Assembly (NCBI RefSeq): GCF_000423465.1
Contig: NZ_KE384022.1
Coordinates: forward strand, 275,176 to 339,175
Source: Propionicicella superfundia DSM 22317
Lineage (GTDB): Bacteria > Actinomycetota > Actinomycetes > Propionibacteriales > Propionibacteriaceae
DNA: 64,000 nt
Direction of reading: 5' to 3'
Both the position numbers and the translations under genes were made by a program. Under the pieces are notes generated by a model. It ran no database searches. It had not been told where the DNA came from and saw only the letters and a program-made list of their open reading frames with translations. Every line of letters starts with the position of its first letter. Position 1 is the first letter of the stretch. Of the stretch, positions 1 to 64,000 are shown in pieces.

Positions 1-20
1 GCACAAGCCCGTCCTTTCGA

Positions 21-108
21 CAAGCTCAAGGACCGGTGGGGGCAAGCTCAAGGACCGGTGGGGACAAGCTCAAGGACCGGTGGGGGCAGGCTCAAGCATC
101 CGGCGGGG
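21..108. repeat. 22-bp intergenic tandem repeat, four copies
   Basis: Four head-to-tail units of 22 bp, each beginning CAAGCTCAAGGACCGGTGGG, at 21-42, 43-64, 65-86 and a decayed copy at 87-108. The bases just before (TCCTTTCGACAAGCTCAAGG) extend the same motif. The array lies directly downstream of the lepA stop and encodes nothing credible. It resembles the CTTGAGCTTGTCGAA-type extragenic elements I associate with several high-GC actinobacteria; that link is from memory. Confidence 0.8.
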
Positions 109-115
109 GCGGGCT

Positions 116-1951
116 CTACGAGCGGTCGCGGCCGGCATCCCCCGTGGACAATGCGGCGACGAAGGCCTCCTGGGGCACCTCGACCCGGCCGACGACCTTC
201 ATCCGCTTCTTGCCCTCTTTCTGCTTCTCCAGCAGCTTCCGCTTGCGTGTGATGTCGCCGCCGTAACACTTGGCGAGGACATCCTTGCGGAGGGCACGGA
301 CGGTCTCGCGGGCGATGACCCGCGATCCGATGGCGGCCTGGATGGGGATCTCGAACTGCTGCCGCGGGATGAGTTCCTTCAGCTTGGCGGCCATCGCCAG
401 CCCGTAGCTGTAGGCCTTGTCCTTGTGGACGATCGCGCTGAACGCGTCCACGGGGTCGCCGTGGAGCAGGATGTCGACCTTCACCAGCTCGCCGGGCTGC
501 TCCTCGAACGGTTCGTAGTCGAGGCTCGCGTACCCCTTGGTGCGGGACTTCAACTGGTCGAAGAAGTCGAACACGATCTCGGCGAGCGGCAGGATGTAGC
601 GGATCTCGACCCGGTCCTCCGAGAGATAGTCGAGACCCTGCTGGGTGCCGCGACGCGCCTGGCACAGTTCGAGGATCGTCCCGATGTACTCGGCGGGGCT
701 GAGGATCGTCGCCTTCACCACCGGTTCGTAGACCGTGGCCACCTTGCCGTCGGGAAACTCCGACGGATTGGTGACCTGGACCTCGGTGCCGTCTTCCATG
801 ATGACGCGGTAGACGACGTTCGGCGCGGTGGAGATGAGGTCGAGGCCGAACTCGCGCTCCAGCCGCTCGCGGACGATCTCCATGTGCAGCAGACCGAGGA
901 ACCCGACGCGAAAGCCGAAGCCGAGGGCCCCGGATGTCTCGGGCTCGTAGACCAGCGCGGCGTCGTTGAGCTGCAGCTTGTCCAGGGCCTCGCGAAGCTC
1001 GGGGAAGTCGGCGCCGTCGATCGGGTACAGGCCGGCGAAGACCATCGGGTTCGGGTGCCGGTAGCCGCCGAGCGGTTCGGTCGCCGGGCGCGACACCGCG
1101 GTGACGGTGTCGCCGACCCGGGACTGGCGGACATCCTTCACGCCGGTGATGAGGTAGCCGACCTCTCCTGCACCCAGGCCGCCGGACTTCAGGGGTTCGG
1201 GGGAGATGACGCCGACCTCCAGCGTCTCGTGCGTCGCCTTCGTGGACATCATCAGCACGCGTTCGCGGTGCGACAGCTCGCCGTCCACGACCCGCACGTA
1301 GGTGACGACCCCGCGGTAGGTGTCGTACACGGAGTCGAAGATGAGGGCGCGAGCCGGGCCTGCGGGATCGCCGGCCGGGGCCGGCACCTGCGCGACGATC
1401 GCGTCGAGCAGGTCGGCCACGCCCTCTCCGGTCTTGGCGGACACCTGGAACACCTCGCTGGGGTCGCACCCGACGAGGTGGGAGATCTCGGCCGCGAACT
1501 TCTCGGGCTGCGCGCTCGGCAGGTCGATCTTGTTGAGCACCGGAATGATGTGCAGGTCGGCGTCGAGTGCCAGGTACAGGTTCGCCAGTGTCTGCGCCTC
1601 GATGCCCTGCGCGGCGTCCACGAGCAGCAGCGCGCCCTCGCACGCCGCCAGCGACCGGGACACCTCGTAGGTGAAGTCCACGTGGCCGGGGGTGTCGATC
1701 ATGTTGAGGACGTAGGTCGTGCCGTCGACCCGCCACGGCATCCGGACGGCCTGGGACTTGATCGTGATGCCCCGCTCGCGTTCGATGTCCATGCGGTCGA
1801 GGTATTGCGCACGCATGGAACGCTCGTCGACGACGCCGGTCAACTGGAGCATCCGGTCAGCCAGGGTCGACTTCCCGTGGTCGATGTGCGCGATGATCGA
1901 GAAGTTCCTGATCACGGCCTGATCGGTGCGGCCCGGTTGCGGTGTTCCCAT
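116..1951 (-). CDS. lepA: Elongation factor 4 (ribosomal back-translocase LepA)
   Basis: A translation-factor GTPase of about 611 residues that acts on the ribosome. The P-loop AHIDHGKS is near residues 21-28, the switch-II motif DTPGH near 88 and the NKID base-specificity motif near 142. EF-G-like domains follow. The lysine-rich C-terminal region ([17 protein letters not shown]) is the EF4-specific tail, which separates it from EF-G and BipA. Length matches the family. ATG at 1951 is preferred; an in-frame GTG at 1960 is possible. It is divergent from rpsT, a common actinobacterial arrangement. An intergenic tandem repeat follows its stop. Confidence 0.97.
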
Positions 1952-2127
1952 TACTCCCACTTGTCGCGCTGTGCTGGACGGCCTATCTTCTCACGGCGGG
2001 CGCGACGCTCCGCATCCGGCACAACGCCGTCCGCCACGGGTTTGGCTCGGCGCCGACGCCGATGGTAACGTGGCACACCGCGTCCAGCGTGGCGCGTCAA
2101 ACCCTTGAGCTCGAACCGAAGGTAGCC

Positions 2128-2388
2128 GTGGCGAACATCAAGTCCCAGATGAAGCGGATCAAGACGAACGAGAAGGCCCGCCTGCGCAACAAGGCCGTCA
2201 AGTCCGCCCTGCGCACCGACGTGCGCAAGTTCCGCGAGGCCGCCGAGGCCGGCGACGCCGAGAAGGCGCAGGAGCTGGCTCGCGTCGCGTGCCGCCAGCT
2301 CGACAAGGCCGTCTCGAAGGGCGTCATCCACGCCAACCAGGCCGCGAACCGCAAGTCCGCGATCGCTTCGGCAGCCGCCCAGCTCTGA
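2128..2388 (+). CDS. rpsT: 30S ribosomal protein S20
   Basis: An 86-residue basic protein that binds 16S rRNA in the small subunit. The start [21 protein letters not shown] is the typical S20 N-terminus. It is read from GTG at 2128, with GAAGG a few bases upstream. An open frame runs further upstream, but that part has no S20 similarity and overlaps the lepA promoter region, so I exclude it. The gene is single, divergent from lepA, and followed by a strong terminator. Confidence 0.97.
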
Positions 2389-2428
2389 TCGCACGCGCCG
2401 CCCTCGCGGGCGGCCGTCGAGGACTGTG

Positions 2429-2456
2429 AACGCCGCTCCGCCCGGGGCGGCGTTTT
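2429..2456 (+). terminator. Intrinsic terminator of rpsT
   Basis: An 8-bp stem AACGCCGC/GCGGCGTT with a GC-rich loop is followed by TTT, 40 bp after the rpsT stop. It could also stop transcription arriving from holA on the other strand. Confidence 0.8.
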
Positions 2457-2513
2457 GGCGTGCCCGGAGCACGACCGGTCCATCCCGGCGTCCGGCAGGG
2501 TTCGCGGCCCCTG

Positions 2514-3497
2514 TCAGGCGGACCGCTGCGCGATCACGGTGAGCACGAGCTGTTCGAGCGCATAGTCGGGGTCGCTCTCGGCCCCCTTGATCGCCGCGTC
2601 GGCGACGGCGACGGCCCGGATGGACGCGGCCACCCCTTCGGGGGTCCATGCGCGCGACTGCTTCGCGAGATCCTTGATCTTCCAGGGCGGCACGCCGATC
2701 TCTCGGGCGAGGTCGGCGTCGCGGCCGCCACCGCGGGCCCCGAAATACTTGCCCAGACTGCGCAGCCCCGCGGCGAGCGCGCTGCTGACGAGAACCGGGG
2801 CGACACCTGTGGCCAGCGCCCACCGGAGCCGTTCCAGCGCCGTGACGGTCTGCCCGGCCATCACGGCATCGGCGACGGCGAACGAGGTCACCTCGGCCCT
2901 CCCGGCGAAGTACCGCCGCACGTTGGACTCGCGGATCGTCCCGTCGTCGGCATCGCTCAGCAACTGGGCCACGGCCGAGCTCAGCGCCCGCAGGTCGGAG
3001 CCCACGGCGTCCACGACGATCGCGGCGGCCTCGTGATCGATCCGGCCGCCGGCGCGACGCGCCTCGCCGGCGACGAACTGGGGCAGTTCCCACGCCTTCA
3101 CCGGCGTGCAGTCGACCACCTCGTCGGCAGCCTTGCGGACCTTGTCGACCAGTGAGCGCCCCGCCTGGCCGCCCGTGTGGACGAGGATGAGCGCGGTCTC
3201 TCCGGGCGGGTTGCGCACCAGGCTCAGCAGCGGCTCGTGCAGATCGGCCGGCAGGGAGCCGATCCCCCAGACGACGGTCGCCGTGGTCTCGGCGAGGAGC
3301 GATCCGCCCGTCAGCTCGACGAGACGACCCGCGTCGGCGATCTCGGCGGCCTCGACGACGTTGGCGTTCAGCGCCGGCGCGGCGGCCGCGAGGTCTTTCA
3401 CCATTCCGTCGACCGCCCTCGACGCGAGGAACGACTCGGCGCCGTTGACGAAGACGACACGACCGAGAAGGGACTGTGCAGGCACGAGCCCAAGCAT
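2514..3497 (-). CDS. holA: DNA polymerase III subunit delta
   Basis: The clamp-loader delta subunit, about 327 residues, which opens the beta sliding clamp. The order fits HolA: an N-terminal P-loop-like but non-ATPase AAA domain (FVNGAESFLASRAVDGMV), a middle part with ALILVHTGGQAGRS, and a C-terminal helical domain with the family-typical MPPWKIKDLAKQ-like segment (VPPWKIKDLAKQSRAW). ATG at 3497 is chosen; two in-frame GTG codons at 3506 and 3509 are alternatives. It lies just after comEC on the same strand, an order (comEA-comEC-holA) I know from many Gram-positives. Confidence 0.93.
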   Translation of the reverse strand: MLGLVPAQSLLGRVVFVNGAESFLASRAVDGMVKDLAAAAPALNANVVEAAEIADAGRLVELTGGSLLAETTATVVWGIGSLPADLHEPLLSLVRNPPGETALILVHTGGQAGRSLVDKVRKAADEVVDCTPVKAWELPQFVAGEARRAGGRIDHEAAAIVVDAVGSDLRALSSAVAQLLSDADDGTIRESNVRRYFAGRAEVTSFAVADAVMAGQTVTALERLRWALATGVAPVLVSSALAAGLRSLGKYFGARGGGRDADLAREIGVPPWKIKDLAKQSRAWTPEGVAASIRAVAVADAAIKGAESDPDYALEQLVLTVIAQRSA

Positions 3498-3543
3498 GCC
3501 ATCCACCACCGACGCACCGCCGCCCGCGACGGGAACGGAGCCG

Positions 3544-5895
3544 TCATCCCGCCGAGGCGACGGTCAGCCGATCGACCGGACCGGACACCGCGACGGTGCC
3601 GCCCAGATCGGTGCGGAAGACCCGCATGCCGGCGTTCTCCAAGGTCGCGACGGTGGATCGCGCGGGATGCCCGTACGGGTTGTCCTCCCCCACCGAGATG
3701 AGGGCGACCCTGGCGCCGGTCGTCGCGAGGTAGGGCGCGTGCTGGCGCCGCGATCCGTGGTGCGGCACCGCCAGGACATCCACCTTCGGCACGCCTCGGG
3801 CCAGCAGCCGCGCCTGCCCGGCGGGCTCCCGGTCGCCCGCGCACAGCATGGCCAGCGTCGTGCCCGTGCCGTCGGTCTGCCGGATGAGCACCGCGAGGCT
3901 CGCGTCGTTCTCGTCGGCCGACTCCTCGTCGTCGGAGCCCGACGCCGTGAGCGCCGGCGACGGGGCATCGACGACCTGCACGGTCACCGCGCCCACGCTC
4001 AGCACGTCGCCGGTCGCGGCCGTCCGGCGTTCGACGCCGGCGTCGTCGAGGGTCGCCGCGATGGCTCGTCGCGCGGCGCCGCCGGAGCCGACCTCGTTGA
4101 CGAGGACGATTCCCGCGACCGTGCGGCTCAGGACTCCGTCGAGCCCGCCGATGTGATCGGCGTGGTCGTGGGTGAGCACGAGGACGGGCACCTCCGCGAT
4201 GCCCAGCGACCGGAGGCAGGCGTCCACGAGCGCGGGCTCCGGGCCCGTGTCGACCATCACCGCGGCCCGGGGCCCTGCCCGGATCAGGAAGGCGTCCCCC
4301 TGCCCGACGTCGCAGGCCGCGACCCGCCAGTCCCCCGGCGGCCATCCCGGGTGCACGGGCCCGACGAGGGCGACCACGGCCAGCGCGAGGAGGATCGTGA
4401 CGGCGCGGCGGCCGGTCGCCAACAGGCGCGGGAGTGCGACGGCCATCCACACGCACGCCAGGGTGAGGACGGCCAGCGAGCCGCCGCCGGCCGGCCACGA
4501 CATCTGTGCACCGGGGGCAGCGGCCAGGATCCGGGCCACGTGGACGATGCCGAGCGCGCACCAGCCGGCCGCCCAGCCGAACACGGCGGCGAGGGCGGGC
4601 ATCGGCACCGCGAGCCCGGCGGCCAGGAACCCGAGCACGGTGGCGGGCCCCACCAGCGGACCGGCCACCAGATTCGCCGGCAGCGACACCAGCGACACCT
4701 GTCCCGACAGCGCCGCGATCGCGGGCTGCGTGGCGAGCTGCGCGGCCATCGTGATCGTCAGCGCCTCGGCGGCAGGTCGCCACAGCCAGGCCGCGAGCCG
4801 GTCGGCCCACCGCCCCGACCACCACACGATGCCGCCGGTGGCGAGCACCGACAGCGCGAATCCCCAGGACCGGCTCATCCACGGATCGGTCACGACGAGC
4901 ATCGTGACCGCCACGGACAGGGGTCTCATCCCCGCCCTGCCGCGGGCGCGGCCGAGCGACGCGAGCGCGACGAGCCCCATCGCCGCCGCCCGGACGACGC
5001 TCGGCTCGCCCCGGCACAGCGCGACGAAGGCCACGATCCCAGCCGCCGACGCGCCGCGCAGCCACCAGCCGCGCAGCCCCACCCACCGCGACGCGACCCC
5101 CAGGAACGCCAGGAGGAGCGTGAGGTTCGCACCGGACACGGCCGTCAGATGCGTCAGGCCCGTCGCACGGAACGCGGCCGACAGATCGTCGTCGAGACCA
5201 CGCGTGTCCCCCACGACCAGCGCCGGGACGAGGGCGCGTGCCTCGGGAGCGAGCTCCGCCACCGACTGTCTGAGGCCGGCCCGGACTCGCTCGATGACGG
5301 CCAGCGGCGGGCTGGGGCCGGCGAGGATCTCGGGATCACCCCTCGCCCGCGCCACGGCGACGAGCTCGTCCGACCGTTGAGGCGGGGCGAGTCGGACGGT
5401 CACCCGCAGGCGCATTCCGACGACGATGGCCGACCAGCGTTCCCCTCCGCCCGACGAGAGCAGCGCCTCCTGGCCGGTCTTCCACTGCTGCCCCCGGGCC
5501 TGCAGCGTCTCCAGCCGGACCCGGGCCGACCAGGTCGTGCCCCACGCGCCGACACGCTCGGCCGGCTCGCCTGTGACGACCCCCTCGACCACGGCGACGG
5601 AGCCCGCCTCGGCGAGTCCGGTGACCGGGCTCGCGGCGAGTTGCCAGGCACGCGCGCCGCCGAGCAGGACTCCGCCGAGCACAGCGACACCGACTGCCCC
5701 CCACAGCCAGGAGCGCCGGGCCCATCCCGCGACCATCGCCGCCGCGCCCAGCACCGCGCCGGCTCCGGCCGGCCAGCCCCACCCCGTTCCCAGCCAGGCG
5801 CCCGCCCATGCGCCCAGCGCCACCGGAACCAGGCGGACGTCGCCCCCTCCGCCCTGCGGAGGCCACCGCGGCGGCTCCTGTGCCGTGCCGCGCAT
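3544..5895 (-). CDS. comEC: ComEC/Rec2 competence channel protein
   Basis: A polytopic membrane protein of about 783 residues, predicted to form the channel that carries single-stranded DNA into the cell. It has an N-terminal hydrophobic DUF4131-like part, a central multi-helix Competence domain (LTHLTAVSGANLTLLLAF) and a C-terminal metallo-beta-lactamase-like domain with CDVGQGDAFLI, LTHDHADHIGG and VPHHGSRR, so the metal ligands are present. The ATG at 5895 overlaps the comEA stop (TGATG), which implies translational coupling. Whether the organism is naturally transformable cannot be read from here. Confidence 0.95.
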   Translation of the reverse strand: MRGTAQEPPRWPPQGGGGDVRLVPVALGAWAGAWLGTGWGWPAGAGAVLGAAAMVAGWARRSWLWGAVGVAVLGGVLLGGARAWQLAASPVTGLAEAGSVAVVEGVVTGEPAERVGAWGTTWSARVRLETLQARGQQWKTGQEALLSSGGGERWSAIVVGMRLRVTVRLAPPQRSDELVAVARARGDPEILAGPSPPLAVIERVRAGLRQSVAELAPEARALVPALVVGDTRGLDDDLSAAFRATGLTHLTAVSGANLTLLLAFLGVASRWVGLRGWWLRGASAAGIVAFVALCRGEPSVVRAAAMGLVALASLGRARGRAGMRPLSVAVTMLVVTDPWMSRSWGFALSVLATGGIVWWSGRWADRLAAWLWRPAAEALTITMAAQLATQPAIAALSGQVSLVSLPANLVAGPLVGPATVLGFLAAGLAVPMPALAAVFGWAAGWCALGIVHVARILAAAPGAQMSWPAGGGSLAVLTLACVWMAVALPRLLATGRRAVTILLALAVVALVGPVHPGWPPGDWRVAACDVGQGDAFLIRAGPRAAVMVDTGPEPALVDACLRSLGIAEVPVLVLTHDHADHIGGLDGVLSRTVAGIVLVNEVGSGGAARRAIAATLDDAGVERRTAATGDVLSVGAVTVQVVDAPSPALTASGSDDEESADENDASLAVLIRQTDGTGTTLAMLCAGDREPAGQARLLARGVPKVDVLAVPHHGSRRQHAPYLATTGARVALISVGEDNPYGHPARSTVATLENAGMRVFRTDLGGTVAVSGPVDRLTVASAG

Positions 5896-6743
5896 CAGAC
5901 GCGGACGTGGGGAGCCAGTTGCGCGTAGGTCTTCTCGCCGACGCCGGTGATCTCCTGCAGCTCCTCGACCCGGGAGAACCGTCCGTGGCTCTGCCGCCAT
6001 TCGAGGATCCGCCCCGCCGTCACAGGCCCGATCCCGGGCAGGTCCTCCAGTTGCGCCTGCGTCGCCGTGTTGAGGTCCACGAGGGACTGTCCTCCGCTCA
6101 CGCTCGCGGCTGCGCCGTCGCCGGAGCCGGACTTCACCTCGCCGCGCGGCGTGCGTCTCGTGCCGATCACGATCTGCGACCCGTCGGACACGACCGCGGC
6201 CAGGTTGAGCTCGGCCGCGTCGGCCTCGGAGGTGAGCCCTCCCGCCGCCGCGATGGCGTCGGCGACGCGCGACCCGGCCGCCAGCCGGACCACCCCGGGC
6301 CGGGCAACCGCTCCCAGGACGTGGATCTGGATCTGAGCAGGCGCTTCACCGCCCGATGCCGTCGCCGATCCCGTGACCGACGCCTCCGGCGTGGTGGCGG
6401 ACGCCCCCGCCGATCCCGTGACGGTCGGGCTCACCCCCACGGCGACCGAGTACGTCCGGTGCTGCGTCAGGACGTAGCCGGTCACCACGATGCCGAGCCC
6501 GACCACCGCGAGAACGACGACGAGGTGCGCCCGCACGAAGGCCGGCGCCCGCACAGCGGCCGCGGTGAACCGCCCGCGCATGCCGCTCGGAGGCGAGTCG
6601 TCCTCCGTCGGCAGCGCAGCAGGGTCGGGCGGCGGCTCCCCCGGGACGACCCTCGAGTCGGAGGTGCCGGGAAGCAGGGTGTCCAGCCGTGCCCGGACGT
6701 ACTCGTCCAGAACCGGATCTCGTCTGTGCCCTCGCGGTGACAT
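5895..6743 (-). CDS. comEA: ComEA-type DNA-binding protein
   Basis: A membrane-anchored DNA receptor of 282 residues. Order: cytoplasmic Pro-rich N-terminus, one transmembrane helix near residues 74-95 (LVVVLAVVGLGIVVTGYVL), a Thr/Ser/Ala linker, an SLBB domain (IHVLGAVARPGVVRLAAG), and a C-terminal helix-hairpin-helix pair (VDLNTATQAQLEDLPGIG, then LQEITGVGEKTYAQLAP). This is the usual ComEA layout. It is coupled to comEC by a stop/start overlap. Confidence 0.94.
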   Translation of the reverse strand: MSPRGHRRDPVLDEYVRARLDTLLPGTSDSRVVPGEPPPDPAALPTEDDSPPSGMRGRFTAAAVRAPAFVRAHLVVVLAVVGLGIVVTGYVLTQHRTYSVAVGVSPTVTGSAGASATTPEASVTGSATASGGEAPAQIQIHVLGAVARPGVVRLAAGSRVADAIAAAGGLTSEADAAELNLAAVVSDGSQIVIGTRRTPRGEVKSGSGDGAAASVSGGQSLVDLNTATQAQLEDLPGIGPVTAGRILEWRQSHGRFSRVEELQEITGVGEKTYAQLAPHVRV

Positions 6744-6812
6744 GTCTCGGTTGTGCGACGCCGATCGACGTGCCTGTCGGCACAGCGGCGAGCCTGTGGA
6801 GGACGCGTCGTG

Positions 6813-7415
6813 TCACGGCGCACTGTGGACGATGTCGACGTCCGCGACGTCCCGCCGCCCGTACACCCAGCACATCAGTTCGCCGGGCTCGCCGATCACG
6901 AGGACCCCGGGCCCGCCGGCGGACACCCGGTGCCGGCGACCATCGGGCACGGCGATGACCAGCCCGGGCGGGAGCCGCCTCCGCAGCGTCGTCGCGGCGC
7001 GGCAGACGCGCCGCCACAGCGCCTCGGCCAGCGGCGGATCGACCAGACCCTGGACGATCGCGTTGGGCCGCGCGACGTCCTGGGTATGCATCCACAACTC
7101 ACCCAGCGAGTGCCGGTGGTCCTCCAGCCCGTCGAACGGCATACACCGGAAGCCACCGTGTTCGGCGCGCAGCCGAGCGACGAGATCGAGGTAGGACCAG
7201 CGGTCCCGCAGGAGCGACGCCCTGCGCAGGCCGAGGCCCCCGAGGCCCGGGACCATCCCGGCCCAGCTCAGCGGATCGTGGGACAACGCCCACAGGTGCA
7301 CCGCCAGATCATGCGCATCCCACCCGTCGCACAGCGTCGGAGAGGTCGGGGCCACCGAGGCAAGCACATCGCAGCACCGGGCTCGTTGCCGGTCGCGCAA
7401 CTCCGCCGTGCGCAC
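6813..7415 (-). CDS. TIGR03085-like (DinB-fold, mycothiol-related) protein
   Basis: A 200-residue protein of the maleylpyruvate isomerase N-terminal/DinB superfamily as found in actinobacteria. Supporting segments are LCDGWDAHDLAVHLW with its metal-ligand-like His, LGELWMHTQDVARP with further His/Asp, and length typical of the TIGR03085 group. Relatives are metal-binding and some use mycothiol; the substrate is unknown. The start is GTG at 7415 with no clear Shine-Dalgarno. It lies 12 bp after the stop of the upstream regulator gene, so the two probably form one transcript. Confidence 0.75.
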   Translation of the reverse strand: MRTAELRDRQRARCCDVLASVAPTSPTLCDGWDAHDLAVHLWALSHDPLSWAGMVPGLGGLGLRRASLLRDRWSYLDLVARLRAEHGGFRCMPFDGLEDHRHSLGELWMHTQDVARPNAIVQGLVDPPLAEALWRRVCRAATTLRRRLPPGLVIAVPDGRRHRVSAGGPGVLVIGEPGELMCWVYGRRDVADVDIVHSAP

Positions 7416-7427
7416 GCCGGGCGAGGG

Positions 7428-8096
7428 TCAGTCGGCGGAACCGTCGCTGACCGTGAACTGGAGCCGGGGCGGGTCGCCCAGTTCGAGCACGCAGTGCCGC
7501 CCCTCGAAATCGGGGGTCAGGCGCACGTCGCGGGCGAGCCCGGTGTGCGACGCGTACTCCATGAACGCACCGGCATGCAACGAGCACACGATCGACGGAA
7601 ACTGACGGGCGCTCTCGACGATGGGGCACCGGCCGATGACGATCTCACGATCGTCGCCGCCGATCGCCACGCAGCCGTGCTGGCCCATCCACGATCGGAT
7701 CCCCTCCGACACAGCCTCGGGATCGGCCTGGATGAGGCGGGCCCCCCAGGCCCGGCCGGCTTGGAGAGCGACCTGCTCCGGTGCGTCGCAGAGCCCGTCG
7801 ATGATGCGGGCGAGTTCGTTGGCGAGATCGATGTACGCCCGTTCGCGCGCCCCGCGGGACGGGTTCGCGCGGTACTTGATCGCCGGACGGCCCCGTCCGT
7901 TCGGTTTCGCTGACGTCGCCAGAACATAATCGGCGTCGACGAGCGCGTCGAGGTGCTCGCGCACCGTGTTCGGATGCTGCCCGAGCTCGAGTGCGAGCTC
8001 CTTCACCGTCCGAGCGCCCCCCAGCTCGCGCAGGGCGCGCAACACGGACGCCCGTGCACTCGAGAGCTCGATTCTGGGTTGCGTTGCAGTGGCCAC
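7428..8096 (-). CDS. Winged-helix regulator with Cys-containing C-terminal domain
   Basis: A 222-residue transcription factor. The N-terminal winged helix (VLRALRELGGARTVKELALELG, then HPNTVREHLDAL) is ArsR/SufR-like. The C-terminal half contains GRCPIVESARQFPSIVCSLHAG and a later GRHC, a Cys/His pattern resembling predicted metal- or Fe-S-sensing HTH proteins. The ligand is unknown. GTG at 8096 sits 6 bp after TAGACT, a good -10 hexamer, so the mRNA may be leaderless. It probably controls itself and the TIGR03085-like gene behind it. Confidence 0.7.
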   Translation of the reverse strand: MATATQPRIELSSARASVLRALRELGGARTVKELALELGQHPNTVREHLDALVDADYVLATSAKPNGRGRPAIKYRANPSRGARERAYIDLANELARIIDGLCDAPEQVALQAGRAWGARLIQADPEAVSEGIRSWMGQHGCVAIGGDDREIVIGRCPIVESARQFPSIVCSLHAGAFMEYASHTGLARDVRLTPDFEGRHCVLELGDPPRLQFTVSDGSAD

Positions 8097-8174
8097 GACG
8101 CCAGTCTAGGTAGCCGCCCGGCACCTCGACGGCGACCAGCACAATTTCTCTGGGTAATGCATATGTATGACCCG

Positions 8175-10652
8175 TCACTTCTCCGGGACGATACTCACCA
8201 GCTTCGGGAGGCGCGCGATGACCTGCCGGACGGCCCGCCCGTCGAGCGCACGGACCACGCCGGGATCCGCGAGGGCGAGGGCCACCGCGTCGTCCTCGGA
8301 CAGGGTCGTCGGAATCTCGATCTTGGCGCGCACCTTGCCTTGCACCTGGACGACCATCGTCGTCGACTCGGACACCAGCAACGCCGGATCGGCCTCGGGC
8401 CAGGTGCTGTTCGCGACCGACGGGGCATGCCCGAGCAACGCCCACATCTCCTCGGCGACGTAGGGAGCGACGACGCTCAGCATCACCGCCAGGGCCTCGA
8501 CGGCCTCGCGCACGGCGGGATCGGCCGGGCCGCAGCCGGAGTCGATCGCCTTGCGGGTGGCGTTCACCAGTTCCATGTCACGTGCGACCTCGACGTTGAA
8601 CCGGCCCGACTCCAGCGCCTCGGTGACCCCGTGGATCGTCTTGTGCGTCTGGCGGCGCAGCGCCAGATCGCCGGTCGCCGGGTCCGCACCGAACGCGCTG
8701 GTGACCTCGGTCGCGAGCCGGTAGGCACGCTGCAGGAACCGCAGGGTGGAGGCCGGCGAGACATCCGCCCAGTCGATGTCGTCCTCGGGCGGCCCGGCGA
8801 ACACGACGGTCGTGCGAACGGCGTCCACTCCGAACCGGTCGATCTGCTCCCCGAGGTCCACGCCGTTGTTCAGCGACTTGCTCATCGCCTTGCCCTGGTT
8901 GATGACCTGGCCCTGATTCAGCAACCGGGAGAACGGCTCGGTGAAGTCGACCATTCCCAGGTCGTGCAGCACCTTGGTGAAGAAACGCGAATACAGCAGA
9001 TGGAGGATCGCATGCTCCACGCCGCCCACGTACTGAGCGACGGGCATCCACCGCGCGACGTCGGCCGGGTCGAACGGGCCCTCGGTGTAGCCCGGGGAGC
9101 AGTAGCGGAAGAAGTACCACGACGAGTCGACGAAGGTGTCCATCGTGTCGGCGTCCCGTTTCGCCGGGCCGCCGCAGTGCGGGCAGGCCACATTCACCCA
9201 GTCCTCGGCTGCCGCGAGCGGGGACACGCCCTTCGGCGCCAGGGCCGCGCCGCGCAGGTCGGGGAGCTCGACGGGCAGTTGCTCGTCGGGCACCGGCACC
9301 TCGCCGCACGCCGGGCAATGGATGATCGGGATCGGGCAGCCCCAGAAGCGCTGACGGCTCAGCAGCCAGTCGCGCAGCCGGTAGGTGACCGCGGCGCGGC
9401 CGAGGCCGTCGGCCTCGAGCTGCGCGCAGATCGCGGCGATCCCTGCCGACGTGTCGGGCAGTCCGTCCAGGGGGCCGGAGTTGACGTAGGTCCCGTCGCC
9501 GGGGGTGGCCGCGCCGCTGCTGCCCGGGTCGGGCAGCCCCGTCTCGATGACCACCCGCACCGGCAGCCCGAACGTCAGCGCGAAATCGAGATCGCGCTGG
9601 TCGTGGGCGGGAACCGCCATGATCGCGCCCGTGCCGTACTCGCTGAGCACGTAGTCGGCCGCCCACACCGGCAGCCTCTCCCCGTTCACGGGGTTGGTCG
9701 CATACCGCCCGAGGAAGACGCCGGTCTTCTCGCGCTCGGTCGACTGCCGTTCGATCTCGGACGTCTGCTTCACCCGCGCCAGATACGCCTCGAACTCCTC
9801 GCGGTGCTCGTCGTCGACGAGTTCGGACGCCAGCTCCGCGTCGGGGGCGACGACGAAGAAGGTCGCTCCGAACAAGGTGTCGGGACGCGTCGTGAACACC
9901 GTCACGGGCTCGTCGCGGCCCTCGATCCGGAAGTCGACGTAGGCGCCGTCGGAACGGCCGATCCAGTTGCGCTGCATGGCCAGCACACGATCGGGCCATT
10001 TCCCTTCGAGCTGGGACATGTCGTCCAGCAGCCGCTGCGCGTAGTCGGTGATCTTGAAGTACCACTGCGTCAGCTTGCGCTTCGTGACCGTGGCGCCGCA
10101 GCGCTCACAGGCGCCTTGCACGACCTGCTCGTTGGCGAGCACCGTCTGATCGACCGGGCACCAGTTGACGTAGGACGCACGGCGGTAGGCGAGTCCCTTC
10201 TCGTAGAAGCGCAGGAACAGCCACTGGGTCCACCGGTAGTACTCCGGATCGGAGGTGTGCAGCCGCCGCGTCCAGTCCAGGCTCAGCCCGTAGCGCCGGA
10301 ACGAACGCGCCTGCGTCTCGATATTGGCGTACGTCCACTCGGCCGGGTGGGCGTTCCGGGCGATCGCCGCGTTCTCCGCGGGCAGGCCGAAGGAATCCCA
10401 GCCGATGGGGTGCATGACGTCGTACCCCTTGAGCCGCCAGTAGCGCGCGATGATGTCGCCCATGACGAAAGCCTCGGCGTGGCCCATGTGCAGGTCCCCC
10501 GACGGGTAGGGGAACATGTCGAGGACGTAGCGCCGCTCGCGACGACCGTCGTCCCGAGGGGCGAAGGTGTCGTCCTTCGCCCAGAACTCCTGCCACCGCT
10601 GCTGCGCGGCCGCAGCGTCGTAGGAGGCCCGGCCCTCTGGTTCGCTCGTCAT
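8175..10652 (-). CDS. leuS: Leucyl-tRNA synthetase
   Basis: A class I aminoacyl-tRNA synthetase of 825 residues that charges tRNA-Leu. Signatures: [10 protein letters not shown] (HIGH box), MSKSLNNGV (KMSKS box), editing domain with [15 protein letters not shown], and two Cys pairs (CERCG; CPACGE/CPHCGG) typical of the bacterial zinc-binding segments. ATG at 10652 follows GAGGAGACAG. The leader upstream contains an intrinsic terminator and a short peptide with adjacent Leu codons, which suggests leucine-dependent attenuation (separate entries). Confidence 0.97.
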
Positions 10653-10679
10653 CTGTCTCCTCGGTCATCAGCAGGCATG

Positions 10680-10711
10680 AAAAAACCCCTCCGCCCTGGG
10701 GCACAAGGGGT
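10680..10711 (-). terminator. Intrinsic terminator inside the leuS leader
   Basis: The stem ACCCCT/AGGGGT encloses GCCC-CA-GGGC and is followed by TTTTTT on the minus strand. It lies 28 bp upstream of the leuS start, where it can only act as a conditional terminator if leuS is transcribed from beyond it. Confidence 0.75.
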
Positions 10712-10739
10712 CGCCGCGTCCGGTTCGGCGCCGGCGCGG

Positions 10740-10769
10740 CTAGCGACGAAGCAGGCCTGCAGCGTGCAC
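10740..10769 (-). CDS. Putative leuS leader peptide MHAAGLLRR
   Basis: Nine codons from GTG: GTG CAC GCT GCA GGC CTG CTT CGT CGC TAG. The adjacent CTG-CTT Leu pair sits two codons before the stop, where stalling would change folding of the following hairpins. There is no clear Shine-Dalgarno, so translation could be leaderless. Confidence rests on position ahead of a terminator and leuS, not on sequence conservation. Confidence 0.4.
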   Translation of the reverse strand: MHAAGLLRR

Positions 10770-10815
10770 GCGTGCGAGTCTAGCGCATCGCTTCGGCGGC
10801 CCCCGCCCCGCCCAA

Positions 10816-10863
10816 CGCTCCGAAACTGCCGGAATTCGGTCGGAATCCGGCAGCTTCGGAGCG
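10816..10863. terminator. Long perfect-like stem-loop between DUF4192 gene and leuS
   Basis: CGCTCCGAA-A-CTGCCGGA pairs with TCCGGCAG-C-TTCGGAGCG around a 12-nt loop, giving about 17 base pairs with one mismatch. It lies 36 bp after the DUF4192 stop and is the likely transcription end of that gene. There is no T run, so it may instead be a repeated palindromic element. Confidence 0.55.
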
Positions 10864-10899
10864 CTCGGCGGGGACGGGTGCCAGGAACGGAGCGTTCGG

Positions 10900-11841
10900 T
10901 CAAGGACCCCAGGACCGGCGGAGCTCCCCGTAGCGATCGGGCGGGACGGCCGCGTCGATCATGAGGTCGAGCAGATCCAGCCCGCAGCCGCCGCCCGGCC
11001 GCAGAAGCCGGCCCTTCTCGAGGCAGATCGCCGCCGACGCGCCGTCCCCGGTCAGCCAGGACGCGATGCCGAGCAGCGCGTACACGGGTGGGGCGTCGGC
11101 GGGCATCGTGCGCACCAGGACGGCGTGCCACAACTCCTGCCGGGCGGAGGCATCGTCGAGGGTCAGACTCCGCCAGGCGTGGATCCACGGGCGCTCCGTC
11201 CCGAGGATGATCCCGGCCCGAACGAGCTCGTCCTCGTCCGCCGACGGCCCACGTCGCGCCAGGTCGTCGAGCGCGGCGTACCGGTTCGCCAGGGAACGAC
11301 GCCGCAGCATCCGGCGCAGCCGCGCCCGCTCGACCGCGACGATCTCGGCCGTCGCCGGCGGCAGCGGCTCGTAGGACGCGGCCAGTCGCTCGCGCGTGGG
11401 GAGGGCCGACATCCCGCGCAGGACAGCCGACGCCGCGATCACCGACGATTCGGCGGGGACGGGGCGTCCGGGGCCGGCCAGGTCGTCCGACGACCACCAC
11501 AGGCTTTCGTCCGAGGCGATGCCGAACAGCACGTCGTGACCGTAGGCGGACCCGAGGGCGGCCAGCAGGTAGCGCGCCAGCCCGCCGTCGGCCGAGAACA
11601 CGAGCAGCCCCAGGGACGACCCGTCGAACTGCGCCTGCAGCGCGTTGAGCCGCTGGTGCAGCGACCGCCACTCCTGTTCGCCGGCGGGGAGATCCCATCG
11701 CGCCGACACGGCGACGACGCCGCGGACCATGACGAGGGCCACGACCGACTCGTGCGGATGGAATCCGATCAGATACGGGACGACGGACAGCACGTCCTCC
11801 AGCCGCGTCACCTTCAGCGGGGGTTCGCAGGTTTCCTTCAT
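10900..11841 (-). CDS. DUF4192 family protein
   Basis: A 313-residue soluble protein of unknown function, common in actinobacteria. Family-typical stretches are LEDVLSVVPYLIGFHPHESVVALV near the start and a late segment with VYALLGIASWLTGDGASA. I see no catalytic motif, signal peptide or transmembrane helix. ATG at 11841 follows GAAGG-like purines; the open frame extends far upstream but without similarity. It is divergent from the Pro-rich membrane protein gene. Confidence 0.8.
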   Translation of the reverse strand: MKETCEPPLKVTRLEDVLSVVPYLIGFHPHESVVALVMVRGVVAVSARWDLPAGEQEWRSLHQRLNALQAQFDGSSLGLLVFSADGGLARYLLAALGSAYGHDVLFGIASDESLWWSSDDLAGPGRPVPAESSVIAASAVLRGMSALPTRERLAASYEPLPPATAEIVAVERARLRRMLRRRSLANRYAALDDLARRGPSADEDELVRAGIILGTERPWIHAWRSLTLDDASARQELWHAVLVRTMPADAPPVYALLGIASWLTGDGASAAICLEKGRLLRPGGGCGLDLLDLMIDAAVPPDRYGELRRSWGP

Positions 11842-11955
11842 GCCGTGGATATGCGCCCGTCGCGCTCGCCCTGCCCCTGCGCTCCCGAGCCTGTGGGCAA
11901 CGCGGCGCGGGCCCCCGACTGTGGACGACGCCGCGCCGGTATTCTGGGGGCCACC

Positions 11956-12810
11956 ATGTCTCAGCAACCGCCACCGGGTCACCCCAGCGGGTCCCCGCAA
12001 CAGCCGCAGGGACCGTGGCCGACCGGTGGCCGGCCCGCGTCCGGGCAGCCCCCCTGGGCCGCAGCCCCGCCGCCGGGCAACGCACAGGGCGGGCAATGGG
12101 CTGCGGGATCGGCAGGTCCGCAGGGCTATCCCTACGGCCCGCCCCCGGCGTCTCCCCCGGCCCAGCCGGGCCCGTGGAACGTCGATTCGCCCTGGTACCG
12201 GCCGCAAGCACCTCAGCCTCAGCCCGGCCCCGCCGGGCCGGCGAACGCCTGGCCCGCGAACGACCCGGCCGCCCCGCTCGGTCGTCAGGCACCGAGCGCG
12301 AACAGCATCGCCAACTACCAGCCGCCACGCCGCCGCTGGCCATGGTGGCTGGCGGGCGGCGCCGCCGCGGCCGTCGTCGTCGTCCTGGCGGTGAACGTCG
12401 CGGTCCCCGGCGGCCTGCTGCCGGTCCCCACGTCGCCCACGCCCACCATCGCCACGGCGACGACGAGCCCCATGGCGGGGGGAACCGCGTTCGAATCGTC
12501 CACCGAGGACGCCACCGGCTACTGGCGCGTCGCACGGACCGAGTGGGGCGCGGGGTACGCCGATGTCCTGATCGAGATCACCTGCCGCTCCGGCTCGATG
12601 ACCTACAGCTTCTTCGCGTTCGAGAACTCGGCGTCCCAAGGCGTCGACAGCGAGATCAGCGACCGCGCCCCGAGCATCCTGACCGGAGCGCTCGACGAGG
12701 GTGAGTCGGTTCAGGGGTGGGTGCGTTTCCCCCTCGCCCAGGAGACATCGACCATCGTCCTCGCGACACGCTCCGGGCGGCAGATCTCGGCGCTGGAGAT
12801 CAAGCCCTGA
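11956..12810 (+). CDS. Pro-rich single-pass membrane protein
   Basis: A 284-residue protein I do not recognise beyond its layout. Residues 1-120 are low-complexity Pro/Gly/Gln (SQQPPPGHPSGSPQQPQG). A basic stretch (PPRRRWPWW) then leads into one transmembrane helix near residues 133-155 (AAAAVVVVLAVNVAVPGGLL). The outside part is a small beta-rich domain (TGYWRVARTEWGAGYADVLIE). This is a common actinobacterial plan: disordered cytoplasmic tail, one helix, extracellular domain. No enzyme motif is seen. It converges on the glycosyltransferase gene with a 15-bp gap. Confidence 0.8.
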   Translation: MSQQPPPGHPSGSPQQPQGPWPTGGRPASGQPPWAAAPPPGNAQGGQWAAGSAGPQGYPYGPPPASPPAQPGPWNVDSPWYRPQAPQPQPGPAGPANAWPANDPAAPLGRQAPSANSIANYQPPRRRWPWWLAGGAAAAVVVVLAVNVAVPGGLLPVPTSPTPTIATATTSPMAGGTAFESSTEDATGYWRVARTEWGAGYADVLIEITCRSGSMTYSFFAFENSASQGVDSEISDRAPSILTGALDEGESVQGWVRFPLAQETSTIVLATRSGRQISALEIKP

Positions 12811-12825
12811 GCCGAACCGCCCAGC

Positions 12826-13998
12826 TCAGACGTGCCGGACGCCCTCGATCGCGTCTTGGTAGAGCGCCAGGAACTTGTCGACCGTCACACCCATCGCATG
12901 CTGAGCGACGATCCGCCTGCTGGCCGCGCCCATCCGGTCGCGCAGCCCGGGATCGGCCAGCAGCAGGCCCAGCCGCGAGGCGAGATCGTCGGAATCGCCG
13001 GGAGTGAACAGGTACCCGTTGACCTCGGGCTTCACCAGGTGAGGCAGGGCCATCGCATTCGCCGCCACGACGGGCTTGCCCGCGGCCATCGCCTCCATCG
13101 TCACGATCGACTGCAACTCGGCCACGCCCGGCATCACGAAGATGTCGGCGCGCCCGAAGGCGTCGACGAGCTCGTCCTCCTCGACGAAGCCGCGGAAGAC
13201 GACCCGGTCGGCGACATCCAGCGATTCGGCGAGCCGCTCCCACGCCCCGCGCAGCGACCCGTTGCCGACGATCTCGAGCCGCGCCCCGAGGGACGCCGGA
13301 AGCTGCGAGAACGCCGTGATGAGCTCGTTGACGCGTTTCTCCTGATCGAGGCGGCCCACGAACAGGATCGTCGGGTCGGACGAGTAGCGTCCGACCCCGA
13401 GATGGTGCCGGGCCGCCGCCTCCTCGTACCGTGCGACGTCGATCCCGTTGGAGATGGGGATCGCGCCGCGGAAGGCCGTCGCCCGCTCGAGCAGTTCGAC
13501 GGCCTTCGGCGTCGGAGAGGTGATCGCCGACGCGCCCGCGAACACGCGGTCGAGCTCGCCCCACACCCACTTCGAGCCGACACCACGCAGCACCTTGGGC
13601 ACGGGCACGTGGTCGAAGAAGTTCTCGGGCATGAGGTGGTTGGTGGCGACGAACGGCACATCCAGCGCTCGCGCCGCCCGGGTGACCGATGCGCACAGCC
13701 AGAAATGGTCCTGCACGTGGATGACATCGGGGCCGACGTCCTCCACGACCGGTCGGCACCGCGCGGCACCGATCGGGCTGAGCCGGAAGTTCTCGTAGAA
13801 CGGGTACGGCACCGATCGGCGGCGGTGAACGGTCACCCCCTTGGAATCGGTGATCGTCTCTGCGACGCCCGTCGGCGACGGGCAGACCAGATGCACCTCG
13901 TGGCTGCGCTCCACCAGAGCGTGCGCGAAGCGCTCGGTGAACATGGCTGCACCGTTGACCGTCGGCGGATAGGTATCAGTCCCTATGAGAACCTTCAC
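12826..13998 (-). CDS. GT4 family glycosyltransferase (MgtA/PimB-like)
   Basis: A GT-B fold enzyme of 390 residues, predicted to transfer a hexose or mannose from a nucleotide sugar to a lipid or glycan. N-terminal Rossmann start VKVLIGTDTYPPTVNGAAMF; donor-site region ILFVGRLDQEKRVNELI; EX7E-type segment MPGVAELQSIVTMEAMAAGKPVV. GTG at 13998 follows GGAGAGGA. It is divergent from a close homologue (14152-15303), with the same motifs in the same order. The acceptor cannot be told from sequence; phosphatidylinositol mannoside or diacylglycerol glycolipid synthesis is plausible. Confidence 0.85.
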   Translation of the reverse strand: MKVLIGTDTYPPTVNGAAMFTERFAHALVERSHEVHLVCPSPTGVAETITDSKGVTVHRRRSVPYPFYENFRLSPIGAARCRPVVEDVGPDVIHVQDHFWLCASVTRAARALDVPFVATNHLMPENFFDHVPVPKVLRGVGSKWVWGELDRVFAGASAITSPTPKAVELLERATAFRGAIPISNGIDVARYEEAAARHHLGVGRYSSDPTILFVGRLDQEKRVNELITAFSQLPASLGARLEIVGNGSLRGAWERLAESLDVADRVVFRGFVEEDELVDAFGRADIFVMPGVAELQSIVTMEAMAAGKPVVAANAMALPHLVKPEVNGYLFTPGDSDDLASRLGLLLADPGLRDRMGAASRRIVAQHAMGVTVDKFLALYQDAIEGVRHV

Positions 13999-14064
13999 CT
14001 GTTCATCCTCTCCAAGGTGGTCCGCCCGCAGCATCCCACGCTGGAGGGGGCTAGGGACGACCAT

Positions 14065-14109
14065 AGTCTAGTGAGGGCGACCGGCTCGTCCGATCAGGGT
14101 TGCTAGGGT
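14065..14109. promoter_or_regulatory. Divergent promoter candidates between the two glycosyltransferase genes
   Basis: TAGACT (minus strand, 14065-14070) and TAGGGT (plus strand, 14104-14109) are plausible -10 hexamers facing each gene within the 153-bp gap. The -35 boxes are weak. Confidence 0.35.
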
Positions 14110-14151
14110 CGTGACTACCGGAGCGGTGATCGAAGTGGAGGGCCGTGGGCC

Positions 14152-15303
14152 GTGAAGATCCTGTTGGCGAGCGACACCTTCGCCCCCGACGTGAACGGGG
14201 CTGCGCGCTTCACCGAACGACTCGGGGCCGCCCTCGCCGCTCGCGGCCATGACGTGCATGCGGTCGTCCCGTCCCCCACGGGCACGGCGTACACCGAGGT
14301 GTTCGAGGGCATCGTCGTCCACCGCATCGCATCGCACGAGTACCCGTTCGCCAAGGGCTTCTTCGTGTGCATGCCGTGGACGGTGCGCCGCGCGCTGACA
14401 CGGCTGTTCGCCGAGTTCCGCCCCGATGTCGTCCACGCGCAGAACCACTACGTGATCGGACGCTACGCGTGCACCCTCGCCCGAAAGCTCGACATCGGGC
14501 TGGTCGCGACCAACCACTTCATGCCCGAGAACCTCGTCGAGCACGCGAAGATCCCGCAGGCGCTGCGCGACCTCGTGTGCAACCTCGCCTACAAGGACGT
14601 CGGTCGCGTCTTCCGCTCCGCCGGGATCCTCACCGCCCCCACGCCCCGCGCCGTGGAGCTGTACAGCGCGAAGACCGGCGCGACGAACATGGTGGCCGTA
14701 TCGAACGGCATCGACCCGGCCCCGTACGAGGCGGCCGCCCGGGAGGCCGCGCCGAACGAGGTGCCCGTTATCCTCTTCGCCGGACGCCTCGACCAGGAGA
14801 AGCGCGTCAACGAGCTCATCGCCGCGGTCGCGAAACTGCCGGCGAGCATTCCCTACCGCCTCGACGTCATCGGCAACGGATCCCACCGCGAGGTGTGGAC
14901 CCGGCAGGCGACGGACCTGGGGCTGGTGCCCGACAAGGTGCGCTTCCTCGGGTTCGTCGACGAGTCCGAGCTCATCGCCGCCTACGGGCACTGTGACCTG
15001 TTCTGTATTCCGGGCGTCGCCGAACTGCAGTCGCTGGTGACCCTGGAGGCCATGGCGGCCAGCAAGCCGATCGTGGGCGCGCGTGCGATGGCGCTGCCCC
15101 ATCTCATCCATCCCGGCGAGAACGGCTGGCTCTACGAGCCCGGCGACGTCGACGAGCTGCGGGACCGGCTGGCCGACCTGCTGCGCGACCCCGCGAAGCG
15201 ACTGCGGTTCGGCGAGCGGAGCCACGAGATCGTCACCACGCAGCACAGTTGGGACGCCACGCTGCGCGCGTTCGAGCGGTTCTACACGACCGTGGCCCAC
15301 TGA
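14152..15303 (+). CDS. GT4 family glycosyltransferase, homologue of the divergent neighbour
   Basis: A GT-B glycosyltransferase of 383 residues starting KILLASDTFAPDVNGAARFTE, with VILFAGRLDQEKRVNELIAA and the active-site loop PGVAELQSLVTLEAMAASKP. It parallels the 12826-13998 product along its whole length, so the pair looks like an ancient duplication turned head to head. GTG at 14152 follows GGAGGGCC. The likely role is mannosyl or glucosyl transfer in envelope glycolipid synthesis; substrate is not determinable here. Confidence 0.85.
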   Translation: MKILLASDTFAPDVNGAARFTERLGAALAARGHDVHAVVPSPTGTAYTEVFEGIVVHRIASHEYPFAKGFFVCMPWTVRRALTRLFAEFRPDVVHAQNHYVIGRYACTLARKLDIGLVATNHFMPENLVEHAKIPQALRDLVCNLAYKDVGRVFRSAGILTAPTPRAVELYSAKTGATNMVAVSNGIDPAPYEAAAREAAPNEVPVILFAGRLDQEKRVNELIAAVAKLPASIPYRLDVIGNGSHREVWTRQATDLGLVPDKVRFLGFVDESELIAAYGHCDLFCIPGVAELQSLVTLEAMAASKPIVGARAMALPHLIHPGENGWLYEPGDVDELRDRLADLLRDPAKRLRFGERSHEIVTTQHSWDATLRAFERFYTTVAH

Positions 15304-15312
15304 TCCGCCGCC

Positions 15313-15327
15313 CGGACCGTGGGTCCG
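15313..15327. terminator. Short hairpin between convergent genes
   Basis: CGGACC-GTG-GGTCCG lies in the 45-bp gap between the glycosyltransferase and DMT-family stops. It has no T run, so it is a weak candidate for a shared terminator. Confidence 0.35.
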
Positions 15328-15348
15328 CGCGGCGCAGGCGGGAGAGGC

Positions 15349-16290
15349 TCAGGGCTCGATGGAGTGGGTCTTGCCCGCCGGCCCGGCCTCCTGCAACGCC
15401 AGGTACTCCCGCTGCGCCACCGCCTCGGGGTGGTCGTGGGACAGCAGGACGACCCCGAGGATCGAGGCAATGCCCAGGGCGGCCATCCCGAGCCCGATGC
15501 CGAGCGACAGCCCGACGCTCTCACCCAGCACGAACAGACCGATCATCACGGCCACGAACGGATCGGTCGTCGTCATGGACCCGACGACCGTCTCGGCCGG
15601 ACCGTTCGCGTAGCCCTGCTGGATCATCCAGCCGCCGCCCGCGTAGCAGGCGAGCAACGCGGCGACGCAGATCCAGAACGCCGGGTTCCCCGACCACTCG
15701 TGGCGCGTGATCCACTCGGCCACCACGCGGATGAGCGACGACGCGAGCCCGTAGCACACCGATCCGGCCGACGCCCAGGCCAGGCAGCGCAGCGCCTTCG
15801 GGCCGGAGTGACCGGCGAAACCCAGGACCACGGCCGCGGCGGCCACCGCGGCGATCGCGACCAGCAGCGCCGTCTCGTGGAGCTGGACGTCGACGGCCGT
15901 GTAGAGCGAGGACAGCCAGGTGAACAGGCCGAGCGACACGAGCGTCACCGCCACCCACAGCCAGACCCGCGGCGGGATCCTGTGCTTGTGGATGCGGGCC
16001 GCGAGCAGGATCGACCACGGCACGGCGAGGATCCCGACGGGCTGGACGACCGTCACGGGGCCGAGGATCAGCGCGACCACGTGCAACGCGGCCCCGACGC
16101 CGAGGACGCACAGGCCGAGCAGCCAGCGCGGCGTCCGGATGAGGCGCCACATCGCGGCGAGCCCCATCGTCTTCTGGTCGCGCTTGGCGACGGTCTCGCC
16201 CACCGCATAGTGCTGGATCGCGGCGCCGCCGGCGAATCCGATGGTGGCGATGAGCGCGAGGACGATCGCGAGCGGGATGTTCTGTTCCAT
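15349..16290 (-). CDS. DMT/EamA-like multi-helix membrane protein
   Basis: A 313-residue polytopic membrane protein with about nine or ten hydrophobic helices, beginning MEQNIPLAIVLALIATIGFA. The repeated layout and the motif VTVVQPVGILAVPWSILLAA fit the drug/metabolite transporter superfamily, close to the actinobacterial DMT/NIPA-like group. The substrate is unknown. ATG at 16290 has AGG upstream. The C-terminal tail (HDHPEAVAQREYLALQE) is soluble. It stands alone, converging on the glycosyltransferase. Confidence 0.75.
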   Translation of the reverse strand: MEQNIPLAIVLALIATIGFAGGAAIQHYAVGETVAKRDQKTMGLAAMWRLIRTPRWLLGLCVLGVGAALHVVALILGPVTVVQPVGILAVPWSILLAARIHKHRIPPRVWLWVAVTLVSLGLFTWLSSLYTAVDVQLHETALLVAIAAVAAAAVVLGFAGHSGPKALRCLAWASAGSVCYGLASSLIRVVAEWITRHEWSGNPAFWICVAALLACYAGGGWMIQQGYANGPAETVVGSMTTTDPFVAVMIGLFVLGESVGLSLGIGLGMAALGIASILGVVLLSHDHPEAVAQREYLALQEAGPAGKTHSIEP

Positions 16291-16476
16291 GACCTGCCTT
16301 CGTGAGGGCCCAGACAAGTATGCCCCGGCTCCTGCCGCGCGGCGGTACGACCACGGCCTCGTGAGGGTCGGTTCAGGGTCGTCCCCTGAGCCGGTGCCCG
16401 GTGGCCGGACGGGCCGCGACCGCGTGCCCGTCCACCCGCGACCCGTCCGACGGGGGCCAGGGGCGGCCGGGCGCGA

Positions 16477-17445
16477 TCAGTGCCCGAGGCTCGTGAGCGA
16501 CGCCTGCAACGCCTGCGCCGAGCGGCGCAGCATCGTGATCTCGGACGCCTCCATCGGGATGTCCAGAACCCGCTCGATCCCGCGCCCGGACACGACGCTC
16601 GGCACCGACAGCGCGATCCCCGAGATGCCGTGGTAGTCGTCCAGCACGCTCGACAGGGGCAGGATGGTCCGCTCGCGTCCGAGCAGCGCCTCCACGAGCC
16701 GGGCACCGGTGAGGCCGATCGCGTAGTTGGTCGCGCCCTTTCCCTCGATGATCCGGTACGCGGCGTGCATCGCCTCGTCACCGAGGGCGGCCAGAACCCG
16801 CTCGGTGAACACGGGCTCGCCCTCGTGGTCGCGCCACTCGCGGATCGGGATCGTGCCGATCGTCGCCGTGGACCACACGGGGAACTCGGTGTCGCCGTGC
16901 TCGCCCATGATCGTGGCGTGCACGTTGCTCTGCGCGATGCTGATCTTGTCGGCGATCATGCGGCGGAGCCGGGAGGTGTCCAGCATCGTTCCGGTGGAGA
17001 ACACCTGGGACGTCGGCAGGCCGCTGATCTTCTGCGCGACGACGGTGAGGACGTCGCACGGGTTCGTCACGAGGACGTAGATGGCGTTGGGGGCCTGCTC
17101 CAGGAGCTTGGGAAGCAGGTTCGACAGGATGTTGACGTTGGTCGCCGCGAGCTCCAGGCGGGTCTGGCCCGGCCTCTGCTTCGCGCCCGCGGTGATGATG
17201 ACGACCGAGGAGTTCTTCACGATCTCGATATCGGAACTGCCCGCGACCAGGTGCGACGGGGTGTACTGGGTGCCGTGGGAGAGATCGGCCGCCTCGGCGG
17301 AGACCTTGCTCTCGTCGATGTCGTACAGGACGACTTCGTGGGCCGAGCCGCGGATCAGCGCCGCATAGGCGAGGGAGGAACCGACCGAACCGGCCCCGAT
17401 CACGGCCAGTTTGGAATGACTGAGGTCAGGAAGTGAGTCTGTCAC
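16477..17445 (-). CDS. ldh: L-lactate dehydrogenase
   Basis: An NAD-dependent enzyme of about 322 residues that interconverts pyruvate and L-lactate. Motifs: [12 protein letters not shown] for NAD, the active-site loop [12 protein letters not shown] in which Gln-Arg fits lactate rather than malate dehydrogenase, TNPCDVLT, and the catalytic His in [14 protein letters not shown]. The GTG at 17445 has AGGA seven bases upstream; GTG at 17451 is less likely. It is divergent from fumC, so the two may share a control region. Confidence 0.95.
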
Positions 17446-17580
17446 GACCACATCCTAGGGGGGCGTCCGGTCGTGTCCCCCGGCGCGTGGCGGACGGCCT
17501 CCAGGGGTGGTTCTGCCCGGTGCCGTCGTTCTTCGCGGCACGCCGCGTGATGAACGGCGGGGGTCGATAGGCTCGGCCAT

Positions 17581-18984
17581 ATGAGTACCCGCACCGAAAC
17601 CGACAGCATGGGAGCCGTCGAGGTTCCCGCCGAACGCCATTGGGGCGCGCAGACCCAGCGCAGCATCCAGAACTTCCCGATCGGACGCGACACCTTCGTC
17701 TGGGGGCGGTCCATGATCCGCGCCCTCGGCATCCTGAAGAAGGGGGCGGCCCAGGCCAACGCCGAACTGGGCCAGCTCAAGCTGGAGCCCGCGCAGATCG
17801 ACGCGATGATCCAGGCCGCGTCCGAGGTCGTCGAGGGAAAGCTCGATGAGGACTTCCCGCTCGTCGTGTTCCAGACCGGGTCCGGCACCCAGTCCAACAT
17901 GAACTCCAACGAGGTGATCTCCAATCGCGCCATCGAGATCCTGGGCGGCGAGATGGGCACGAAGACGCCGATCCACCCCAACGACCACGTGAACCGCGGC
18001 CAGTCGAGCAACGACACGTTCCCGACCGCCATGCACATCGCGATCGTCCTCGACCTGCACGAATACCTGTACGACCAGGTCACCAAGCTCCGCGGGACGC
18101 TCGCCGCCAAGGCGGCCGAGTTCGCCGACATCGTCAAGGTCGGCCGCACGCACCTGCAGGATGCGACGCCGATCACGCTCGGACAGGAGATCTCGGCCTG
18201 GGTGGCGCAGATCGACTTCGCGCTCGACGGCGTCCGGTATGCCGAACTCGGCCTGCAAGACCTTGCCATCGGCGGCACGGCCGTCGGCACCGGCCTCAAC
18301 GCACACCCCGAGTTCGGAGCCCTCGCGGCGAAGAAGATCAGCGAGATCACCGGCCACGAGTTCCGCCAGGCGCCCAACCTGTTCGCGTCCCTGTCGGCGC
18401 ACGATGCCCTCGTCGCCGTGTCGAGCTCGCTGCGGACGCTCGCGATGGCGCTCATGAAGATCGCCAACGACGTCCGCTGGCTGGCGTCCGGGCCCCGCAA
18501 CGGCATCGGCGAGATCACCATTCCCGAGAACGAGCCGGGCTCGTCCATCATGCCGGGCAAGGTGAACCCGACCCAGTGCGAGGCGATGACGATGGTCGCG
18601 ACGCGTGTGTTCGGCAACGACGCGACGGTCGGTTTCGCGGGCAGCCAGGGCAACTTCCAGCTCAACGTGTACAAGCCGGTCATGTCCCATGCGGTGCTGG
18701 AGAGCATCCGGCTCCTCGGCGACTCCTGCTCGGCGTTCAACGACCACTGCGCCGTCGGCATCGCGCCGAACCTGGACCGGATCAACGACAACCTGAGCCG
18801 CAATCTCATGCAGGTCACCGCGCTGAACAGGCATATCGGCTACGACAAGGCGGCCAAGATCGCCAAGCTGGCGCACAAGAACGGCACCTCGCTGAAGGAG
18901 GCGGCTCTCGAGCTCGGCTTCCTCACCGCCGAGGAGTTCGACCAGTGGGTCGTCCCGCTCGACATGACGCATCCGAGCGCCTGA
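17581..18984 (+). CDS. fumC: Class II fumarate hydratase
   Basis: A homotetrameric TCA-cycle enzyme of 467 residues that interconverts fumarate and malate. Signature motifs: [27 protein letters not shown], and the mobile loop [17 protein letters not shown] containing the catalytic Ser. The starting [20 protein letters not shown] is typical for FumC rather than aspartase. ATG at 17581 follows TAGGCT by a few bases, so transcription may begin very near the start. A strong terminator follows. Confidence 0.96.
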
Positions 18985-18999
18985 CCGCGCCTGGAGCCG

Positions 19000-19034
19000 A
19001 CACGGCCCTCCCCGCCGCGGGGAGGGCCGTGTTC
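19000..19034 (+). terminator. Intrinsic terminator of fumC
   Basis: ACACGGCCCTCCCC pairs perfectly with GGGGAGGGCCGTGT around a 5-nt loop, 15 bp after the fumC stop, followed by T. Confidence 0.85.
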
Positions 19035-19165
19035 GCGTTCGGGCCGGTCGGGACCGTCGCCGTGGCGGGCCCTTCGCCCACGACGGGACGGGGCTGATCC
19101 GCCGGAACCATTGACGCTCGCTGACGGCTGCGAGTTGACTGGGTGGACCACGAAAGGATGGTCGA

Positions 19166-20422
19166 ATGAGTACAGAGTTGTACACACAGGTCGATCCCGA
19201 AGAGGTCGGACTCTCCAGCGCCTACCTGGCGAACATCGATCGCCTCGAAGAGAAACACCTCACGGAGAACGCCTACCAGGGGGCCGTCGTCCTCGTCGCG
19301 CGGCATGGCAAGGTCTGCTACTTCAAGTCGTTCGGGAAGGCCGACGAGGGCGTCCCGATGCAGACCGACAGCGTCTTCCGCCTCGCCTCGATGTCGAAGG
19401 TCATCGCCGCCGTCGCCGTCATGCAGTTGTTCGAGCAGGGCCTCATCGCGCTGCACGAGCCGATCTCGGCGTACCTGCCGGAGTTCGCCAACCCGAAGGT
19501 CGCGGTCGTGAAGGACTGGGAGGTCACCCAGTTGGTCACGGCGAAGCGCGAGATCACGATCCACGACCTGCTCACGATGACGGCGGGCATGACGAACTCC
19601 TGGTGGTACCGGGTCTTCGAGCCGTCGATCTACGGTGTCGTCCCCAAGCTGTACGCCGATGGCGGGCTGATGGACGACCTCAACGCGCCTCCGATCACGC
19701 TGGAGGAGAACGTCAAGATCCTCGCCGAGATGCCGCTCATCGCCCATCCCGGTGAGATGTTCGACTACTCCAACAACTCCGTCGAGGTGCTGTGCAGACT
19801 GGTCGAGGTCGTGTCGGGACTCGACTTCAACACGTACCTCAATCAGCGGATCTTCGCGCCGCTCAAGATGAACGAGACCTGGTTCTTCCCGCCCGAGGAT
19901 CAGCTTCACCGCGTCGCCGCCGTCTACTGGGCCGGCCGTGACGAGAAGCAGACCGAGCCCGGTCAGCTCGGCCTCGGCAACCTCGGCCCGCAGTACACGT
20001 TCAGCCCGCACAAGACCTACTTCAGCGGCGCCGGCGGCCTGCACGGGACGACGCTGGACTACTTCCGATTCGCGCAGATGCTGCTGAACATGGGCGAGCT
20101 CGATGGCGTCCGCGTGCTCAGTCCCGCGTCGGTGAAGCTGATGACGACGAACCAGATCGGCGACCTCGTCAACTGGCAGCTCACACAGAACAAGTGGGGC
20201 TACATGGTCGACATCCAGCAGGGCCCGAACGCCCCGTCCGGATCGATCCACTATCTGGGCGGCGCGGGCGCCTACAGTTGGCAGGGCTTCTTCAGCACCA
20301 AGTTCGTCAACAACCCCGCCCTCGACACCGTCATCCTGTCCATGAGCACCCCCGGCTTCGACGGGGCGCTCCCCCACAACCTGCGCGTCATCGCCGCGGC
20401 GACCGCCGCCGTGACGGACTGA
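19166..20422 (+). CDS. Beta-lactamase-fold serine hydrolase
   Basis: A protein of 418 residues from the class C beta-lactamase/penicillin-binding-protein-like superfamily. The SxxK motif is SMSK near residue 75 and the Tyr-x-Asn-like motif is DYSNNS near 197. The C-terminal HYLGGAGAYSWQG takes the place of the KTG strand. There is no signal peptide, so it appears cytoplasmic and more likely an esterase or amide hydrolase than a beta-lactamase. ATG at 19166 follows AAAGGA. Single gene between two terminators. Substrate unknown. Confidence 0.85.
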   Translation: MSTELYTQVDPEEVGLSSAYLANIDRLEEKHLTENAYQGAVVLVARHGKVCYFKSFGKADEGVPMQTDSVFRLASMSKVIAAVAVMQLFEQGLIALHEPISAYLPEFANPKVAVVKDWEVTQLVTAKREITIHDLLTMTAGMTNSWWYRVFEPSIYGVVPKLYADGGLMDDLNAPPITLEENVKILAEMPLIAHPGEMFDYSNNSVEVLCRLVEVVSGLDFNTYLNQRIFAPLKMNETWFFPPEDQLHRVAAVYWAGRDEKQTEPGQLGLGNLGPQYTFSPHKTYFSGAGGLHGTTLDYFRFAQMLLNMGELDGVRVLSPASVKLMTTNQIGDLVNWQLTQNKWGYMVDIQQGPNAPSGSIHYLGGAGAYSWQGFFSTKFVNNPALDTVILSMSTPGFDGALPHNLRVIAAATAAVTD

Positions 20423-20462
20423 CGAGCACTCCCTTCGCCGGGTGGCACCCGCCTCCGGCAAC

Positions 20463-20497
20463 CACGTGGCCGACGGCTGTCTCCGTCGGCCACGTGG
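20463..20497. terminator. Bidirectional terminator between hydrolase and ogt
   Basis: CACGTGGCCGACGG pairs with CCGTCGGCCACGTG around a 6-nt loop, a near-perfect 14-bp stem between convergent genes. Confidence 0.8.
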
Positions 20498-20591
20498 CGC
20501 GTCCGGCGACGGCTACTCGCACGTGAGCCTCTGGGCACGCCGTCCGGACCCGGGCACCCGGCCGACGGACGCGTCCTGCCCGGTCGACGCA

Positions 20592-21119
20592 TCAGCCCCG
20601 GAACCGCGCCTCGTGCGCCTGAAGGGCACGCTTGACGTCGAGACCGTAGAAGAAGCCGCCGAGGCCGCCGTCGCGACGCACGATGCGGTGGCAGGGCACG
20701 ACGAGTGCGACGAGGTTGCGGGCGCAGGCGCTCGCTGCGGCACGGACGGCGGCCGGACGTCCCGCTGCAGCGGCCAGGTCCGAGTACGTCACCGGGCGCC
20801 CGGGGGCCACCTGGCGCATCGCCGCCCAGGCGGCCTGGAAGAACTCACCGCCCGGCTGGTCGACGGTCAGAGATCCCAAGGCGTCCAGGTCGCCGTCCCC
20901 GTACCGCGCCACGGCGTCGCGCAGCGCCGCCGGACCGCGTCCGGTCCGGATGCCGCGGGACGCGTGCTCCGCCGGCAGACGCACGAGGTTGTCCTGCGGA
21001 TCGAGCCAACCGAAGAGCCGGACGACGCCGTCCTCCGGCGTGACGGCGGCATGGGCCCGTCCGCCGGGCGTGGGCAGCGTCACGAGTGTCAGAGGGGTCG
21101 GAGTCCGTGTCGTTGTCAT
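20592..21119 (-). CDS. ogt: Methylated-DNA-protein-cysteine S-methyltransferase
   Basis: A suicide repair protein of 175 residues that removes the methyl group from O6-methylguanine. The active-site motif VPCHRIVRRDGGLGGF carries the acceptor Cys. FFQAAWAAMRQVAPGRPVTYSDLA is the DNA-binding helix region, and the Arg-finger/Asn part is RAAASACARN. ATG at 21119 overlaps the AdaA-AlkA stop (ATGA), so the two are coupled and presumably expressed together. Confidence 0.94.
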   Translation of the reverse strand: MTTTRTPTPLTLVTLPTPGGRAHAAVTPEDGVVRLFGWLDPQDNLVRLPAEHASRGIRTGRGPAALRDAVARYGDGDLDALGSLTVDQPGGEFFQAAWAAMRQVAPGRPVTYSDLAAAAGRPAAVRAAASACARNLVALVVPCHRIVRRDGGLGGFFYGLDVKRALQAHEARFRG

Positions 21120-22654
21120 GCGTAAACCTCCTGGGTCCACAGGTGTTGCAGGGCGTAGGAGCGCCACGGGCGCCACGGCTGGGAGAGCCGTTCGGCGTCG
21201 GCCGGGCGCAGTCGTCGGGTCTCGACTCCGAACGCCGCCGCGAGCGCACGACGAGCGACGAGGTCACCGGCCATGAACGCGTCGGGGTCGTGCAGCGCGC
21301 GCACCGCGATGTAGTCGGCCGTCCACGGGCCGATCCCCGGCAGCGCCAGCAGTGCGTGCCGAGCGGAGGCAGCATCCGTGCCGGGTGCGAGCGTCAGGCC
21401 ACCGGCAAGCGCCTCGGCGAGAGCATGGACGGCGTGCGCCCGCGCCTGCGTGAGGTTCGCCGCGTCGCGGATCCGCTGCGGACCCGCCTCGGCGAGCGTC
21501 TCCGGCCGGGGGAACACGACCCGCTCCACCCCACCGGCGGCGGCCGCCGATCCCAGCGAACGACCGAGGGCCATGGCCAACCGCCCCTGAAGCGTGCGCG
21601 CGACCCGCACCGAGACCTGCTGGCCGAGGACTGCGCACACGGCCAACTCGGCGCCGTCCACAGCGCCCGGCACCCGCAGGCCCGGCCGCGCCGCGACGAG
21701 CGGCCCGAGGACCCCGTCGACGGCGAGATGCGCCGTCACCTGCTCGGGATCGGCGTCGAGATCGAGCCACCGGCGCAGGGCGACCACGACGGGCATGAGA
21801 TCCGGCAATCGGGACACCTGCAGCCGCACCGGCAGTGAGGGGTGCGCCGCTCCGGACGCCCTCTCCCCCGCACCGGACAGGTCCAGCCGCGCGACCGCCG
21901 GCCCGCCGGGCGCATCCAGGATCCGCTCGTGGACGGGCCCCTCGACGTCCTCCACGCCGGGGATCGCGTGGGCCGCCAGCGTCGCCGCCAGCACCCCCAG
22001 CGCCAGAGGCGGCCGGTAGGCGAGGTGCAGCGTGAGCGTCGGCGCCTCGGCCGACGTCCGGCCGTCCGCCTCCTCCGGCCGCGGCCGGTTCGATGGCCGG
22101 GGAAACGTCCCCGGAGCCGCGCCGAACTCCTGCCGCATGACGTCGTTGAACTGCCGGATCGACCCGAACCCGGCCGCGAACGCGATGTCCGACAGCGGCA
22201 GAGATGTCTGTTCGATGAGGGTTCTGGCCGTGTGCGCCCGCCGCGTGCGGCCCAGTTGCTGCGGGCTCGCACCGACCTCCGTGACCAGGAGCCGGTGAAG
22301 CTGGCGAACGCTCACGGCCAGGCGCGCGGCCAGTTCGGCCACCGACCCGTCGTCGAGCGCGCCGTCGGCGATGAGCCGCACCGCGCGTGCCGTGAGGTCG
22401 GCTCGCGTGTCCCAGCCGCGCGAGCCGGGCAGGATGTCGGGGCGGCATCGGCGACATGCCCGAAACCCCGCCGCGACCGCCGCGGCGGCGGTCGGGAAGT
22501 AGCGGCAGTTCTCGGGACGCGGGGTGCGCGCCGGGCACGAGGGGCGGCAGTAGATGCCGGTCGTGACGACTCCCAGGTAGATCCGCCCGTCCCAGCGCGC
22601 GTCACGGCCGGCCACCGCGCGATGGGCCGCGCCGGGATCCAGCGGAAGTCTCAT
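21116..22654 (-). CDS. AdaA regulator fused to AlkA 3-methyladenine DNA glycosylase
   Basis: A 512-residue fusion. Residues 1-75: Ada zinc domain with IYCRPSCPARTP and FRACRRCRP supplying four Cys, the first being the methyl-phosphotriester acceptor. About 85-190: AraC-type double HTH (SVAELAARLAVSVRQLHRLL; LSDIAFAAGFGSIRQFN). About 200-512: AlkA-type N-domain and HhH-GPD domain (ALPGIGPWTADYIAVRAL), with the catalytic Asp in FMAGDLVA. It senses methylation, probably activates transcription, and excises alkylated bases. ATG at 22654 is chosen; GTG at 22660 is possible. Coupled to ogt. Confidence 0.93.
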   Translation of the reverse strand: MRLPLDPGAAHRAVAGRDARWDGRIYLGVVTTGIYCRPSCPARTPRPENCRYFPTAAAAVAAGFRACRRCRPDILPGSRGWDTRADLTARAVRLIADGALDDGSVAELAARLAVSVRQLHRLLVTEVGASPQQLGRTRRAHTARTLIEQTSLPLSDIAFAAGFGSIRQFNDVMRQEFGAAPGTFPRPSNRPRPEEADGRTSAEAPTLTLHLAYRPPLALGVLAATLAAHAIPGVEDVEGPVHERILDAPGGPAVARLDLSGAGERASGAAHPSLPVRLQVSRLPDLMPVVVALRRWLDLDADPEQVTAHLAVDGVLGPLVAARPGLRVPGAVDGAELAVCAVLGQQVSVRVARTLQGRLAMALGRSLGSAAAAGGVERVVFPRPETLAEAGPQRIRDAANLTQARAHAVHALAEALAGGLTLAPGTDAASARHALLALPGIGPWTADYIAVRALHDPDAFMAGDLVARRALAAAFGVETRRLRPADAERLSQPWRPWRSYALQHLWTQEVYA

Positions 22655-22739
22655 GTCCACCAGTCTGGGGCACCGTCGCGGGACGCACTAGCGGGAATCG
22701 GACGTCGCGGTGCTCGGGAGATTCCCGCCGCGGCGGACC

Positions 22740-23390
22740 TCAGGCGCGTGCCGGCTCCGAGTGCGACCACTGGCTGCGCGCCGACCGCCGCCGGCCTCGC
22801 GCGACGTACCTCGACTGCGCCGCAACGCCCAGCACCGCCACCGCCGCGCCCACACCCCACCACAGCAGAGGCGATCCGGTCGTGAGCTCTCCGGTGCCGG
22901 TCAGGATCTGACCGGTCGTGAGGTCGCCGGCGACAAGGCGGACGCCCCGCACGACGATGTCGGCGCCTGTGAGAGCGGTCAGCACGACGATGAGTACGGC
23001 GGGCAGGTCGGTCGCCAGCGCCAGCACGACGAGCAGCAGCCCCGCCCCGGCGCCGGCGGCGAACACGGCCCACGACTGCGTGACCCCCAGCAGCGCCATG
23101 GCCGACGTCGCGAGCGTGAACCCCATGGCACCCATGCCGAGCACGATGGCCACGCGGTAGAACGTGTAGGAGAGCGCCCCGAGAAGGATCGCGCCGACGA
23201 CCCCCGCCACCCACCCGGCCGGGCCGGAGAGAAGATCCCCGCTCGTCAGGCTCTGCCCGACGGCGGCACCCGCCACGAATCCGACGAAACCACCGAGCAG
23301 ACTGATGATGAGCCTCATCGTGGGGTACCCGCGGAAGGCGAGCAGCGCGCCGACCAGCACCGCAATCGCTCCGAGCGTGATCTCGTTCAC
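22740..23390 (-). CDS. DUF4203-like multi-helix membrane protein
   Basis: A membrane protein of 216 residues with about seven hydrophobic helices, starting NEITLGAIAVLVGALLAFRG. The Gly-rich helices (LLGGFVGFVAGAAVG) match the DUF4203/TMEM198-like layout. A basic C-terminal tail ([12 protein letters not shown]) is likely cytoplasmic. Function unknown. The GTG at 23390 has AGGAGG upstream, which decides the start. It may be transcribed with the SorC-type gene ahead of it (96-bp gap). Confidence 0.7.
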   Translation of the reverse strand: MNEITLGAIAVLVGALLAFRGYPTMRLIISLLGGFVGFVAGAAVGQSLTSGDLLSGPAGWVAGVVGAILLGALSYTFYRVAIVLGMGAMGFTLATSAMALLGVTQSWAVFAAGAGAGLLLVVLALATDLPAVLIVVLTALTGADIVVRGVRLVAGDLTTGQILTGTGELTTGSPLLWWGVGAAVAVLGVAAQSRYVARGRRRSARSQWSHSEPARA

Positions 23391-23486
23391 GGTCCGCCTC
23401 CTGTGGCTCGAGTGCTCCGTGGCACCCATGATGCCGCGCGCGGCCAACCGCGGACCGCCCGCCACCGCCGGGGCCCTTCCGCTCCG

Positions 23487-24449
23487 CTACGCGAGAGCCA
23501 GCACCCCGCGGGCCAGCTCCTCGTCCACGACGAGGACGTCCGCGAGCCGACCGCGGAGCATCGCGCGGACCGTCTGCGCCTTGTGGGCGCCCGACGCGGC
23601 GACGATCTTGCGCGGGATGTCGCGGTATTGATCGAGCGAGATGCCGAGTGTCCGCTCGCTCAGCGACGTGCGGCATTCCTGCCCCGATTCGTCGAAGAAG
23701 CGCAGCACCATGTCGCCGTATGCTCCGGCGGCGCGCACCTCGGCCACCTCGGCCTCGGTGAGGAAGTGCGACCGGACGAGCCGCGAATCCGGCTCGGGGT
23801 ACAGCGAGCCCACGCCGCTGACCGCAATGGTGATGCGGTCGTAGAGAGCGCTGACACGTGCCGTCTCCGGCTCGGCCAGCAGCACGTCCCGCCCGGCCCG
23901 GGACTCGGCGAGCCCGGCGTGATCGATCCTGTGACGTCGGCCGCCGAAGGCCATGGCCATCCGCTCCACGAGCGTCGCCGGGTTGAGCTCCGGCCCGCAC
24001 GACGAGATCGACCCGTGCAAGGTGACGAACCCGGCAGGAACGCGACGGCAAGGGTTGAGGAAGCCGATGAGATGGGACATCGTGCCGCCCCAGGCGATTC
24101 CGAGGATGTCGTCGGGGGTCGTCAGGCGCTGCACGAGCCGTGCCGCCTCCAGCGCCACGGCGCGCGTGGTCGCCTCACGGTCGCCGGTGGCGGACGGGGC
24201 GACGAGGACGTCGGCAAGCCCGAAGGCCGCCTTCACGCTGTTCTCGAGATCCAGGCAGGCCGCGTACGGCTCGCTGATGGAGAACTGGACGAGTCCCTCG
24301 TTGCGGGCGCGGTTGATCAACCGGGACACGGTCGGCACCGAAATGCCCATCTCGTCAGCGATGTTCCGCTGGCTCGAGTGCTCGATGTAGTACAACTGCG
24401 CCGCCCTGATCGCGATGCACGTCGACTGGCTGTAGACCTCGCTATCCAT
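23487..24449 (-). CDS. SorC/DeoR-type sugar-binding transcriptional regulator
   Basis: A regulator of 320 residues. The N-terminal HTH is AAQLYYIEHSSQRNIADEMG then ISVPTVSRLINRARNEGLV (residues about 16-55). The rest is the SorC sugar-phosphate-binding domain with ILGIAWGGTMSHLI, AVSGVGSL, AYGDMVLRFFDESG and the late IVAASGAHKAQTVRAML. Relatives bind phosphorylated sugars and repress or activate catabolic operons. No sugar operon is adjacent. ATG at 24449 follows GGGGAGAGGG. A possible partner is the RLP promoter 4 kb away, but that is inference. Confidence 0.88.
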   Translation of the reverse strand: MDSEVYSQSTCIAIRAAQLYYIEHSSQRNIADEMGISVPTVSRLINRARNEGLVQFSISEPYAACLDLENSVKAAFGLADVLVAPSATGDREATTRAVALEAARLVQRLTTPDDILGIAWGGTMSHLIGFLNPCRRVPAGFVTLHGSISSCGPELNPATLVERMAMAFGGRRHRIDHAGLAESRAGRDVLLAEPETARVSALYDRITIAVSGVGSLYPEPDSRLVRSHFLTEAEVAEVRAAGAYGDMVLRFFDESGQECRTSLSERTLGISLDQYRDIPRKIVAASGAHKAQTVRAMLRGRLADVLVVDEELARGVLALA

Positions 24450-24619
24450 CCCTCTCCCCGCTCGGAGACCCGGGCCCACGCGCCCCGGATCCGCCTCGTA
24501 CCGGTGGACCGGGCGCGATCCGCCCAGTCGGGGTGCTGCTGGTCGGCCACGGTGTCGATCCGTCCCCCAGAATAGGTTTCGCCCGCCCCGGCCGCGCCGG
24601 GTTCTGGGGGTTTGCTCAT
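24317..24619 (-). CDS. Doubtful small ORF upstream of and overlapping the SorC-type gene
   Basis: ATG at 24619 has GGAGG at good spacing and overlaps the stop of another small ORF by ATGA. The first 50 or so codons (MSKPPEPGAAGAGETYSGG and following) have high GC3 like real genes. The rest overlaps the regulator by over 130 bp and becomes Arg/Ser-rich, like a shadow. It could be a short real gene with a frameshift near its end. Not recognised. Confidence 0.25.
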   Translation of the reverse strand: MSKPPEPGAAGAGETYSGGRIDTVADQQHPDWADRARSTGTRRIRGAWARVSERGEGWIARSTASRRASRSGRRSCTTSSTRASGTSLTRWAFRCRPCPG

Positions 24620-24723
24620 CTGTGCCTCCGCGGAGCGGTCATTCGCACGACCGCGAAGCGAGCGTTTTTCACGGCCACGCCCGCCTCCTGCACGACACCG
24701 GAACGCCGCACCAGCTCCGTCAT
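24616..24723 (-). CDS. Doubtful 35-codon ORF coupled to the next small ORF
   Basis: ATG at 24723 is preceded by GGGGAGA. The product MTELVRRSGVVQEAGVAVKN and following ends in the ATGA overlap with the small ORF at 24619. Tandem coupling with Shine-Dalgarno sequences is the only support. The product is not recognised and no motif is visible. Confidence 0.25.
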   Translation of the reverse strand: MTELVRRSGVVQEAGVAVKNARFAVVRMTAPRRHR

Positions 24724-24964
24724 CGCTGGGATCTCCCCTTCCCTCTGGAACAGGGCACGACAAGATATTCCGGATCTCGCGCTCTAAATGGGTGCCTCCC
24801 GCAAACGACGGATTGCCGCAGACGCGGCGGACAGGACGCCGCCTATGGAGTCGGTGAATTCGTGGACTTCGGAGAAACCGGTCTCACCTGAGAACCACCC
24901 AATCGTTCTTGTAATGTCCGCACCAGGTTCATATCCCGCGGCGGGGGCCGCGGAGGGGAGATGG
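24724..24964. other. Intergenic region ahead of the surface-protein gene
   Basis: No credible gene. It contains the promoter of the surface protein on the plus strand; TGTAAT near 24910 is a weak -10 candidate. Toward the regulator there is a locally AT-rich imperfect palindrome (AGATATTCCGGATCT, 24763-24777). Confidence 0.4.
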
Positions 24965-26377
24965 ATGTCCACTCATCGATGCACGGTCGCAAAGCCGTTG
25001 AAGAGAATACTGGCGACCGTGGTCGTCATCGGCGTGGGGACATCGCCCATCGCGGTTGCCGACGAGACCGGACAGGAGTCCGTCTCGCCCAGCTCCGGGC
25101 CGACGACGAGCAGTACACCGTCGGTGACCAGCGCTCCGGATCCGACCGCCGGGCGCACCGTGACGGAGCCCGCCGCCCCTGTGAGGAGAGCGGCTAGGGC
25201 GGCAGCGGCCGCGACGGCGACGGATATCTCCGACCGCTCCGCCGCAGCGCTCGTCGATGCGCTGGCGGGGACGGGTATCACGGTCTCGAACGTCAGCTAC
25301 ACCGGCTCTCCCTACGCCGCCGGCACCTTCTCCGGTATCGACGTCGGTATCGATTCAGGGGTCGTCCTGACCACCGGGAGCGTGGAGACCGAGGGCGGCC
25401 GGTACAGCTCCGTCCTCGGGCCGAACGCGAGGTCGAACACATCCTCGCAGTGGGGCACGGGCGGAGACACCGCACTCGACGAGATCGTCGCACCGTCCAG
25501 CACTCACGACGCAGCCGTCCTGGAGTTCGACTTCGTCCCGACCGGCGACCAGGTCACGTTCTCCTACGTGTTCGGCTCGGAGGAGTACCCGGAGTACGTC
25601 GGCGGCTTCAACGACGTGTTCGCGTTCTGGGTCAACGGCGTGAACCACGCGACGTTCACCGATCAGGCAGGCCAGACCCAGCCGGTCTCCGTCAGCACGA
25701 TCAACGCGGGCCGTAACGCCGATCTGTACATCGACAACGATGTCACGCACGCCACTCGCGACACCGAACTGGACGGGTTCACCACCGTGATGACCTTCGT
25801 GGCGCCAGTGCGGAAAGGCCAGACGAACCACGTCCGGCTCGCCATCGCCGACGCGGGCGACACCCTCTACGACTCCGCCGTCCTGCTGGGCGCCGGCACG
25901 TTCGCGGCGAACACGATCCCCGTCGCCCAGGACGTCTCCGGCGTGGGCGTCCGGGCCGGCGGACGTGCCGACATCCCGCTGCGCGGCTCCGACGCCGACG
26001 GCGACGCGATCACCTATCGCCTGGCCCAGGCACCCGATCCGAGCACGGGCACGGTCACCGTCGATCCGGATTCGGGTGCGGCGGTCTTCACGGCGGCTCC
26101 TGGATTCGCGGGCACGGCCACCTTCACCTACATCGTCAGCGACGGTCTCGCCGACTCCGCTCCCGCGACAGTGACCGTCGAGGTGGCCCGGACCCCGTCG
26201 CCGCGTGCAGCCACGGCGTCCCCCTCCACGGCGTCCCCCACCACGGTCTCCCCGACCACCGACTCCCTGGCCGCGACGGGCACGGGCTCAGCCGCTCTCG
26301 GCGCGATCGGCGCAGGTCTCGCCCTCGCCGGAGCTGTCCTGGTCGCCGCGTCGCGCCGCTCCGGACGACGAGGATGA
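24965..26377 (+). CDS. Secreted choice-of-anchor-L surface protein with LAATG sorting motif
   Basis: A cell-surface protein of 470 residues. Basic N-terminus and hydrophobic stretch (AKPLKRILATVVVIGVGTSP) ending in AVA form a signal peptide. A Thr/Ser/Pro linker follows. The choice-of-anchor L domain (about 80-290) includes FSYVFGSEEYPEYVGGFNDV and a DTLYDSAVLLGAG end. Then comes an Ig/cadherin-like domain (DADGDAITYRLAQAPDPSTG), a Thr/Ser/Pro repeat, and LAATG near residue 435, followed by a hydrophobic helix and SRRSGRRG. LAxTG is a sortase motif usually linked to class E enzymes. ATG at 24965 has GAGGGGA upstream. Confidence 0.82.
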   Translation: MSTHRCTVAKPLKRILATVVVIGVGTSPIAVADETGQESVSPSSGPTTSSTPSVTSAPDPTAGRTVTEPAAPVRRAARAAAAATATDISDRSAAALVDALAGTGITVSNVSYTGSPYAAGTFSGIDVGIDSGVVLTTGSVETEGGRYSSVLGPNARSNTSSQWGTGGDTALDEIVAPSSTHDAAVLEFDFVPTGDQVTFSYVFGSEEYPEYVGGFNDVFAFWVNGVNHATFTDQAGQTQPVSVSTINAGRNADLYIDNDVTHATRDTELDGFTTVMTFVAPVRKGQTNHVRLAIADAGDTLYDSAVLLGAGTFAANTIPVAQDVSGVGVRAGGRADIPLRGSDADGDAITYRLAQAPDPSTGTVTVDPDSGAAVFTAAPGFAGTATFTYIVSDGLADSAPATVTVEVARTPSPRAATASPSTASPTTVSPTTDSLAATGTGSAALGAIGAGLALAGAVLVAASRRSGRRG

Positions 26378-26760
26378 GACGGCCTGCGCCACCCGCGCGC
26401 CGGGAAGCACCTGGCGCGTAGGCCGCGCGGCGCGGGGGCGACAAGGCGTTCCGTCGTCCAGCCGCCCGGGCCTTCGGGCGAGAGTGACGCGGGTTCCGGG
26501 GTCACGGTCGTCCGTCACGCTGCGACCCGGAGACGTGCCGACGGGCCACGGGCTCGACGATGCCGTGAGAGTCATCCGCTGCTGCGAGGAGTAGCGGACC
26601 GGGCGAATCATGGGGCAGGCCGCGAGGCCCGTGCCGTTCGTCCTGGCGCATCCGCTCGCCGTCCCGGTCGTATCTTTTCCATGGGCGCGGCGATGAGCCG
26701 GTACGGACGGACCCACCCTCCCTCCCGGCAGGCCATGAGATCTGCCCCTGGACAAACGCG
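26378..26760. other. Intergenic region, nothing recognised
   Basis: The gap between the surface-protein stop and the RLP terminator. Several reading frames are open because GC is high, but they are Arg/Pro/Ser-rich and lack Shine-Dalgarno sequences. I see no RNA gene or repeat. Confidence 0.5.
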
Positions 26761-26797
26761 GGCCGGGCCCAGCGCGCCCGTAGCGCTGGACCCGGCC
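26761..26797 (-). terminator. Terminator of the RuBisCO-like protein gene
   Basis: GGCCGGGCCCAGCGC pairs with GCGCTGGACCCGGCC (15 bp with one G-U) around a 7-nt loop, 25 bp after the RLP stop. A weak TTTG follows on the minus strand. Confidence 0.75.
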
Positions 26798-26822
26798 TCC
26801 GTGGGTGCGTTGTCAGTAAACG

Positions 26823-28139
26823 TCAGTTGCGGAGGTCGTACACGCCTTCCTTCTTCACGTTCGGCAGGCCCCACGCGTCGACGGCCGCCTGCAGTTCGGG
26901 GTAGCCGCTGATGTCGCCGTAGAGGCTGCCGCCACCGAGGACGATGTCGAAGGCCTGGCGGAACGCCTTCGCTCCCGCGGCCGGGCCCATCGGGTGACCG
27001 TGGATCGCGCCACCGGCCGCGACCATGACGTCGATGCCGAAGGTCTGGATGAGCTCCTGCACGTGGCCCTGCGTGGTGCCGCCGCCCGGCATCGGCATCA
27101 TCGGCTTGATGTGGCCCCACGGGGCGAGCATCTGCAGACCGCCCTGCATGAAGACGTCCGACATGACGGGGAACTTGCCGAACGGCGTGAGGGCGATCAT
27201 CATGTCGAGCCCGCAGAGCCGCGGGATCTTCGCGCCGACGAGCGACATGCTGAGGCCGGACCACGGCGACTCGTAGGCCGCACCGGTGAAGTCGGAGTGG
27301 CCCAGGATCGGCACGTTGATGTCGGGATCCTCGGTGACGATACGGGTGGCGTCGAAGCCGAGCGGGAAGTAGTTGAGCATGAGGGCTTCGGCGCCCGCCT
27401 CGATGGCCCGCAGGGCGTTCTCACGGATCCGGTCGGGGCGATCGGTGATGTTGTAGACGAACAGGGTCTTCTCACCCTTCTCGTCGTCGGCCCGCTTCAC
27501 AGCCTCCTGGACCGCCTTGATCCGGTCGATGAGCGGGCAGAAGTCGGGGTTGCCGACCAGTTCGTCGTCCTTGATGATGTCGACGCCGCCGCGGGCTGCC
27601 TCGTAGGCGAGCTTCGCCGTCTCCTGCGGGTCGAGGCCGATGCACGGCTTGATCATGTTGTTGAGCAGCGGCCGGTCGTGGACGTTGAGCAGGTCGCGGA
27701 GGCCGGGGACGCCGAACTTGGGGCCCTTGAACTGCTTGGTGAAGGACTCGGGGAACTCCAGGTCGAGCAGCTTCAGCTTGCCGGACGACGCGATGTTGCC
27801 GATGACGGTCGACAGCATCATCGTGATCTGCGGCCCGAAGTTCTTCCACGGGTAGGCGATGCGGATGATGAAGTGCCGCTCATCGATGTCGGAGGGCACG
27901 AAGGCCTGGTAGGCCGGGGCCTCGTAGACGCCGATCACACGGCCGATGGCCCGCTCGCGGACCTCGGGGGTCTCACCGGGAACGGTCAGCCAGGTGCCGG
28001 TGGTCTGCTCGACCGCGAGCGCGGCGCCGAACTTCACCATGTTGGTGCCGGGCCTGCCCGCCGCGTAGTACGTGGCGATGATGAACCGCTCGGGATCGAG
28101 CGTCTCGGGAAGAGGGGTGGTAATCGGATCGACGAACAT
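26823..28139 (-). CDS. RuBisCO-like protein (form IV), function unknown
   Basis: A protein of 438 residues with the RuBisCO large-chain fold. Aligning to spinach numbering from memory: E60 is kept (E44 in AVEQTTGTW), N123 (N115), K175 (K164 in MIKPCIGL), the carbamylation site K201 with D203/E204 (K190-D191-D192-E193) and loop-6 K334 (K322 in RLCGLDMMIALTPFGKF). K177 is Cys, R295 is Ser, H327 is Ile and S379 is Ala, so RuBP carboxylation is unlikely. Known RLPs act as enolases or isomerases in methionine salvage, or as decarboxylase/transcarboxylase enzymes on apionate-type sugar acids. It stands alone, with no kinase, isomerase or small subunit nearby. Three operator-like sites lie upstream. 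Confidence 0.9.
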   Translation of the reverse strand: MFVDPITTPLPETLDPERFIIATYYAAGRPGTNMVKFGAALAVEQTTGTWLTVPGETPEVRERAIGRVIGVYEAPAYQAFVPSDIDERHFIIRIAYPWKNFGPQITMMLSTVIGNIASSGKLKLLDLEFPESFTKQFKGPKFGVPGLRDLLNVHDRPLLNNMIKPCIGLDPQETAKLAYEAARGGVDIIKDDELVGNPDFCPLIDRIKAVQEAVKRADDEKGEKTLFVYNITDRPDRIRENALRAIEAGAEALMLNYFPLGFDATRIVTEDPDINVPILGHSDFTGAAYESPWSGLSMSLVGAKIPRLCGLDMMIALTPFGKFPVMSDVFMQGGLQMLAPWGHIKPMMPMPGGGTTQGHVQELIQTFGIDVMVAAGGAIHGHPMGPAAGAKAFRQAFDIVLGGGSLYGDISGYPELQAAVDAWGLPNVKKEGVYDLRN

Positions 28140-28210
28140 GAAGACCGCCTCACTGAGGTCGAAGTGTCAGGAACGATCTCAGGATAGGAATTCGCACGAA
28201 CCCGAAGAAA

Positions 28211-28230
28211 TATGGAAAGTTCTTTCAATA
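28211..28230. promoter_or_regulatory. Operator-like palindrome 1 upstream of the RLP gene
   Basis: TATGGAAA-GTTC-TTTCAATA, an imperfect inverted repeat (half-site TATTGAAA), 72 bp upstream of the RLP ATG. It stands out as AT-rich in a GC-rich region. On the minus strand, TTGAAA in the palindrome could also serve as a -35 box. Confidence 0.6.
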
Positions 28231-28240
28231 GCCGTTCTCC

Positions 28241-28260
28241 TATGGAAAATAGTTTCAATA
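28241..28260. promoter_or_regulatory. Operator-like palindrome 2 upstream of the RLP gene
   Basis: TATGGAAA-ATAG-TTTCAATA, identical to site 1 in both half-sites and exactly 30 bp from it. Confidence 0.6.
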
Positions 28261-28271
28261 GGGCATCGGCC

Positions 28272-28291
28272 TATCAAAAGTATTTTCAATA
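28272..28291. promoter_or_regulatory. Operator-like palindrome 3 upstream of the RLP gene
   Basis: TATCAAAA-GTAT-TTTCAATA, with one conserved half-site and one diverged, 31 bp from site 2. The spacing of about three helical turns puts all three sites on one DNA face. Confidence 0.55.
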
Positions 28292-28656
28292 GCGCATTCG
28301 TGCAGGGCTGGGCGCGGCCGGCGGTCGGGCTCCCAGCCGAGCCGACGCGCAGACACGGCAGGCGCGCACAGACACGGCAGGCGCGCGCCCGGACAGTGGC
28401 CGCGGGAGACGAATCCGTTCACCCGCGCGTCGGGAAAACCGGGTACGGACGTCACCGTCGCGCCGACGGCGCCTGCGCCCCGCCCGGCGAGACGGCCCGG
28501 ATGCGTGGATCCCTTCCAGGAAAGGCCGATGTCCAGTGAATTGCTGACAGCCGCATCCTGGCTTCCGCGCCCTCGACAGGCATGGATCGCGGTATCGTCC
28601 TATTCGGGTTCCATCCTCTGATGTCGACATCATCCCCCCGATGCCGACCCCGGAGT
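28292..28656. other. Non-coding stretch upstream of the RLP operators
   Basis: No convincing gene on either strand. It holds the 19-bp direct repeat at 28350-28387 and otherwise ordinary GC-rich sequence. Confidence 0.5.
28350..28387. repeat. 19-bp direct repeat, two copies
   Basis: CAGACACGGCAGGCGCGC occurs twice back to back (28350-28368 and 28369-28387), about 60 bp beyond the third RLP operator. Function unknown. Confidence 0.7.
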
Positions 28657-28693
28657 GGCTCCCGTGCCGTTCCCCCCGGACGGCACGGGAGCC
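28657..28693 (-). terminator. Terminator of the sortase/surface-protein operon
   Basis: GGCTCCCGTGCCGT pairs perfectly with ACGGCACGGGAGCC around a 9-nt loop, 110 bp after the sortase stop. It would also insulate the RLP promoter from leftward read-through. Confidence 0.7.
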
Positions 28694-28802
28694 TTACCCC
28701 CGGCCGCCGCGGACACCCGACTCAGATCTCTGCTCTGTCCACGCAGGAGCACCTGCGTGAGGAACCGACGCACAATCGATGGCCCCGCCCCGGAGGCCGG
28801 CG

Positions 28803-29483
28803 TCATGTCGGCCACTCGGTCGGTGTGAGTTCCACGATGACGTTGTCGCGGTAGCGGCCGTCGATCACCGGTCCGCCGCAGGTCACGATCACGGCGCGAA
28901 GCGGACCGCTGTCGGTGAAGATGTCCTGCGGGAGTTCCGCCTTGGTCGTCAAGCGCACCGCTTCGACCTTCCAGGCGGTGAGCGTGCCGTCGCCGCAGGT
29001 CATGAACACCGCCGCGTTGGGCCCGATGTCGCTCAGCGGCCACAGGGCGCCGTAGACGCCCTTGGAGGAGACGTGCCCTGCGACGAGCACCGTGCCCGCG
29101 CCGGCGCACACGTCCGCGCCCTCGTCGTAGACGGTGACCCGGCTCGGATCCGCGGGAATGGTCAGCTCCCTCCCGGTGCCGCTGCCGATCACCGCGCCCG
29201 GCGTCAACGGCGCCTCCACCCCCAGGGACGGGATCAGCAGTCGACCCGCTCCGAGCTCGGCGGGGCGCGATGTCGTCCCGTCCGGGTCGCTGGTTCCGAC
29301 GACCGGTCCGGGGTCGGCGGTGAACGGCACGGGCACGGGGGCGTCCTGCGACTCCGGCACGAAGGCCCGGAACGTCAGCCACCCACCGGCCGCGACCAGC
29401 ACGACGATGATTGCGCCGATGGCGGCGTCGATCAGGCGGCGGCGCCTGCGGCTGCCGCCTCCCGTCCGTGCGGATGCTGTCAC
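28803..29483 (-). CDS. Class F sortase
   Basis: A membrane-anchored transpeptidase of about 226 residues. One N-terminal helix (LIDAAIGAIIVVLVAAGGWL) follows an Arg-rich start. The catalytic His is in VLVAGHVSSKGVYGAL, the Cys in VIVTCGG and the Arg in YRDNVIVELTP, the class F pattern. GTG at 29483 has GAAAGG upstream; an in-frame GTG at 29555 would add 24 residues. It lies just downstream of the large DUF11 surface protein on the same strand, which is presumably its substrate or partner, though that protein lacks LPxTG. Confidence 0.85.
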   Translation of the reverse strand: MTASARTGGGSRRRRRLIDAAIGAIIVVLVAAGGWLTFRAFVPESQDAPVPVPFTADPGPVVGTSDPDGTTSRPAELGAGRLLIPSLGVEAPLTPGAVIGSGTGRELTIPADPSRVTVYDEGADVCAGAGTVLVAGHVSSKGVYGALWPLSDIGPNAAVFMTCGDGTLTAWKVEAVRLTTKAELPQDIFTDSGPLRAVIVTCGGPVIDGRYRDNVIVELTPTEWPT

Positions 29484-29614
29484 GGGGGCCTTTCGATAGT
29501 CGTCGAGTGGAGGATCCTGCCTGTCTTCTCTCCGGAACCGCCACGGCAGCGGCACCGCGATGATCGCGATGCCGCTGCCTGGCGTGGCCTCAGCGAGAGG
29601 CCGGGTTCAGCCGA

Positions 29615-32600
29615 TCAGTCGTCCGTCGGCGTGGTCCCACCCGGGCTCTGGCTCACCGCCGTACGCATCCCCCATCGCCGGTAGCCGATTCCGCCGGCGG
29701 CGAGGAGAAGTGCGATCCCGAGGCCACCGACCCACCACGGAATCGTGGTTCCGGGGATGCCGGTGTCGATCCCGATGCTCGGAGGCGCCGGGTTCTGCGG
29801 CTCCGGGGAGGTCCCCGGGGTGCTCGGAGGCTCCGTGCCCGGTGTGCTCGGAGGCACCGGGTCGGTCGTCACGGTCTCGTCATCGGTATCGGTCACCGGC
29901 TCACCCGACGGCGGATTCCCCGTCACCGTGGCCGTGTTCAACACCTCACCAGCCGTCACATCAGCATCGGTGATCGTATAGGTCGCCGTCGCCGACACAG
30001 ACTGCCCCGGCTCCAACACACCATCAGCCCCCGGCCACGACCCATAGGTCAACGCCGACAACCCCGGCAACGGATCCGTGATCGACACACCCGTCAACGT
30101 CACATTCCCGGTATTCGTCGCCGTGAACGTATACGTCACCACATCACCAGCAACCAGACCCGACGTCCGATCCGCCGCCTTCACCAAGGAAATCCCCGGC
30201 ACCGGATCCGGACCCGGATCCGTCGTCGTCACGGTCTCGTCATCGGTATCGGTCACCGGCTCACCCGACGGCGGATTCCCCGTCACCGTGGCCGTGTTCA
30301 ACACCTCACCAGCCGTCACATCAGCATCGGTGATCGTATAGGTCGCCGTCGCCGACACAGACTGCCCCGGCTCCAACACACCATCAGCCCCCGGCCACGA
30401 CCCATAGGTCAACGCCGACAACCCCGGCAACGGATCCGTGATCGACACACCCGTCAACGTCACATTCCCGGTATTCGTCGCCGTGAACGTATACGTCACC
30501 ACATCACCAGCAACCAGACCCGACGTCCGATCCGCCGCCTTCACCAAGGAAATCCCCGGCACCGGATCCTCCGGTGCAGGCTCTGCTGTCGCGGAGGTCG
30601 TCGTGACCAGCCGGGTCCCCTCGGCGCGCGCCACGGCGCTGTTCGCCAGGAGATCTCCCTGCTGCAGGCCGTCCGGCGTGTAGTGGATGATCGCGGCGAG
30701 CGTGCCGCCGGCGGGCACCGGGCCGATCACGCGGATCGCGGTGGCGTCCGCCGTGAAGGTCGTGGTCCAGCCGACGGTGTTCCCGGTGGTCGTGCCGGCC
30801 GCGCCGTTCGACGGGTCGGCCGGGTCGAGATTGATCGATCCCGGGGACGCCGTCGTGTAGTACACGGTGGATCCGGACGCGTTCACGCTGGTGAGCGCGT
30901 AGTCCGCGCCCGCGGACAGGGTGGTTCCCCGACCGTCGCCGTTGTAGGGCAGCAGGTCGATGACGTCGACATAGTTCTGGTCCGCCGGGAAGTCGGAGTC
31001 AACCGTCAAGGACCAGGACGCCGGCTCGCCATTGACGAGCTCATCCGGACTGGACGTCTTCGTGACGCTCGTCAACCCGCTGAGAACCGTGTACACCATC
31101 GCGGTCGCGGGATCGCTCGACACGTCGTTCACGGTTGCCACCGCGGTGTTGGTGAACGTCTCGTTCAGCGGAGCATCCGCGGGCACCTCGGCGGTGTAGC
31201 TCAGGGTCTGCGCCGAGTTCACGGGCACATCGTTGAGCGTCCACACGAGCTGCTGGCGACCGTCGCCCAAGGTCGTGATCGCCGGTTCGGACGGAGCAGA
31301 GCCCGCCTCGTAGGTGAAGCCCGCCGGCAGGATGTCCGTGAGCGTGTAGGCGGACACCGGCGTGCTGCCGCTGGAGGTCGCCTGGTAGGTCAGCGTGTAG
31401 TTCGCCTCGCCTCCCGGGACGACACCCGCACGGTCGACGGACTTCTCAATCTCCGGCTGGACGTCGGAGATGTAGAGAACGTCGCGGTGAACATCGGCGT
31501 AGGCATATCGAGCTCCGTCGAGAGCGGTGCCCGCGGCGGAGACGTCACTGGCGACGTTGGTCCGCGACCCCGCGCACCACCGGTTGTTCGTCGCCTCGGT
31601 CAGCAGCGGGAACGGCTGCTCCTTCGCGACACCGGTCGCGCACGGAACCCCGAAGAAGAAGTACGAGGGGCTCGGCACACCGGTCGGGTTCGTGCTTCCC
31701 CGCCCGAGGTAGGCGCTGACCGCCCAGACGTCCTGGCCGGACGGAGCGTCGTCCTTGATCCGCTGGTCGACCTCAAGCATCAAGAGGTCGTCCTGGTACG
31801 GGTTATTCGTCGTGGTGTTGTTCGTGGGAGTCATGTTGAACGTGACCCGCACCGCGCCGATCGTCGACAGGTCGGCAGGCTTCGTGGCCGTCCAGCCCGC
31901 CGTCCCCGCGCAGGTGAACGAGTTCGGGTCTGCGACGCTGCCGATGTAGTAGCGAGTCACCGCGCCGCTGGGCGTGAACACGGTGCCCTCACGCGTCATG
32001 CGGTGATCGACGTAGGTCGCGTAGGCGGTGTCGATCACCTGGCAGTAGCCCGTATCGCTCCAGTTCCTGGTCTGAGCCGGAAGCTGCCGGTCGAAGTCCC
32101 AGCCCACGATGGAGCGGACCTGCTGGCCCGGGGAGACCGTGTACTCGCCCGTCCACGCACCCGCCGTCGACGTGAGCCACTGGCCGTACGCCATTCCTCG
32201 TTGCCACATCGTGGTGGAGCTGTTGTTCGTCGGGTCGTCGAACGCCGTCGCGCCGCTCGCTGCGACGTAGGTGGGGGCGTCTGCCTTCAACTGCACCTGG
32301 TTTCCGGCCGCCGTGGTCGCGAGCCGGAGCCGGATCTCGCCCGCGGCGATCGCCGCGTAGCCGGAGGGAATCGCTGCACCGGTCGAGTCAAGGGTGACAC
32401 CAGAGGTGTAGTCGAGCCCGGTGAGTGTGAGCTGGTACTGCCCGCCACCGAGGGAGGTCAGGGTGCAGCCTGGGAAGTCGGTGGTCTGATCTGCCGGGGT
32501 CGAGCCGGAGCCGGACCACGGGTGTCCGCTGACCGCGCCACCGCTGTCGAAGGCCACGCACGAGGTCGCGGTGATGCTCGCGTCAAGGCTGTTCGTGGCG

Positions 32601-33442
32601 TCCAGCGTGTACGTCACGCTGGAGGGGCCCGTCGCCCCGCCGATCAGATGGCGCACGCTCCACTGGAAGCGGACATCGTTGTAGCTGCTTCCCGCAACGA
32701 CAGTGCCATTGTTCTGGTCGAGCACGAAGTCCATGCCGAAGCCCTGCGTGACCGAGCGCGTCAGCTCCTTGGTCAGGCCGTTGTAGCTGGCCGTGAGCTT
32801 CAGGTTGTCGGTCCCGATCGGCGTGGTCGCCTCGACCGGCGTGACCACGGAGATCGCGCTGCCCTGAGCCAGGTCACCGAGGTTGCAGGTGAGCGTGGTG
32901 CCGTCGCTGGAGATCGCCGACGCCGGGGTCACATCGGTCCGGCACACGTCCGGGACAGAGGTGAAGACACCGTTCTCGACGGTGAACGTCGCGGTGACGT
33001 CCTCGACCGTCCCGTTGCCGGGTGTGGCCGAGTCGTCGTTGATGTTCAGATACCACTCGGCGAGAGCGATGTCCCCCACCGCCACCGACTCCGCGGTTCC
33101 CGAGACCCAGTCGCCCTCGAGTTCGTAGACCGGCGCGGCCGCCACCGGCTGGACGGACAGGAGCCCGAGCACCAGCCCGAGCGTCACGACCGCCGAGGTG
33201 ATGCCCATGGCCTTGCGCTTCGTCGTCGCGCGTCGCGGAGCCGTCAGCCTTGCCGCGAAGCGACCGACCGCCCCGCGAACACCGCTCAGCATGCTCCCCG
33301 CCACCCGCCTGGGCGCCTCTGCTGCCTCCGGAGTGCCTCGTGTCGGCACCACCGCGTCACGAACACTCCGCCACCAACGGCGGATACCCCCGGCTGGGCC
33401 GGGCCTAGCCCGCGATGCCCCGGACTTCTCCTCGCTGAACAT
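29615..33442 (-). CDS. Large DUF11-type repeat surface protein
   Basis: A secreted or anchored protein of 1275 residues. A long basic N-terminus (residues 1-75) precedes a signal-like helix [20 protein letters not shown] ending AAA. The body is a large beta-rich, Thr/Asn-rich region, then isopeptide/DUF11-like domains ([39 protein letters not shown]). Two identical modules begin [20 protein letters not shown] at about residues 958-1192. A Pro/Thr spacer, one helix ([19 protein letters not shown]) and a polar tail end the chain. No LPxTG precedes the helix ([10 protein letters not shown] instead). ATG at 33442 follows AGGAAGG. Probably co-transcribed with the sortase. Confidence 0.82.
29865..30209. 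repeat. 360-bp-period internal repeat, copy A
   Basis: 345 bp identical base for base to copy B, exactly 360 bp apart, inside the DUF11-type gene. It encodes one 115-residue domain. Confidence 0.97.
30225..30569. repeat. 360-bp-period internal repeat, copy B
   Basis: Perfect copy of 29865-30209 including third codon positions. Identity ends at 30569 where the flanks differ, and only a 15-bp linker separates the copies. Confidence 0.97.
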
Positions 33443-34160
33443 GGACGCACCTTCCTGATCCCGGATATCTCGCGCGGCGGCATCGGAAAGACTCTCGCCC
33501 CCATGCCCACGCGATCCCTTCTGCGTCGCGACACGCGACCCAATCGCCGTCATGCTCGCAGTGCCCATGAATCCCGCACAAACCACACATCAACGGCGAT
33601 CAACGGGGTGCGGTCGGGCTTGACCAGAATCAAGAGGTATGTCCGATGGGCGAAACTACCTGACCGCCCATGACAATTACTTTCACCGCAAAACGAAGCC
33701 CGAAGAACCGGTCTCCACAGGGATCAGAGCCGGAGCTCCGCTCTTGCCACTGGCCGGCGGCCAGTTACCGTGGCGGATACCTTTCACCCGCTGGCGCCAC
33801 CGGGGACACCGTCGAAACCGTTCCGGCACGAACTCCTGCTACAACACCTCGGGTCGCTTCATATCGGGGCCCGGATCAGGCCGCGCCAATTCGAAAGCTC
33901 CGCCGGAGAGTCCGGTTTCTCGTCATCATCGACACGGAAGACAAACACGCCCAGGCCTGAGGTCTGCGCGGCGGAGTCTCGCACCGGCACATGGTTGCGA
34001 ACCAAAATGGGGGAGGTCCAGAGTATCCAGACGACCGAAAATAGGGGAGGTTCGAAGCACCACAGCGAACCAAAACAGGGAGGCGATGCACGCAGTCGTC
34101 GCCAGACGCGATACAGGCCGAGCCCGGTCAGCCAGGCCCCGCCGTCGACACCGAGACGCG
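33443..34160. other. Long non-coding region between surface operon and tRNA-Ala
   Basis: About 700 bp without a credible gene. It must hold the surface-operon promoter. A hairpin ATGGGCG/CGCCCAT lies at 33646-33671. From 33997 it carries a three-copy motif with a 34-bp period. Open frames here are Arg/Pro-rich, and one runs through the tRNA. Confidence 0.5.
33997..34085. repeat. Three direct repeats with exact 34-bp period
   Basis: GCGAACCAAAATGGGGGAGG (33997), ACGACCGAAAATAGGGGAGG (34031) and GCGAACCAAAACAGGGAGG (34065) share a core of about 20 bp. Linkers of 14 bp are unrelated. It is too short for a CRISPR array; a protein-binding array is more likely. Confidence 0.65.
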
Positions 34161-34193
34161 AAGAAGGGGCGGTCCAGATGGACCGCCCCTCTT
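34161..34193 (-). terminator. Terminator downstream of tRNA-Ala
   Basis: AAGAAGGGGCGGTCC pairs with GGACCGCCCCTCTT around AGAT, followed on the minus strand by TTCGCG. It lies about 70 bp past the tRNA 3' end. Confidence 0.75.
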
Positions 34194-34219
34194 CTGTGAC
34201 AACCTCGTGGGCTTCGTGC

Positions 34220-34243
34220 CTGGGCCGCCTTTCGGCGGTCCAG
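34220..34243 (-). terminator. Hairpin directly downstream of tRNA-Ala
   Basis: CTGGGCCGCC pairs with GGCGGTCCAG around TTTC. It could assist tRNA termination or 3'-end processing. Confidence 0.5.
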
Positions 34244-34262
34244 GGTTCTACTAAGCCCTCCA

Positions 34263-34338
34263 TGGTGGAGCTAACGGGATTCGAACCCGTGGCCTCTTCC
34301 ATGCCATGGAAGCGCGCTACCAACTGCGCCATAGCCCC
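34263..34338 (-). tRNA. tRNA-Ala(GGC)
   Basis: A complete 76-nt cloverleaf on the minus strand with encoded CCA. The acceptor stem is GGGGCUA/UAGCUCC with G3-U70, the alanine identity pair. The anticodon stem CUUCC/GGAAG encloses AUGGCAU, giving anticodon GGC. The T-loop is GUUCGAAUC. The IS element begins about 55 bp from its 5' end. I saw no second copy of the tRNA 3' end nearby that would mark an integrated island. Confidence 0.96.
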
Positions 34339-34392
34339 GAACGAACTTGATCGAGTTTAGCGGATCTTCGCGGGCAACGCGAAACGACGAGT

Positions 34393-34437
34393 TGACTCGT
34401 CGTGAATGCCCGCGTGGTTGGGGTCGTTGACTCATCT
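34393..34437 (+). repeat. Left terminal inverted repeat of the IS
   Basis: TGACTC at 34393-34398 and the ATGCCCGCGTGG core from 34406 match the right end in inverse order with a few mismatches. A palindrome GACGAGTTGACTCGTC (34386-34401) straddles the outer edge. Confidence 0.7.
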
Positions 34438-34467
34438 GAAGGTGCCCGCGTGGGTCAGGCTGCGTGG

Positions 34468-35748
34468 ATGGGGTTGACGATGAGGCAGCGGAAGGCCGTG
34501 CTGGCCAGCCAGGTGAAGGCGTGGGGGAAGGCGACCAAGCAGGAGAAGTCGGTGATCCTGGATCATCTGGTCGCGGTCAATGGCTGGCATCGTGATCATG
34601 CCCGCAAGATGATGCGGGCTGCGGTCGCCGGTCAGGACGTGAACCGGCCCCGCAAGGCCCGCGTGCCGGTGTTCCGCTACGGCCCTGAGGTGATCGACGC
34701 GCTGGTGATGTGCTGGGCGGTGCTGGACGGGCCGTCCGGAAAGATCCTGCGGCCGGCGCTGCCGGCTCTGGTCGCGAGCCTGGTCGCCTGCGGCGAGCTG
34801 GACGCGTCGCCACAGGTCATCGACGGGCTGCTGGCGATGTCCGCGGCCACGATCGACCGCAGATTGCGGCCCTACCGGATCGGGCTGGTCGGCGACCTCA
34901 AGGGCAGATCGCTGACCCGGCCCGGGTCGCTGTTGAAGTCGTCGATTCCGTTGAAGACCTGGCACGAGTGGGACGACACCCTGCCCGGGTTCATCGAGAT
35001 CGACCTGGTCGGCCACGACGGCGGCGACAACAACGGCGCGTTCCACTACAGCCTGGACGCCGTCGACGTGGCGACCGGCTGGACCGAGACCATCACCGTG
35101 AGGTCGAAAGGCGAACGCGTTGTCGCGACCGCGCTGGAACAACTCGTGCTGCGGTTCCCCTTCGCCGTCCTGGGCATCCACTCCGACAACGGCAGCGAGT
35201 TCATCAACCACCACCTGCTGCGCTGGTGCACCCTGCGCGAGATCACGTTCACCCGTGGCCGGCCGAACCACTCCAACGACCAGGCCCACATCGAGCAGAA
35301 GAACTGGACCCGCGTCCGCCGCAACGTCGGCTACTACCGCTACGACACCGCCCGGAAACTCGACCTGACCAACCAGCTGTGGCCGATCACCGCCGAGCTG
35401 ACCAACCTGTTCACCCCGCAACAGAAACTCGTCTCCAAGACCCGCGTCGGCGCCAAGGTCACCAAGAGACACGACACCGCGACCACCCCGGCCGGCCGAC
35501 TCCTCCGCGACCACCCCGACATCCTCGACAACGTCGACCGGCGACTCATCCAGGAACGTCTCGCGCAGGCCAACCCCGCCCAGCTTCGCCGCGACATCGA
35601 CCTCATCCAACGCAACCTGCTCGAACTCGCCCGCCGCCGCGGCACCATCCTCAAAGCCGCCAAACGCAACCACGTCTACCTATCCAGAACCAAAATGACA
35701 CGGGCAAAACAAGACGAGTCAACGACTCAACCCAAGCGGGCATCTTGA
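34468..35748 (+). CDS. IS transposase with rve catalytic core
   Basis: About 426 residues. An N-terminal helical DNA-binding part (NGWHRDHARKMMRAAV) precedes the integrase core. The catalytic triad is Asp (codon at 35002, FIEIDLVGHD), Asp (35185, IHSDNGSEF) and Glu (35293, DQAHIEQKNW), spaced 61 and 36 codons apart, typical of DDE enzymes. It appears intact, so the element could be active. ATG at 34468 is a choice; GTG at 34402 would begin inside the terminal repeat. Confidence 0.85.
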   Translation: MGLTMRQRKAVLASQVKAWGKATKQEKSVILDHLVAVNGWHRDHARKMMRAAVAGQDVNRPRKARVPVFRYGPEVIDALVMCWAVLDGPSGKILRPALPALVASLVACGELDASPQVIDGLLAMSAATIDRRLRPYRIGLVGDLKGRSLTRPGSLLKSSIPLKTWHEWDDTLPGFIEIDLVGHDGGDNNGAFHYSLDAVDVATGWTETITVRSKGERVVATALEQLVLRFPFAVLGIHSDNGSEFINHHLLRWCTLREITFTRGRPNHSNDQAHIEQKNWTRVRRNVGYYRYDTARKLDLTNQLWPITAELTNLFTPQQKLVSKTRVGAKVTKRHDTATTPAGRLLRDHPDILDNVDRRLIQERLAQANPAQLRRDIDLIQRNLLELARRRGTILKAAKRNHVYLSRTKMTRAKQDESTTQPKRAS

Positions 35749-35757
35749 CATGAGTCA
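35712..35757 (-). repeat. Right terminal inverted repeat of the IS
   Basis: In reverse complement it reads TGACTC, eight bases, then ATGCCCGCTTGGGTTGAGTC and on to GACTCGTCT, matching the left end. The last codons and stop of the transposase lie inside it. Confidence 0.7.
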
Positions 35758-35917
35758 TCAGGAACGACCATCGCCCGCCGTGGCTGTCTTCGCCGACAGC
35801 GAAATCGTCCTTCACCTGGGCGTCGACCTGTCGGTGCGGACACCGTGCGGAGACGCCCGCGACCGGATCACGGTACGCGCCCCCGGGCCGGAGCATGATG
35901 GCTGCGATCATGGCCGG

Positions 35918-37312
35918 GTGCTGCGATCCGACGACCTGCTCGACCTGACCGCCACCGACCTGGCCGCGCGGCTGCGGTCCGGCGCCGTCCCCGTGGCCGA
36001 ACTCACCGCGGCGGCGGTGCGCCGTATCGCTGCCAGGGACGTCCGGCTGGCGGCCTTCGCCGAGGTCCGCGACGAGGCCGCACGCGAAGCCGCCGCGCTC
36101 GACGCCCTCCCGGCCGAGGAGAAGGCATCCCTCCCCCTGTTCGGCGTTCCCGTGGCCGTCACGCAGGACATGGACGTGGCGGGCAGCGTCACGACCTTCG
36201 GCGGCCGGACCATGACGACCCCGGCCGCCGCCGACGCCGAGGTCGTGCGCCGGCTGCGCGCCGCCGGCGCCGTCATCGTCGGCAAGACGCACATGGCCGA
36301 GTTCGGACACGGGCCCCACACCGAAGGCCCCTGGGGGTGGACGTCCAACCCGCGCGACCTCGGCCGCAGCGCCGGCGGGTCGTCGGGCGGCTCGGCCGTC
36401 GCCGTCGCGAGCGGCCTGGTCCCGGTCGCGCTCGGAACGGACGCGGACGGCTCCATCCGCATCCCCGCCGCCTGGACCGGCGTGTACGGGCTCAAGCCCA
36501 GCCGCGGCCTGGTCTCCACGTCGCCGCACCGCACCATCTGGCACGCCCTCGGCCAGCACGGACCCCTGGCCCGATCGGTGGCCGACCTCCGTGCGGTGGT
36601 CGACGTCATCGCGGGCAACGTCGACACCGACGAATACCGGCTGGTCACGGAACCGGCGGAGTACGAGTCGGCCCGGCTGCGCGTCGGCTGGACGATCAGC
36701 GCGCCCGTCCCGGGGGTGACGGCCGATCATGCATCGGCGCTCACCGTGGCACGGGCGGCGCACGCGCTGCAGCGGGCGGGGCATCAGGTCACGGCGAAAC
36801 CGTTCACCGCCCACGGAACGCCGCTGACCTCTCTCGTCCAGGCCGACGCGGGCATCCGCGACACCCTCCGGACGGTGGACCACCCCGACCGCGCCGAAAC
36901 GCGCAACCGGCAGGCCGCGGCGATCGCCGACCGGACGCCTCGGGCCGTGCTCCGCCGGGCACTCGCCGAAACCGACCGGATCGCGTTCGCCTCCGCCCTC
37001 GCGTTCAAGCGGCTGGACGTCCTGCTGACGCCCGTCACACCCGCGCCGCCTGGCCCGGTCCGCCGACAGGCGCACGCGGGACTGGCCGCGACCCGGATCG
37101 GATCGACACGGACGATCGCATACACCTCGTACTGGAACATCGCCGGCAACCCGGCGCTCAGCGTCCCCGCCGGGACGGCGGACAGCGGACTGCCGCGAGC
37201 CGTCCAGATCGTCGGCGGCACCGGTCGCGACGACGTCGTCCTCGCCTGTGCCGAGGCGCTCGCGGAGATCTACGGCCCCGCGACCATCGCCTGGCCGCCG
37301 CACGGCCGGTGA
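35918..37312 (+). CDS. Amidase-signature family protein lacking the catalytic Lys
   Basis: A 464-residue amidase-family protein. The Gly/Ser-rich motif SAGGSSGGSAVAVASG and the nucleophile region GTDADGSIRIPA are present. The normal PVAVKDN segment reads PVAVTQDMDVAG, so the Lys of the Ser-Ser-Lys triad is Thr (codon ACG, one base from AAG), and GG before the Ser is DG. It may be inactive or altered. GTG at 35918 is chosen because the upstream frame overlaps the IS end. The single gene lies between the IS and a MerR-controlled pair. Confidence 0.85.
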   Translation: MLRSDDLLDLTATDLAARLRSGAVPVAELTAAAVRRIAARDVRLAAFAEVRDEAAREAAALDALPAEEKASLPLFGVPVAVTQDMDVAGSVTTFGGRTMTTPAAADAEVVRRLRAAGAVIVGKTHMAEFGHGPHTEGPWGWTSNPRDLGRSAGGSSGGSAVAVASGLVPVALGTDADGSIRIPAAWTGVYGLKPSRGLVSTSPHRTIWHALGQHGPLARSVADLRAVVDVIAGNVDTDEYRLVTEPAEYESARLRVGWTISAPVPGVTADHASALTVARAAHALQRAGHQVTAKPFTAHGTPLTSLVQADAGIRDTLRTVDHPDRAETRNRQAAAIADRTPRAVLRRALAETDRIAFASALAFKRLDVLLTPVTPAPPGPVRRQAHAGLAATRIGSTRTIAYTSYWNIAGNPALSVPAGTADSGLPRAVQIVGGTGRDDVVLACAEALAEIYGPATIAWPPHGR

Positions 37313-37343
37313 TTGCCGGACACGAGGTTGCCGGCGCGCAGGG

Positions 37344-37375
37344 TTTGACGTAGAGCGCGCTCCAACTTCTAGCCT
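37344..37375 (+). promoter_or_regulatory. MerR-type promoter/operator
   Basis: TTTGAC (37344-37349) and TAGCCT (37370-37375) are separated by 20 bp that contain the imperfect palindrome TAGAGCGCGCTCCAA. A long spacer with a central dyad is the hallmark of MerR-family promoters. It lies 6 bp before the GTG of the MerR-type gene. Confidence 0.7.
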
Positions 37376-37381
37376 GCTGGT

Positions 37382-37795
37382 GTGGCAGAGGACGAGGCAG
37401 GTCTCACGATCGCGCAGATGAGCGCGGCGACCGGGGTGACGGCGCACACGCTGCGCTACTACGAGCGCGCGGAACTGATCCGCCCGGTGGCCCGGGACTC
37501 CGGCGGCCGGCGCCGGTACTCGGCGGCAGACGTGGAGTGGGTGGCGTTCCTGCTGCGTCTTCGGGAGACGGGTATGCCGATCGCGCAGATGCGCGACTAC
37601 GCGGTTCTCCGAGAGCAGGGTCCCGTCACGACGGAGCCCCGCTTGCGACTGCTGGAAGCACACCAGGCGGGCCTGCGCGAGCAGATCGCCCGCCTGCGCA
37701 CCCATGAGCAGGCGCTGACGAAGAAGATCACGACCTACCGAGACGACCTCGCCGCACTCCGAGCACATCAACAGAACGGAATGGACGATGACTGA
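37382..37795 (+). CDS. MerR family transcriptional regulator
   Basis: A regulator of 137 residues. Winged HTH: LTIAQMSAATGVTAHTLRYY then RPVARDSGGRRRYSAADVEW, followed by a long dimerisation coiled coil (RLRLLEAHQAGLREQIARLR). No metal-binding Cys pair is present at the C-terminus, so it is of the NmlR/AdhR-like or aldehyde-responsive sort rather than a metal sensor. GTG at 37382. Its last codons overlap the next gene by 8 bp. Confidence 0.88.
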   Translation: MAEDEAGLTIAQMSAATGVTAHTLRYYERAELIRPVARDSGGRRRYSAADVEWVAFLLRLRETGMPIAQMRDYAVLREQGPVTTEPRLRLLEAHQAGLREQIARLRTHEQALTKKITTYRDDLAALRAHQQNGMDDD

Positions 37796-38192
37796 GACGA
37801 CGGAGCGACAGCAGCGCTTCGAGCACGGCAGGAAGGTGCTCGATGCCATCGACGGGACGGCCGGAGCGAACGTCATCGACGCGCTCGGCGACATCTCCCC
37901 GGAACTCGGCCATCAGGTGGTCGCGTGGGGCTTCGGCGAGATCTACTCGCGGCCCGGCCTGGAGCCCCGCGATCGCCAGCTCGTGACGCTCGGGATGCTC
38001 ACCGCACTCGGCGGCTGCGAGCCGCAGCTCGACGTGCACATCAACGCGGCTCTCAACGTCGGGCTCACCCCGCAGCAGATCATCGAGGCGTTCCTGCACT
38101 CCGCCGTCTACTGCGGGTTCCCCCGCGCCCTGAACGCCACGTTCACCGCGAAGAAGGTCTTCGCCGAGCGCGGACTGCTGCCGGTCGGATAG
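37788..38192 (+). CDS. Carboxymuconolactone decarboxylase family protein
   Basis: A protein of 134 residues from the CMD/AhpD-like alpha-helical family. Typical segments: RPGLEPRDRQLVTLGMLTAL, GCEPQLDVHINAALNVGLTP, QQIIEAFLHSAVYCGFPRAL. The AhpD CxxC redox pair is absent, so it is nearer to gamma-carboxymuconolactone decarboxylase. The actual substrate is unknown. It overlaps the MerR-type gene and is presumably its target through autoregulation. Confidence 0.85.
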   Translation: MTETTERQQRFEHGRKVLDAIDGTAGANVIDALGDISPELGHQVVAWGFGEIYSRPGLEPRDRQLVTLGMLTALGGCEPQLDVHINAALNVGLTPQQIIEAFLHSAVYCGFPRALNATFTAKKVFAERGLLPVG

Positions 38193-38204
38193 CCGCCGCG
38201 TCGT

Positions 38205-38810
38205 TCAGGCGGCGCTGCGGTTGTACGAGATCACGCGCCAGCGGTGACCGCGCTTGCGCATGACCGCCCAGTTCGCGTTGCCCATCACGGCCAGGCCGCC
38301 GAGGACGCTCCACTCCCAGCCGACGACGTGGGCCATGCCGACGCGCAGCCCGTTTCCGTGTCCGGCGATGACGATGCGGTGCCCTTCATGACGCGCGGCG
38401 ATGTCCAGCAGGGCCTCGCCCACCCGCACCCCGACCTGCCCGAGCGTCTCGCCCTCGGGCGAGCGGGGGAAGTCGACGTGCTCGTCGACGAGCCGCTGAT
38501 AGTCGGGGAACATGACCTTGACCTCGTCCATCGTGCGGCCGGCCCACGAGCCCACGTCGATCTCGCGGAGCCGCTCGTCCACCTCGACAGGCAGGCCGGT
38601 GCGCTGCGCGAGCGCCTCGGCCGTCCGCCGCGCCCTGCCGAGGTCGGAGCTGTAGATGATCTCAGGCTTGGCCTGGGCGAGCTTCACGGCAGCCGCCTTC
38701 GCCTGCAACTCCCCGAGCTCGTTCAGCGGGACGTCCGTCTGCCCCTGGAAGCGGGTCTCCCGGTTCCATTCCGTCTCGCCGTGGCGCCACAGGATCAACT
38801 CGGTGGTCAC
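38205..38810 (-). CDS. Histidine phosphatase family protein
   Basis: A 201-residue phosphoglycerate-mutase-like phosphatase. The catalytic RHGE motif is in LILWRHGETEWN. The second His is in IVIAGHGNGLRVGMAH. IIYSSDLGRARRTAEAL and EIDVGSWAG are family-typical. GTG at 38810 overlaps the rsfS stop (GTGA). It ends the rplU-to-nadD operon; actinobacterial homologues in this position are often annotated as phosphoglycerate mutase or glucosyl-3-phosphoglycerate phosphatase, but the substrate is not shown here. Confidence 0.88.
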   Translation of the reverse strand: MTTELILWRHGETEWNRETRFQGQTDVPLNELGELQAKAAAVKLAQAKPEIIYSSDLGRARRTAEALAQRTGLPVEVDERLREIDVGSWAGRTMDEVKVMFPDYQRLVDEHVDFPRSPEGETLGQVGVRVGEALLDIAARHEGHRIVIAGHGNGLRVGMAHVVGWEWSVLGGLAVMGNANWAVMRKRGHRWRVISYNRSAA

Positions 38811-39184
38811 GGCCTCGATCCCATCGTCGCGGGAGGAAGTGCGATCTGCGGGGCGTCGCGCCACAGCCGCTCCAACGAGTACGTCTCGCGCTCCTCGGCG
38901 TGCATGACGTGCACCACGACATCGAGGTAGTCCAGCAGGACCCACCGGTTCTCACGGTCCCCCTCCCGCCGGGCGCGCTTGACGCCCTCGCGGAGCAGGC
39001 GTTCCTCGATCGCGTCCACGACGGCACCGACCTGCCGCTCGTTCGACGCGCTCACGACGAGGAAGACGTCGGTGATCGCAAGATGCTCCGACACGTCGAA
39101 GGCGACAGGATCCGCGGCGAGCTTGTCGCGGGCGGCATCGGCGGCGATGCGGGTGAGCTCCAGCGCGCGTGGGCTGGCTGTCAT
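38807..39184 (-). CDS. rsfS: Ribosome silencing factor
   Basis: A protein of 125 residues (RsfS/Iojap/YbeB) that binds L14 and blocks subunit joining in starvation. Typical segments are [19 protein letters not shown] and [20 protein letters not shown]. The ATG at 39184 overlaps the nadD stop by 4 bp (ATGA). The nadD-rsfS-phosphatase order is common in bacteria. Confidence 0.95.
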
Positions 39185-39837
39185 GAGGCGACTCCGGGTT
39201 CGCGGTACAGACCGCGCTTGGCGATGTACTGAACGATACCGTCGGGGACGAGGTACCAGATCGGGAGTCCGGCGGCGACGCGGGCGCGGCAGTCGGTCGA
39301 CGAGATCGACAGCGCGGGCACCTCCAGCAGCGTCACCTTGTCGGCCGGCAGATGCGAGATGTCCGACTCGTGCAGGCGCACCCCGGGCCTCGACACCCCG
39401 ACGAAATGGGCAAGGTCGAACAGCTCGTCCGCGCCGCGCCAGGTGAGAATCGCGCGCAACGCGTCGGCGCCGGTGATGAAGAGCAACTCCACGTCGGGAC
39501 CGCGCTCGGCCTGCAGGTCACGCAACGTGTCGACGGTGTAGGTCTCCCCCGGTCGGTCGATGTCGACCCGGCTCACCGAGAATCGCGGATTGGACGCCGT
39601 CGCGATGACCGTCATCAGGTAGCGATCCTCGCCGGAGGACACCTTCTGGTTCTTCTTCTGCCACGGCACGCCGGTCGGGACGAACACGACCTCGTGGAGG
39701 TCGAAGCGGGCGGCGGCCTCGCTGGCCGCGACGAGGTGGCCGTGATGAATGGGGTCGAAGGTGCCGCCCATCACGCCCAGGCGATGAGGCGTGCGCTCGT
39801 CGGACGGCAGCGCGAGCCCGGTTGCAGTGGACTCCAT
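39181..39837 (-). CDS. nadD: Nicotinate-nucleotide adenylyltransferase
   Basis: An enzyme of 218 residues that makes deamido-NAD from nicotinate mononucleotide and ATP. The nucleotidylyltransferase motif [12 protein letters not shown] is near residue 24 and the second motif [13 protein letters not shown] (ISST) near the C-terminus. ATG at 39837 overlaps the stop of the small membrane-protein gene (TGATG). nadE, the next step, lies 4 kb away on the other strand. Confidence 0.95.
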
Positions 39838-39950
39838 CAGCTATGCGGGCGGCCCTGCCCGACGTGCATCACGACGCCGAGGGCTGTGGCCAGGATCAGG
39901 AAGACGATGACGCCCACGGCGACCGACCCCCAACTGACTGCTGCGATCAT
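39837..39950 (-). CDS. 37-residue membrane peptide between proB and nadD
   Basis: The product starts [20 protein letters not shown] and ends GQGRPHS, with one transmembrane helix over residues 6-29. The ATG overlaps the proB stop (ATGA) and its own stop overlaps the nadD ATG (TGATG), so it is wedged into the coupled chain and is very likely translated. Function unknown. In relatives I would expect proA in this position. Confidence 0.7.
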
Positions 39951-41143
39951 GCGCCGGAGTCTAGCCGAGACCGCCCCGCGGAAGGCTTCTTCGCGGGACG
40001 TTTGCGGAGCTTGCGCGTCATGAGGAAGTCGCGGTGGACGACCTCTCGCTCGTAGGCCGGCCCGCGCGTGGCGACGAGCTCGCGGGTGCTGAAGCCGATC
40101 ATCGAATGCAGCTCGGCGGCGTCGTAGTTGACGATCCCCCGACCCACGAGGCGCCCGTCGAGAGCGACGAGCTTGATCGGGTCGCCGGCGGTGAACTCGC
40201 CGGCGACCTCGACGATCCCGGCGGGCAGCAGGGACGCGTGCCGCTCGGTGAGCGCCTTCACCGCTCCGTCGTCGAGGACGACCGTGCCCCGGGACTGCGA
40301 CGCGAACGCGAGCCACAGCAACCGCTTCGGCCGCCGCTTGCCCGTGGGGTGGAACAGGGTGCCGACATGTCCCCCCTGGATCACCGCGGCGGCCTCCTCG
40401 GCGCAGCCGAGGACCACGGGGATCCCGGCCGCCGTGGCGATCCGGGCCGCCTCCAGCTTCGTGGTCATCCCGCCGGTGCCGACGGCCGCGCCGCGACGGG
40501 TCGTGTCGACGTCCAGGTCGTCCACGCTCTCGACCTCGGCGATCCTCTCCGCCCCCGGCCGGCTCGGCGCAGTCGTGTACAACGCGTCCACGTCGCTCAG
40601 CAGGAACAGGGCGTCGGCGGTGACGAGGTGGGCGACCAGGGCGGCGAGACGGTCGTTGTCGCCGAAGCGGATCTCGTGCGTCGCGACCGTGTCGTTCTCG
40701 TTGACGATCGGCAGCACGCCGATCTCCAGCAGCCGCGACAGGGTGCGGACGGCGTTGCGGTAGCTCGCCTGCCGCGTCACGTCGTCGACGGTCAGGAGCA
40801 CCTGCCCGACCGTGATGCCGTGCGCGGCGAACGCATCTCCGTAGCGCCGCATGAGGAGTCCCTGCCCGACGGACGCCGCGGCCTGCTGGCTGGCGAGATC
40901 CTGCGGGCGGGTCTGCAGGCCGAGCGGGGGCAGCCCCGCCGCGACGGCCCCGGAGGTCACCAGCACGACCTCACGCCCGTCCTTCCGCGCGGCGGCAAGG
41001 GCGTCTGCGAGAGCAGTCAGGCGCGCACCGTCCAGCGCGCCTCCGTTCGCCGTCAGCGACGACGAGCCCACCTTCACGACGATCCGCCGCGCGCCGACGA
41101 TCTCGGCCCGGACGAGCCGCGAGGTGAGCGATTCCTCAGGCAT
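39947..41143 (-). CDS. proB: Glutamate 5-kinase
   Basis: A protein of 398 residues that phosphorylates glutamate for proline synthesis. Amino-acid kinase domain: [52 protein letters not shown]-terminal PUA domain follows ([20 protein letters not shown]). The tail is Lys/Arg-rich. ATG at 41143 overlaps the end of obgE by 8 bp. proA is not in the window. Confidence 0.95.
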
Positions 41144-42638
41144 CGTCGTCCTCGGCGCCGTCGTCGTCCGACAGGCCCTCCAACGCCGCCCGGGTGATGT
41201 CCTCGGCGTGCTTCGCGGCATGGTAGGCCGCGTCGAGCTCGCGCCTCCGGGTCGCCGACGGGCGTTCGGTGGCCAGCCGCTGGTCCTCGCCGCGACGGCT
41301 GAGGATCTCCGCCCCGGACTCCACCTGCGGCGCGAAGTCGAACACAACGGCGTTCTCGCCGCCGATCGCGACGGCGTCCCCGGCACGCGCCCCCTGGGCG
41401 AGGAGTTCGTCCTCGATGCCGATGCGGGAGAGCCGGTCGGCGAGATAGCCGACGGCCTCGCCGTTCGCGAAGTCGGTCTGTGCCACCCAGCGCTCGGGCT
41501 TCTCGCCTCGGACCCGCCACAGGAAGCCGCCGTCGCCGTCGCCGATCCTGCGGATGGTGAACTCCGCCCCACCCGCGACCGGTTTCGGGGTGAGGACGAT
41601 GCGCCGCGGGGCCGGCGCCGGAGCCGCGGCACGGCGCGCGGCGACCAGCTCCGCGAGCGCGAACGTGAGGGACTGAAGCCCCGTCGACGTCTTCGTGGAG
41701 ATCTCGAACACCGGCAGGCCACGCGCCTCCAGCTCGGGCCGGGCCATCGCGGCGAGGTCGGCGGCGTCCGGCACGTCGACCTTGTTCAGCGCGACGAGCC
41801 GCGGCCGGTCCTCCAGGCCGCCGTGCTCGGCAAGTTCGGCCTCGATCACGTCGAGGTCGGTGATCGGGTCGCGACCCGGCTCGTAGGTGGCGCAGTCGAT
41901 GACGTGGACGATCGCCTGACAGCGCTCGATGTGCCGCAGGAACTCGTGTCCGAGCCCACGCCCCTCGGACGCCCCCTCGATGAGCCCGGGGACGTCGGCG
42001 ACGGTGAACGTCGTGTCCCCGGCGACGACGACGCCGAGGTTGGGCACGAGCGTCGTGAACGGGTAGTCGGCGATCTTCGGCCGTGCCCGCGAGATCGCCG
42101 CGATGAGGGACGACTTGCCGGCGCTCGGGAACCCGACCAGACCCACATCGGCCAGGACCTTCAGCTCGAGCCGGACGCCGCGCGCCTGTCCCTCTTCGCC
42201 CAGCAGCGCGAAACCGGGCGCCTTGCGCGCCGGCGAGGCGAGGGCCGCGTTGCCGAGGCCCCCGCGGCCACCGGCGGCGATGACGAACTCCGTGCCCGCC
42301 CCGACGAGATCGGCGAGTTCCTCGCCCGTCTCGACGTCCGACACGACGGTTCCATCCGGCACGGGCAGGACGATGTCGGACCCGTTCGCGCCGTTGGCGT
42401 GGCCGCCCCTGCCGGGCTGGCCGTTCTCGGCCCGCCGCTGCGACTGCCTGTGGTACTCGACCAGGGTCGTGAGATCGGGGTCGACGCGCAGGATCACCGA
42501 TCCGCCGTCACCGCCGTTGCCGCCGTCGGGGCCGCCGAGCGGTTTGAACTTCTCGCGGTGCACCGAGGCGCAGCCGTGCCCGCCGTTGCCACCGGAGACC
42601 CGCAGGGTCACCTGGTCGACGAAGGAGGGAATCGCCAT
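41136..42638 (-). CDS. obgE: GTPase ObgE/CgtA
   Basis: A ribosome-assembly GTPase of 500 residues. The glycine-rich Obg fold (residues 1-158: [28 protein letters not shown]), the G domain ([33 protein letters not shown]) and a C-terminal OCT domain ([20 protein letters not shown]) are in order, with an acidic tail. ATG at 42638 ([12 protein letters not shown]) is the normal start. It follows rplU-rpmA in the conserved order. Confidence 0.96.
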
Positions 42639-42717
42639 GAGCCGTCCGTTCGCGTCCGGAAACTCGTCAGGCGACCCCGTGAGGGGCCGCCTGCGACATG
42701 GAAAGCCTGACGACGCG

Positions 42718-42987
42718 TCAGGACGCGTCGGCGGTCTCGGAAACCTGCACCGACACGACGCGGCGTCCGCGTGCGGTCCCGAACTGCACGTTGCCGGCGC
42801 GCAGCGCGAACAACGTGTCGTCTCCGCCGCGTCCCACGCCGTCACCGGGATGGAAGTGGGTGCCGCGCTGCCGGACGATGATCTCGCCGGTGCTCACGTA
42901 CTCGCCGCCGAACCGCTTGACGCCCAGCCGCTGGGCGTTGGAATCGCGCCCGTTGCGCGAAGAGGAAGCGCCCTTCTTGTGTGCCAT
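42718..42987 (-). CDS. rpmA: 50S ribosomal protein L27
   Basis: A protein of 89 residues starting [20 protein letters not shown], the strongly conserved L27 N-terminus that reaches the peptidyl-transferase centre. There is no N-terminal cleavage extension as seen in Firmicutes. It lies 7 bp after rplU. Confidence 0.97.
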
Positions 42988-42994
42988 CTCAGCC

Positions 42995-43303
42995 TCAGCT
43001 CTCGATCCCGGTCACCTTGACCTGGGTGTACCGCTGACGGTGCCCCTGGCGCTTCTTGTACCCGGTCTTGTTCTTGTACTTGACGATCTTGATCTTCGGG
43101 CCCTTGACCTCGCCGAGAACCTCGGCCGTCACGCTCACCTTGCCGAGTGCCTCGGCCTCGGAGGTGACGTCGGCACCGTCGACCACGAGAAGCGGGGTCA
43201 GCTCGACAGAACCACCGACCTCGGTCTCGACCTTGTCGATCTCCAGCACGTCGCCGACCGCAACCTTGTGCTGGCGTCCGCCGCTGCGCACGATCGCGTA
43301 CAC
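42995..43303 (-). CDS. rplU: 50S ribosomal protein L21
   Basis: A protein of 102 residues beginning [20 protein letters not shown] and ending with [19 protein letters not shown], which binds 23S rRNA. GTG at 43303 matches the family start. An in-frame GTG at 43327 would add eight residues. It is the first gene of the operon. Confidence 0.95.
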
Positions 43304-43616
43304 GCCTGCCCCACTCTCTATGTTCACCTTCGGTCTCGGGCTGAACCTGTCAGCCTGGACGGAGCCGGGGACGAGGAACCGTCACCACTGGGCACCGAGG
43401 GTCAAGGCTACGCGGCGACCCTCACCCTGGTCAAACGCACGACCTCTCGGCGTCGCCCCACGGACGCCGACCGACGGATTCCGCGACCGGGACGGCCCGC
43501 GGCCGGACGCCGCGGATCGCGAACGGCCGCCCGGCGCGGGACACTAAGGTCACGGCGAGGGCCGCCCCGCGTGTGGGGGGACAGCCGCCGGCGCGGACGA
43601 CTCTGGAGGTTCAACG
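43304..43616. other. Divergent region between rplU and nadE
   Basis: About 310 bp holding both promoters. A hairpin GAGGGTC/GACCCTC (43397-43423, 13-nt loop) lies about 100 bp upstream of rplU and could be part of its mRNA leader. I see no gene. Confidence 0.45.
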
Positions 43617-45653
43617 GTGGAATTCTACAACCTGTACGCCCACGGCTTCGCACGGGTCGCGGCCTGTACCGGCCCCGTCGTCCTGGCCGATCCCGTCGCC
43701 AACGCGCGGACCATCGCCGCTCACGTGCAGGCCTGCGCGGACGACGGCATCGCCCTCGCCGTGTTCCCCGAGTTGAGCCTGTCCGGCTACTCGCTGGACG
43801 ACCTCGTCCTCCAGGATGTGCTCCTGGACGCCGTCGACCAGGCCATCGCCGACCTCGCCGCCGCCACCGCCGACGCCTCGGTCGTGGTCGTCGTCGGCGC
43901 ACCCCTGCGCAGCCTCAACAGGATCTACAACTGTGCGGTCGTCCTGTGCCACGGCGAGGTGCTCGGCGTGGTGCCGAAGTCGTACCTGCCGACATATCGC
44001 GAGTTCTACGAGCGGCGCCAGCTCGCTCCGGGGGACGACGTCACCGGCGAGATCCGCGTCGGCGGAGTCGATGCCCCGTTCGGGACCGACCTCCTGTTCA
44101 GCGCCGCGGACCTGCCCCACTTCATCCTCGCCGTGGAGATCTGCGAGGACATGTGGGTGCCGATCCCCCCGAGCAGCGAGGCCGCGCTCGCCGGCGCGAC
44201 CGTCATCGCGAATCTGTCCGGATCCCCCATCACCGTCGCCCGCGCCGAGGATCGGAAACTGCTGGTCACCTCGGCCTCGGCCCGGTGCCTGTCCGCGTAC
44301 CTGTATGCGGCCGCCGGGGAGGGCGAGTCGTCCACCGACCTGTCGTGGGACGGCCAGACGATGATCGCCGAGAACGGCGCGCTCGTCGCACGGGGCGAGC
44401 GTTTCGCCACCGGGCCGCAGACGACCGTGTACGACGTCGACCTCTCCACGCTGGCCGCCGAGCGCTACCGCCAGGGGACGTTCGACGACAATCGCCGCGC
44501 CACCCAGCGCACCGACTTCCGGTGGGTCGAGTTCGCCCTCCGGCCGCCGACCGGGGATCTGGGACTGCGGCGGGACGTCGCCCGCTTCCCGTTCGTCCCC
44601 GCCGACGCGCGGCGCCTCGCGCAGGACTGCTACGAGGCGTACAACATCCAGGTGGCGGGCCTCGTGCAGCGCCTGCGGTCGATCGGGAACCCGAAGATCG
44701 TCATCGGGGTCTCGGGCGGTCTCGACTCGACCCAGGCGCTGATCGTCGCGGCCCGCGCCATGGACCGCCTCGGACGGCCGCGCACCGACATCCTCGCCTT
44801 CACGATGCCGGGGTTCGCGACGAGCGGCCACACGCGCGCCAACGCCGAGGCTCTGGCGACCTCGCTCGGCGTCACGTTCGAGACGCTCGACATCACCCCG
44901 GCGGCCCGGCAGTTGCTCGCCGACATGAGGCACCCGTTCGCGGCCGGTGAGGCGGTGTACGACGTGACGTTCGAAAACGTCCAGGCGGGCCTGCGCACCG
45001 ACTACCTGTTCCGCCTCGCCAACCAGCGCGGCGGCATCGTGCTCGGCACCGGCGACCTGTCGGAGCTCGCGCTCGGCTGGTGCACCTACGGCGTCGGCGA
45101 TCACATGTCCCACTACAACGTGAACGGCGGCGTGCCCAAGACGCTCATGCAGCACCTCATCCGGTGGGTCGTCGCGACCGAGCAGTTCGGGCAGGAGACG
45201 TCCGACGTCCTGCAGTCCATCCTCGACACCGAGATCACCCCCGAACTGGTGCCGGTCGCCGAGGGCCAGACGCCGCAGTCGACCCAGGCGTCGGTCGGGC
45301 CGTACGCGCTGCAGGACTTCACCCTGTTCCACGTGCTGCGCCGCGGCATGCCGCCGTCGAAGATCGCGTTCCTCGCCTGGCACGCCTGGCACGACGCCGC
45401 CGCCGGGGCCTGGCCTGCCAACTTCCCCGACGACGAGCGCGTCGCCTACGATCTGGCCGCGATCCGCCACTGGCTGGAGGTGTTCTGCCGCCGCTTCTTC
45501 GGCTTCGCCCAGTTCAAGCGGTCGGCGCTGCCGAACGGACCGAAGGTCGTCCACGGCGGCTCGCTGTCCCCCCGCGGGGACTGGCGGGCGCCGTCCGACA
45601 CGTCGGCCGCCCTGTGGCTCGCCGAACTCGAGCGAAACATCCCCGTGCGGTGA
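43617..45653 (+). CDS. nadE: Glutamine-dependent NAD+ synthetase
   Basis: A protein of 678 residues that amidates deamido-NAD. The N-terminal nitrilase-type glutaminase has the Glu (FPELSLSGY), Lys (PKSYLPTYREFYE) and Cys (EICEDMW) triad. The C-terminal synthetase has the ATP-binding SGGLDS motif (IGVSGGLDSTQAL). This long form matches the mycobacterial type. GTG at 43617 has GGAGG upstream. Converges on the RNase E/G gene. Confidence 0.95.
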   Translation: MEFYNLYAHGFARVAACTGPVVLADPVANARTIAAHVQACADDGIALAVFPELSLSGYSLDDLVLQDVLLDAVDQAIADLAAATADASVVVVVGAPLRSLNRIYNCAVVLCHGEVLGVVPKSYLPTYREFYERRQLAPGDDVTGEIRVGGVDAPFGTDLLFSAADLPHFILAVEICEDMWVPIPPSSEAALAGATVIANLSGSPITVARAEDRKLLVTSASARCLSAYLYAAAGEGESSTDLSWDGQTMIAENGALVARGERFATGPQTTVYDVDLSTLAAERYRQGTFDDNRRATQRTDFRWVEFALRPPTGDLGLRRDVARFPFVPADARRLAQDCYEAYNIQVAGLVQRLRSIGNPKIVIGVSGGLDSTQALIVAARAMDRLGRPRTDILAFTMPGFATSGHTRANAEALATSLGVTFETLDITPAARQLLADMRHPFAAGEAVYDVTFENVQAGLRTDYLFRLANQRGGIVLGTGDLSELALGWCTYGVGDHMSHYNVNGGVPKTLMQHLIRWVVATEQFGQETSDVLQSILDTEITPELVPVAEGQTPQSTQASVGPYALQDFTLFHVLRRGMPPSKIAFLAWHAWHDAAAGAWPANFPDDERVAYDLAAIRHWLEVFCRRFFGFAQFKRSALPNGPKVVHGGSLSPRGDWRAPSDTSAALWLAELERNIPVR

Positions 45654-45669
45654 CGGACAGGCAGCGGCC

Positions 45670-48627
45670 TCAGACCGGCAGCGCGGCCGCCTCGGCCGTC
45701 TTCACGCCCGAGCCGTTCCCCTGTTGCTCCTTGCGGCCCTTGCCATCCTTGCGGCCGCCGTCCTTGTGACCCTTGCCCTGCTTGCCCTGTCCCTTGTGGC
45801 CCTTGTGCCGCTCCCCGCCGTCGGCCGGCGTCTGATCGGCGATCGGCTGGTCGTGGCGATGGTAGCCACGCCCGTGGCACGTCTCGCACTGGACGGTGAA
45901 CGCCTCGGCGAGACCGGTGCCGATCCGCTTACGCGTCATCTGGACCAGCCCGAGCGACGTCACCTCGGACACCTGGTGCCGGGTCCGGTCGCGACCCAGG
46001 CATTCGACGAGCCGCCGCAGCAGGAGCTCGCGGTTGCTGGGCAGCACCATGTCGATGAAGTCGATGACGATGATCCCGCCGACGTCACGCAGCCGCAGTT
46101 GCCGGACGATCTCTTCGGCCGCTTCGAGGTTGTTGCTCGTGACCGTCGCCTCGAGGTTTCCGCCGCTGCCGGTGAACTTGCCCGTGTTGACGTCGATGAC
46201 CGTCATCGCCTCGGTCCGGTCGATGATGAGCGACCCGCCCGACGGCAGGAAGACCTTGCGCTCCAGCGCCTTGGCGATCTGCTCGTCCACCCGGTTCTTC
46301 GCGAAGATCGCACCGTTCTCGCCGTCCCACCGGCGCACCCGGTCCGCGAGGTTCGGCGCGACGTGCCGCACATAGGCGTCGACCGCGTCGAACGCGTCGT
46401 CGGCGTCTCCGGTCCCGTCGATCACGACCTCGGAGAAGTCCTCGGTGAACAGGTCGCGGACGATCCGCAGCGTCAGGTCGGGCTCGGCGTACAGCAACTG
46501 CGGCGCCGGGCCGCGGGATGCCTTCTTCTCGATGATCTCCCACTGCGCCTGCAACCGGTGGACGTCGCGGACCAGGTCGTCCTCGCCCGCGCCCTCGGCC
46601 GCCGTGCGGACGATGAAGCTCGCCTCATCGCTGATGTGCTGGCCGAGCAGTGACTTCAGCCGCTCCCGCTCGGCGACGGGCAGCTTGCGGGAGATGCCGG
46701 ACAGATGGCCGCCCGGCGAGTACACGATGAAGCGGCCCGGCAAGGAGATATGGCTCGTCAGCCGGGCGCCCTTCGCCCCGATCGGGTCCTTCGTCGCCTG
46801 GACGAGGACGGACTGTCCCGACTTGAAGACCTTCTCGATCTTCTTCGACTCGCCCTCGGCGCCGAACGAATCCCAGTCGACCTCGCCCGCGTACAGGACG
46901 GCATTGCGGGCACGGCCGATGTCGATGAACGCCGCCTCCATCGACGGAAGCACGTTCTGCACACGACCGAGGTAGATGTTGCCGATGAGCGACGTGGCGC
47001 TCGGCCGGTCGACGTAGTGCTCGACCAGCATGTCGTCCTCGAGCACGGCGAGCTGCGTGTACTCGGGACGTTGCCGGATCAGCATCTGCCGCTTCACGGA
47101 CTCACGGCGTGCCAGGAACTCGGCCTCGCTCAGCATCGGGCTGCGGCGGCGACCGGCGGCGCGGCCCTCCTTGCGACGCTGCCGCTTCGCCTCCATCCGG
47201 GTGGACCCGGAGATGCCGGTGACCTCGTCGGCCGCCTCGGCGGTCGTGCGGACACGGCCCCCGTCGGGCCCGGAATCCCCAGCCTCGCTGCGGCGGCGAC
47301 GCCGACGCCGACGCCGGGTGCCCGACGTCTCCTCGCTCTCGTCGGAATCGGTCTCGTCGGAATCGGTCCCGCCTGCGGCGCTGTCGGTCTCGGTCGCCCC
47401 GTCCTCGGAGGCCGCGGGCTCCTCGTCCTCGGCCGCCGCGGCATCGCCGCCTCCCCGACGACGGCGACGACCTCCCCGGCGCCGCCGGCGACGGCCCGTC
47501 GTGCCGGTCGCCGGCTCCTGGTCCGCATCCTCGTCGTCGCTGTGGGCCTCGTCGTCGTCCACGTCGTGGGCGTCCAGCGAGATCGCATCGGCGAGGCTCT
47601 CCAGAACCTCGTCGGCAGACGGCCCGGAGGGCCGCTCACCGTCCTCGTCGTCCTCCGACGATTCCGTCTTCCGGTCGCGGCGCTCCAGGGCGGCCGCGGC
47701 CAGGGCCGCGGCGACCTCGTCCAGGTCGGTGACGCCCGCCTCGCCGGCGATCTCGTCGTCGGTGTCTTCGTCGGTCTCCTCGTCCGCGTCCGCGACGGCG
47801 GCCACCTGGTCGGCGGCCACCTGGTCGTCGGCCGTCTCGTCCTCGACCGCCGGTGCGGCGGTGGGCACGGTCTCCTCGACATCTGTCGCTGCCGGGGCGA
47901 CGGCGGCCGTCAACTCGGCCAGCGCCTGCGCGACCTCGTCGCCGGTCTCGGCGGTCGCGTCGCTCACGGCGGCCGCACGGGAGCGGGAACGCTTCCGCGG
48001 CTGCCTCTCGGCGATCGTGGCCTTCAGCGCGGCGCCCACCGGGTCGAGGCCATCGTCCGCCGCGTCGCCGGACGCGGCCGGGTCCTCGGGTGCGGGCGTG
48101 GCGTCGGCGGGCGACGGATCGGGCGCGGCGACAGGACGCGTGGAACGTGCACGGGCGCGCCGACGGGGAGCCGCGGGCTCGGCCGGGGAATCGGGGACGG
48201 TGGCCTCGGCGGGCGCCTCGACCGCCGCCGGCTCCGCGGCAGGCTCGGTGGCGGCCTCGAGCGGCGCCTCCGCGCCGGACGCGGCGGTCTTGCGGGTGCG
48301 ACGCCGCGGTGCCGACGCAGGCTTGGTCTCCTCGGCGACCGGCGCCGGCGGTTCGGCCGTCTCCGCCTCGGGCGCGGCGGCCTTCGGGGTGCGCGTCCGG
48401 GTGCGGCGCGGAGCCTTCGCCGGCGGTTCGGCGGCCGGAGGCTCCGGATCACCCGCGGTCTCGGCGGGCGGCTGCGTCGCCTCCGCGGTGGAATCCGACC
48501 CGGTCAAGGGTGCCGGCGGCCCGGCCGGCCGGGCCGCCCGACGCCGCCGCGGAGCCGGTGAGGCCGGGGCGTCGGAGGATTCGGGGGTCGTGGAAGAAGC
48601 GGATTCTGTGGCATCCGGGTCGAGCAT
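45670..48627 (-). CDS. Rne/Rng family ribonuclease with long N-terminal extension
   Basis: An endoribonuclease of 985 residues. Residues 1 to about 490 are low complexity, rich in Ala, Pro, Glu, Asp and Arg. The catalytic part starts with an S1 domain (LVEHYVDRPSATSLIGNIYL, then LPSMEAAFIDIGRARNAVLY), then TVIDVNTGKFTG and GGIIVIDFIDM with the Mg-binding Asp residues, and a Zn-link-like CETCHGRGYH. A Lys/Gly/His-rich tail ends it. Actinobacterial RNase E carries its scaffold at the N-terminus. ATG at 48627 has AAGGAG upstream. Confidence 0.93.
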   Translation of the reverse strand: MLDPDATESASSTTPESSDAPASPAPRRRRAARPAGPPAPLTGSDSTAEATQPPAETAGDPEPPAAEPPAKAPRRTRTRTPKAAAPEAETAEPPAPVAEETKPASAPRRRTRKTAASGAEAPLEAATEPAAEPAAVEAPAEATVPDSPAEPAAPRRRARARSTRPVAAPDPSPADATPAPEDPAASGDAADDGLDPVGAALKATIAERQPRKRSRSRAAAVSDATAETGDEVAQALAELTAAVAPAATDVEETVPTAAPAVEDETADDQVAADQVAAVADADEETDEDTDDEIAGEAGVTDLDEVAAALAAAALERRDRKTESSEDDEDGERPSGPSADEVLESLADAISLDAHDVDDDEAHSDDEDADQEPATGTTGRRRRRRGGRRRRRGGGDAAAAEDEEPAASEDGATETDSAAGGTDSDETDSDESEETSGTRRRRRRRRRSEAGDSGPDGGRVRTTAEAADEVTGISGSTRMEAKRQRRKEGRAAGRRRSPMLSEAEFLARRESVKRQMLIRQRPEYTQLAVLEDDMLVEHYVDRPSATSLIGNIYLGRVQNVLPSMEAAFIDIGRARNAVLYAGEVDWDSFGAEGESKKIEKVFKSGQSVLVQATKDPIGAKGARLTSHISLPGRFIVYSPGGHLSGISRKLPVAERERLKSLLGQHISDEASFIVRTAAEGAGEDDLVRDVHRLQAQWEIIEKKASRGPAPQLLYAEPDLTLRIVRDLFTEDFSEVVIDGTGDADDAFDAVDAYVRHVAPNLADRVRRWDGENGAIFAKNRVDEQIAKALERKVFLPSGGSLIIDRTEAMTVIDVNTGKFTGSGGNLEATVTSNNLEAAEEIVRQLRLRDVGGIIVIDFIDMVLPSNRELLLRRLVECLGRDRTRHQVSEVTSLGLVQMTRKRIGTGLAEAFTVQCETCHGRGYHRHDQPIADQTPADGGERHKGHKGQGKQGKGHKDGGRKDGKGRKEQQGNGSGVKTAEAAALPV

Positions 48628-48820
48628 TGCTCTCCTTCAAAGCGGCATGCGCCGCGGTGTCGGCCGCGCGAAGCGGCGAAGCCTGTCGCTCGACACGATC
48701 AGCCGCCGCGGTCGACTTCTCGTCGCGGTACAGCAAGCGGTAACCACCGCCGATCGTGCCTGCACGCACCCAGGGGCTGGGTACAAGGCCCAGTATCGCA
48801 CAGCCTTCCGTGAACGTCGC

Positions 48821-49519
48821 TCAGGCCAGCGGGTCGGCCAGTTCGCCATCGCGCAACGTCCCTTGCCGAAGCCGGGTAGCACGCGCGGAAAGACCCTCGG
48901 GCACACCCGGCCGCACCCGACCGAGAGCCTGGACGACGTCGTCGGGACGGACCAGGGGCGTCCCGTGCTCGACGAGCAGATCGAGAACCCCGTCACGCAC
49001 CTCCAGGGCGACGACCGGCCCACGCGCGTCGAACCGGCGGAGCCCGCTCTTCATCATCCGCTCCACGGCGACCTCGTCGGCGGCGAGGAAGGCCGTGACC
49101 GCGTCACGCAGCGTCTCCTCGTCCACCCCGGACACCTCGATGCGCCAGCGCGACCCCGTCAGACGGTCGGCAAGGGCACCGGCACGGGCGGGAACCGCGT
49201 CCAGCACGTCGAGGCCGGCGGGCAGAGACGCGTCGAGCGCATCCCGCACGGCAGCCGGGTCGCACTCCCGGACGAGGGCGATCTCGAGATACTCCGCCTC
49301 GCTGGCCGCGCCGGTCGGAGCCGCGTTCGCATACGAGATCCGCGGATGCGGCGAGAAGCCCGACGAATAGGCCATGGGCACGCCCGCCCGCCGCAGCGCA
49401 CGCTCGAACGCCCGCGCGAAGTCGCGGTGGCTGGCGAACCGGAGCCGGCCCCGCTTCGCATAGCGGATGCGCAGCCGCTGGACGGGCGGCGCCTGCTGCG
49501 CCGGTTGCTGGCGGGCCAT
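48821..49519 (-). CDS. TIGR03936/DUF2344 radical-SAM-linked protein
   Basis: A protein of 232 residues. Typical segments: VQRLRIRYAKRGRLRFASHRD, RALRRAGVPMAYSSGFSPHP and RISYANAAPTGAASEAEYLE. It has no iron-sulphur motif of its own and always accompanies a TIGR03960 radical SAM protein, here the gene 2 bp upstream. Role unknown; an RNA-related modification is suspected because the pair usually sits beside RNase E/G and rplU-rpmA, as here. Confidence 0.88.
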   Translation of the reverse strand: MARQQPAQQAPPVQRLRIRYAKRGRLRFASHRDFARAFERALRRAGVPMAYSSGFSPHPRISYANAAPTGAASEAEYLEIALVRECDPAAVRDALDASLPAGLDVLDAVPARAGALADRLTGSRWRIEVSGVDEETLRDAVTAFLAADEVAVERMMKSGLRRFDARGPVVALEVRDGVLDLLVEHGTPLVRPDDVVQALGRVRPGVPEGLSARATRLRQGTLRDGELADPLA

Positions 49520-49521
49520 CC

Positions 49522-51468
49522 TCACCCCTGCCGCACGGCCACGATGGGCAGCAACGACTGGCCCGTCGGGCCGATCTGCGTCTCGGTCCCCATGGTCGGG
49601 CACACGCCGCAGTCGTAGCACGGCGTCCAGCGGCAGTCGTCCACCTCGACCTCCCCGACCGAATCCTGCCAGTCCTCCCACAGCCAGTCCCGGTCGAGCC
49701 CGGCGTCGAGATGGTCCCACGGCAGCACCTCGTCGCCGTCACGCTCGCGCGTCGTGTACCAGTCGACATCGACGCCGGTGCCGGCCAGAGCCTCGGCGGC
49801 ACACGCCGCCCACCGCTCGTAGCTGAAGTGCTCGCTCCAGCCGTCGAAGATCCCGCCCGCCCGCCACACGGCCTCGATGACCCGGCCGACTCGCCGATCG
49901 CCGCGCGACAGCAGTCCCTCGACGATGCCGGGCTTGCCGTCGTGGTAGCGCATGCCGATCGCCCGCCCATGACGACGGTCGGCCCTGATCCGGTCCCGCA
50001 GCTTGCCCAGCCGGTCGTCGATCGTCTCGGCGGAGGCCTGCGCCGCCCACTGGAAGGGCGTGTGCGGCTTCGGGACGAACCCCCCGATGCTGACGGTGCA
50101 GCGGATGTCGCGGGTCCCCGACACCTCGCGTCCGGTCTCGATGACGCGGGCGGCCAGGTCGGCGATCGCGAGCACGTCCTCGTCGGTCTCGGTCGGCAGC
50201 CCGCACATGAAGTACAGCTTCACCTGCCGCCAGCCACTGGCGAATGCCGCGGCGACCGTACGGATGAGGTCGTCCTCGGTGACCATCTTGTTGATGACCC
50301 TGCGCATCCGCTCGCTGCCGCCCTCCGGCGCGAACGTGAGGCCGCTGCGGCGCCCGTTGCGGGACAGCTCGTTCGCGAGGTCGATGTTGAACGCGTCGAC
50401 CCGGGTGCTCGGCAGCGACAAGGAGACGTTCGTCCCCTCGTAGCGGTCGGCGAGCTGGGTGGTGATCTCGGCGATCTCGGAGTGGTCGGCGCTGGACAGG
50501 CTCAGCAGACCGACCTCTTCGAGCCCCGTCGCCCGCAGTCCGCCCTCGACCATCGTCCCGATGGTCGTGATACCGCGCTCGCGCACGGGGCGGGTGATCA
50601 TGCCCGCCTGGCAGAACCGGCAGCCGCGGGTGCAGCCGCGGAACACCTCGACCGAGTACCGCTCGTGGACGGTCTCGGCGACCGGCACCAGCGGCGCCTT
50701 CGGATAGGGCCAGTCGTCCAGATCCATCAGGGTGTGCTTGTGCACGCGGGACGGGACGCCGGGCCGGTTGGGGACGACCTCCGCGATCCGCCCGTCGGGC
50801 AGGTAGCCGACATCGTAGAAACGCGGCACGTAGGCGACCCCGGACGTGGCCAGCCGCACCAGCAGTTCGTCGCGTCCGCCCGGGCGTCCCTCCCGCTTCC
50901 AGGAGCGGATCAGCTCGGACACCTGAAGGGACGCGACCTCGCCGTCCCCGAGGATGGCGCCGTCGATGAAGTCCGCGATCGGCTCCGGGTTGAACGCCGC
51001 ATGCCCGCCGGCCAGGACGATCGGATCGGCCGCCGTGCGATCGGCGGCGTGCAGCGGCATCCCCGCCAGATCGATCGCGTTGAGCAGGTTGGTGTAGCCG
51101 AGCTCGGTCGAGAAGCTCACGCCGAGGACGTCGAATGCGCGCACAGGACGATGGGCGTCCAGCGTGAACTGACCGATGCCCTCCTCGCGCATCAGCGCCT
51201 CGAGATCAGGCCAGATCGAGAAGGTCCGCTCGGCACAGATCCAGTCGCGCTCGTTGAGGATCTCGTACAGGATCGCGATCCCCTGGTTGGGCTGTCCCAC
51301 CTCGTACGCGTCGGGGTACATGAGCGCCCACCGGACCTCGGTGCGCTCCCAGTCCTTGACGACCGAGTTGACCTCGCCGCCGATGTACTGGATGGGCTTG
51401 TTCACCCTGGCCAGCAGCGGTTCGAGCCGGTCGAACAGCGACGCAGGCGCCAATTCCACGACAGTCAC
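49522..51468 (-). CDS. TIGR03960 family B12-binding-type radical SAM protein
   Basis: A protein of 648 residues. The N-terminal part resembles a B12-binding domain (ALMYPDAYEVGQPNQGIAIL). The radical SAM core has FRGCTRGCRFCQAG, giving Cys-x3-Cys-x2-Cys for the 4Fe-4S cluster. The C-terminal end has Cys-rich CRWTPCYDCGVCPTMG, possibly a second cluster. Substrate unknown. GTG at 51468 is preceded within 15 bp by TAGGGT, so transcription may be leaderless. It forms a unit with the 48821-49519 gene. Confidence 0.88.
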   Translation of the reverse strand: MTVVELAPASLFDRLEPLLARVNKPIQYIGGEVNSVVKDWERTEVRWALMYPDAYEVGQPNQGIAILYEILNERDWICAERTFSIWPDLEALMREEGIGQFTLDAHRPVRAFDVLGVSFSTELGYTNLLNAIDLAGMPLHAADRTAADPIVLAGGHAAFNPEPIADFIDGAILGDGEVASLQVSELIRSWKREGRPGGRDELLVRLATSGVAYVPRFYDVGYLPDGRIAEVVPNRPGVPSRVHKHTLMDLDDWPYPKAPLVPVAETVHERYSVEVFRGCTRGCRFCQAGMITRPVRERGITTIGTMVEGGLRATGLEEVGLLSLSSADHSEIAEITTQLADRYEGTNVSLSLPSTRVDAFNIDLANELSRNGRRSGLTFAPEGGSERMRRVINKMVTEDDLIRTVAAAFASGWRQVKLYFMCGLPTETDEDVLAIADLAARVIETGREVSGTRDIRCTVSIGGFVPKPHTPFQWAAQASAETIDDRLGKLRDRIRADRRHGRAIGMRYHDGKPGIVEGLLSRGDRRVGRVIEAVWRAGGIFDGWSEHFSYERWAACAAEALAGTGVDVDWYTTRERDGDEVLPWDHLDAGLDRDWLWEDWQDSVGEVEVDDCRWTPCYDCGVCPTMGTETQIGPTGQSLLPIVAVRQG

Positions 51469-51589
51469 CCAAAAACCCTAGCTCAGCCCGCATCCCCCCG
51501 GCCCCACGCGGGACCCGCCGATCGCCCCGTTCCGGTATGCCTCCGACCTGACGGCCGGCCCCTGCGCGTCCGGCACGGCGGGCGCCCGG

Positions 51590-52030
51590 TCAGGATCCCG
51601 AAGACGGCTTGCGCCCCTCCTCGGGAGGCATGACGGCGGTTCCGTCGAGCAGAGCGGCCCGCAGGTTCTCCTCGCTGACTCCCGTCGCGAGCACCTCGTC
51701 GCGGAGCTCGTCGACGACGACCGTCTCATGCGCCCACTCGGTGGCGCGATAGGCCGTCCGCGCAACCATGTGGGACGAGATCGGTGCGGTGACGAGCTGC
51801 AGAGCGGAGACGAGCGTGAGGAAGAAGAACGTCGGCCAGCTCGGCATGATGAGGAAGACGCCCGCGAGCACCAGCAGGACGCCCAGCACCTGCGGCTTCG
51901 TGGCGGCGTGCATCCGGGCCAGGACATCGGGGAACCGCACCTGCGCCACCGCGGCGGACAGGGCGAAGAACGCGCCGACGGCGATGAACAGGGCGCCGAC
52001 GATGTCGAGGATCTCGGTCAGGGTCGTCAT
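51590..52030 (-). CDS. mnhG: Mrp antiporter subunit G
   Basis: A membrane protein of 146 residues, the last subunit of the complex. Three helices include ILDIVGALFIAVGAFFALSA, and VRFPDVLARMHAATKPQVLG is the family signature. The C-terminal extension is polar (PPEEGRKPSSGS). Its ATG overlaps the mnhF stop (ATGA). Confidence 0.92.
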   Translation of the reverse strand: MTTLTEILDIVGALFIAVGAFFALSAAVAQVRFPDVLARMHAATKPQVLGVLLVLAGVFLIMPSWPTFFFLTLVSALQLVTAPISSHMVARTAYRATEWAHETVVVDELRDEVLATGVSEENLRAALLDGTAVMPPEEGRKPSSGS

Positions 52031-52356
52031 CGGTCGTCCTCTCCGGGCGTGCGGCCCTCCAGTCGCCGTTGGTACAGGGTGCTGTCCATGCGCGAACCGC
52101 TGATGAGCCGCGACATCGCGACCGCCCCCGAGAAGCCGAGCAGCGACAGCACCAGCATCATGGGCAGACCGGTGTCGAAGCCGGAGACGGCGATGCTGAT
52201 GCCGATGGCGGCGATGACGATCGCGATCACGACGTCGGCGGCGACGATCCGGTCCAGGGCCGTCGGACCGATCACGATCCGCCACAGTGTGAGCGCGGCG
52301 GCGACCGTCAGCATCGCGCCGGCGATGAACAGGAGGACGATCTCGACGACGTTCAC
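52027..52356 (-). CDS. mnhF: Mrp antiporter subunit F
   Basis: A protein of 109 residues with three helices (VVEIVLLFIAGAMLTVAAAL) and the family motif RIVIGPTALDRIVAADV. GTG at 52356 overlaps the mnhE stop by GTGA. Confidence 0.92.
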   Translation of the reverse strand: MNVVEIVLLFIAGAMLTVAAALTLWRIVIGPTALDRIVAADVVIAIVIAAIGISIAVSGFDTGLPMMLVLSLLGFSGAVAMSRLISGSRMDSTLYQRRLEGRTPGEDDR

Positions 52357-52946
52357 GGTGTCCCTCCACCTTCCTGCATCCGTGCGGACCCGGCCTCGTC
52401 GTCGGCGACCTTCGCTCGGTAGGCGACCAACTCGGCGGTGGACGCGAACGCCTCCATGACCCGCTTCTCGACGTCCAAGCCGGACCGACGTGTGCTTTCG
52501 ATCTCCTCGGGCGTGGACACGTTGAACACGTGCAGGTACAGCACCCGGCGGAACCGGTCCGACTCCACGACCAGCGTGCCGGGGATGATGGCGATCATCT
52601 CGGCGGTCTGCGCCTGGTAGAGGTCGGAGTTCGAACGCAACTGCAGCTTCACGACGGCCGGCGTGATGTGCAGCCGCGGCTCGAACGCCTGCACCGCCAG
52701 CGCGAACGACGCGATGATGAGGTCGCGCAACTGCAGCACGATGAGCTTGCACAACCCCCACGAGCGGATGCGGCCCCGGAAACGGGTCGGCGGCATCGGG
52801 AACGCGACCGTCACGAGCCAGCCGACCAGCAGCCCCGTGAGAATGCCGAGCAGCGTGACCTCGCGCCACAGCGTCAGCCACACGACGCACAGCGCCGCGA
52901 TGACCTTCCACTGGATCCGGAACCGCAGCCGGGTGCGCATCTTCAT
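52353..52946 (-). CDS. mnhE: Mrp antiporter subunit E
   Basis: A protein of 197 residues with two N-terminal helices (VIAALCVVWLTLWREVTLLG) and a soluble C-terminal half (AEMIAIIPGTLVVESDRFRR). ATG at 52946 overlaps the mnhD stop (ATGA). Confidence 0.92.
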   Translation of the reverse strand: MKMRTRLRFRIQWKVIAALCVVWLTLWREVTLLGILTGLLVGWLVTVAFPMPPTRFRGRIRSWGLCKLIVLQLRDLIIASFALAVQAFEPRLHITPAVVKLQLRSNSDLYQAQTAEMIAIIPGTLVVESDRFRRVLYLHVFNVSTPEEIESTRRSGLDVEKRVMEAFASTAELVAYRAKVADDEAGSARMQEGGGTP

Positions 52947-54466
52947 CGCACACCCCCCGGCAGGACGATGGTCACGTACGACCCGTCGAGAAGGCTCGCC
53001 GCGGCGCGCCCGCAGAAGTCGTACAGGGGGCCCGCCGCGATCGTCATGGCGATCCCGACCGCCAGCAGCAGCGTCGTCCCGACGATCATCGCCGGCGGCA
53101 TCGCCGAACCGCCCTCGCCCTCGTCGTCCGGCTCGGCCGGGGTGTGGATCTGCGGCGGTCCCCAGAACGCCCTGCCCCACACCTTCGCCATCGCGTACAA
53201 GGTGAGCAGGCTCGTCACGAGCGACCCCGCGACCAGCACCCATGCCAGCGGCGTCCCGACCTCGATGCCGGCCGTCAGCAGGCCGAGCTTGCCGATGAAG
53301 CCCGACAGCGGCGGGATGCCGGACAGATTCATCGCCGGGATGAAGAACATGACCCCCAGCGCCGGAGACAGTCGCGCGAGTCCGCCGAGCCGGTCCAGCG
53401 AGGACGACCCGCCACGGCGGGCGATGAGGCCCGTGACGAGGAACAGCGTGGCCTGCACGGTGATGTGGTGGGCCGCGTAGAACACCGCGCCGGACAGGCC
53501 GGCCGGGGTCGCGAGGGCGACGCCGAACAGCATGTACCCGATGTGCGAGACCAGCGTGAAGGACAGCATCCGCTTGATCCCCACCTGCGCGATCGCGCCC
53601 AGGATGCCGACGATCATGGTGACCAGGGCGAACACGAGCAGCAGGTCGGTGAGGGGGCGTGTGGGGAACAGCAGGGTCTGCGTGCGGATGATCGCGTACA
53701 CGCCGACCTTCGTCAGCAGCCCTGCGAACACGGCGGTGACCGGAGCCGGCGCGGTCGGGTACGAGTCGGGCAGCCAGGCGTGCATGGGGAACACGGCCGC
53801 CTTGATGCCGAACACGACCAGCAGCAGCAACTGGATCGGCAGTTGGACGTCGGCGGGGAGGTCGGCCAGCCGCAGCGACAACTGCGCCAGGTTGACCGTG
53901 CCGGTCGCGGCGTACACGGTCGCCAGCGCGATGAGGAAGAGCGTGGACGACACGAGGCTGACCACCACGTACGTCGCCCCCGCCTCCAGGCGCGGACCGG
54001 TGCCGCCGAGGGTCATGAGCACATAGCTGGCGAACAGGAAGATCTCGAACCCGACGTACAGGTTGAACAGGTCACCGGCGAGGAACGCGTTGGAGACCCC
54101 CGCCGCCAGCAGCAGGAACGTCGGGTGGAAGATCGACACCGGCGCCTCGCGTCGCGCCTCGTGCACGTCCATGCCGAGCGAGAACAGGAGAACCCCGAGC
54201 GCCGCGATGGCCGACATCAGCAGCATCAGCGCGGCAAGGCGGTCGGCCACGAGGACGATGCCCAGCGGCGGCGTCCACGCGCCCACCCACAGCACCTGCG
54301 TCCCGTACCGGTCGGTGAGGAACACGAGCACACCCGCGACGACGACGAGCGCGGACAGGGCGCTGATCGACACCACCCGCTGGGCGCGCGGCCGGCGGCC
54401 GAGGATGAGTGCGACCGCAGCCGCGGCGATGCACAGCAGGACGGGGACGGGCAGGATGTTGTTCAT
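52943..54466 (-). CDS. mnhD: Mrp antiporter subunit D
   Basis: A protein of 507 residues related to proton-pumping NADH dehydrogenase subunits, with about 14 helices. Motifs: FNLYVGFEIFLFASYVLMTL with the conserved Glu, and VFGIKAAVFPMHAWLPDSYP with the key Lys. It forms part of the proton/cation path. ATG at 54466 is four bases into the overlap with mnhC. Confidence 0.93.
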   Translation of the reverse strand: MNNILPVPVLLCIAAAAVALILGRRPRAQRVVSISALSALVVVAGVLVFLTDRYGTQVLWVGAWTPPLGIVLVADRLAALMLLMSAIAALGVLLFSLGMDVHEARREAPVSIFHPTFLLLAAGVSNAFLAGDLFNLYVGFEIFLFASYVLMTLGGTGPRLEAGATYVVVSLVSSTLFLIALATVYAATGTVNLAQLSLRLADLPADVQLPIQLLLLVVFGIKAAVFPMHAWLPDSYPTAPAPVTAVFAGLLTKVGVYAIIRTQTLLFPTRPLTDLLLVFALVTMIVGILGAIAQVGIKRMLSFTLVSHIGYMLFGVALATPAGLSGAVFYAAHHITVQATLFLVTGLIARRGGSSSLDRLGGLARLSPALGVMFFIPAMNLSGIPPLSGFIGKLGLLTAGIEVGTPLAWVLVAGSLVTSLLTLYAMAKVWGRAFWGPPQIHTPAEPDDEGEGGSAMPPAMIVGTTLLLAVGIAMTIAAGPLYDFCGRAAASLLDGSYVTIVLPGGVR

Positions 54467-54891
54467 TCGCTCACCACGTCCTCGCCGGTGTCGGAGAACG
54501 TGACGTCCTCGAAGGACTCCGACTCGGAGTCGCGCTCGGCCAGCATCCGGATCCGCGCGTCCTCGACGTCGTCGACGACCTCGTCGTTGCCGTCGATCTG
54601 GAACTTGCGGTACGCCATCGTCATCACGTACGCGGCGACGGCCAACGTGATGACGATGGCGGTCAGCACCATCGCCTGCGGCAGCGGGTCGCTCATCTCC
54701 TCCGCCGTGGCGAGCCCGATGATCGGCGGCGCCCCCGCGGGGCCGCCCGCCACGAGGAAGAGCAGGTTCACGCCGTTCGAGGCCAGCAGGACGCCGACGA
54801 GGATGCGGCTCAGGCTGCGCTCCAGGATGAGGTACACCCCGGCGGCGATGAGGGAGCCGGCGACGATGCACAGGACCAGATTGGGCGTCAC
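54463..54891 (-). CDS. mnhC: Mrp antiporter subunit C
   Basis: A protein of 142 residues, NuoK-like, with three helices (LVLCIVAGSLIAAGVYLILE) and the signature SRILVGVLLASNGVNLLFL. The C-terminus is a longer acidic tail (SESESFEDVTFSDTGEDVV). GTG at 54891 overlaps the mnhA stop. Confidence 0.92.
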   Translation of the reverse strand: MTPNLVLCIVAGSLIAAGVYLILERSLSRILVGVLLASNGVNLLFLVAGGPAGAPPIIGLATAEEMSDPLPQAMVLTAIVITLAVAAYVMTMAYRKFQIDGNDEVVDDVEDARIRMLAERDSESESFEDVTFSDTGEDVVSE

Positions 54892-57797
54892 GACGGCCTC
54901 CTCGCCGACGGCAACGCCCGGAACGAGTCGGGTTCGGGGGCGGGCGCCTGCTCGGACTCCTCGTGCATGTCGATGCCCGATCCCACGCTGCGGACCAGGT
55001 CGAGGATCACGCCGAGGACGACGAGGAACACTCCGATGTCGAACAGCGTGGACGAGACGATGTGCACGTCGCCGAGAAGGGTGAACGGCCCGAACGGAGT
55101 GTTCAGCGTGTCCAACCCCGGGATCGAGAGGCGGAGGTCGTAGCTCTGCAGCACCCTGCCGCCGAACGCGACGGGAGAGACCGCCGCCAGCGCCGCGACC
55201 GACAGGCCGCTGCCGAGCAGGGCACCGGCCGGGAACGGCGCCGCCTCGTTCAGCTCCTCCCGACCCGCAGCCAGGTATCGCAGCATCAGTCCCATGCCGG
55301 CGACCAGACCGGCGGCGAAGCCGCCTCCCGGATAGTTGTGACCGGCGAACAGCAGGTACACGGCGACGACCATGATCACGCCGAACAGCAGGCGCGTCCC
55401 GACCTCGAAGATCAGCGATCGGTCCGCCTTCGGGCGGCGCAGCGAGCCGAGCAGCCACGGCACCGCCCGCTTGTCGACGCGCGCCACGTCCACCCGCTGC
55501 AGGTCGAGCGGCCGGTTGCGGAGGAAGATCAGCGACGCCACACCGGTCGCCGCGAGGACGAGGACGCTGATCTCGCCGAACGTGTCCCACGCCCGGGTGT
55601 CGACGAGGATGACGTTCACGATGTTCTTGCCGTATCCGAACTGGTACGCGGCCTCCGGGAAGGCGGTGGACACGGGCGTGGCCGTGCGTGCACCCGCCGC
55701 GAGATACACCAGGCCCGCGGCAAGGGCGCCCACCGGGACGGAGACGGCGATGCGCAGCCACCGCGACGACTGCAGAGGACGTTCGGTGAAGTACTTCGGC
55801 AGCTTGCGCACGATGAGCAGGAAGACGACGAGCGTCACGGTCTCGACCAGCACCTGCGTGAGGCCGAGGTCCGGCGCCCCGTGCATGAGGAACAGCAGCG
55901 CCGTCCCGTAGCCGGTCACGCCGACGAGCAGGATCGCCCGCACGCGGCCTCGCGCCGTCGCGGTGAGGAAGGCCGCGGCGATGACCACGACACCGACGGC
56001 GACCTGTCCCCAGCCGTCGGCGAAGGTGCCGGCCGGCCAGTGATCGCTCACGAGCAGGGAGCCACCGACCGAGGTGAGCAAGGTGATGAGGATGAGCGCG
56101 ATGTACGAGGCGAGGGAGCCGCGCTGGATCCTCGCGGTGACCTCGACGGCGGACCGGTCCACGACGCGCATCAGACCCCGGTACAGGTCCTCGGCGCCGA
56201 TCAGCGACGGGAACGTCTCCTGGACCGCGGTGATCCGGTCGCGCTGCCAGAACAGCACCGCACCGAGCGCGAGCGCGAGCACCGACAGTCCCAGCGGGAG
56301 GGTGAACCCGTGCCACAACGCGAGCCCGTGGCTCTCCTCCCCGGCGAACGGCGCGGCATACGGAGCGAAGACGTCGGTGACGGGATGCCCGAGGAAACCG
56401 AGGACGAGACCCGCGGTGGCGAGCACGGCGGGCGCGGTCAGGAAGCCCGCCCGCGCCGGCGCCACCTCGCTGTCGGCGATCCTCGGCTTGCGGGCGAAGG
56501 CACCCCACCAGAACCGCAGCGCGTAGGCGACCGTGAGGGTCGACCCGAGGACGACGGCGGCCACGAGCAGGGCGCCGATCGCCGGCGGCAGGCCGATGTC
56601 CCCGCCTCCGAGGAGGTTCGTGAACGCTCCGAGCGCCGCTTCCTTGGCAAGGAACCCGAACAGCGGCGGGAGGCCGGCCATCGATGCGGCAGCCAGGCCC
56701 GCCACGGTCGCGAGCACCGGAAGCCGGCGCCCGACCCCCGACAGCTCGCGCAGGTCGCGCGTGCCGGCGTTGTGGTCGATGATGCCGACGACGAGGAACA
56801 GCGTCGACTTGTACAGCGCGTGGGCGACCACCACCGCCAGCGCCGCGAGGGCGGCCGAGCGGGTCCCGAGCCCCGCGAGCAGCACCATGAAGCCGAGTTG
56901 GCTCACGGTCCCGTACGCGAGGACGAGCTTGAGGTCGGTCTGCCGCAGCGAACGCCACCCGCCGTTCACCATCGTGAGCACGCCGAGGACGATGACCGTC
57001 ACGCGCCAGGCGGGGTTCTCTGCGAACAGGGGCGCCATCACGAGGACGAGGTACACGCCCGCCTTCACCATCGCCGCGGCGTGCAGGTACGCCGAGATCG
57101 GGGTGGGTGCGGCCATGGCGCCCGGCAGCCAGAACTGGAACGGGATCAAGGCGGACTTCGACAACGCGCCGATCAGGATCAGGATGCCCGCGATGCCGAC
57201 GATCGGACCCGTGGGCGGCGCCGCGACGATCTCCGACAGGAGCAGGGTGCCGGCCTGGAAGCCGAGGGACAGCAGCCCGGCGAGCATGCTGAGCCCGCCT
57301 GCGGTGGTCACCAGCAGTGCGGTGAGCGCGGCCGACCGGTTGGCCCGCCGCGTGTTGTCATGACCGATGAGCAGGTAGGAGAAGACCGTCGTCAGTTCCC
57401 AGCACACGTACAGCAGGACCAGGTCGTCGGCCACGACCAGGCCCAGCATCGCCCCGGCGAACGCCGTCAGGACCGAGGCGGAACGGGGATGGGCCCCCTT
57501 CACCCAGTACCAGCGGCAGTAGATCAGGATCAGCGTCCCGACCCCTGTCACGATCAGCGCCAGGATCCACTGCACGAGGCCCATGCGCACCACGACCGAG
57601 ACGCCCAGTGCGCCGATCCACTCGAATCCCTCGCTCACCGCGCCGCCTGCGAGGATCGTCGGCGACTGCGCGACCACCCAGGCGAACGCCGCCGCGGGGC
57701 CGAGTGCCAGCGCATAGAACGCCCGCGCTCCCCACACCCTGCACAAGGCGGGCGTCAGCGCCGCCAGTACGAAGTGGAGAAGGATCAGGACGAGCAA
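54888..57797 (-). CDS. mnhA: Mrp antiporter subunit A fused with subunit B
   Basis: A protein of 969 residues combining the NuoL-like A subunit (GVGTLILIYCRWYWVKGAHP, LLIGHDNTRRANRSAALTAL, SALIPFQFWLPGAMAAPTPI, PLFGFLAKEAAL) with a DUF4040 part and a C-terminal MnhB domain (GTRLLFGVIMVVAVYLLFAG; HNYPGGGFAAGLVAG). A separate mnhB is absent. TTG at 57797 has GAGGGGG upstream; no better start is seen. First gene of the A-C-D-E-F-G operon that exchanges Na+ for H+ and supports pH and salt tolerance. Confidence 0.93.
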   Translation of the reverse strand: MLVLILLHFVLAALTPALCRVWGARAFYALALGPAAAFAWVVAQSPTILAGGAVSEGFEWIGALGVSVVVRMGLVQWILALIVTGVGTLILIYCRWYWVKGAHPRSASVLTAFAGAMLGLVVADDLVLLYVCWELTTVFSYLLIGHDNTRRANRSAALTALLVTTAGGLSMLAGLLSLGFQAGTLLLSEIVAAPPTGPIVGIAGILILIGALSKSALIPFQFWLPGAMAAPTPISAYLHAAAMVKAGVYLVLVMAPLFAENPAWRVTVIVLGVLTMVNGGWRSLRQTDLKLVLAYGTVSQLGFMVLLAGLGTRSAALAALAVVVAHALYKSTLFLVVGIIDHNAGTRDLRELSGVGRRLPVLATVAGLAAASMAGLPPLFGFLAKEAALGAFTNLLGGGDIGLPPAIGALLVAAVVLGSTLTVAYALRFWWGAFARKPRIADSEVAPARAGFLTAPAVLATAGLVLGFLGHPVTDVFAPYAAPFAGEESHGLALWHGFTLPLGLSVLALALGAVLFWQRDRITAVQETFPSLIGAEDLYRGLMRVVDRSAVEVTARIQRGSLASYIALILITLLTSVGGSLLVSDHWPAGTFADGWGQVAVGVVVIAAAFLTATARGRVRAILLVGVTGYGTALLFLMHGAPDLGLTQVLVETVTLVVFLLIVRKLPKYFTERPLQSSRWLRIAVSVPVGALAAGLVYLAAGARTATPVSTAFPEAAYQFGYGKNIVNVILVDTRAWDTFGEISVLVLAATGVASLIFLRNRPLDLQRVDVARVDKRAVPWLLGSLRRPKADRSLIFEVGTRLLFGVIMVVAVYLLFAGHNYPGGGFAAGLVAGMGLMLRYLAAGREELNEAAPFPAGALLGSGLSVAALAAVSPVAFGGRVLQSYDLRLSIPGLDTLNTPFGPFTLLGDVHIVSSTLFDIGVFLVVLGVILDLVRSVGSGIDMHEESEQAPAPEPDSFRALPSARRPS

Positions 57798-57940
57798 GCA
57801 CGGCCCCCTCGAAAATGAGTAGCGGTCGACCTGCCGAGGGCCAGTCGATATCGGGAATGGGCTGAAGTTTAGCGGACGCGTTCTTCGCGCCGTCCCGATC
57901 GGCGCAGGTCATCGCCTGGCCGCGGCCGGAAAACGCGCGT

Positions 57941-59326
57941 TCAGGGGAGTCGGCCGTGCGGTGGCGTCTGGCCCCACGCCGTGCCCGTTCCCGCGGCGGG
58001 CGGCGGCGCCGCGGCGGGCGGCGGCGCCGCGGGGGGAAGCGAGGTGCCGTCGGGTCCGTACGCGCCCATGCGCCGGACACCGGATGCCTTCGCCATCAGC
58101 AGGACGACCACCGTCGCACCGACCAGGACCGCGATGTCGACGAGCAGCCATGGGCTGCCGACGCCCGACTGCCGGTCGAACATGCCGGAGATGTCGGTGA
58201 ACGGCAACGACGCCTCGGCGAGGAGGTTGTTCACCACGTGGAGGACGATGGCCGCCTCGAGTCCGCCGGTACGCCAGGTCAGGACGGCGGCGCACACGCC
58301 GAACGTGAGGTAGAAGAGGTTCAGCCACGGGTCGCCGGCCCCGTGCAGGAGCATGAAGACGAGCGACCCGACGCCCGTCGCGACGACGAGGGCTGCCGTC
58401 CGCCCGCCGATCCACGACGCGACCGCGCGGGTCAGCAGTCCGCGGATCAGGTATTCCTCGCCCGCCGCCTGGAACGGGGTGGTGAGCAGGATCGTGACGA
58501 TCAGGAACAACGACTGCTCGGGCCTCCACGAAAGGGTGGGGACGACCCCGTACAGCCACCACTGGACGCCCGTGTACACGAGCCAGATCGGGACGATCAC
58601 CGCGACCACGCGCCCTGTCCACCGCCAGCGCATCCCGCCCACGACCGAGGTCAGCCACCTGGGGCGTTGCGCCGTCATCATCCAGGCGACGAGCAGGCTG
58701 ATGGGCACGGCCGACGCGACGGCGACGTTGTTGACGGCGAAGAAGCCCGGTGTCGTCTGCTCGAAGGTGGTCAGCGGTCGCCCTATGGCCTGCCGGTAGA
58801 GCCCGTAGGCGATGACGAGCACGATCTGCACCACGACCCACATGCCTGCGGCGATCACCACCGCGAGCAGCCCCCGCCACCAGCGGTACCGGTCGCTGCG
58901 CCAGAACTGGTGGTACTCGGTCGGCGTCGCCGGGAACGGGCTCAGCACACGCAGCGGCACGGGCCCGAAACCGGTCGGACCGTACACCCCGCCCCACGCC
59001 GCGCCGCCCGGGGGGCCGAAGGGCTGCGGCGCGGTCCCGGCGGGATAGCCCTGCGTCCCGGGCTGCCCCGGATATGCCTGGCCCGGATACGCCTGTCCCG
59101 GATACACCTGGCCCGGATACACCTGGCCGGGAGAGGGCGCGCCCGCCGGGGGCTGAGGATGCGGCTGTCCCGGCACGTGGCCGGGGTACTGCTGCTCCGG
59201 ATGGGTCTGGCCGGGATGCTCCTGCCCCGTCACGGGAGGCACGGACGCCTGCCCCGGCGGCTGCTGCGCAGGGTGCGACGGCGTCTGCCGGGGGGCGGGT
59301 GTCTGGTCGGCAGGGGGGTTGGTCAC
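57941..59326 (-). CDS. CPBP/CAAX family intramembrane metalloprotease
   Basis: A protein of 461 residues. The N-terminal 130 residues are Pro/Gln/Gly-rich with a five-fold YPGQ repeat (VYPGQVYPGQAYPGQAYPGQ). About eight helices follow. The Abi motifs are AAGEEYLIRGLLTR with the Glu-Glu-x3-Arg, FMLLHGAGDPW and LEAAIVLHVVNNLLAE with the metal-binding His. The C-terminus is a Pro/Ala repeat (PPAAPPPAAAPPPAAG). Substrate unknown. GTG at 59326. Confidence 0.85.
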   Translation of the reverse strand: MTNPPADQTPAPRQTPSHPAQQPPGQASVPPVTGQEHPGQTHPEQQYPGHVPGQPHPQPPAGAPSPGQVYPGQVYPGQAYPGQAYPGQPGTQGYPAGTAPQPFGPPGGAAWGGVYGPTGFGPVPLRVLSPFPATPTEYHQFWRSDRYRWWRGLLAVVIAAGMWVVVQIVLVIAYGLYRQAIGRPLTTFEQTTPGFFAVNNVAVASAVPISLLVAWMMTAQRPRWLTSVVGGMRWRWTGRVVAVIVPIWLVYTGVQWWLYGVVPTLSWRPEQSLFLIVTILLTTPFQAAGEEYLIRGLLTRAVASWIGGRTAALVVATGVGSLVFMLLHGAGDPWLNLFYLTFGVCAAVLTWRTGGLEAAIVLHVVNNLLAEASLPFTDISGMFDRQSGVGSPWLLVDIAVLVGATVVVLLMAKASGVRRMGAYGPDGTSLPPAAPPPAAAPPPAAGTGTAWGQTPPHGRLP

Positions 59327-59344
59327 GGCGGAGCCTCGTCTCGG

Positions 59345-59761
59345 TCAGGCGTGCTCGGGGAACCAGAGCGCGATCTCGCGCGCGGCGGACTCGGGGCTGT
59401 CGGAGGCGTGGACGATGTTCTCCCGATTGGAGCTCGAGAAGTCGCCGCGGATCGACCCGGGTGGCGCCGCGATGCCGTTGGTCGGCCCGTTGAGGGCGCG
59501 CACAACCTCGATCGCCGCGGGACCCGCGAGGATCAGCGCGACCACGGGACCGGACGTGATGAACTCGCGCAGCGGCGGGTACCACTCCTGCTGCACGTGC
59601 TCGGCGTAGTGCCGATCGGCGAACGCCCCGTCGAGACGGCGCAGCGAGAGCGCCTCGATGGCCAGGCCCTTGCTCTCGTACCTGCCGAGGACCTGCCCGA
59701 CGAGGCCGCGTCGCACGCCGTCGGGCTTGATGACGACGAGCGTCTTCTCCCACTGACTCAT
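59345..59761 (-). CDS. ndk: Nucleoside diphosphate kinase
   Basis: A protein of 138 residues that balances nucleoside triphosphates by ping-pong phosphate transfer. TLVVIKPDGVRRGLVG is the N-terminal signature and NIVHASDSPESA holds the phosphorylated His. ATG at 59761 (SQWEKTL) is preferred over in-frame upstream codons. It lies 18 bp before the CAAX protease gene. Confidence 0.96.
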   Translation of the reverse strand: MSQWEKTLVVIKPDGVRRGLVGQVLGRYESKGLAIEALSLRRLDGAFADRHYAEHVQQEWYPPLREFITSGPVVALILAGPAAIEVVRALNGPTNGIAAPPGSIRGDFSSSNRENIVHASDSPESAAREIALWFPEHA

Positions 59762-59833
59762 GGCGTGAACCTTACCGAGTGCGCCGGCACTCCCGTCGCC
59801 GCCATCCACAGGGGGCCCGCCCCCCGCACGTGA

Positions 59834-60178
59834 TCAGACGCCGGCATCCTGCCGCTCCAGGCGGCGGCCGAGGACGAAGCAAATGGTCCAGATCATCGCG
59901 AACATCCCGCCGACGAACCACATCATCGGCACGACGAGCCCCACCGCGACGATGCCCGCCTGCGTCACCCAGCCGAGGACGTACCCCGCGACCCCGGTGC
60001 GCAGCAGTGCCGCGGCGCCGAGTGCCAGGACCGCTCCCGCCGCCCCGATCGCGGCCGCCGGCTGCCACGGCATCGCCTCGACCTGGATCATCGCCGGAAT
60101 CGCCAGCCCGAACACGATCACCTCGAACACGAGCGTGCTCAGCAGCGCCGCCCGCATCGGGTTGTCACGACGCAGCAT
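59834..60178 (-). CDS. DUF4233 membrane protein
   Basis: A protein of 114 residues with four hydrophobic helices (LVFEVIVFGLAIPAMIQVEA; GYVLGWVTQAGIVAVGLVVP). DUF4233 proteins regularly follow folC in actinobacteria; the ATG at 60178 overlaps the folC end by 14 bp. Function unknown. Confidence 0.85.
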   Translation of the reverse strand: MLRRDNPMRAALLSTLVFEVIVFGLAIPAMIQVEAMPWQPAAAIGAAGAVLALGAAALLRTGVAGYVLGWVTQAGIVAVGLVVPMMWFVGGMFAMIWTICFVLGRRLERQDAGV

Positions 60179-61508
60179 CGTCGGCGCCCTCGTCCTTGAC
60201 GAGGAGGGTGCGGGCCTCCCCCGCGGCGATCACCGAGCCCACGATGAGGACGCCGGCACCCGGGCCGTCCTCGTCGGCCAGCTCGACGGCCACCTCGATC
60301 GCGTCCTGCATCGACGGCGCCACCCGCACCCGGTCGGCCCCGAACGCCTCCGCCGCGAGCTCGGCCAGCTCGGCGGCGGCGTACGCCCGGTCGACGTCGC
60401 GCATACCCGTCACGACGAGCGTTCCGATCTCGGGCTCCAGCAGGGCGAGGACGCCGGCGGCGTCCTTGTCCCGCATCATCGCGAGCACCCCGATCGTCGG
60501 GGCGAACCCGTACGCCTCGTTCACGGCCGCGAGCGTCGCGCGCACGCCATGCGGGTTGTGGGCGGTGTCGAGCACGACGGGCGGGGACGTCCGGACGAGT
60601 TCCAGCCGGGCCGGAGCCCGGACGTCGGCCAGTCCGTCGGCGACCACCTCGGCCGCGAGCGCCCGCCCGCCCAGCAGGGCCTCGGCCGCGGCGACGGCGA
60701 GCGCCGCATTCGCCGCCATGTGCGCTCCGTGCAGCGGCAGGAACAGGTCCGGGATCGGACCGCCCGCACCGAGGACGCGGATCACCTGACCGCCGACCGC
60801 GGGGGTGCGGTCGAGGAGGCCGAAGTCGATGCCCTCCCGCAGAGCCGGCGCGCCGACCTCGGCGCAGCGCGCGAGCAGCACCGCTGCGGCCTCGGGCTGC
60901 TGCCCCGCGAGAACCGCCGTGGAGCCGGGCTTGATGATCCCGGCCTTCTCACCGGCGATCTCGGCGACGGTGTCGCCGAGGATGTGGCGATGGTCCAGAT
61001 CGACCGGGCAGACGACCGCCACGTCGGCATCGGCCGCGTTGGTGGCGTCCCACGTTCCGCCCAGCCCGACCTCCAGAACCATCACGTCGACCGGGGCGTC
61101 CGCGAACGCGGCGAAGGCCAGGCACGTGACCACCTCGAAGAACGTCATGCGGACCCCGTCGATCCGCTGTTCGTCCACGATCTCGACCAGCGGACGAACC
61201 GACGTCCACAGCTCATCGAACCGATCGGTCTCGATGGGACGTCCGTCGATGCAGATCCGCTCGGTCACGTCGCTGAGATGCGGCGAGGTGAAGCGACCGG
61301 TCCGAAGCCCGGCGGATCGCAGCAGGGCGTCCACCATGATCGCCGTGCTGCCCTTGCCGTTCGTCCCTGCGATCTGGACGACGGGGGCGGACCGGTGCGG
61401 GCTGCCGAGGAGGTCGAGAAGGGCCGCGACCCTGCCGAGCGTCGGGGCGACCCTGTTCTCGGGCCAGCGGTTCAGCAGTTCGGCGACGATGTCGGCGTGA
61501 TTCCTCAT
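60165..61508 (-). CDS. folC: Folylpolyglutamate synthase/dihydrofolate synthase
   Basis: A ligase of 447 residues, Mur-ligase fold, that adds glutamate to folates. The ATP loop is VVQIAGTNGKGSTAIMVDAL near residue 42. RTGRFTSPHLSDVTERI, VGLGGTWDATN and VLDTAHNPHGVRA complete the signature. ATG at 61508. Divergent from valS rather than the valS-folC order found in many Gram-positives. Confidence 0.95.
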   Translation of the reverse strand: MRNHADIVAELLNRWPENRVAPTLGRVAALLDLLGSPHRSAPVVQIAGTNGKGSTAIMVDALLRSAGLRTGRFTSPHLSDVTERICIDGRPIETDRFDELWTSVRPLVEIVDEQRIDGVRMTFFEVVTCLAFAAFADAPVDVMVLEVGLGGTWDATNAADADVAVVCPVDLDHRHILGDTVAEIAGEKAGIIKPGSTAVLAGQQPEAAAVLLARCAEVGAPALREGIDFGLLDRTPAVGGQVIRVLGAGGPIPDLFLPLHGAHMAANAALAVAAAEALLGGRALAAEVVADGLADVRAPARLELVRTSPPVVLDTAHNPHGVRATLAAVNEAYGFAPTIGVLAMMRDKDAAGVLALLEPEIGTLVVTGMRDVDRAYAAAELAELAAEAFGADRVRVAPSMQDAIEVAVELADEDGPGAGVLIVGSVIAAGEARTLLVKDEGADDAAS

Positions 61509-61731
61509 GATGGTCGCAGCCTAGTTGCCCTCGGCGACGACGTCGGCAGCACGCGTCGGATGTGCGTTCCCGATACGCTCGGCCCTGGTGCGGTGACGCC
61601 TCGTCTCCCGTCGTCCGGCGCACGAGGCGGGCAGTCCGGCGACTCGGCGGCCGGCCCTGCGGCGGTGCCGGCACCCCGACCCCGCCGGTCGGCGGCCGTC
61701 GTCCTGCGTGCGACCCTCTAGGATCTCGCCT

Positions 61732-64000
61732 ATGACCTCTGCCGAGACCACGCACTCCGTTCTGCCCACACCGTCGGTGCCGGAGTCCCCCGTCCTGGAG
61801 GGACTCGAGGAGAAGTGGTCGCAGGTATGGCAGGAGCAGGGGACGTACCGGTTCAAGCCCCCTGCGACGCGCGAGGCGGTGTTCAGCATCGACACACCGC
61901 CGCCGACGGTGTCGGGCTCGCTGCATGTGGGCCACATCTTCAGCTACACGCACACCGACCTCGTCGCCCGCTACCAGCGGATGCGCGGCAAGGAGGTCTT
62001 CTACCCGATGGGGTGGGACGACAACGGCCTGCCCACCGAGCGCCGCGTGCAGAACTTCTACGGCGTCCGGTGCGACCCGAGCGTCCCGTACGATCCGGGG
62101 TTCACGCCGCCCGAGAAGCCCGACCCGAAGCGACAGGTGCCGATCAGCCGGCGCAGCTTCATCGAGCTGTGTCACAAGCTCACCGCCGTGGACGAGCAGG
62201 TGTTCGAGAATCTGTGGCGGCATGTGGGCCTGTCCGTCGACTGGACGCGTCTGTACGCCACGATCAGCGACAGTTCGCAGGCGACCGCGCAGCGTGCGTT
62301 CCTGCGCAACTACCACCGCGGCGAGGCCTACCTCTCGGAGGCGCCGACGATGTGGGACGTGACGTTCCAGACCGCCGTCGCACAGGCCGAGCTCGAGGCG
62401 CGGGACTACCCCGGCGCCTATCACAGGGTCGCGTTCCACAGCCCCGCGGGTCCGGTGTACATCGAGACGACGCGCCCCGAGCTGGTGGCGTCCGTGTGCG
62501 CCCTCATCGCCCACCCCTCCGACGAGCGCTACCAGCACCTCTTCGGGACGACCGTCACCTCGCCGGTCTTCGGCGTCGAGATCCCCGTGCTCGCCCACCG
62601 GGCCGCCGAGCCCGACAAGGGGGCCGGCATCGCCATGTGCTGTACCTTCGGCGACCTGACCGACGTCCAGTGGTGGCGCGAGCTGAACCTGCCGACGCGC
62701 ACGGTCATCCAGCGCGACGGCCGGCTCACCCGAGACACTCCGGAGTGGCTGGTGCATCCCGAGCCGTACGCGAACCTGGCCGGCAAGACGACCTTCTCGG
62801 CGCGCGAGGCGATGGTCGCCCTGCTGCGCGAGTCGGGCGACCTCGACGGCGACCCGGTGCCGACGCAGCGGAAGGCGAACTTCTACGAGAAGGGCGAGAA
62901 GCCGCTCGAGATCGTCTCGACCCGCCAGTGGTACATCCGCAACGGAGGGCGCGACGAAGACCTCAAGGCCGCCCTGCTCGCACGCGGGGAGGAACTGGCC
63001 TGGGTGCCCGATCACATGCGGCATCGCTACGAGAACTGGGTGAACGGCCTCAACGGCGACTGGCTCATCTCGCGACAGCGCTTCTTCGGCGTGCCGTTCC
63101 CCGTCTGGTACCGGCTGGACGACGAGGGCGAGCCCGACTACGAGGCGCCGATCCTGCCGACCGAGGCGGAGCTGCCCGTGGATCCGCAGAGCGAGGTTCC
63201 GCCCGGCTACGGCGAGGACCAGCGCGGCAAGCCCGGTGGCTTCGTGGGCGATCCCGACATCATGGACACCTGGGCGACCTCGTCCCTCAGCCCGCAGATC
63301 GTGTGCGGCTGGGAGACCGACCCCGACCTGTTCGATCTGACCTTCCCGATGGATCTCGCCCCCCAGGCGCACGACATCATCCGGACGTGGCTCTTCAGCC
63401 GCGTCGTCCGTTCCCACTTCGAGCACCACTGCCTGCCGTGGAAACGGGCGACGATCTCGGGCTTCGTGACCGACCCCGACCGCAAGAAGATGTCGAAGTC
63501 GAAGGGCAACACGGTCGTGCCGACCCAGATCCTCGGCACCTACGGCGCCGACGCGGTGCGCTGGCGCGCGGCGATGGCGCGTCCCGGCATGGACTCGCCG
63601 TTCGACGAGGCGCAGATGAAGGTCGGACGCCGTCTGGCCATGAAGGTGCTCAATGCGAGCCGCTTCGTGCTGCTGGCCTGCGGCTCCGACACCGGCGGGG
63701 ACGTCACCAACCCGGCCGATCTGGCGATGCTGGCCGGGCTGCGCGAGACGATCGCCGGGGCGACGGCAGCGTTCGAGGAGTACGACTACGCGACGGCGCT
63801 GGAGACGATCGAACGCAACTTCTGGTCGTTCTGCGACGACTACGTCGAGTTGGTGAAGGAGCGCGCGTACGGCGGCCAGGACGCCGCCGGGGCGGCCTCG
63901 GCGCGGGCGGCGCTGCTGGGCGCGCTCGACGTCCAGTTGCGGCTGCTCGCACCGTTCCTGCCGTTCGTGACCGAAGAGGTGTGGTCGTGGTTCCGCACGG
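61732..64000 (+). CDS. valS: Valyl-tRNA synthetase, 3' end cut by the window
   Basis: The first 756 codons of a class I synthetase. HVGH in [40 protein letters not shown], the editing region [34 protein letters not shown], and KKMSKSKGN. The reading [20 protein letters not shown] marks the ValS form I know from part of the actinobacteria. ATG at 61732 has AGGA upstream. The 220-bp leader contains an 8-bp hairpin (61597-61629). The reading frame is still open at 64000. Confidence 0.95.

Follow-up and report, generated by a model that had tools for sequence, protein, structure and literature searches.

The locus and its RuBisCO-like protein

The window analysed here is a 64-kb stretch of genomic DNA from Propionicicella superfundia DSM 22317. 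It contains a gene for a RuBisCO-like protein (RLP), a gene for a SorC-type regulator and three operator-like palindromes, arranged as follows:

23487..24479, minus strand: SorC-type transcriptional regulator (PF04198 sugar-binding domain), 330 aa, identified by Pfam (190 bits) and tree
24788..26377, plus strand: surface-protein-type gene (Big_9/cadherin-like) between the SorC and RLP genes, identified by Pfam
26823..28139, minus strand: RuBisCO-like protein (P0002), 438 aa, identified by open reading frame, Pfam, alignment and predicted fold
28210..28231, no strand: operator-like palindrome 1, 22 bp, some 70 bp ahead of the RLP start
28240..28261, no strand: operator-like palindrome 2, 22 bp, starting 30 bp beyond the start of palindrome 1
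28271..28292, no strand: operator-like palindrome 3, 22 bp, starting 31 bp beyond the start of palindrome 2

The surface-protein-type gene is not thought to be part of the RLP system. Just upstream of the RLP promoter region, a sortase-domain gene (28803-29555) adjoins the gene of a 1323-aa repeat-bearing surface-type protein (29615-33586). A tRNA-Ala (34263-34338) is followed by a 448-aa open reading frame that by eye resembles an integrase-core transposase, and the stretch 34263-35748 may be an insertion site close to the RLP region. Elsewhere in the window, an Ada-type regulator/AlkA-type glycosylase fusion (21116-22660) overlaps the frame of an O6-methylguanine-methyltransferase-type gene (20592-21176).

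The RLP gene is an intact open reading frame whose product scores above cut-off with both RuBisCO_large (173.9 bits, cut-off 30.1) and RuBisCO_large_N (44.4 bits, cut-off 20.7). An AlphaFold2 model computed from an alignment of 14 natural sequences (pLDDT 79.2, pTM 0.81) has MtnW, a Chlorobium RLP and other RLPs and RuBisCOs as its top Foldseek matches (best E 1.1e-34; TM by query length 0.75-0.81 over the first 17 rows). The initial annotation of this DNA had called a RuBisCO-like gene here and proposed comparing a structural model with characterised RLPs; the gene is real, and the comparison places its product with RLPs and RuBisCOs. By its two domains, its fold as modelled and the loss of carboxylation residues, the protein is a member of the RuBisCO superfamily (PF00016/PF02788) and a form IV RLP.

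Active-site residues were read from an alignment of 79 RLPs and RuBisCOs, with clade counts taken from 15 rows (see below), one of which is truncated and lacks the last four positions. K164, K190, D192, E193 and K322 of the RLP align with K175, K201, D203, E204 and K334, as the initial annotation had stated, and E44 (E60), T49 (T65), W50 (W66), N115 (N123) and H281 (H294) are kept as well. Its calls of Cys for K177, Ser for R295 and Ile for H327 hold (C166, S282 and I315), as does its view that RuBP-carboxylase residues are gone and the metal/carbamate centre is retained; the Ala it gave for S379 is in error, the aligned residue being Gly (G352). Identical in all 15 clade rows are E44, T49, W50, N115, K164, C166, K190, D192, E193, H281, I315 and K322, while the R295 site (S in 12, P in two, T in one) and the G404 site (G in 12, A in two) vary. 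The clade keeps G381/G403 and has lost R295, H327 and S379. If the equivalent residues are assigned to one or other phosphate as in RuBisCO structure, which we assume, retention of the P1 side together with loss of R295, H327 and S379 suggests that the substrate carries one phosphate. Cys at the K177 position is common to 61 of 61 rows in five groups (15+4+30+10+2), the paralogue from the same genome included; elsewhere the position holds V, M and C in three MtnW+4NAS rows and S, N or G in 11 OiaX/3NWR-group rows.

A true RuBisCO (forms I-III) was considered and rejected, the protein lacking K177, R295, H327 and S379, and it probably does not fix CO2. That it might carboxylate a ketose monophosphate other than RuBP is hardly credible: the protein does retain the carbamate/metal set, N123, H294 and E60 along with K334, the lid lysine, but the four lost residues count against carboxylation, as does the presence of a separate form II RuBisCO in the genome. 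The latter lies at G000:C1:189537-190433 (L072:7280-9988; 877 bits, cut-off 489), with annotated neighbours for MTHFR, an ImpB/MucB-type polymerase and urocanase. A second RLP, 42% identical to the first and with Gly at the E60 and K334 positions, is encoded at G000:C2:495989-497236 (L071:8990-10264). Its cluster includes a GlpK-like kinase (above the NF000756 cut-off, below that of TIGR01311 at 579.8 of 590.35), a G1PDH-like dehydrogenase, a triosephosphate-isomerase homologue, a class II aldolase, a GntR-UTRA regulator and 2-oxoacid-dehydrogenase-type E1/E2 genes.

Relation to RLPs of assigned function

The RLP falls under the cut-off of all six NCBIfam models that it matches, including the MtnW models NF007095 (327.2 of 409 bits) and TIGR03332 (281.6 of 513.6 bits), the OiaX model NF042437 (186 bits, cut-off 700) and form III (249, cut-off 497). 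Its nearest named relative of assigned function is MtnW, at about 36-37% identity, short of the 60% that the initial annotation had regarded as close clustering with an assigned RLP.

In a maximum-likelihood tree of 79 rows (95 matches, 74 after merging of identical cores; alignments under 250 residues, such as L016, excluded), the protein falls in a supported 15-row clade (100/98). This comprises 12 Bacillota rows, mostly Clostridia (L004-L015), the copies of G183 (L065) and G185 (L066), which belong to another genus of its own family, and the window RLP, to which the other members are 55-69% identical. MtnW with 4NAS, the OiaX/3NWR group and the Photo group stand apart from the clade in this tree, which has long branches between deep groups and holds no DeepYkr (R. 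rubrum) reference. The placement supports what the initial annotation had named as a sign of novelty, a clade that appears to lack a characterised member relative to the references used, DeepYkr not being among them; the R. palustris Rlp1 structure was likewise not among the best 60 of 99 matches to a C-terminal fragment. A close relative (L016, 69%) is represented by 133 residues encoded on a 5.9-kb contig of a MAG labelled Chloroflexota, for which mis-binning is possible, and cultured organisms with related RLPs include Lactonifactor longoviformis DSM 17459 and Pseudoramibacter alactolyticus ATCC 23263.

Within its own family, 16 of 198 genomes (own included) carry an RLP at E<=1e-60, but identity to the window RLP reaches 62-64% in just two others, G183 and G185, and a class-wide sample of 394 yielded no RLP but the window's own at E<=1e-140. 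Nesting among Bacillota (exact branch support 98/78) suggests that the gene was gained horizontally. The same nesting among Clostridia, the rarity of the gene (only two other genomes of the 198 carry it at such identity) and the lack of an enzyme partner found beside it would also suit a copy that is no longer in use or has no enzymatic role, a leftover of horizontal transfer that still has its regulator but lacks a pathway. We consider this decidedly unlikely, since the frame is intact, all clade-invariant residues are present, GC3 is 0.94 (range 0.83-0.93 for five other genes of the window) and the three palindromes are well preserved, all of which speaks for selection.

MtnW (YkrW clade, 2,3-diketo-5-methylthiopentyl-1-phosphate enolase) resembles the RLP in fold, in its metal/carbamate set and H294, and in the loss of R295 and H327, and provides the nearest solved structures. 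An enolase-type RLP would tautomerise a diketo sugar phosphate, to be dephosphorylated by a HAD phosphatase (as MtnX), in a pathway other than methionine salvage; this is unlikely, but it has several points in its favour. The best profile scores come from the MtnW models, HAD genes flank the RLP in G183 and G185 (by sequence clustering) and lie near it in L009 and L010, and mtnX follows mtnW in a Bacillus record. The RLP nevertheless stays under both MtnW cut-offs, and the differing residues indicate that its catalytic centre is not that of MtnW: it has Asn at N123, where 3/3 MtnW/4NAS rows have a Lys that we take to be the MtnW general base, and it keeps K334 and E60, which are Ser and Gly in MtnW. 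S379, conversely, is kept in MtnW.

The reactions assigned to RLPs are few (PMC5893883, PMC6302742): diketo-phosphate enolase, methylthio-pentulose-phosphate isomerase, oxo-isoapionate-phosphate decarboxylase and transcarboxylase/hydrolase. The DeepYkr RLP of Rhodospirillum rubrum and Rhodopseudomonas palustris carries out a 1,3-isomerisation of 5-(methylthio)ribulose 1-phosphate, with MtnA acting ahead of the RLP step, according to PMC5893883. A role in methionine salvage, whether as MtnW enolase or as DeepYkr isomerase, would agree with the shared superfamily and with MtnW as both nearest solved structure and nearest curated family. It is very improbable, because the genome (98% complete) has no MtnA homologue (PF01008, 0 matches, against matches in 9/14 control genomes), and none of the cupin, MtnP and MtnK domains turned up among those neighbours of the relatives that were annotated. 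The partners of DeepYkr are MtnP, MtnA and a cupin; of a full known pathway elsewhere in the genome, raised by the initial annotation as evidence against novelty, methionine salvage has little claim. Compared by function, DeepYkr is akin to the chemistry proposed below, a carbonyl shift in a pentulose 1-phosphate.

The 3NWR group, whose OiaX function is read from neighbours (the one member scanned, L080, scores 402 of 700), shares with the RLP the superfamily, K334, N123 and E60, and with its relatives an association with carbohydrate catabolism and an adjoining kinase. We take this group to be the NonPhoto clade. In five of its seven annotated plasmid loci the RLP adjoins a four-carbon acid sugar kinase, in one an FGGY kinase and in one neither; an eighth locus carries no annotation. 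We give little credence to an OiaX/OiaT-type role in D-apionate catabolism, in which the RLP would act on a branched sugar-acid phosphate as decarboxylase or transcarboxylase/hydrolase. The OiaX model does match and the genome has three PF07005 kinases, but the match is far below the cut-off, the kinases all lie outside the window and the tree separates the groups. Moreover, the 3NWR group keeps R295, H327 and S379 and has Phe at W66 (11/11 rows), and the RLP differs at all four.

The SorC regulator and the palindromes

Members of the SorC family sense sugar phosphates. The SorC gene lies 2.3 kb downstream of the RLP gene, and SorC genes are present in the examined stretches of 12 of the 13 loci L004-L016, nine of them within 51-170 bp of the RLP and three 5.5-9.7 kb off; none occurs in L065 (G183) or L066 (G185) within the 19 and 7 kb examined. 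The window regulator is 40-51% identical to 11 of those 12 proteins (that of L004 being a 111-aa fragment) and 27% identical to that of L013. In a tree from which stretches aligned over less than 180 aa (the L004 fragment included) and copies of the window regulator were excluded, it groups (99/99) with 11 RLP-linked regulators; its sister (99/99) is the regulator beside a 49%-identical RLP in G142, and the seven other SorC proteins of its own genome (eight in total), together with those of L013 and L080, fall outside this group.

The three palindromes upstream of the RLP share the consensus CTATTGAAAnnnnTTTCAATAG, which gives six strand matches in the window against none in 100 shuffles (chance expectation 0). 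Across the whole genome, at up to three mismatches, four palindrome places were found (reversed control: two forward and two reverse), three of them being the RLP-upstream set. The fourth (C1:481587, two mismatches) was treated as chance, being at control level; the nearest open reading frame called downstream starts about 0.8 kb away, and its product presumably resembles an Nramp-type metal transporter. At up to two mismatches, ten family genomes contain five places (controls 0), two upstream of the G139 RLP and three elsewhere in G001 and G118.

A matrix built from the three window copies alone was run on the upstream regions of 26 other RLP genes and detects the palindrome in 10 (69-226 bp from the RLP; at most 3 of 500 shuffles as good), namely those of L004, L005, L006, L007, L008, L009, L011, L014, L016 and L068 (G139, with the RLP start set by hand). 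Nine of these are among the 13 loci L004-L016, and the positives are mostly Bacillota. The other 16 upstream regions (L010, L012, L013, L015, L065-L067, L069-L071, L073, L074 and L081-L084) score below threshold, clade members L010, L012, L013, L015, L065 and L066 among them; for L067 the 250 bp tested lie mostly inside the SorC gene. In Eubacteriaceae, sites also occur before a GlpA-like gene: L011 has a strong one (31 bits) 58 bp before this gene and two between a G1PDH-like gene and the RLP, and weaker sites occupy both of these positions in L010, as scored with a matrix partly trained on these loci.

No palindrome precedes the window's own SorC gene, upstream of which lies one G+C-rich inverted repeat unlike those of the RLP. 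The two upstream regions have no common word of 12 bases or more, though three same-strand 10-mers are in common. From co-occurrence, we infer that SorC binds the RLP-upstream palindromes, and the RLP appears to be switched through them by its own sugar-sensing regulator. By tree, Cys at K177, nearby SorC and upstream palindromes, the window RLP is a member of the SorC-linked RLP clade.

Neighbours of related RLPs and a proposed function

Of 35 RLP genes, 15 have an FGGY kinase gene no more than 3 kb away, and for 10 the distance is at most 300 bp. At the density of our genome (21 FGGY in 3.62 Mb), chance would give about two of 35 within 3 kb, though the loci are related and not independent. 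No FGGY gene was seen in the examined stretches of L073, L077-L079 and L081. Gene limits in loci lacking annotation come from an open-reading-frame picker and may be inexact. In G142 the order is SorC, RLP, GlpK, GlpA-like, GlpB-like, a 310-aa protein without Pfam match and GlpC, the kinase exceeding the GlpK cut-off (656, cut-off 590) and GlpC its own. G183 has a HAD, the RLP, a NagD-like HAD, a G1PDH-like enzyme (Fe-ADH_2), an FGGY kinase and two Cof-type HADs, an order repeated in G185 up to the contig end (by sequence clustering). L011 combines a G1PDH-like enzyme (under the G1PDH cut-off) with an FGGY kinase above the xylulokinase cut-off (533, cut-off 380), a second FGGY, a GlpA-like protein and an NAD(P)/FAD oxidoreductase; L009 has GlpA-like and DAO-type flavoproteins, two RLPs, a HAD and a galactitol-type PTS. 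L012 has a zinc alcohol dehydrogenase, PTS genes, SorC, the RLP, a class II aldolase and an SDR, and L005-L007 have PEP_hydrolase-like and UPF0261 genes instead. In many loci, though not all, the theme would be a polyol phosphate that is made and then oxidised to a ketose phosphate. Since neighbour sets differ (PEP_hydrolase-like/UPF0261 in some, PTS and aldolase in others), the RLP substrate may differ among loci.

Two further observations concern these relatives. PEP_hydrolase-like (PF09370) and UPF0261 genes lie beside RLPs in L005, L006, L007, L077, L078 and L079 (named in L006, by sequence clustering in the others), a linkage that spans Bacillota (RLPs 68-69% identical to the window's) and its own actinobacterial family (about 38%) and may represent a further RLP pathway. 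Both L009 (10001-11317 and 15894-17210) and L014 (9953-11318 and 15985-17301) carry RLP pairs from different subclades alongside GlpA-like genes and a galactitol-type PTS; identity to the window protein is 41% for the second RLP of the pair, and in L014 the first is split across two frames.

No catabolic enzyme partner lies beside the RLP in the window. On contig C1 of the same genome, a cluster (L136) encodes an FGGY kinase, a G1PDH-like enzyme, a GlpO/GlpD-type flavoprotein and an FAD oxidase, with the first two at G000 C1:1005373-1008418. Among the loci compared (20 of 21 FGGY places), its kinase is 70% identical to the RLP-linked kinase of G183 (next best 40%), and its dehydrogenase is 53% identical to the RLP-adjacent one there (next 28%). 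A kinase of this type (E<=1e-150) occurs in three of the 198 family genomes, our own (G000), G183 and G185, which are also the carriers of the RLP at >=62% identity; as G183 and G185 are of one genus, this co-occurrence represents at best two events. The C1 cluster may work with the RLP. A further polyol-type locus (L139, G000:C1:52000-69000) combines a NagD-like HAD, a G1PDH-like enzyme and an FGGY kinase that shares 64% identity with a kinase encoded near the second RLP of G183/G185; the genome's three PF00016 genes all lie elsewhere.

The initial annotation had described an orphan, lone and tightly controlled RLP with no partner gene near. Tight control is consistent with the three tandem palindromes, and no nearby gene was found to encode an enzyme from a known RLP pathway. 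The absence of any partner is overstated, as a SorC of the RLP-linked type and the palindromes are present, and for the same reason "orphan" is half right. "Lone" does not stand: besides SorC 2.3 kb off, relatives sit in polyol-type kinase/dehydrogenase loci, and contig C1 offers a candidate partner cluster.

The reading that we favour, at a probability of just under one half (about 0.48), is that the RLP serves sugar-alcohol catabolism as an isomerase or epimerase, which would act on a ketose monophosphate through an enediol formed at a Mg2+/carbamate centre. An alditol would be phosphorylated by the FGGY kinase, and the carbon next to the phosphate oxidised by a GlpABC/GlpD-like or glycerol-1-phosphate-dehydrogenase-like enzyme to give a ketose 1-phosphate. 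The RLP would bind this ketose (or ketose-like) monophosphate and form a cis-enediol(ate) at Mg2+ held by carbamylated K190 with D192 and E193, with acid/base help from K164, H281 and the lid K322. Reprotonation elsewhere would shift the carbonyl (isomerase) or epimerise the substrate, the product being a form usable by central metabolism, such as a pentulose 5-phosphate from a pentulose 1-phosphate. SorC would sense the sugar phosphate and act via the three palindromes. We infer the carbamylation, activity, substrate and direction of the RLP from these comparisons.

The active-site residues of the clade, the kinship of the RLP-linked SorC proteins, the palindromes, the FGGY and dehydrogenase neighbours and the shared kinase distribution support this isomerase/epimerase reading. 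Against it, the catabolic partner is absent beside the RLP, and the C1 cluster has no palindrome and its own YhfZ-type regulator. The genome's own kinase is closer (79%) to a second copy in G183/G185, which lies beside flavoprotein genes on a stretch without RLP. The RLP is not the sister of the G183/G185 RLPs, and its SorC is sister to one beside another RLP subclade. The palindrome is below threshold at most other loci and missing before the window SorC gene, and nearby HAD phosphatases would also fit the enolase-phosphatase route. Linkage to FGGY is also not unique to the RLP clade, as it occurs beside an OiaX/3NWR-group RLP (Natronococcus).

The eryABCD erythritol operons are alike in logic, with an FGGY kinase, a GlpD-like dehydrogenase, a SorC/DeoR-type regulator and an isomerase. 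This likeness draws on the family names of EryA, EryB and EryD. In the present system, the RLP would take the isomerase/epimerase place; the available part of the description of the eryABCD gene set (PMC3599248) names no RLP among the genes. Among the matches listed in a search mostly outside the subscription literature, no paper described an RLP under SorC control or placed one in polyol catabolism, and none linked RLPs to polyols, epimerases or ribulose 1-phosphate; we do not claim absence from print.

More tentatively still, and with somewhat more doubt than belief, we put forward the joint claim that this undescribed SorC-regulated RLP branch performs a new RuBisCO-scaffold reaction, as isomerase of a sugar-alcohol pathway, and spans Bacillota, Actinomycetota and perhaps Chloroflexota. 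For testing, the present analysis names the regulator, the operator-like DNA, cultured relatives, candidate enzymes for the partner steps and the class to which the effector is likely to belong. If the claim is true, ordinary polyol-derived ketose phosphates would widen the range of reactions carried out on the RuBisCO scaffold, which would bear on the origin of carboxylation from enediol chemistry.
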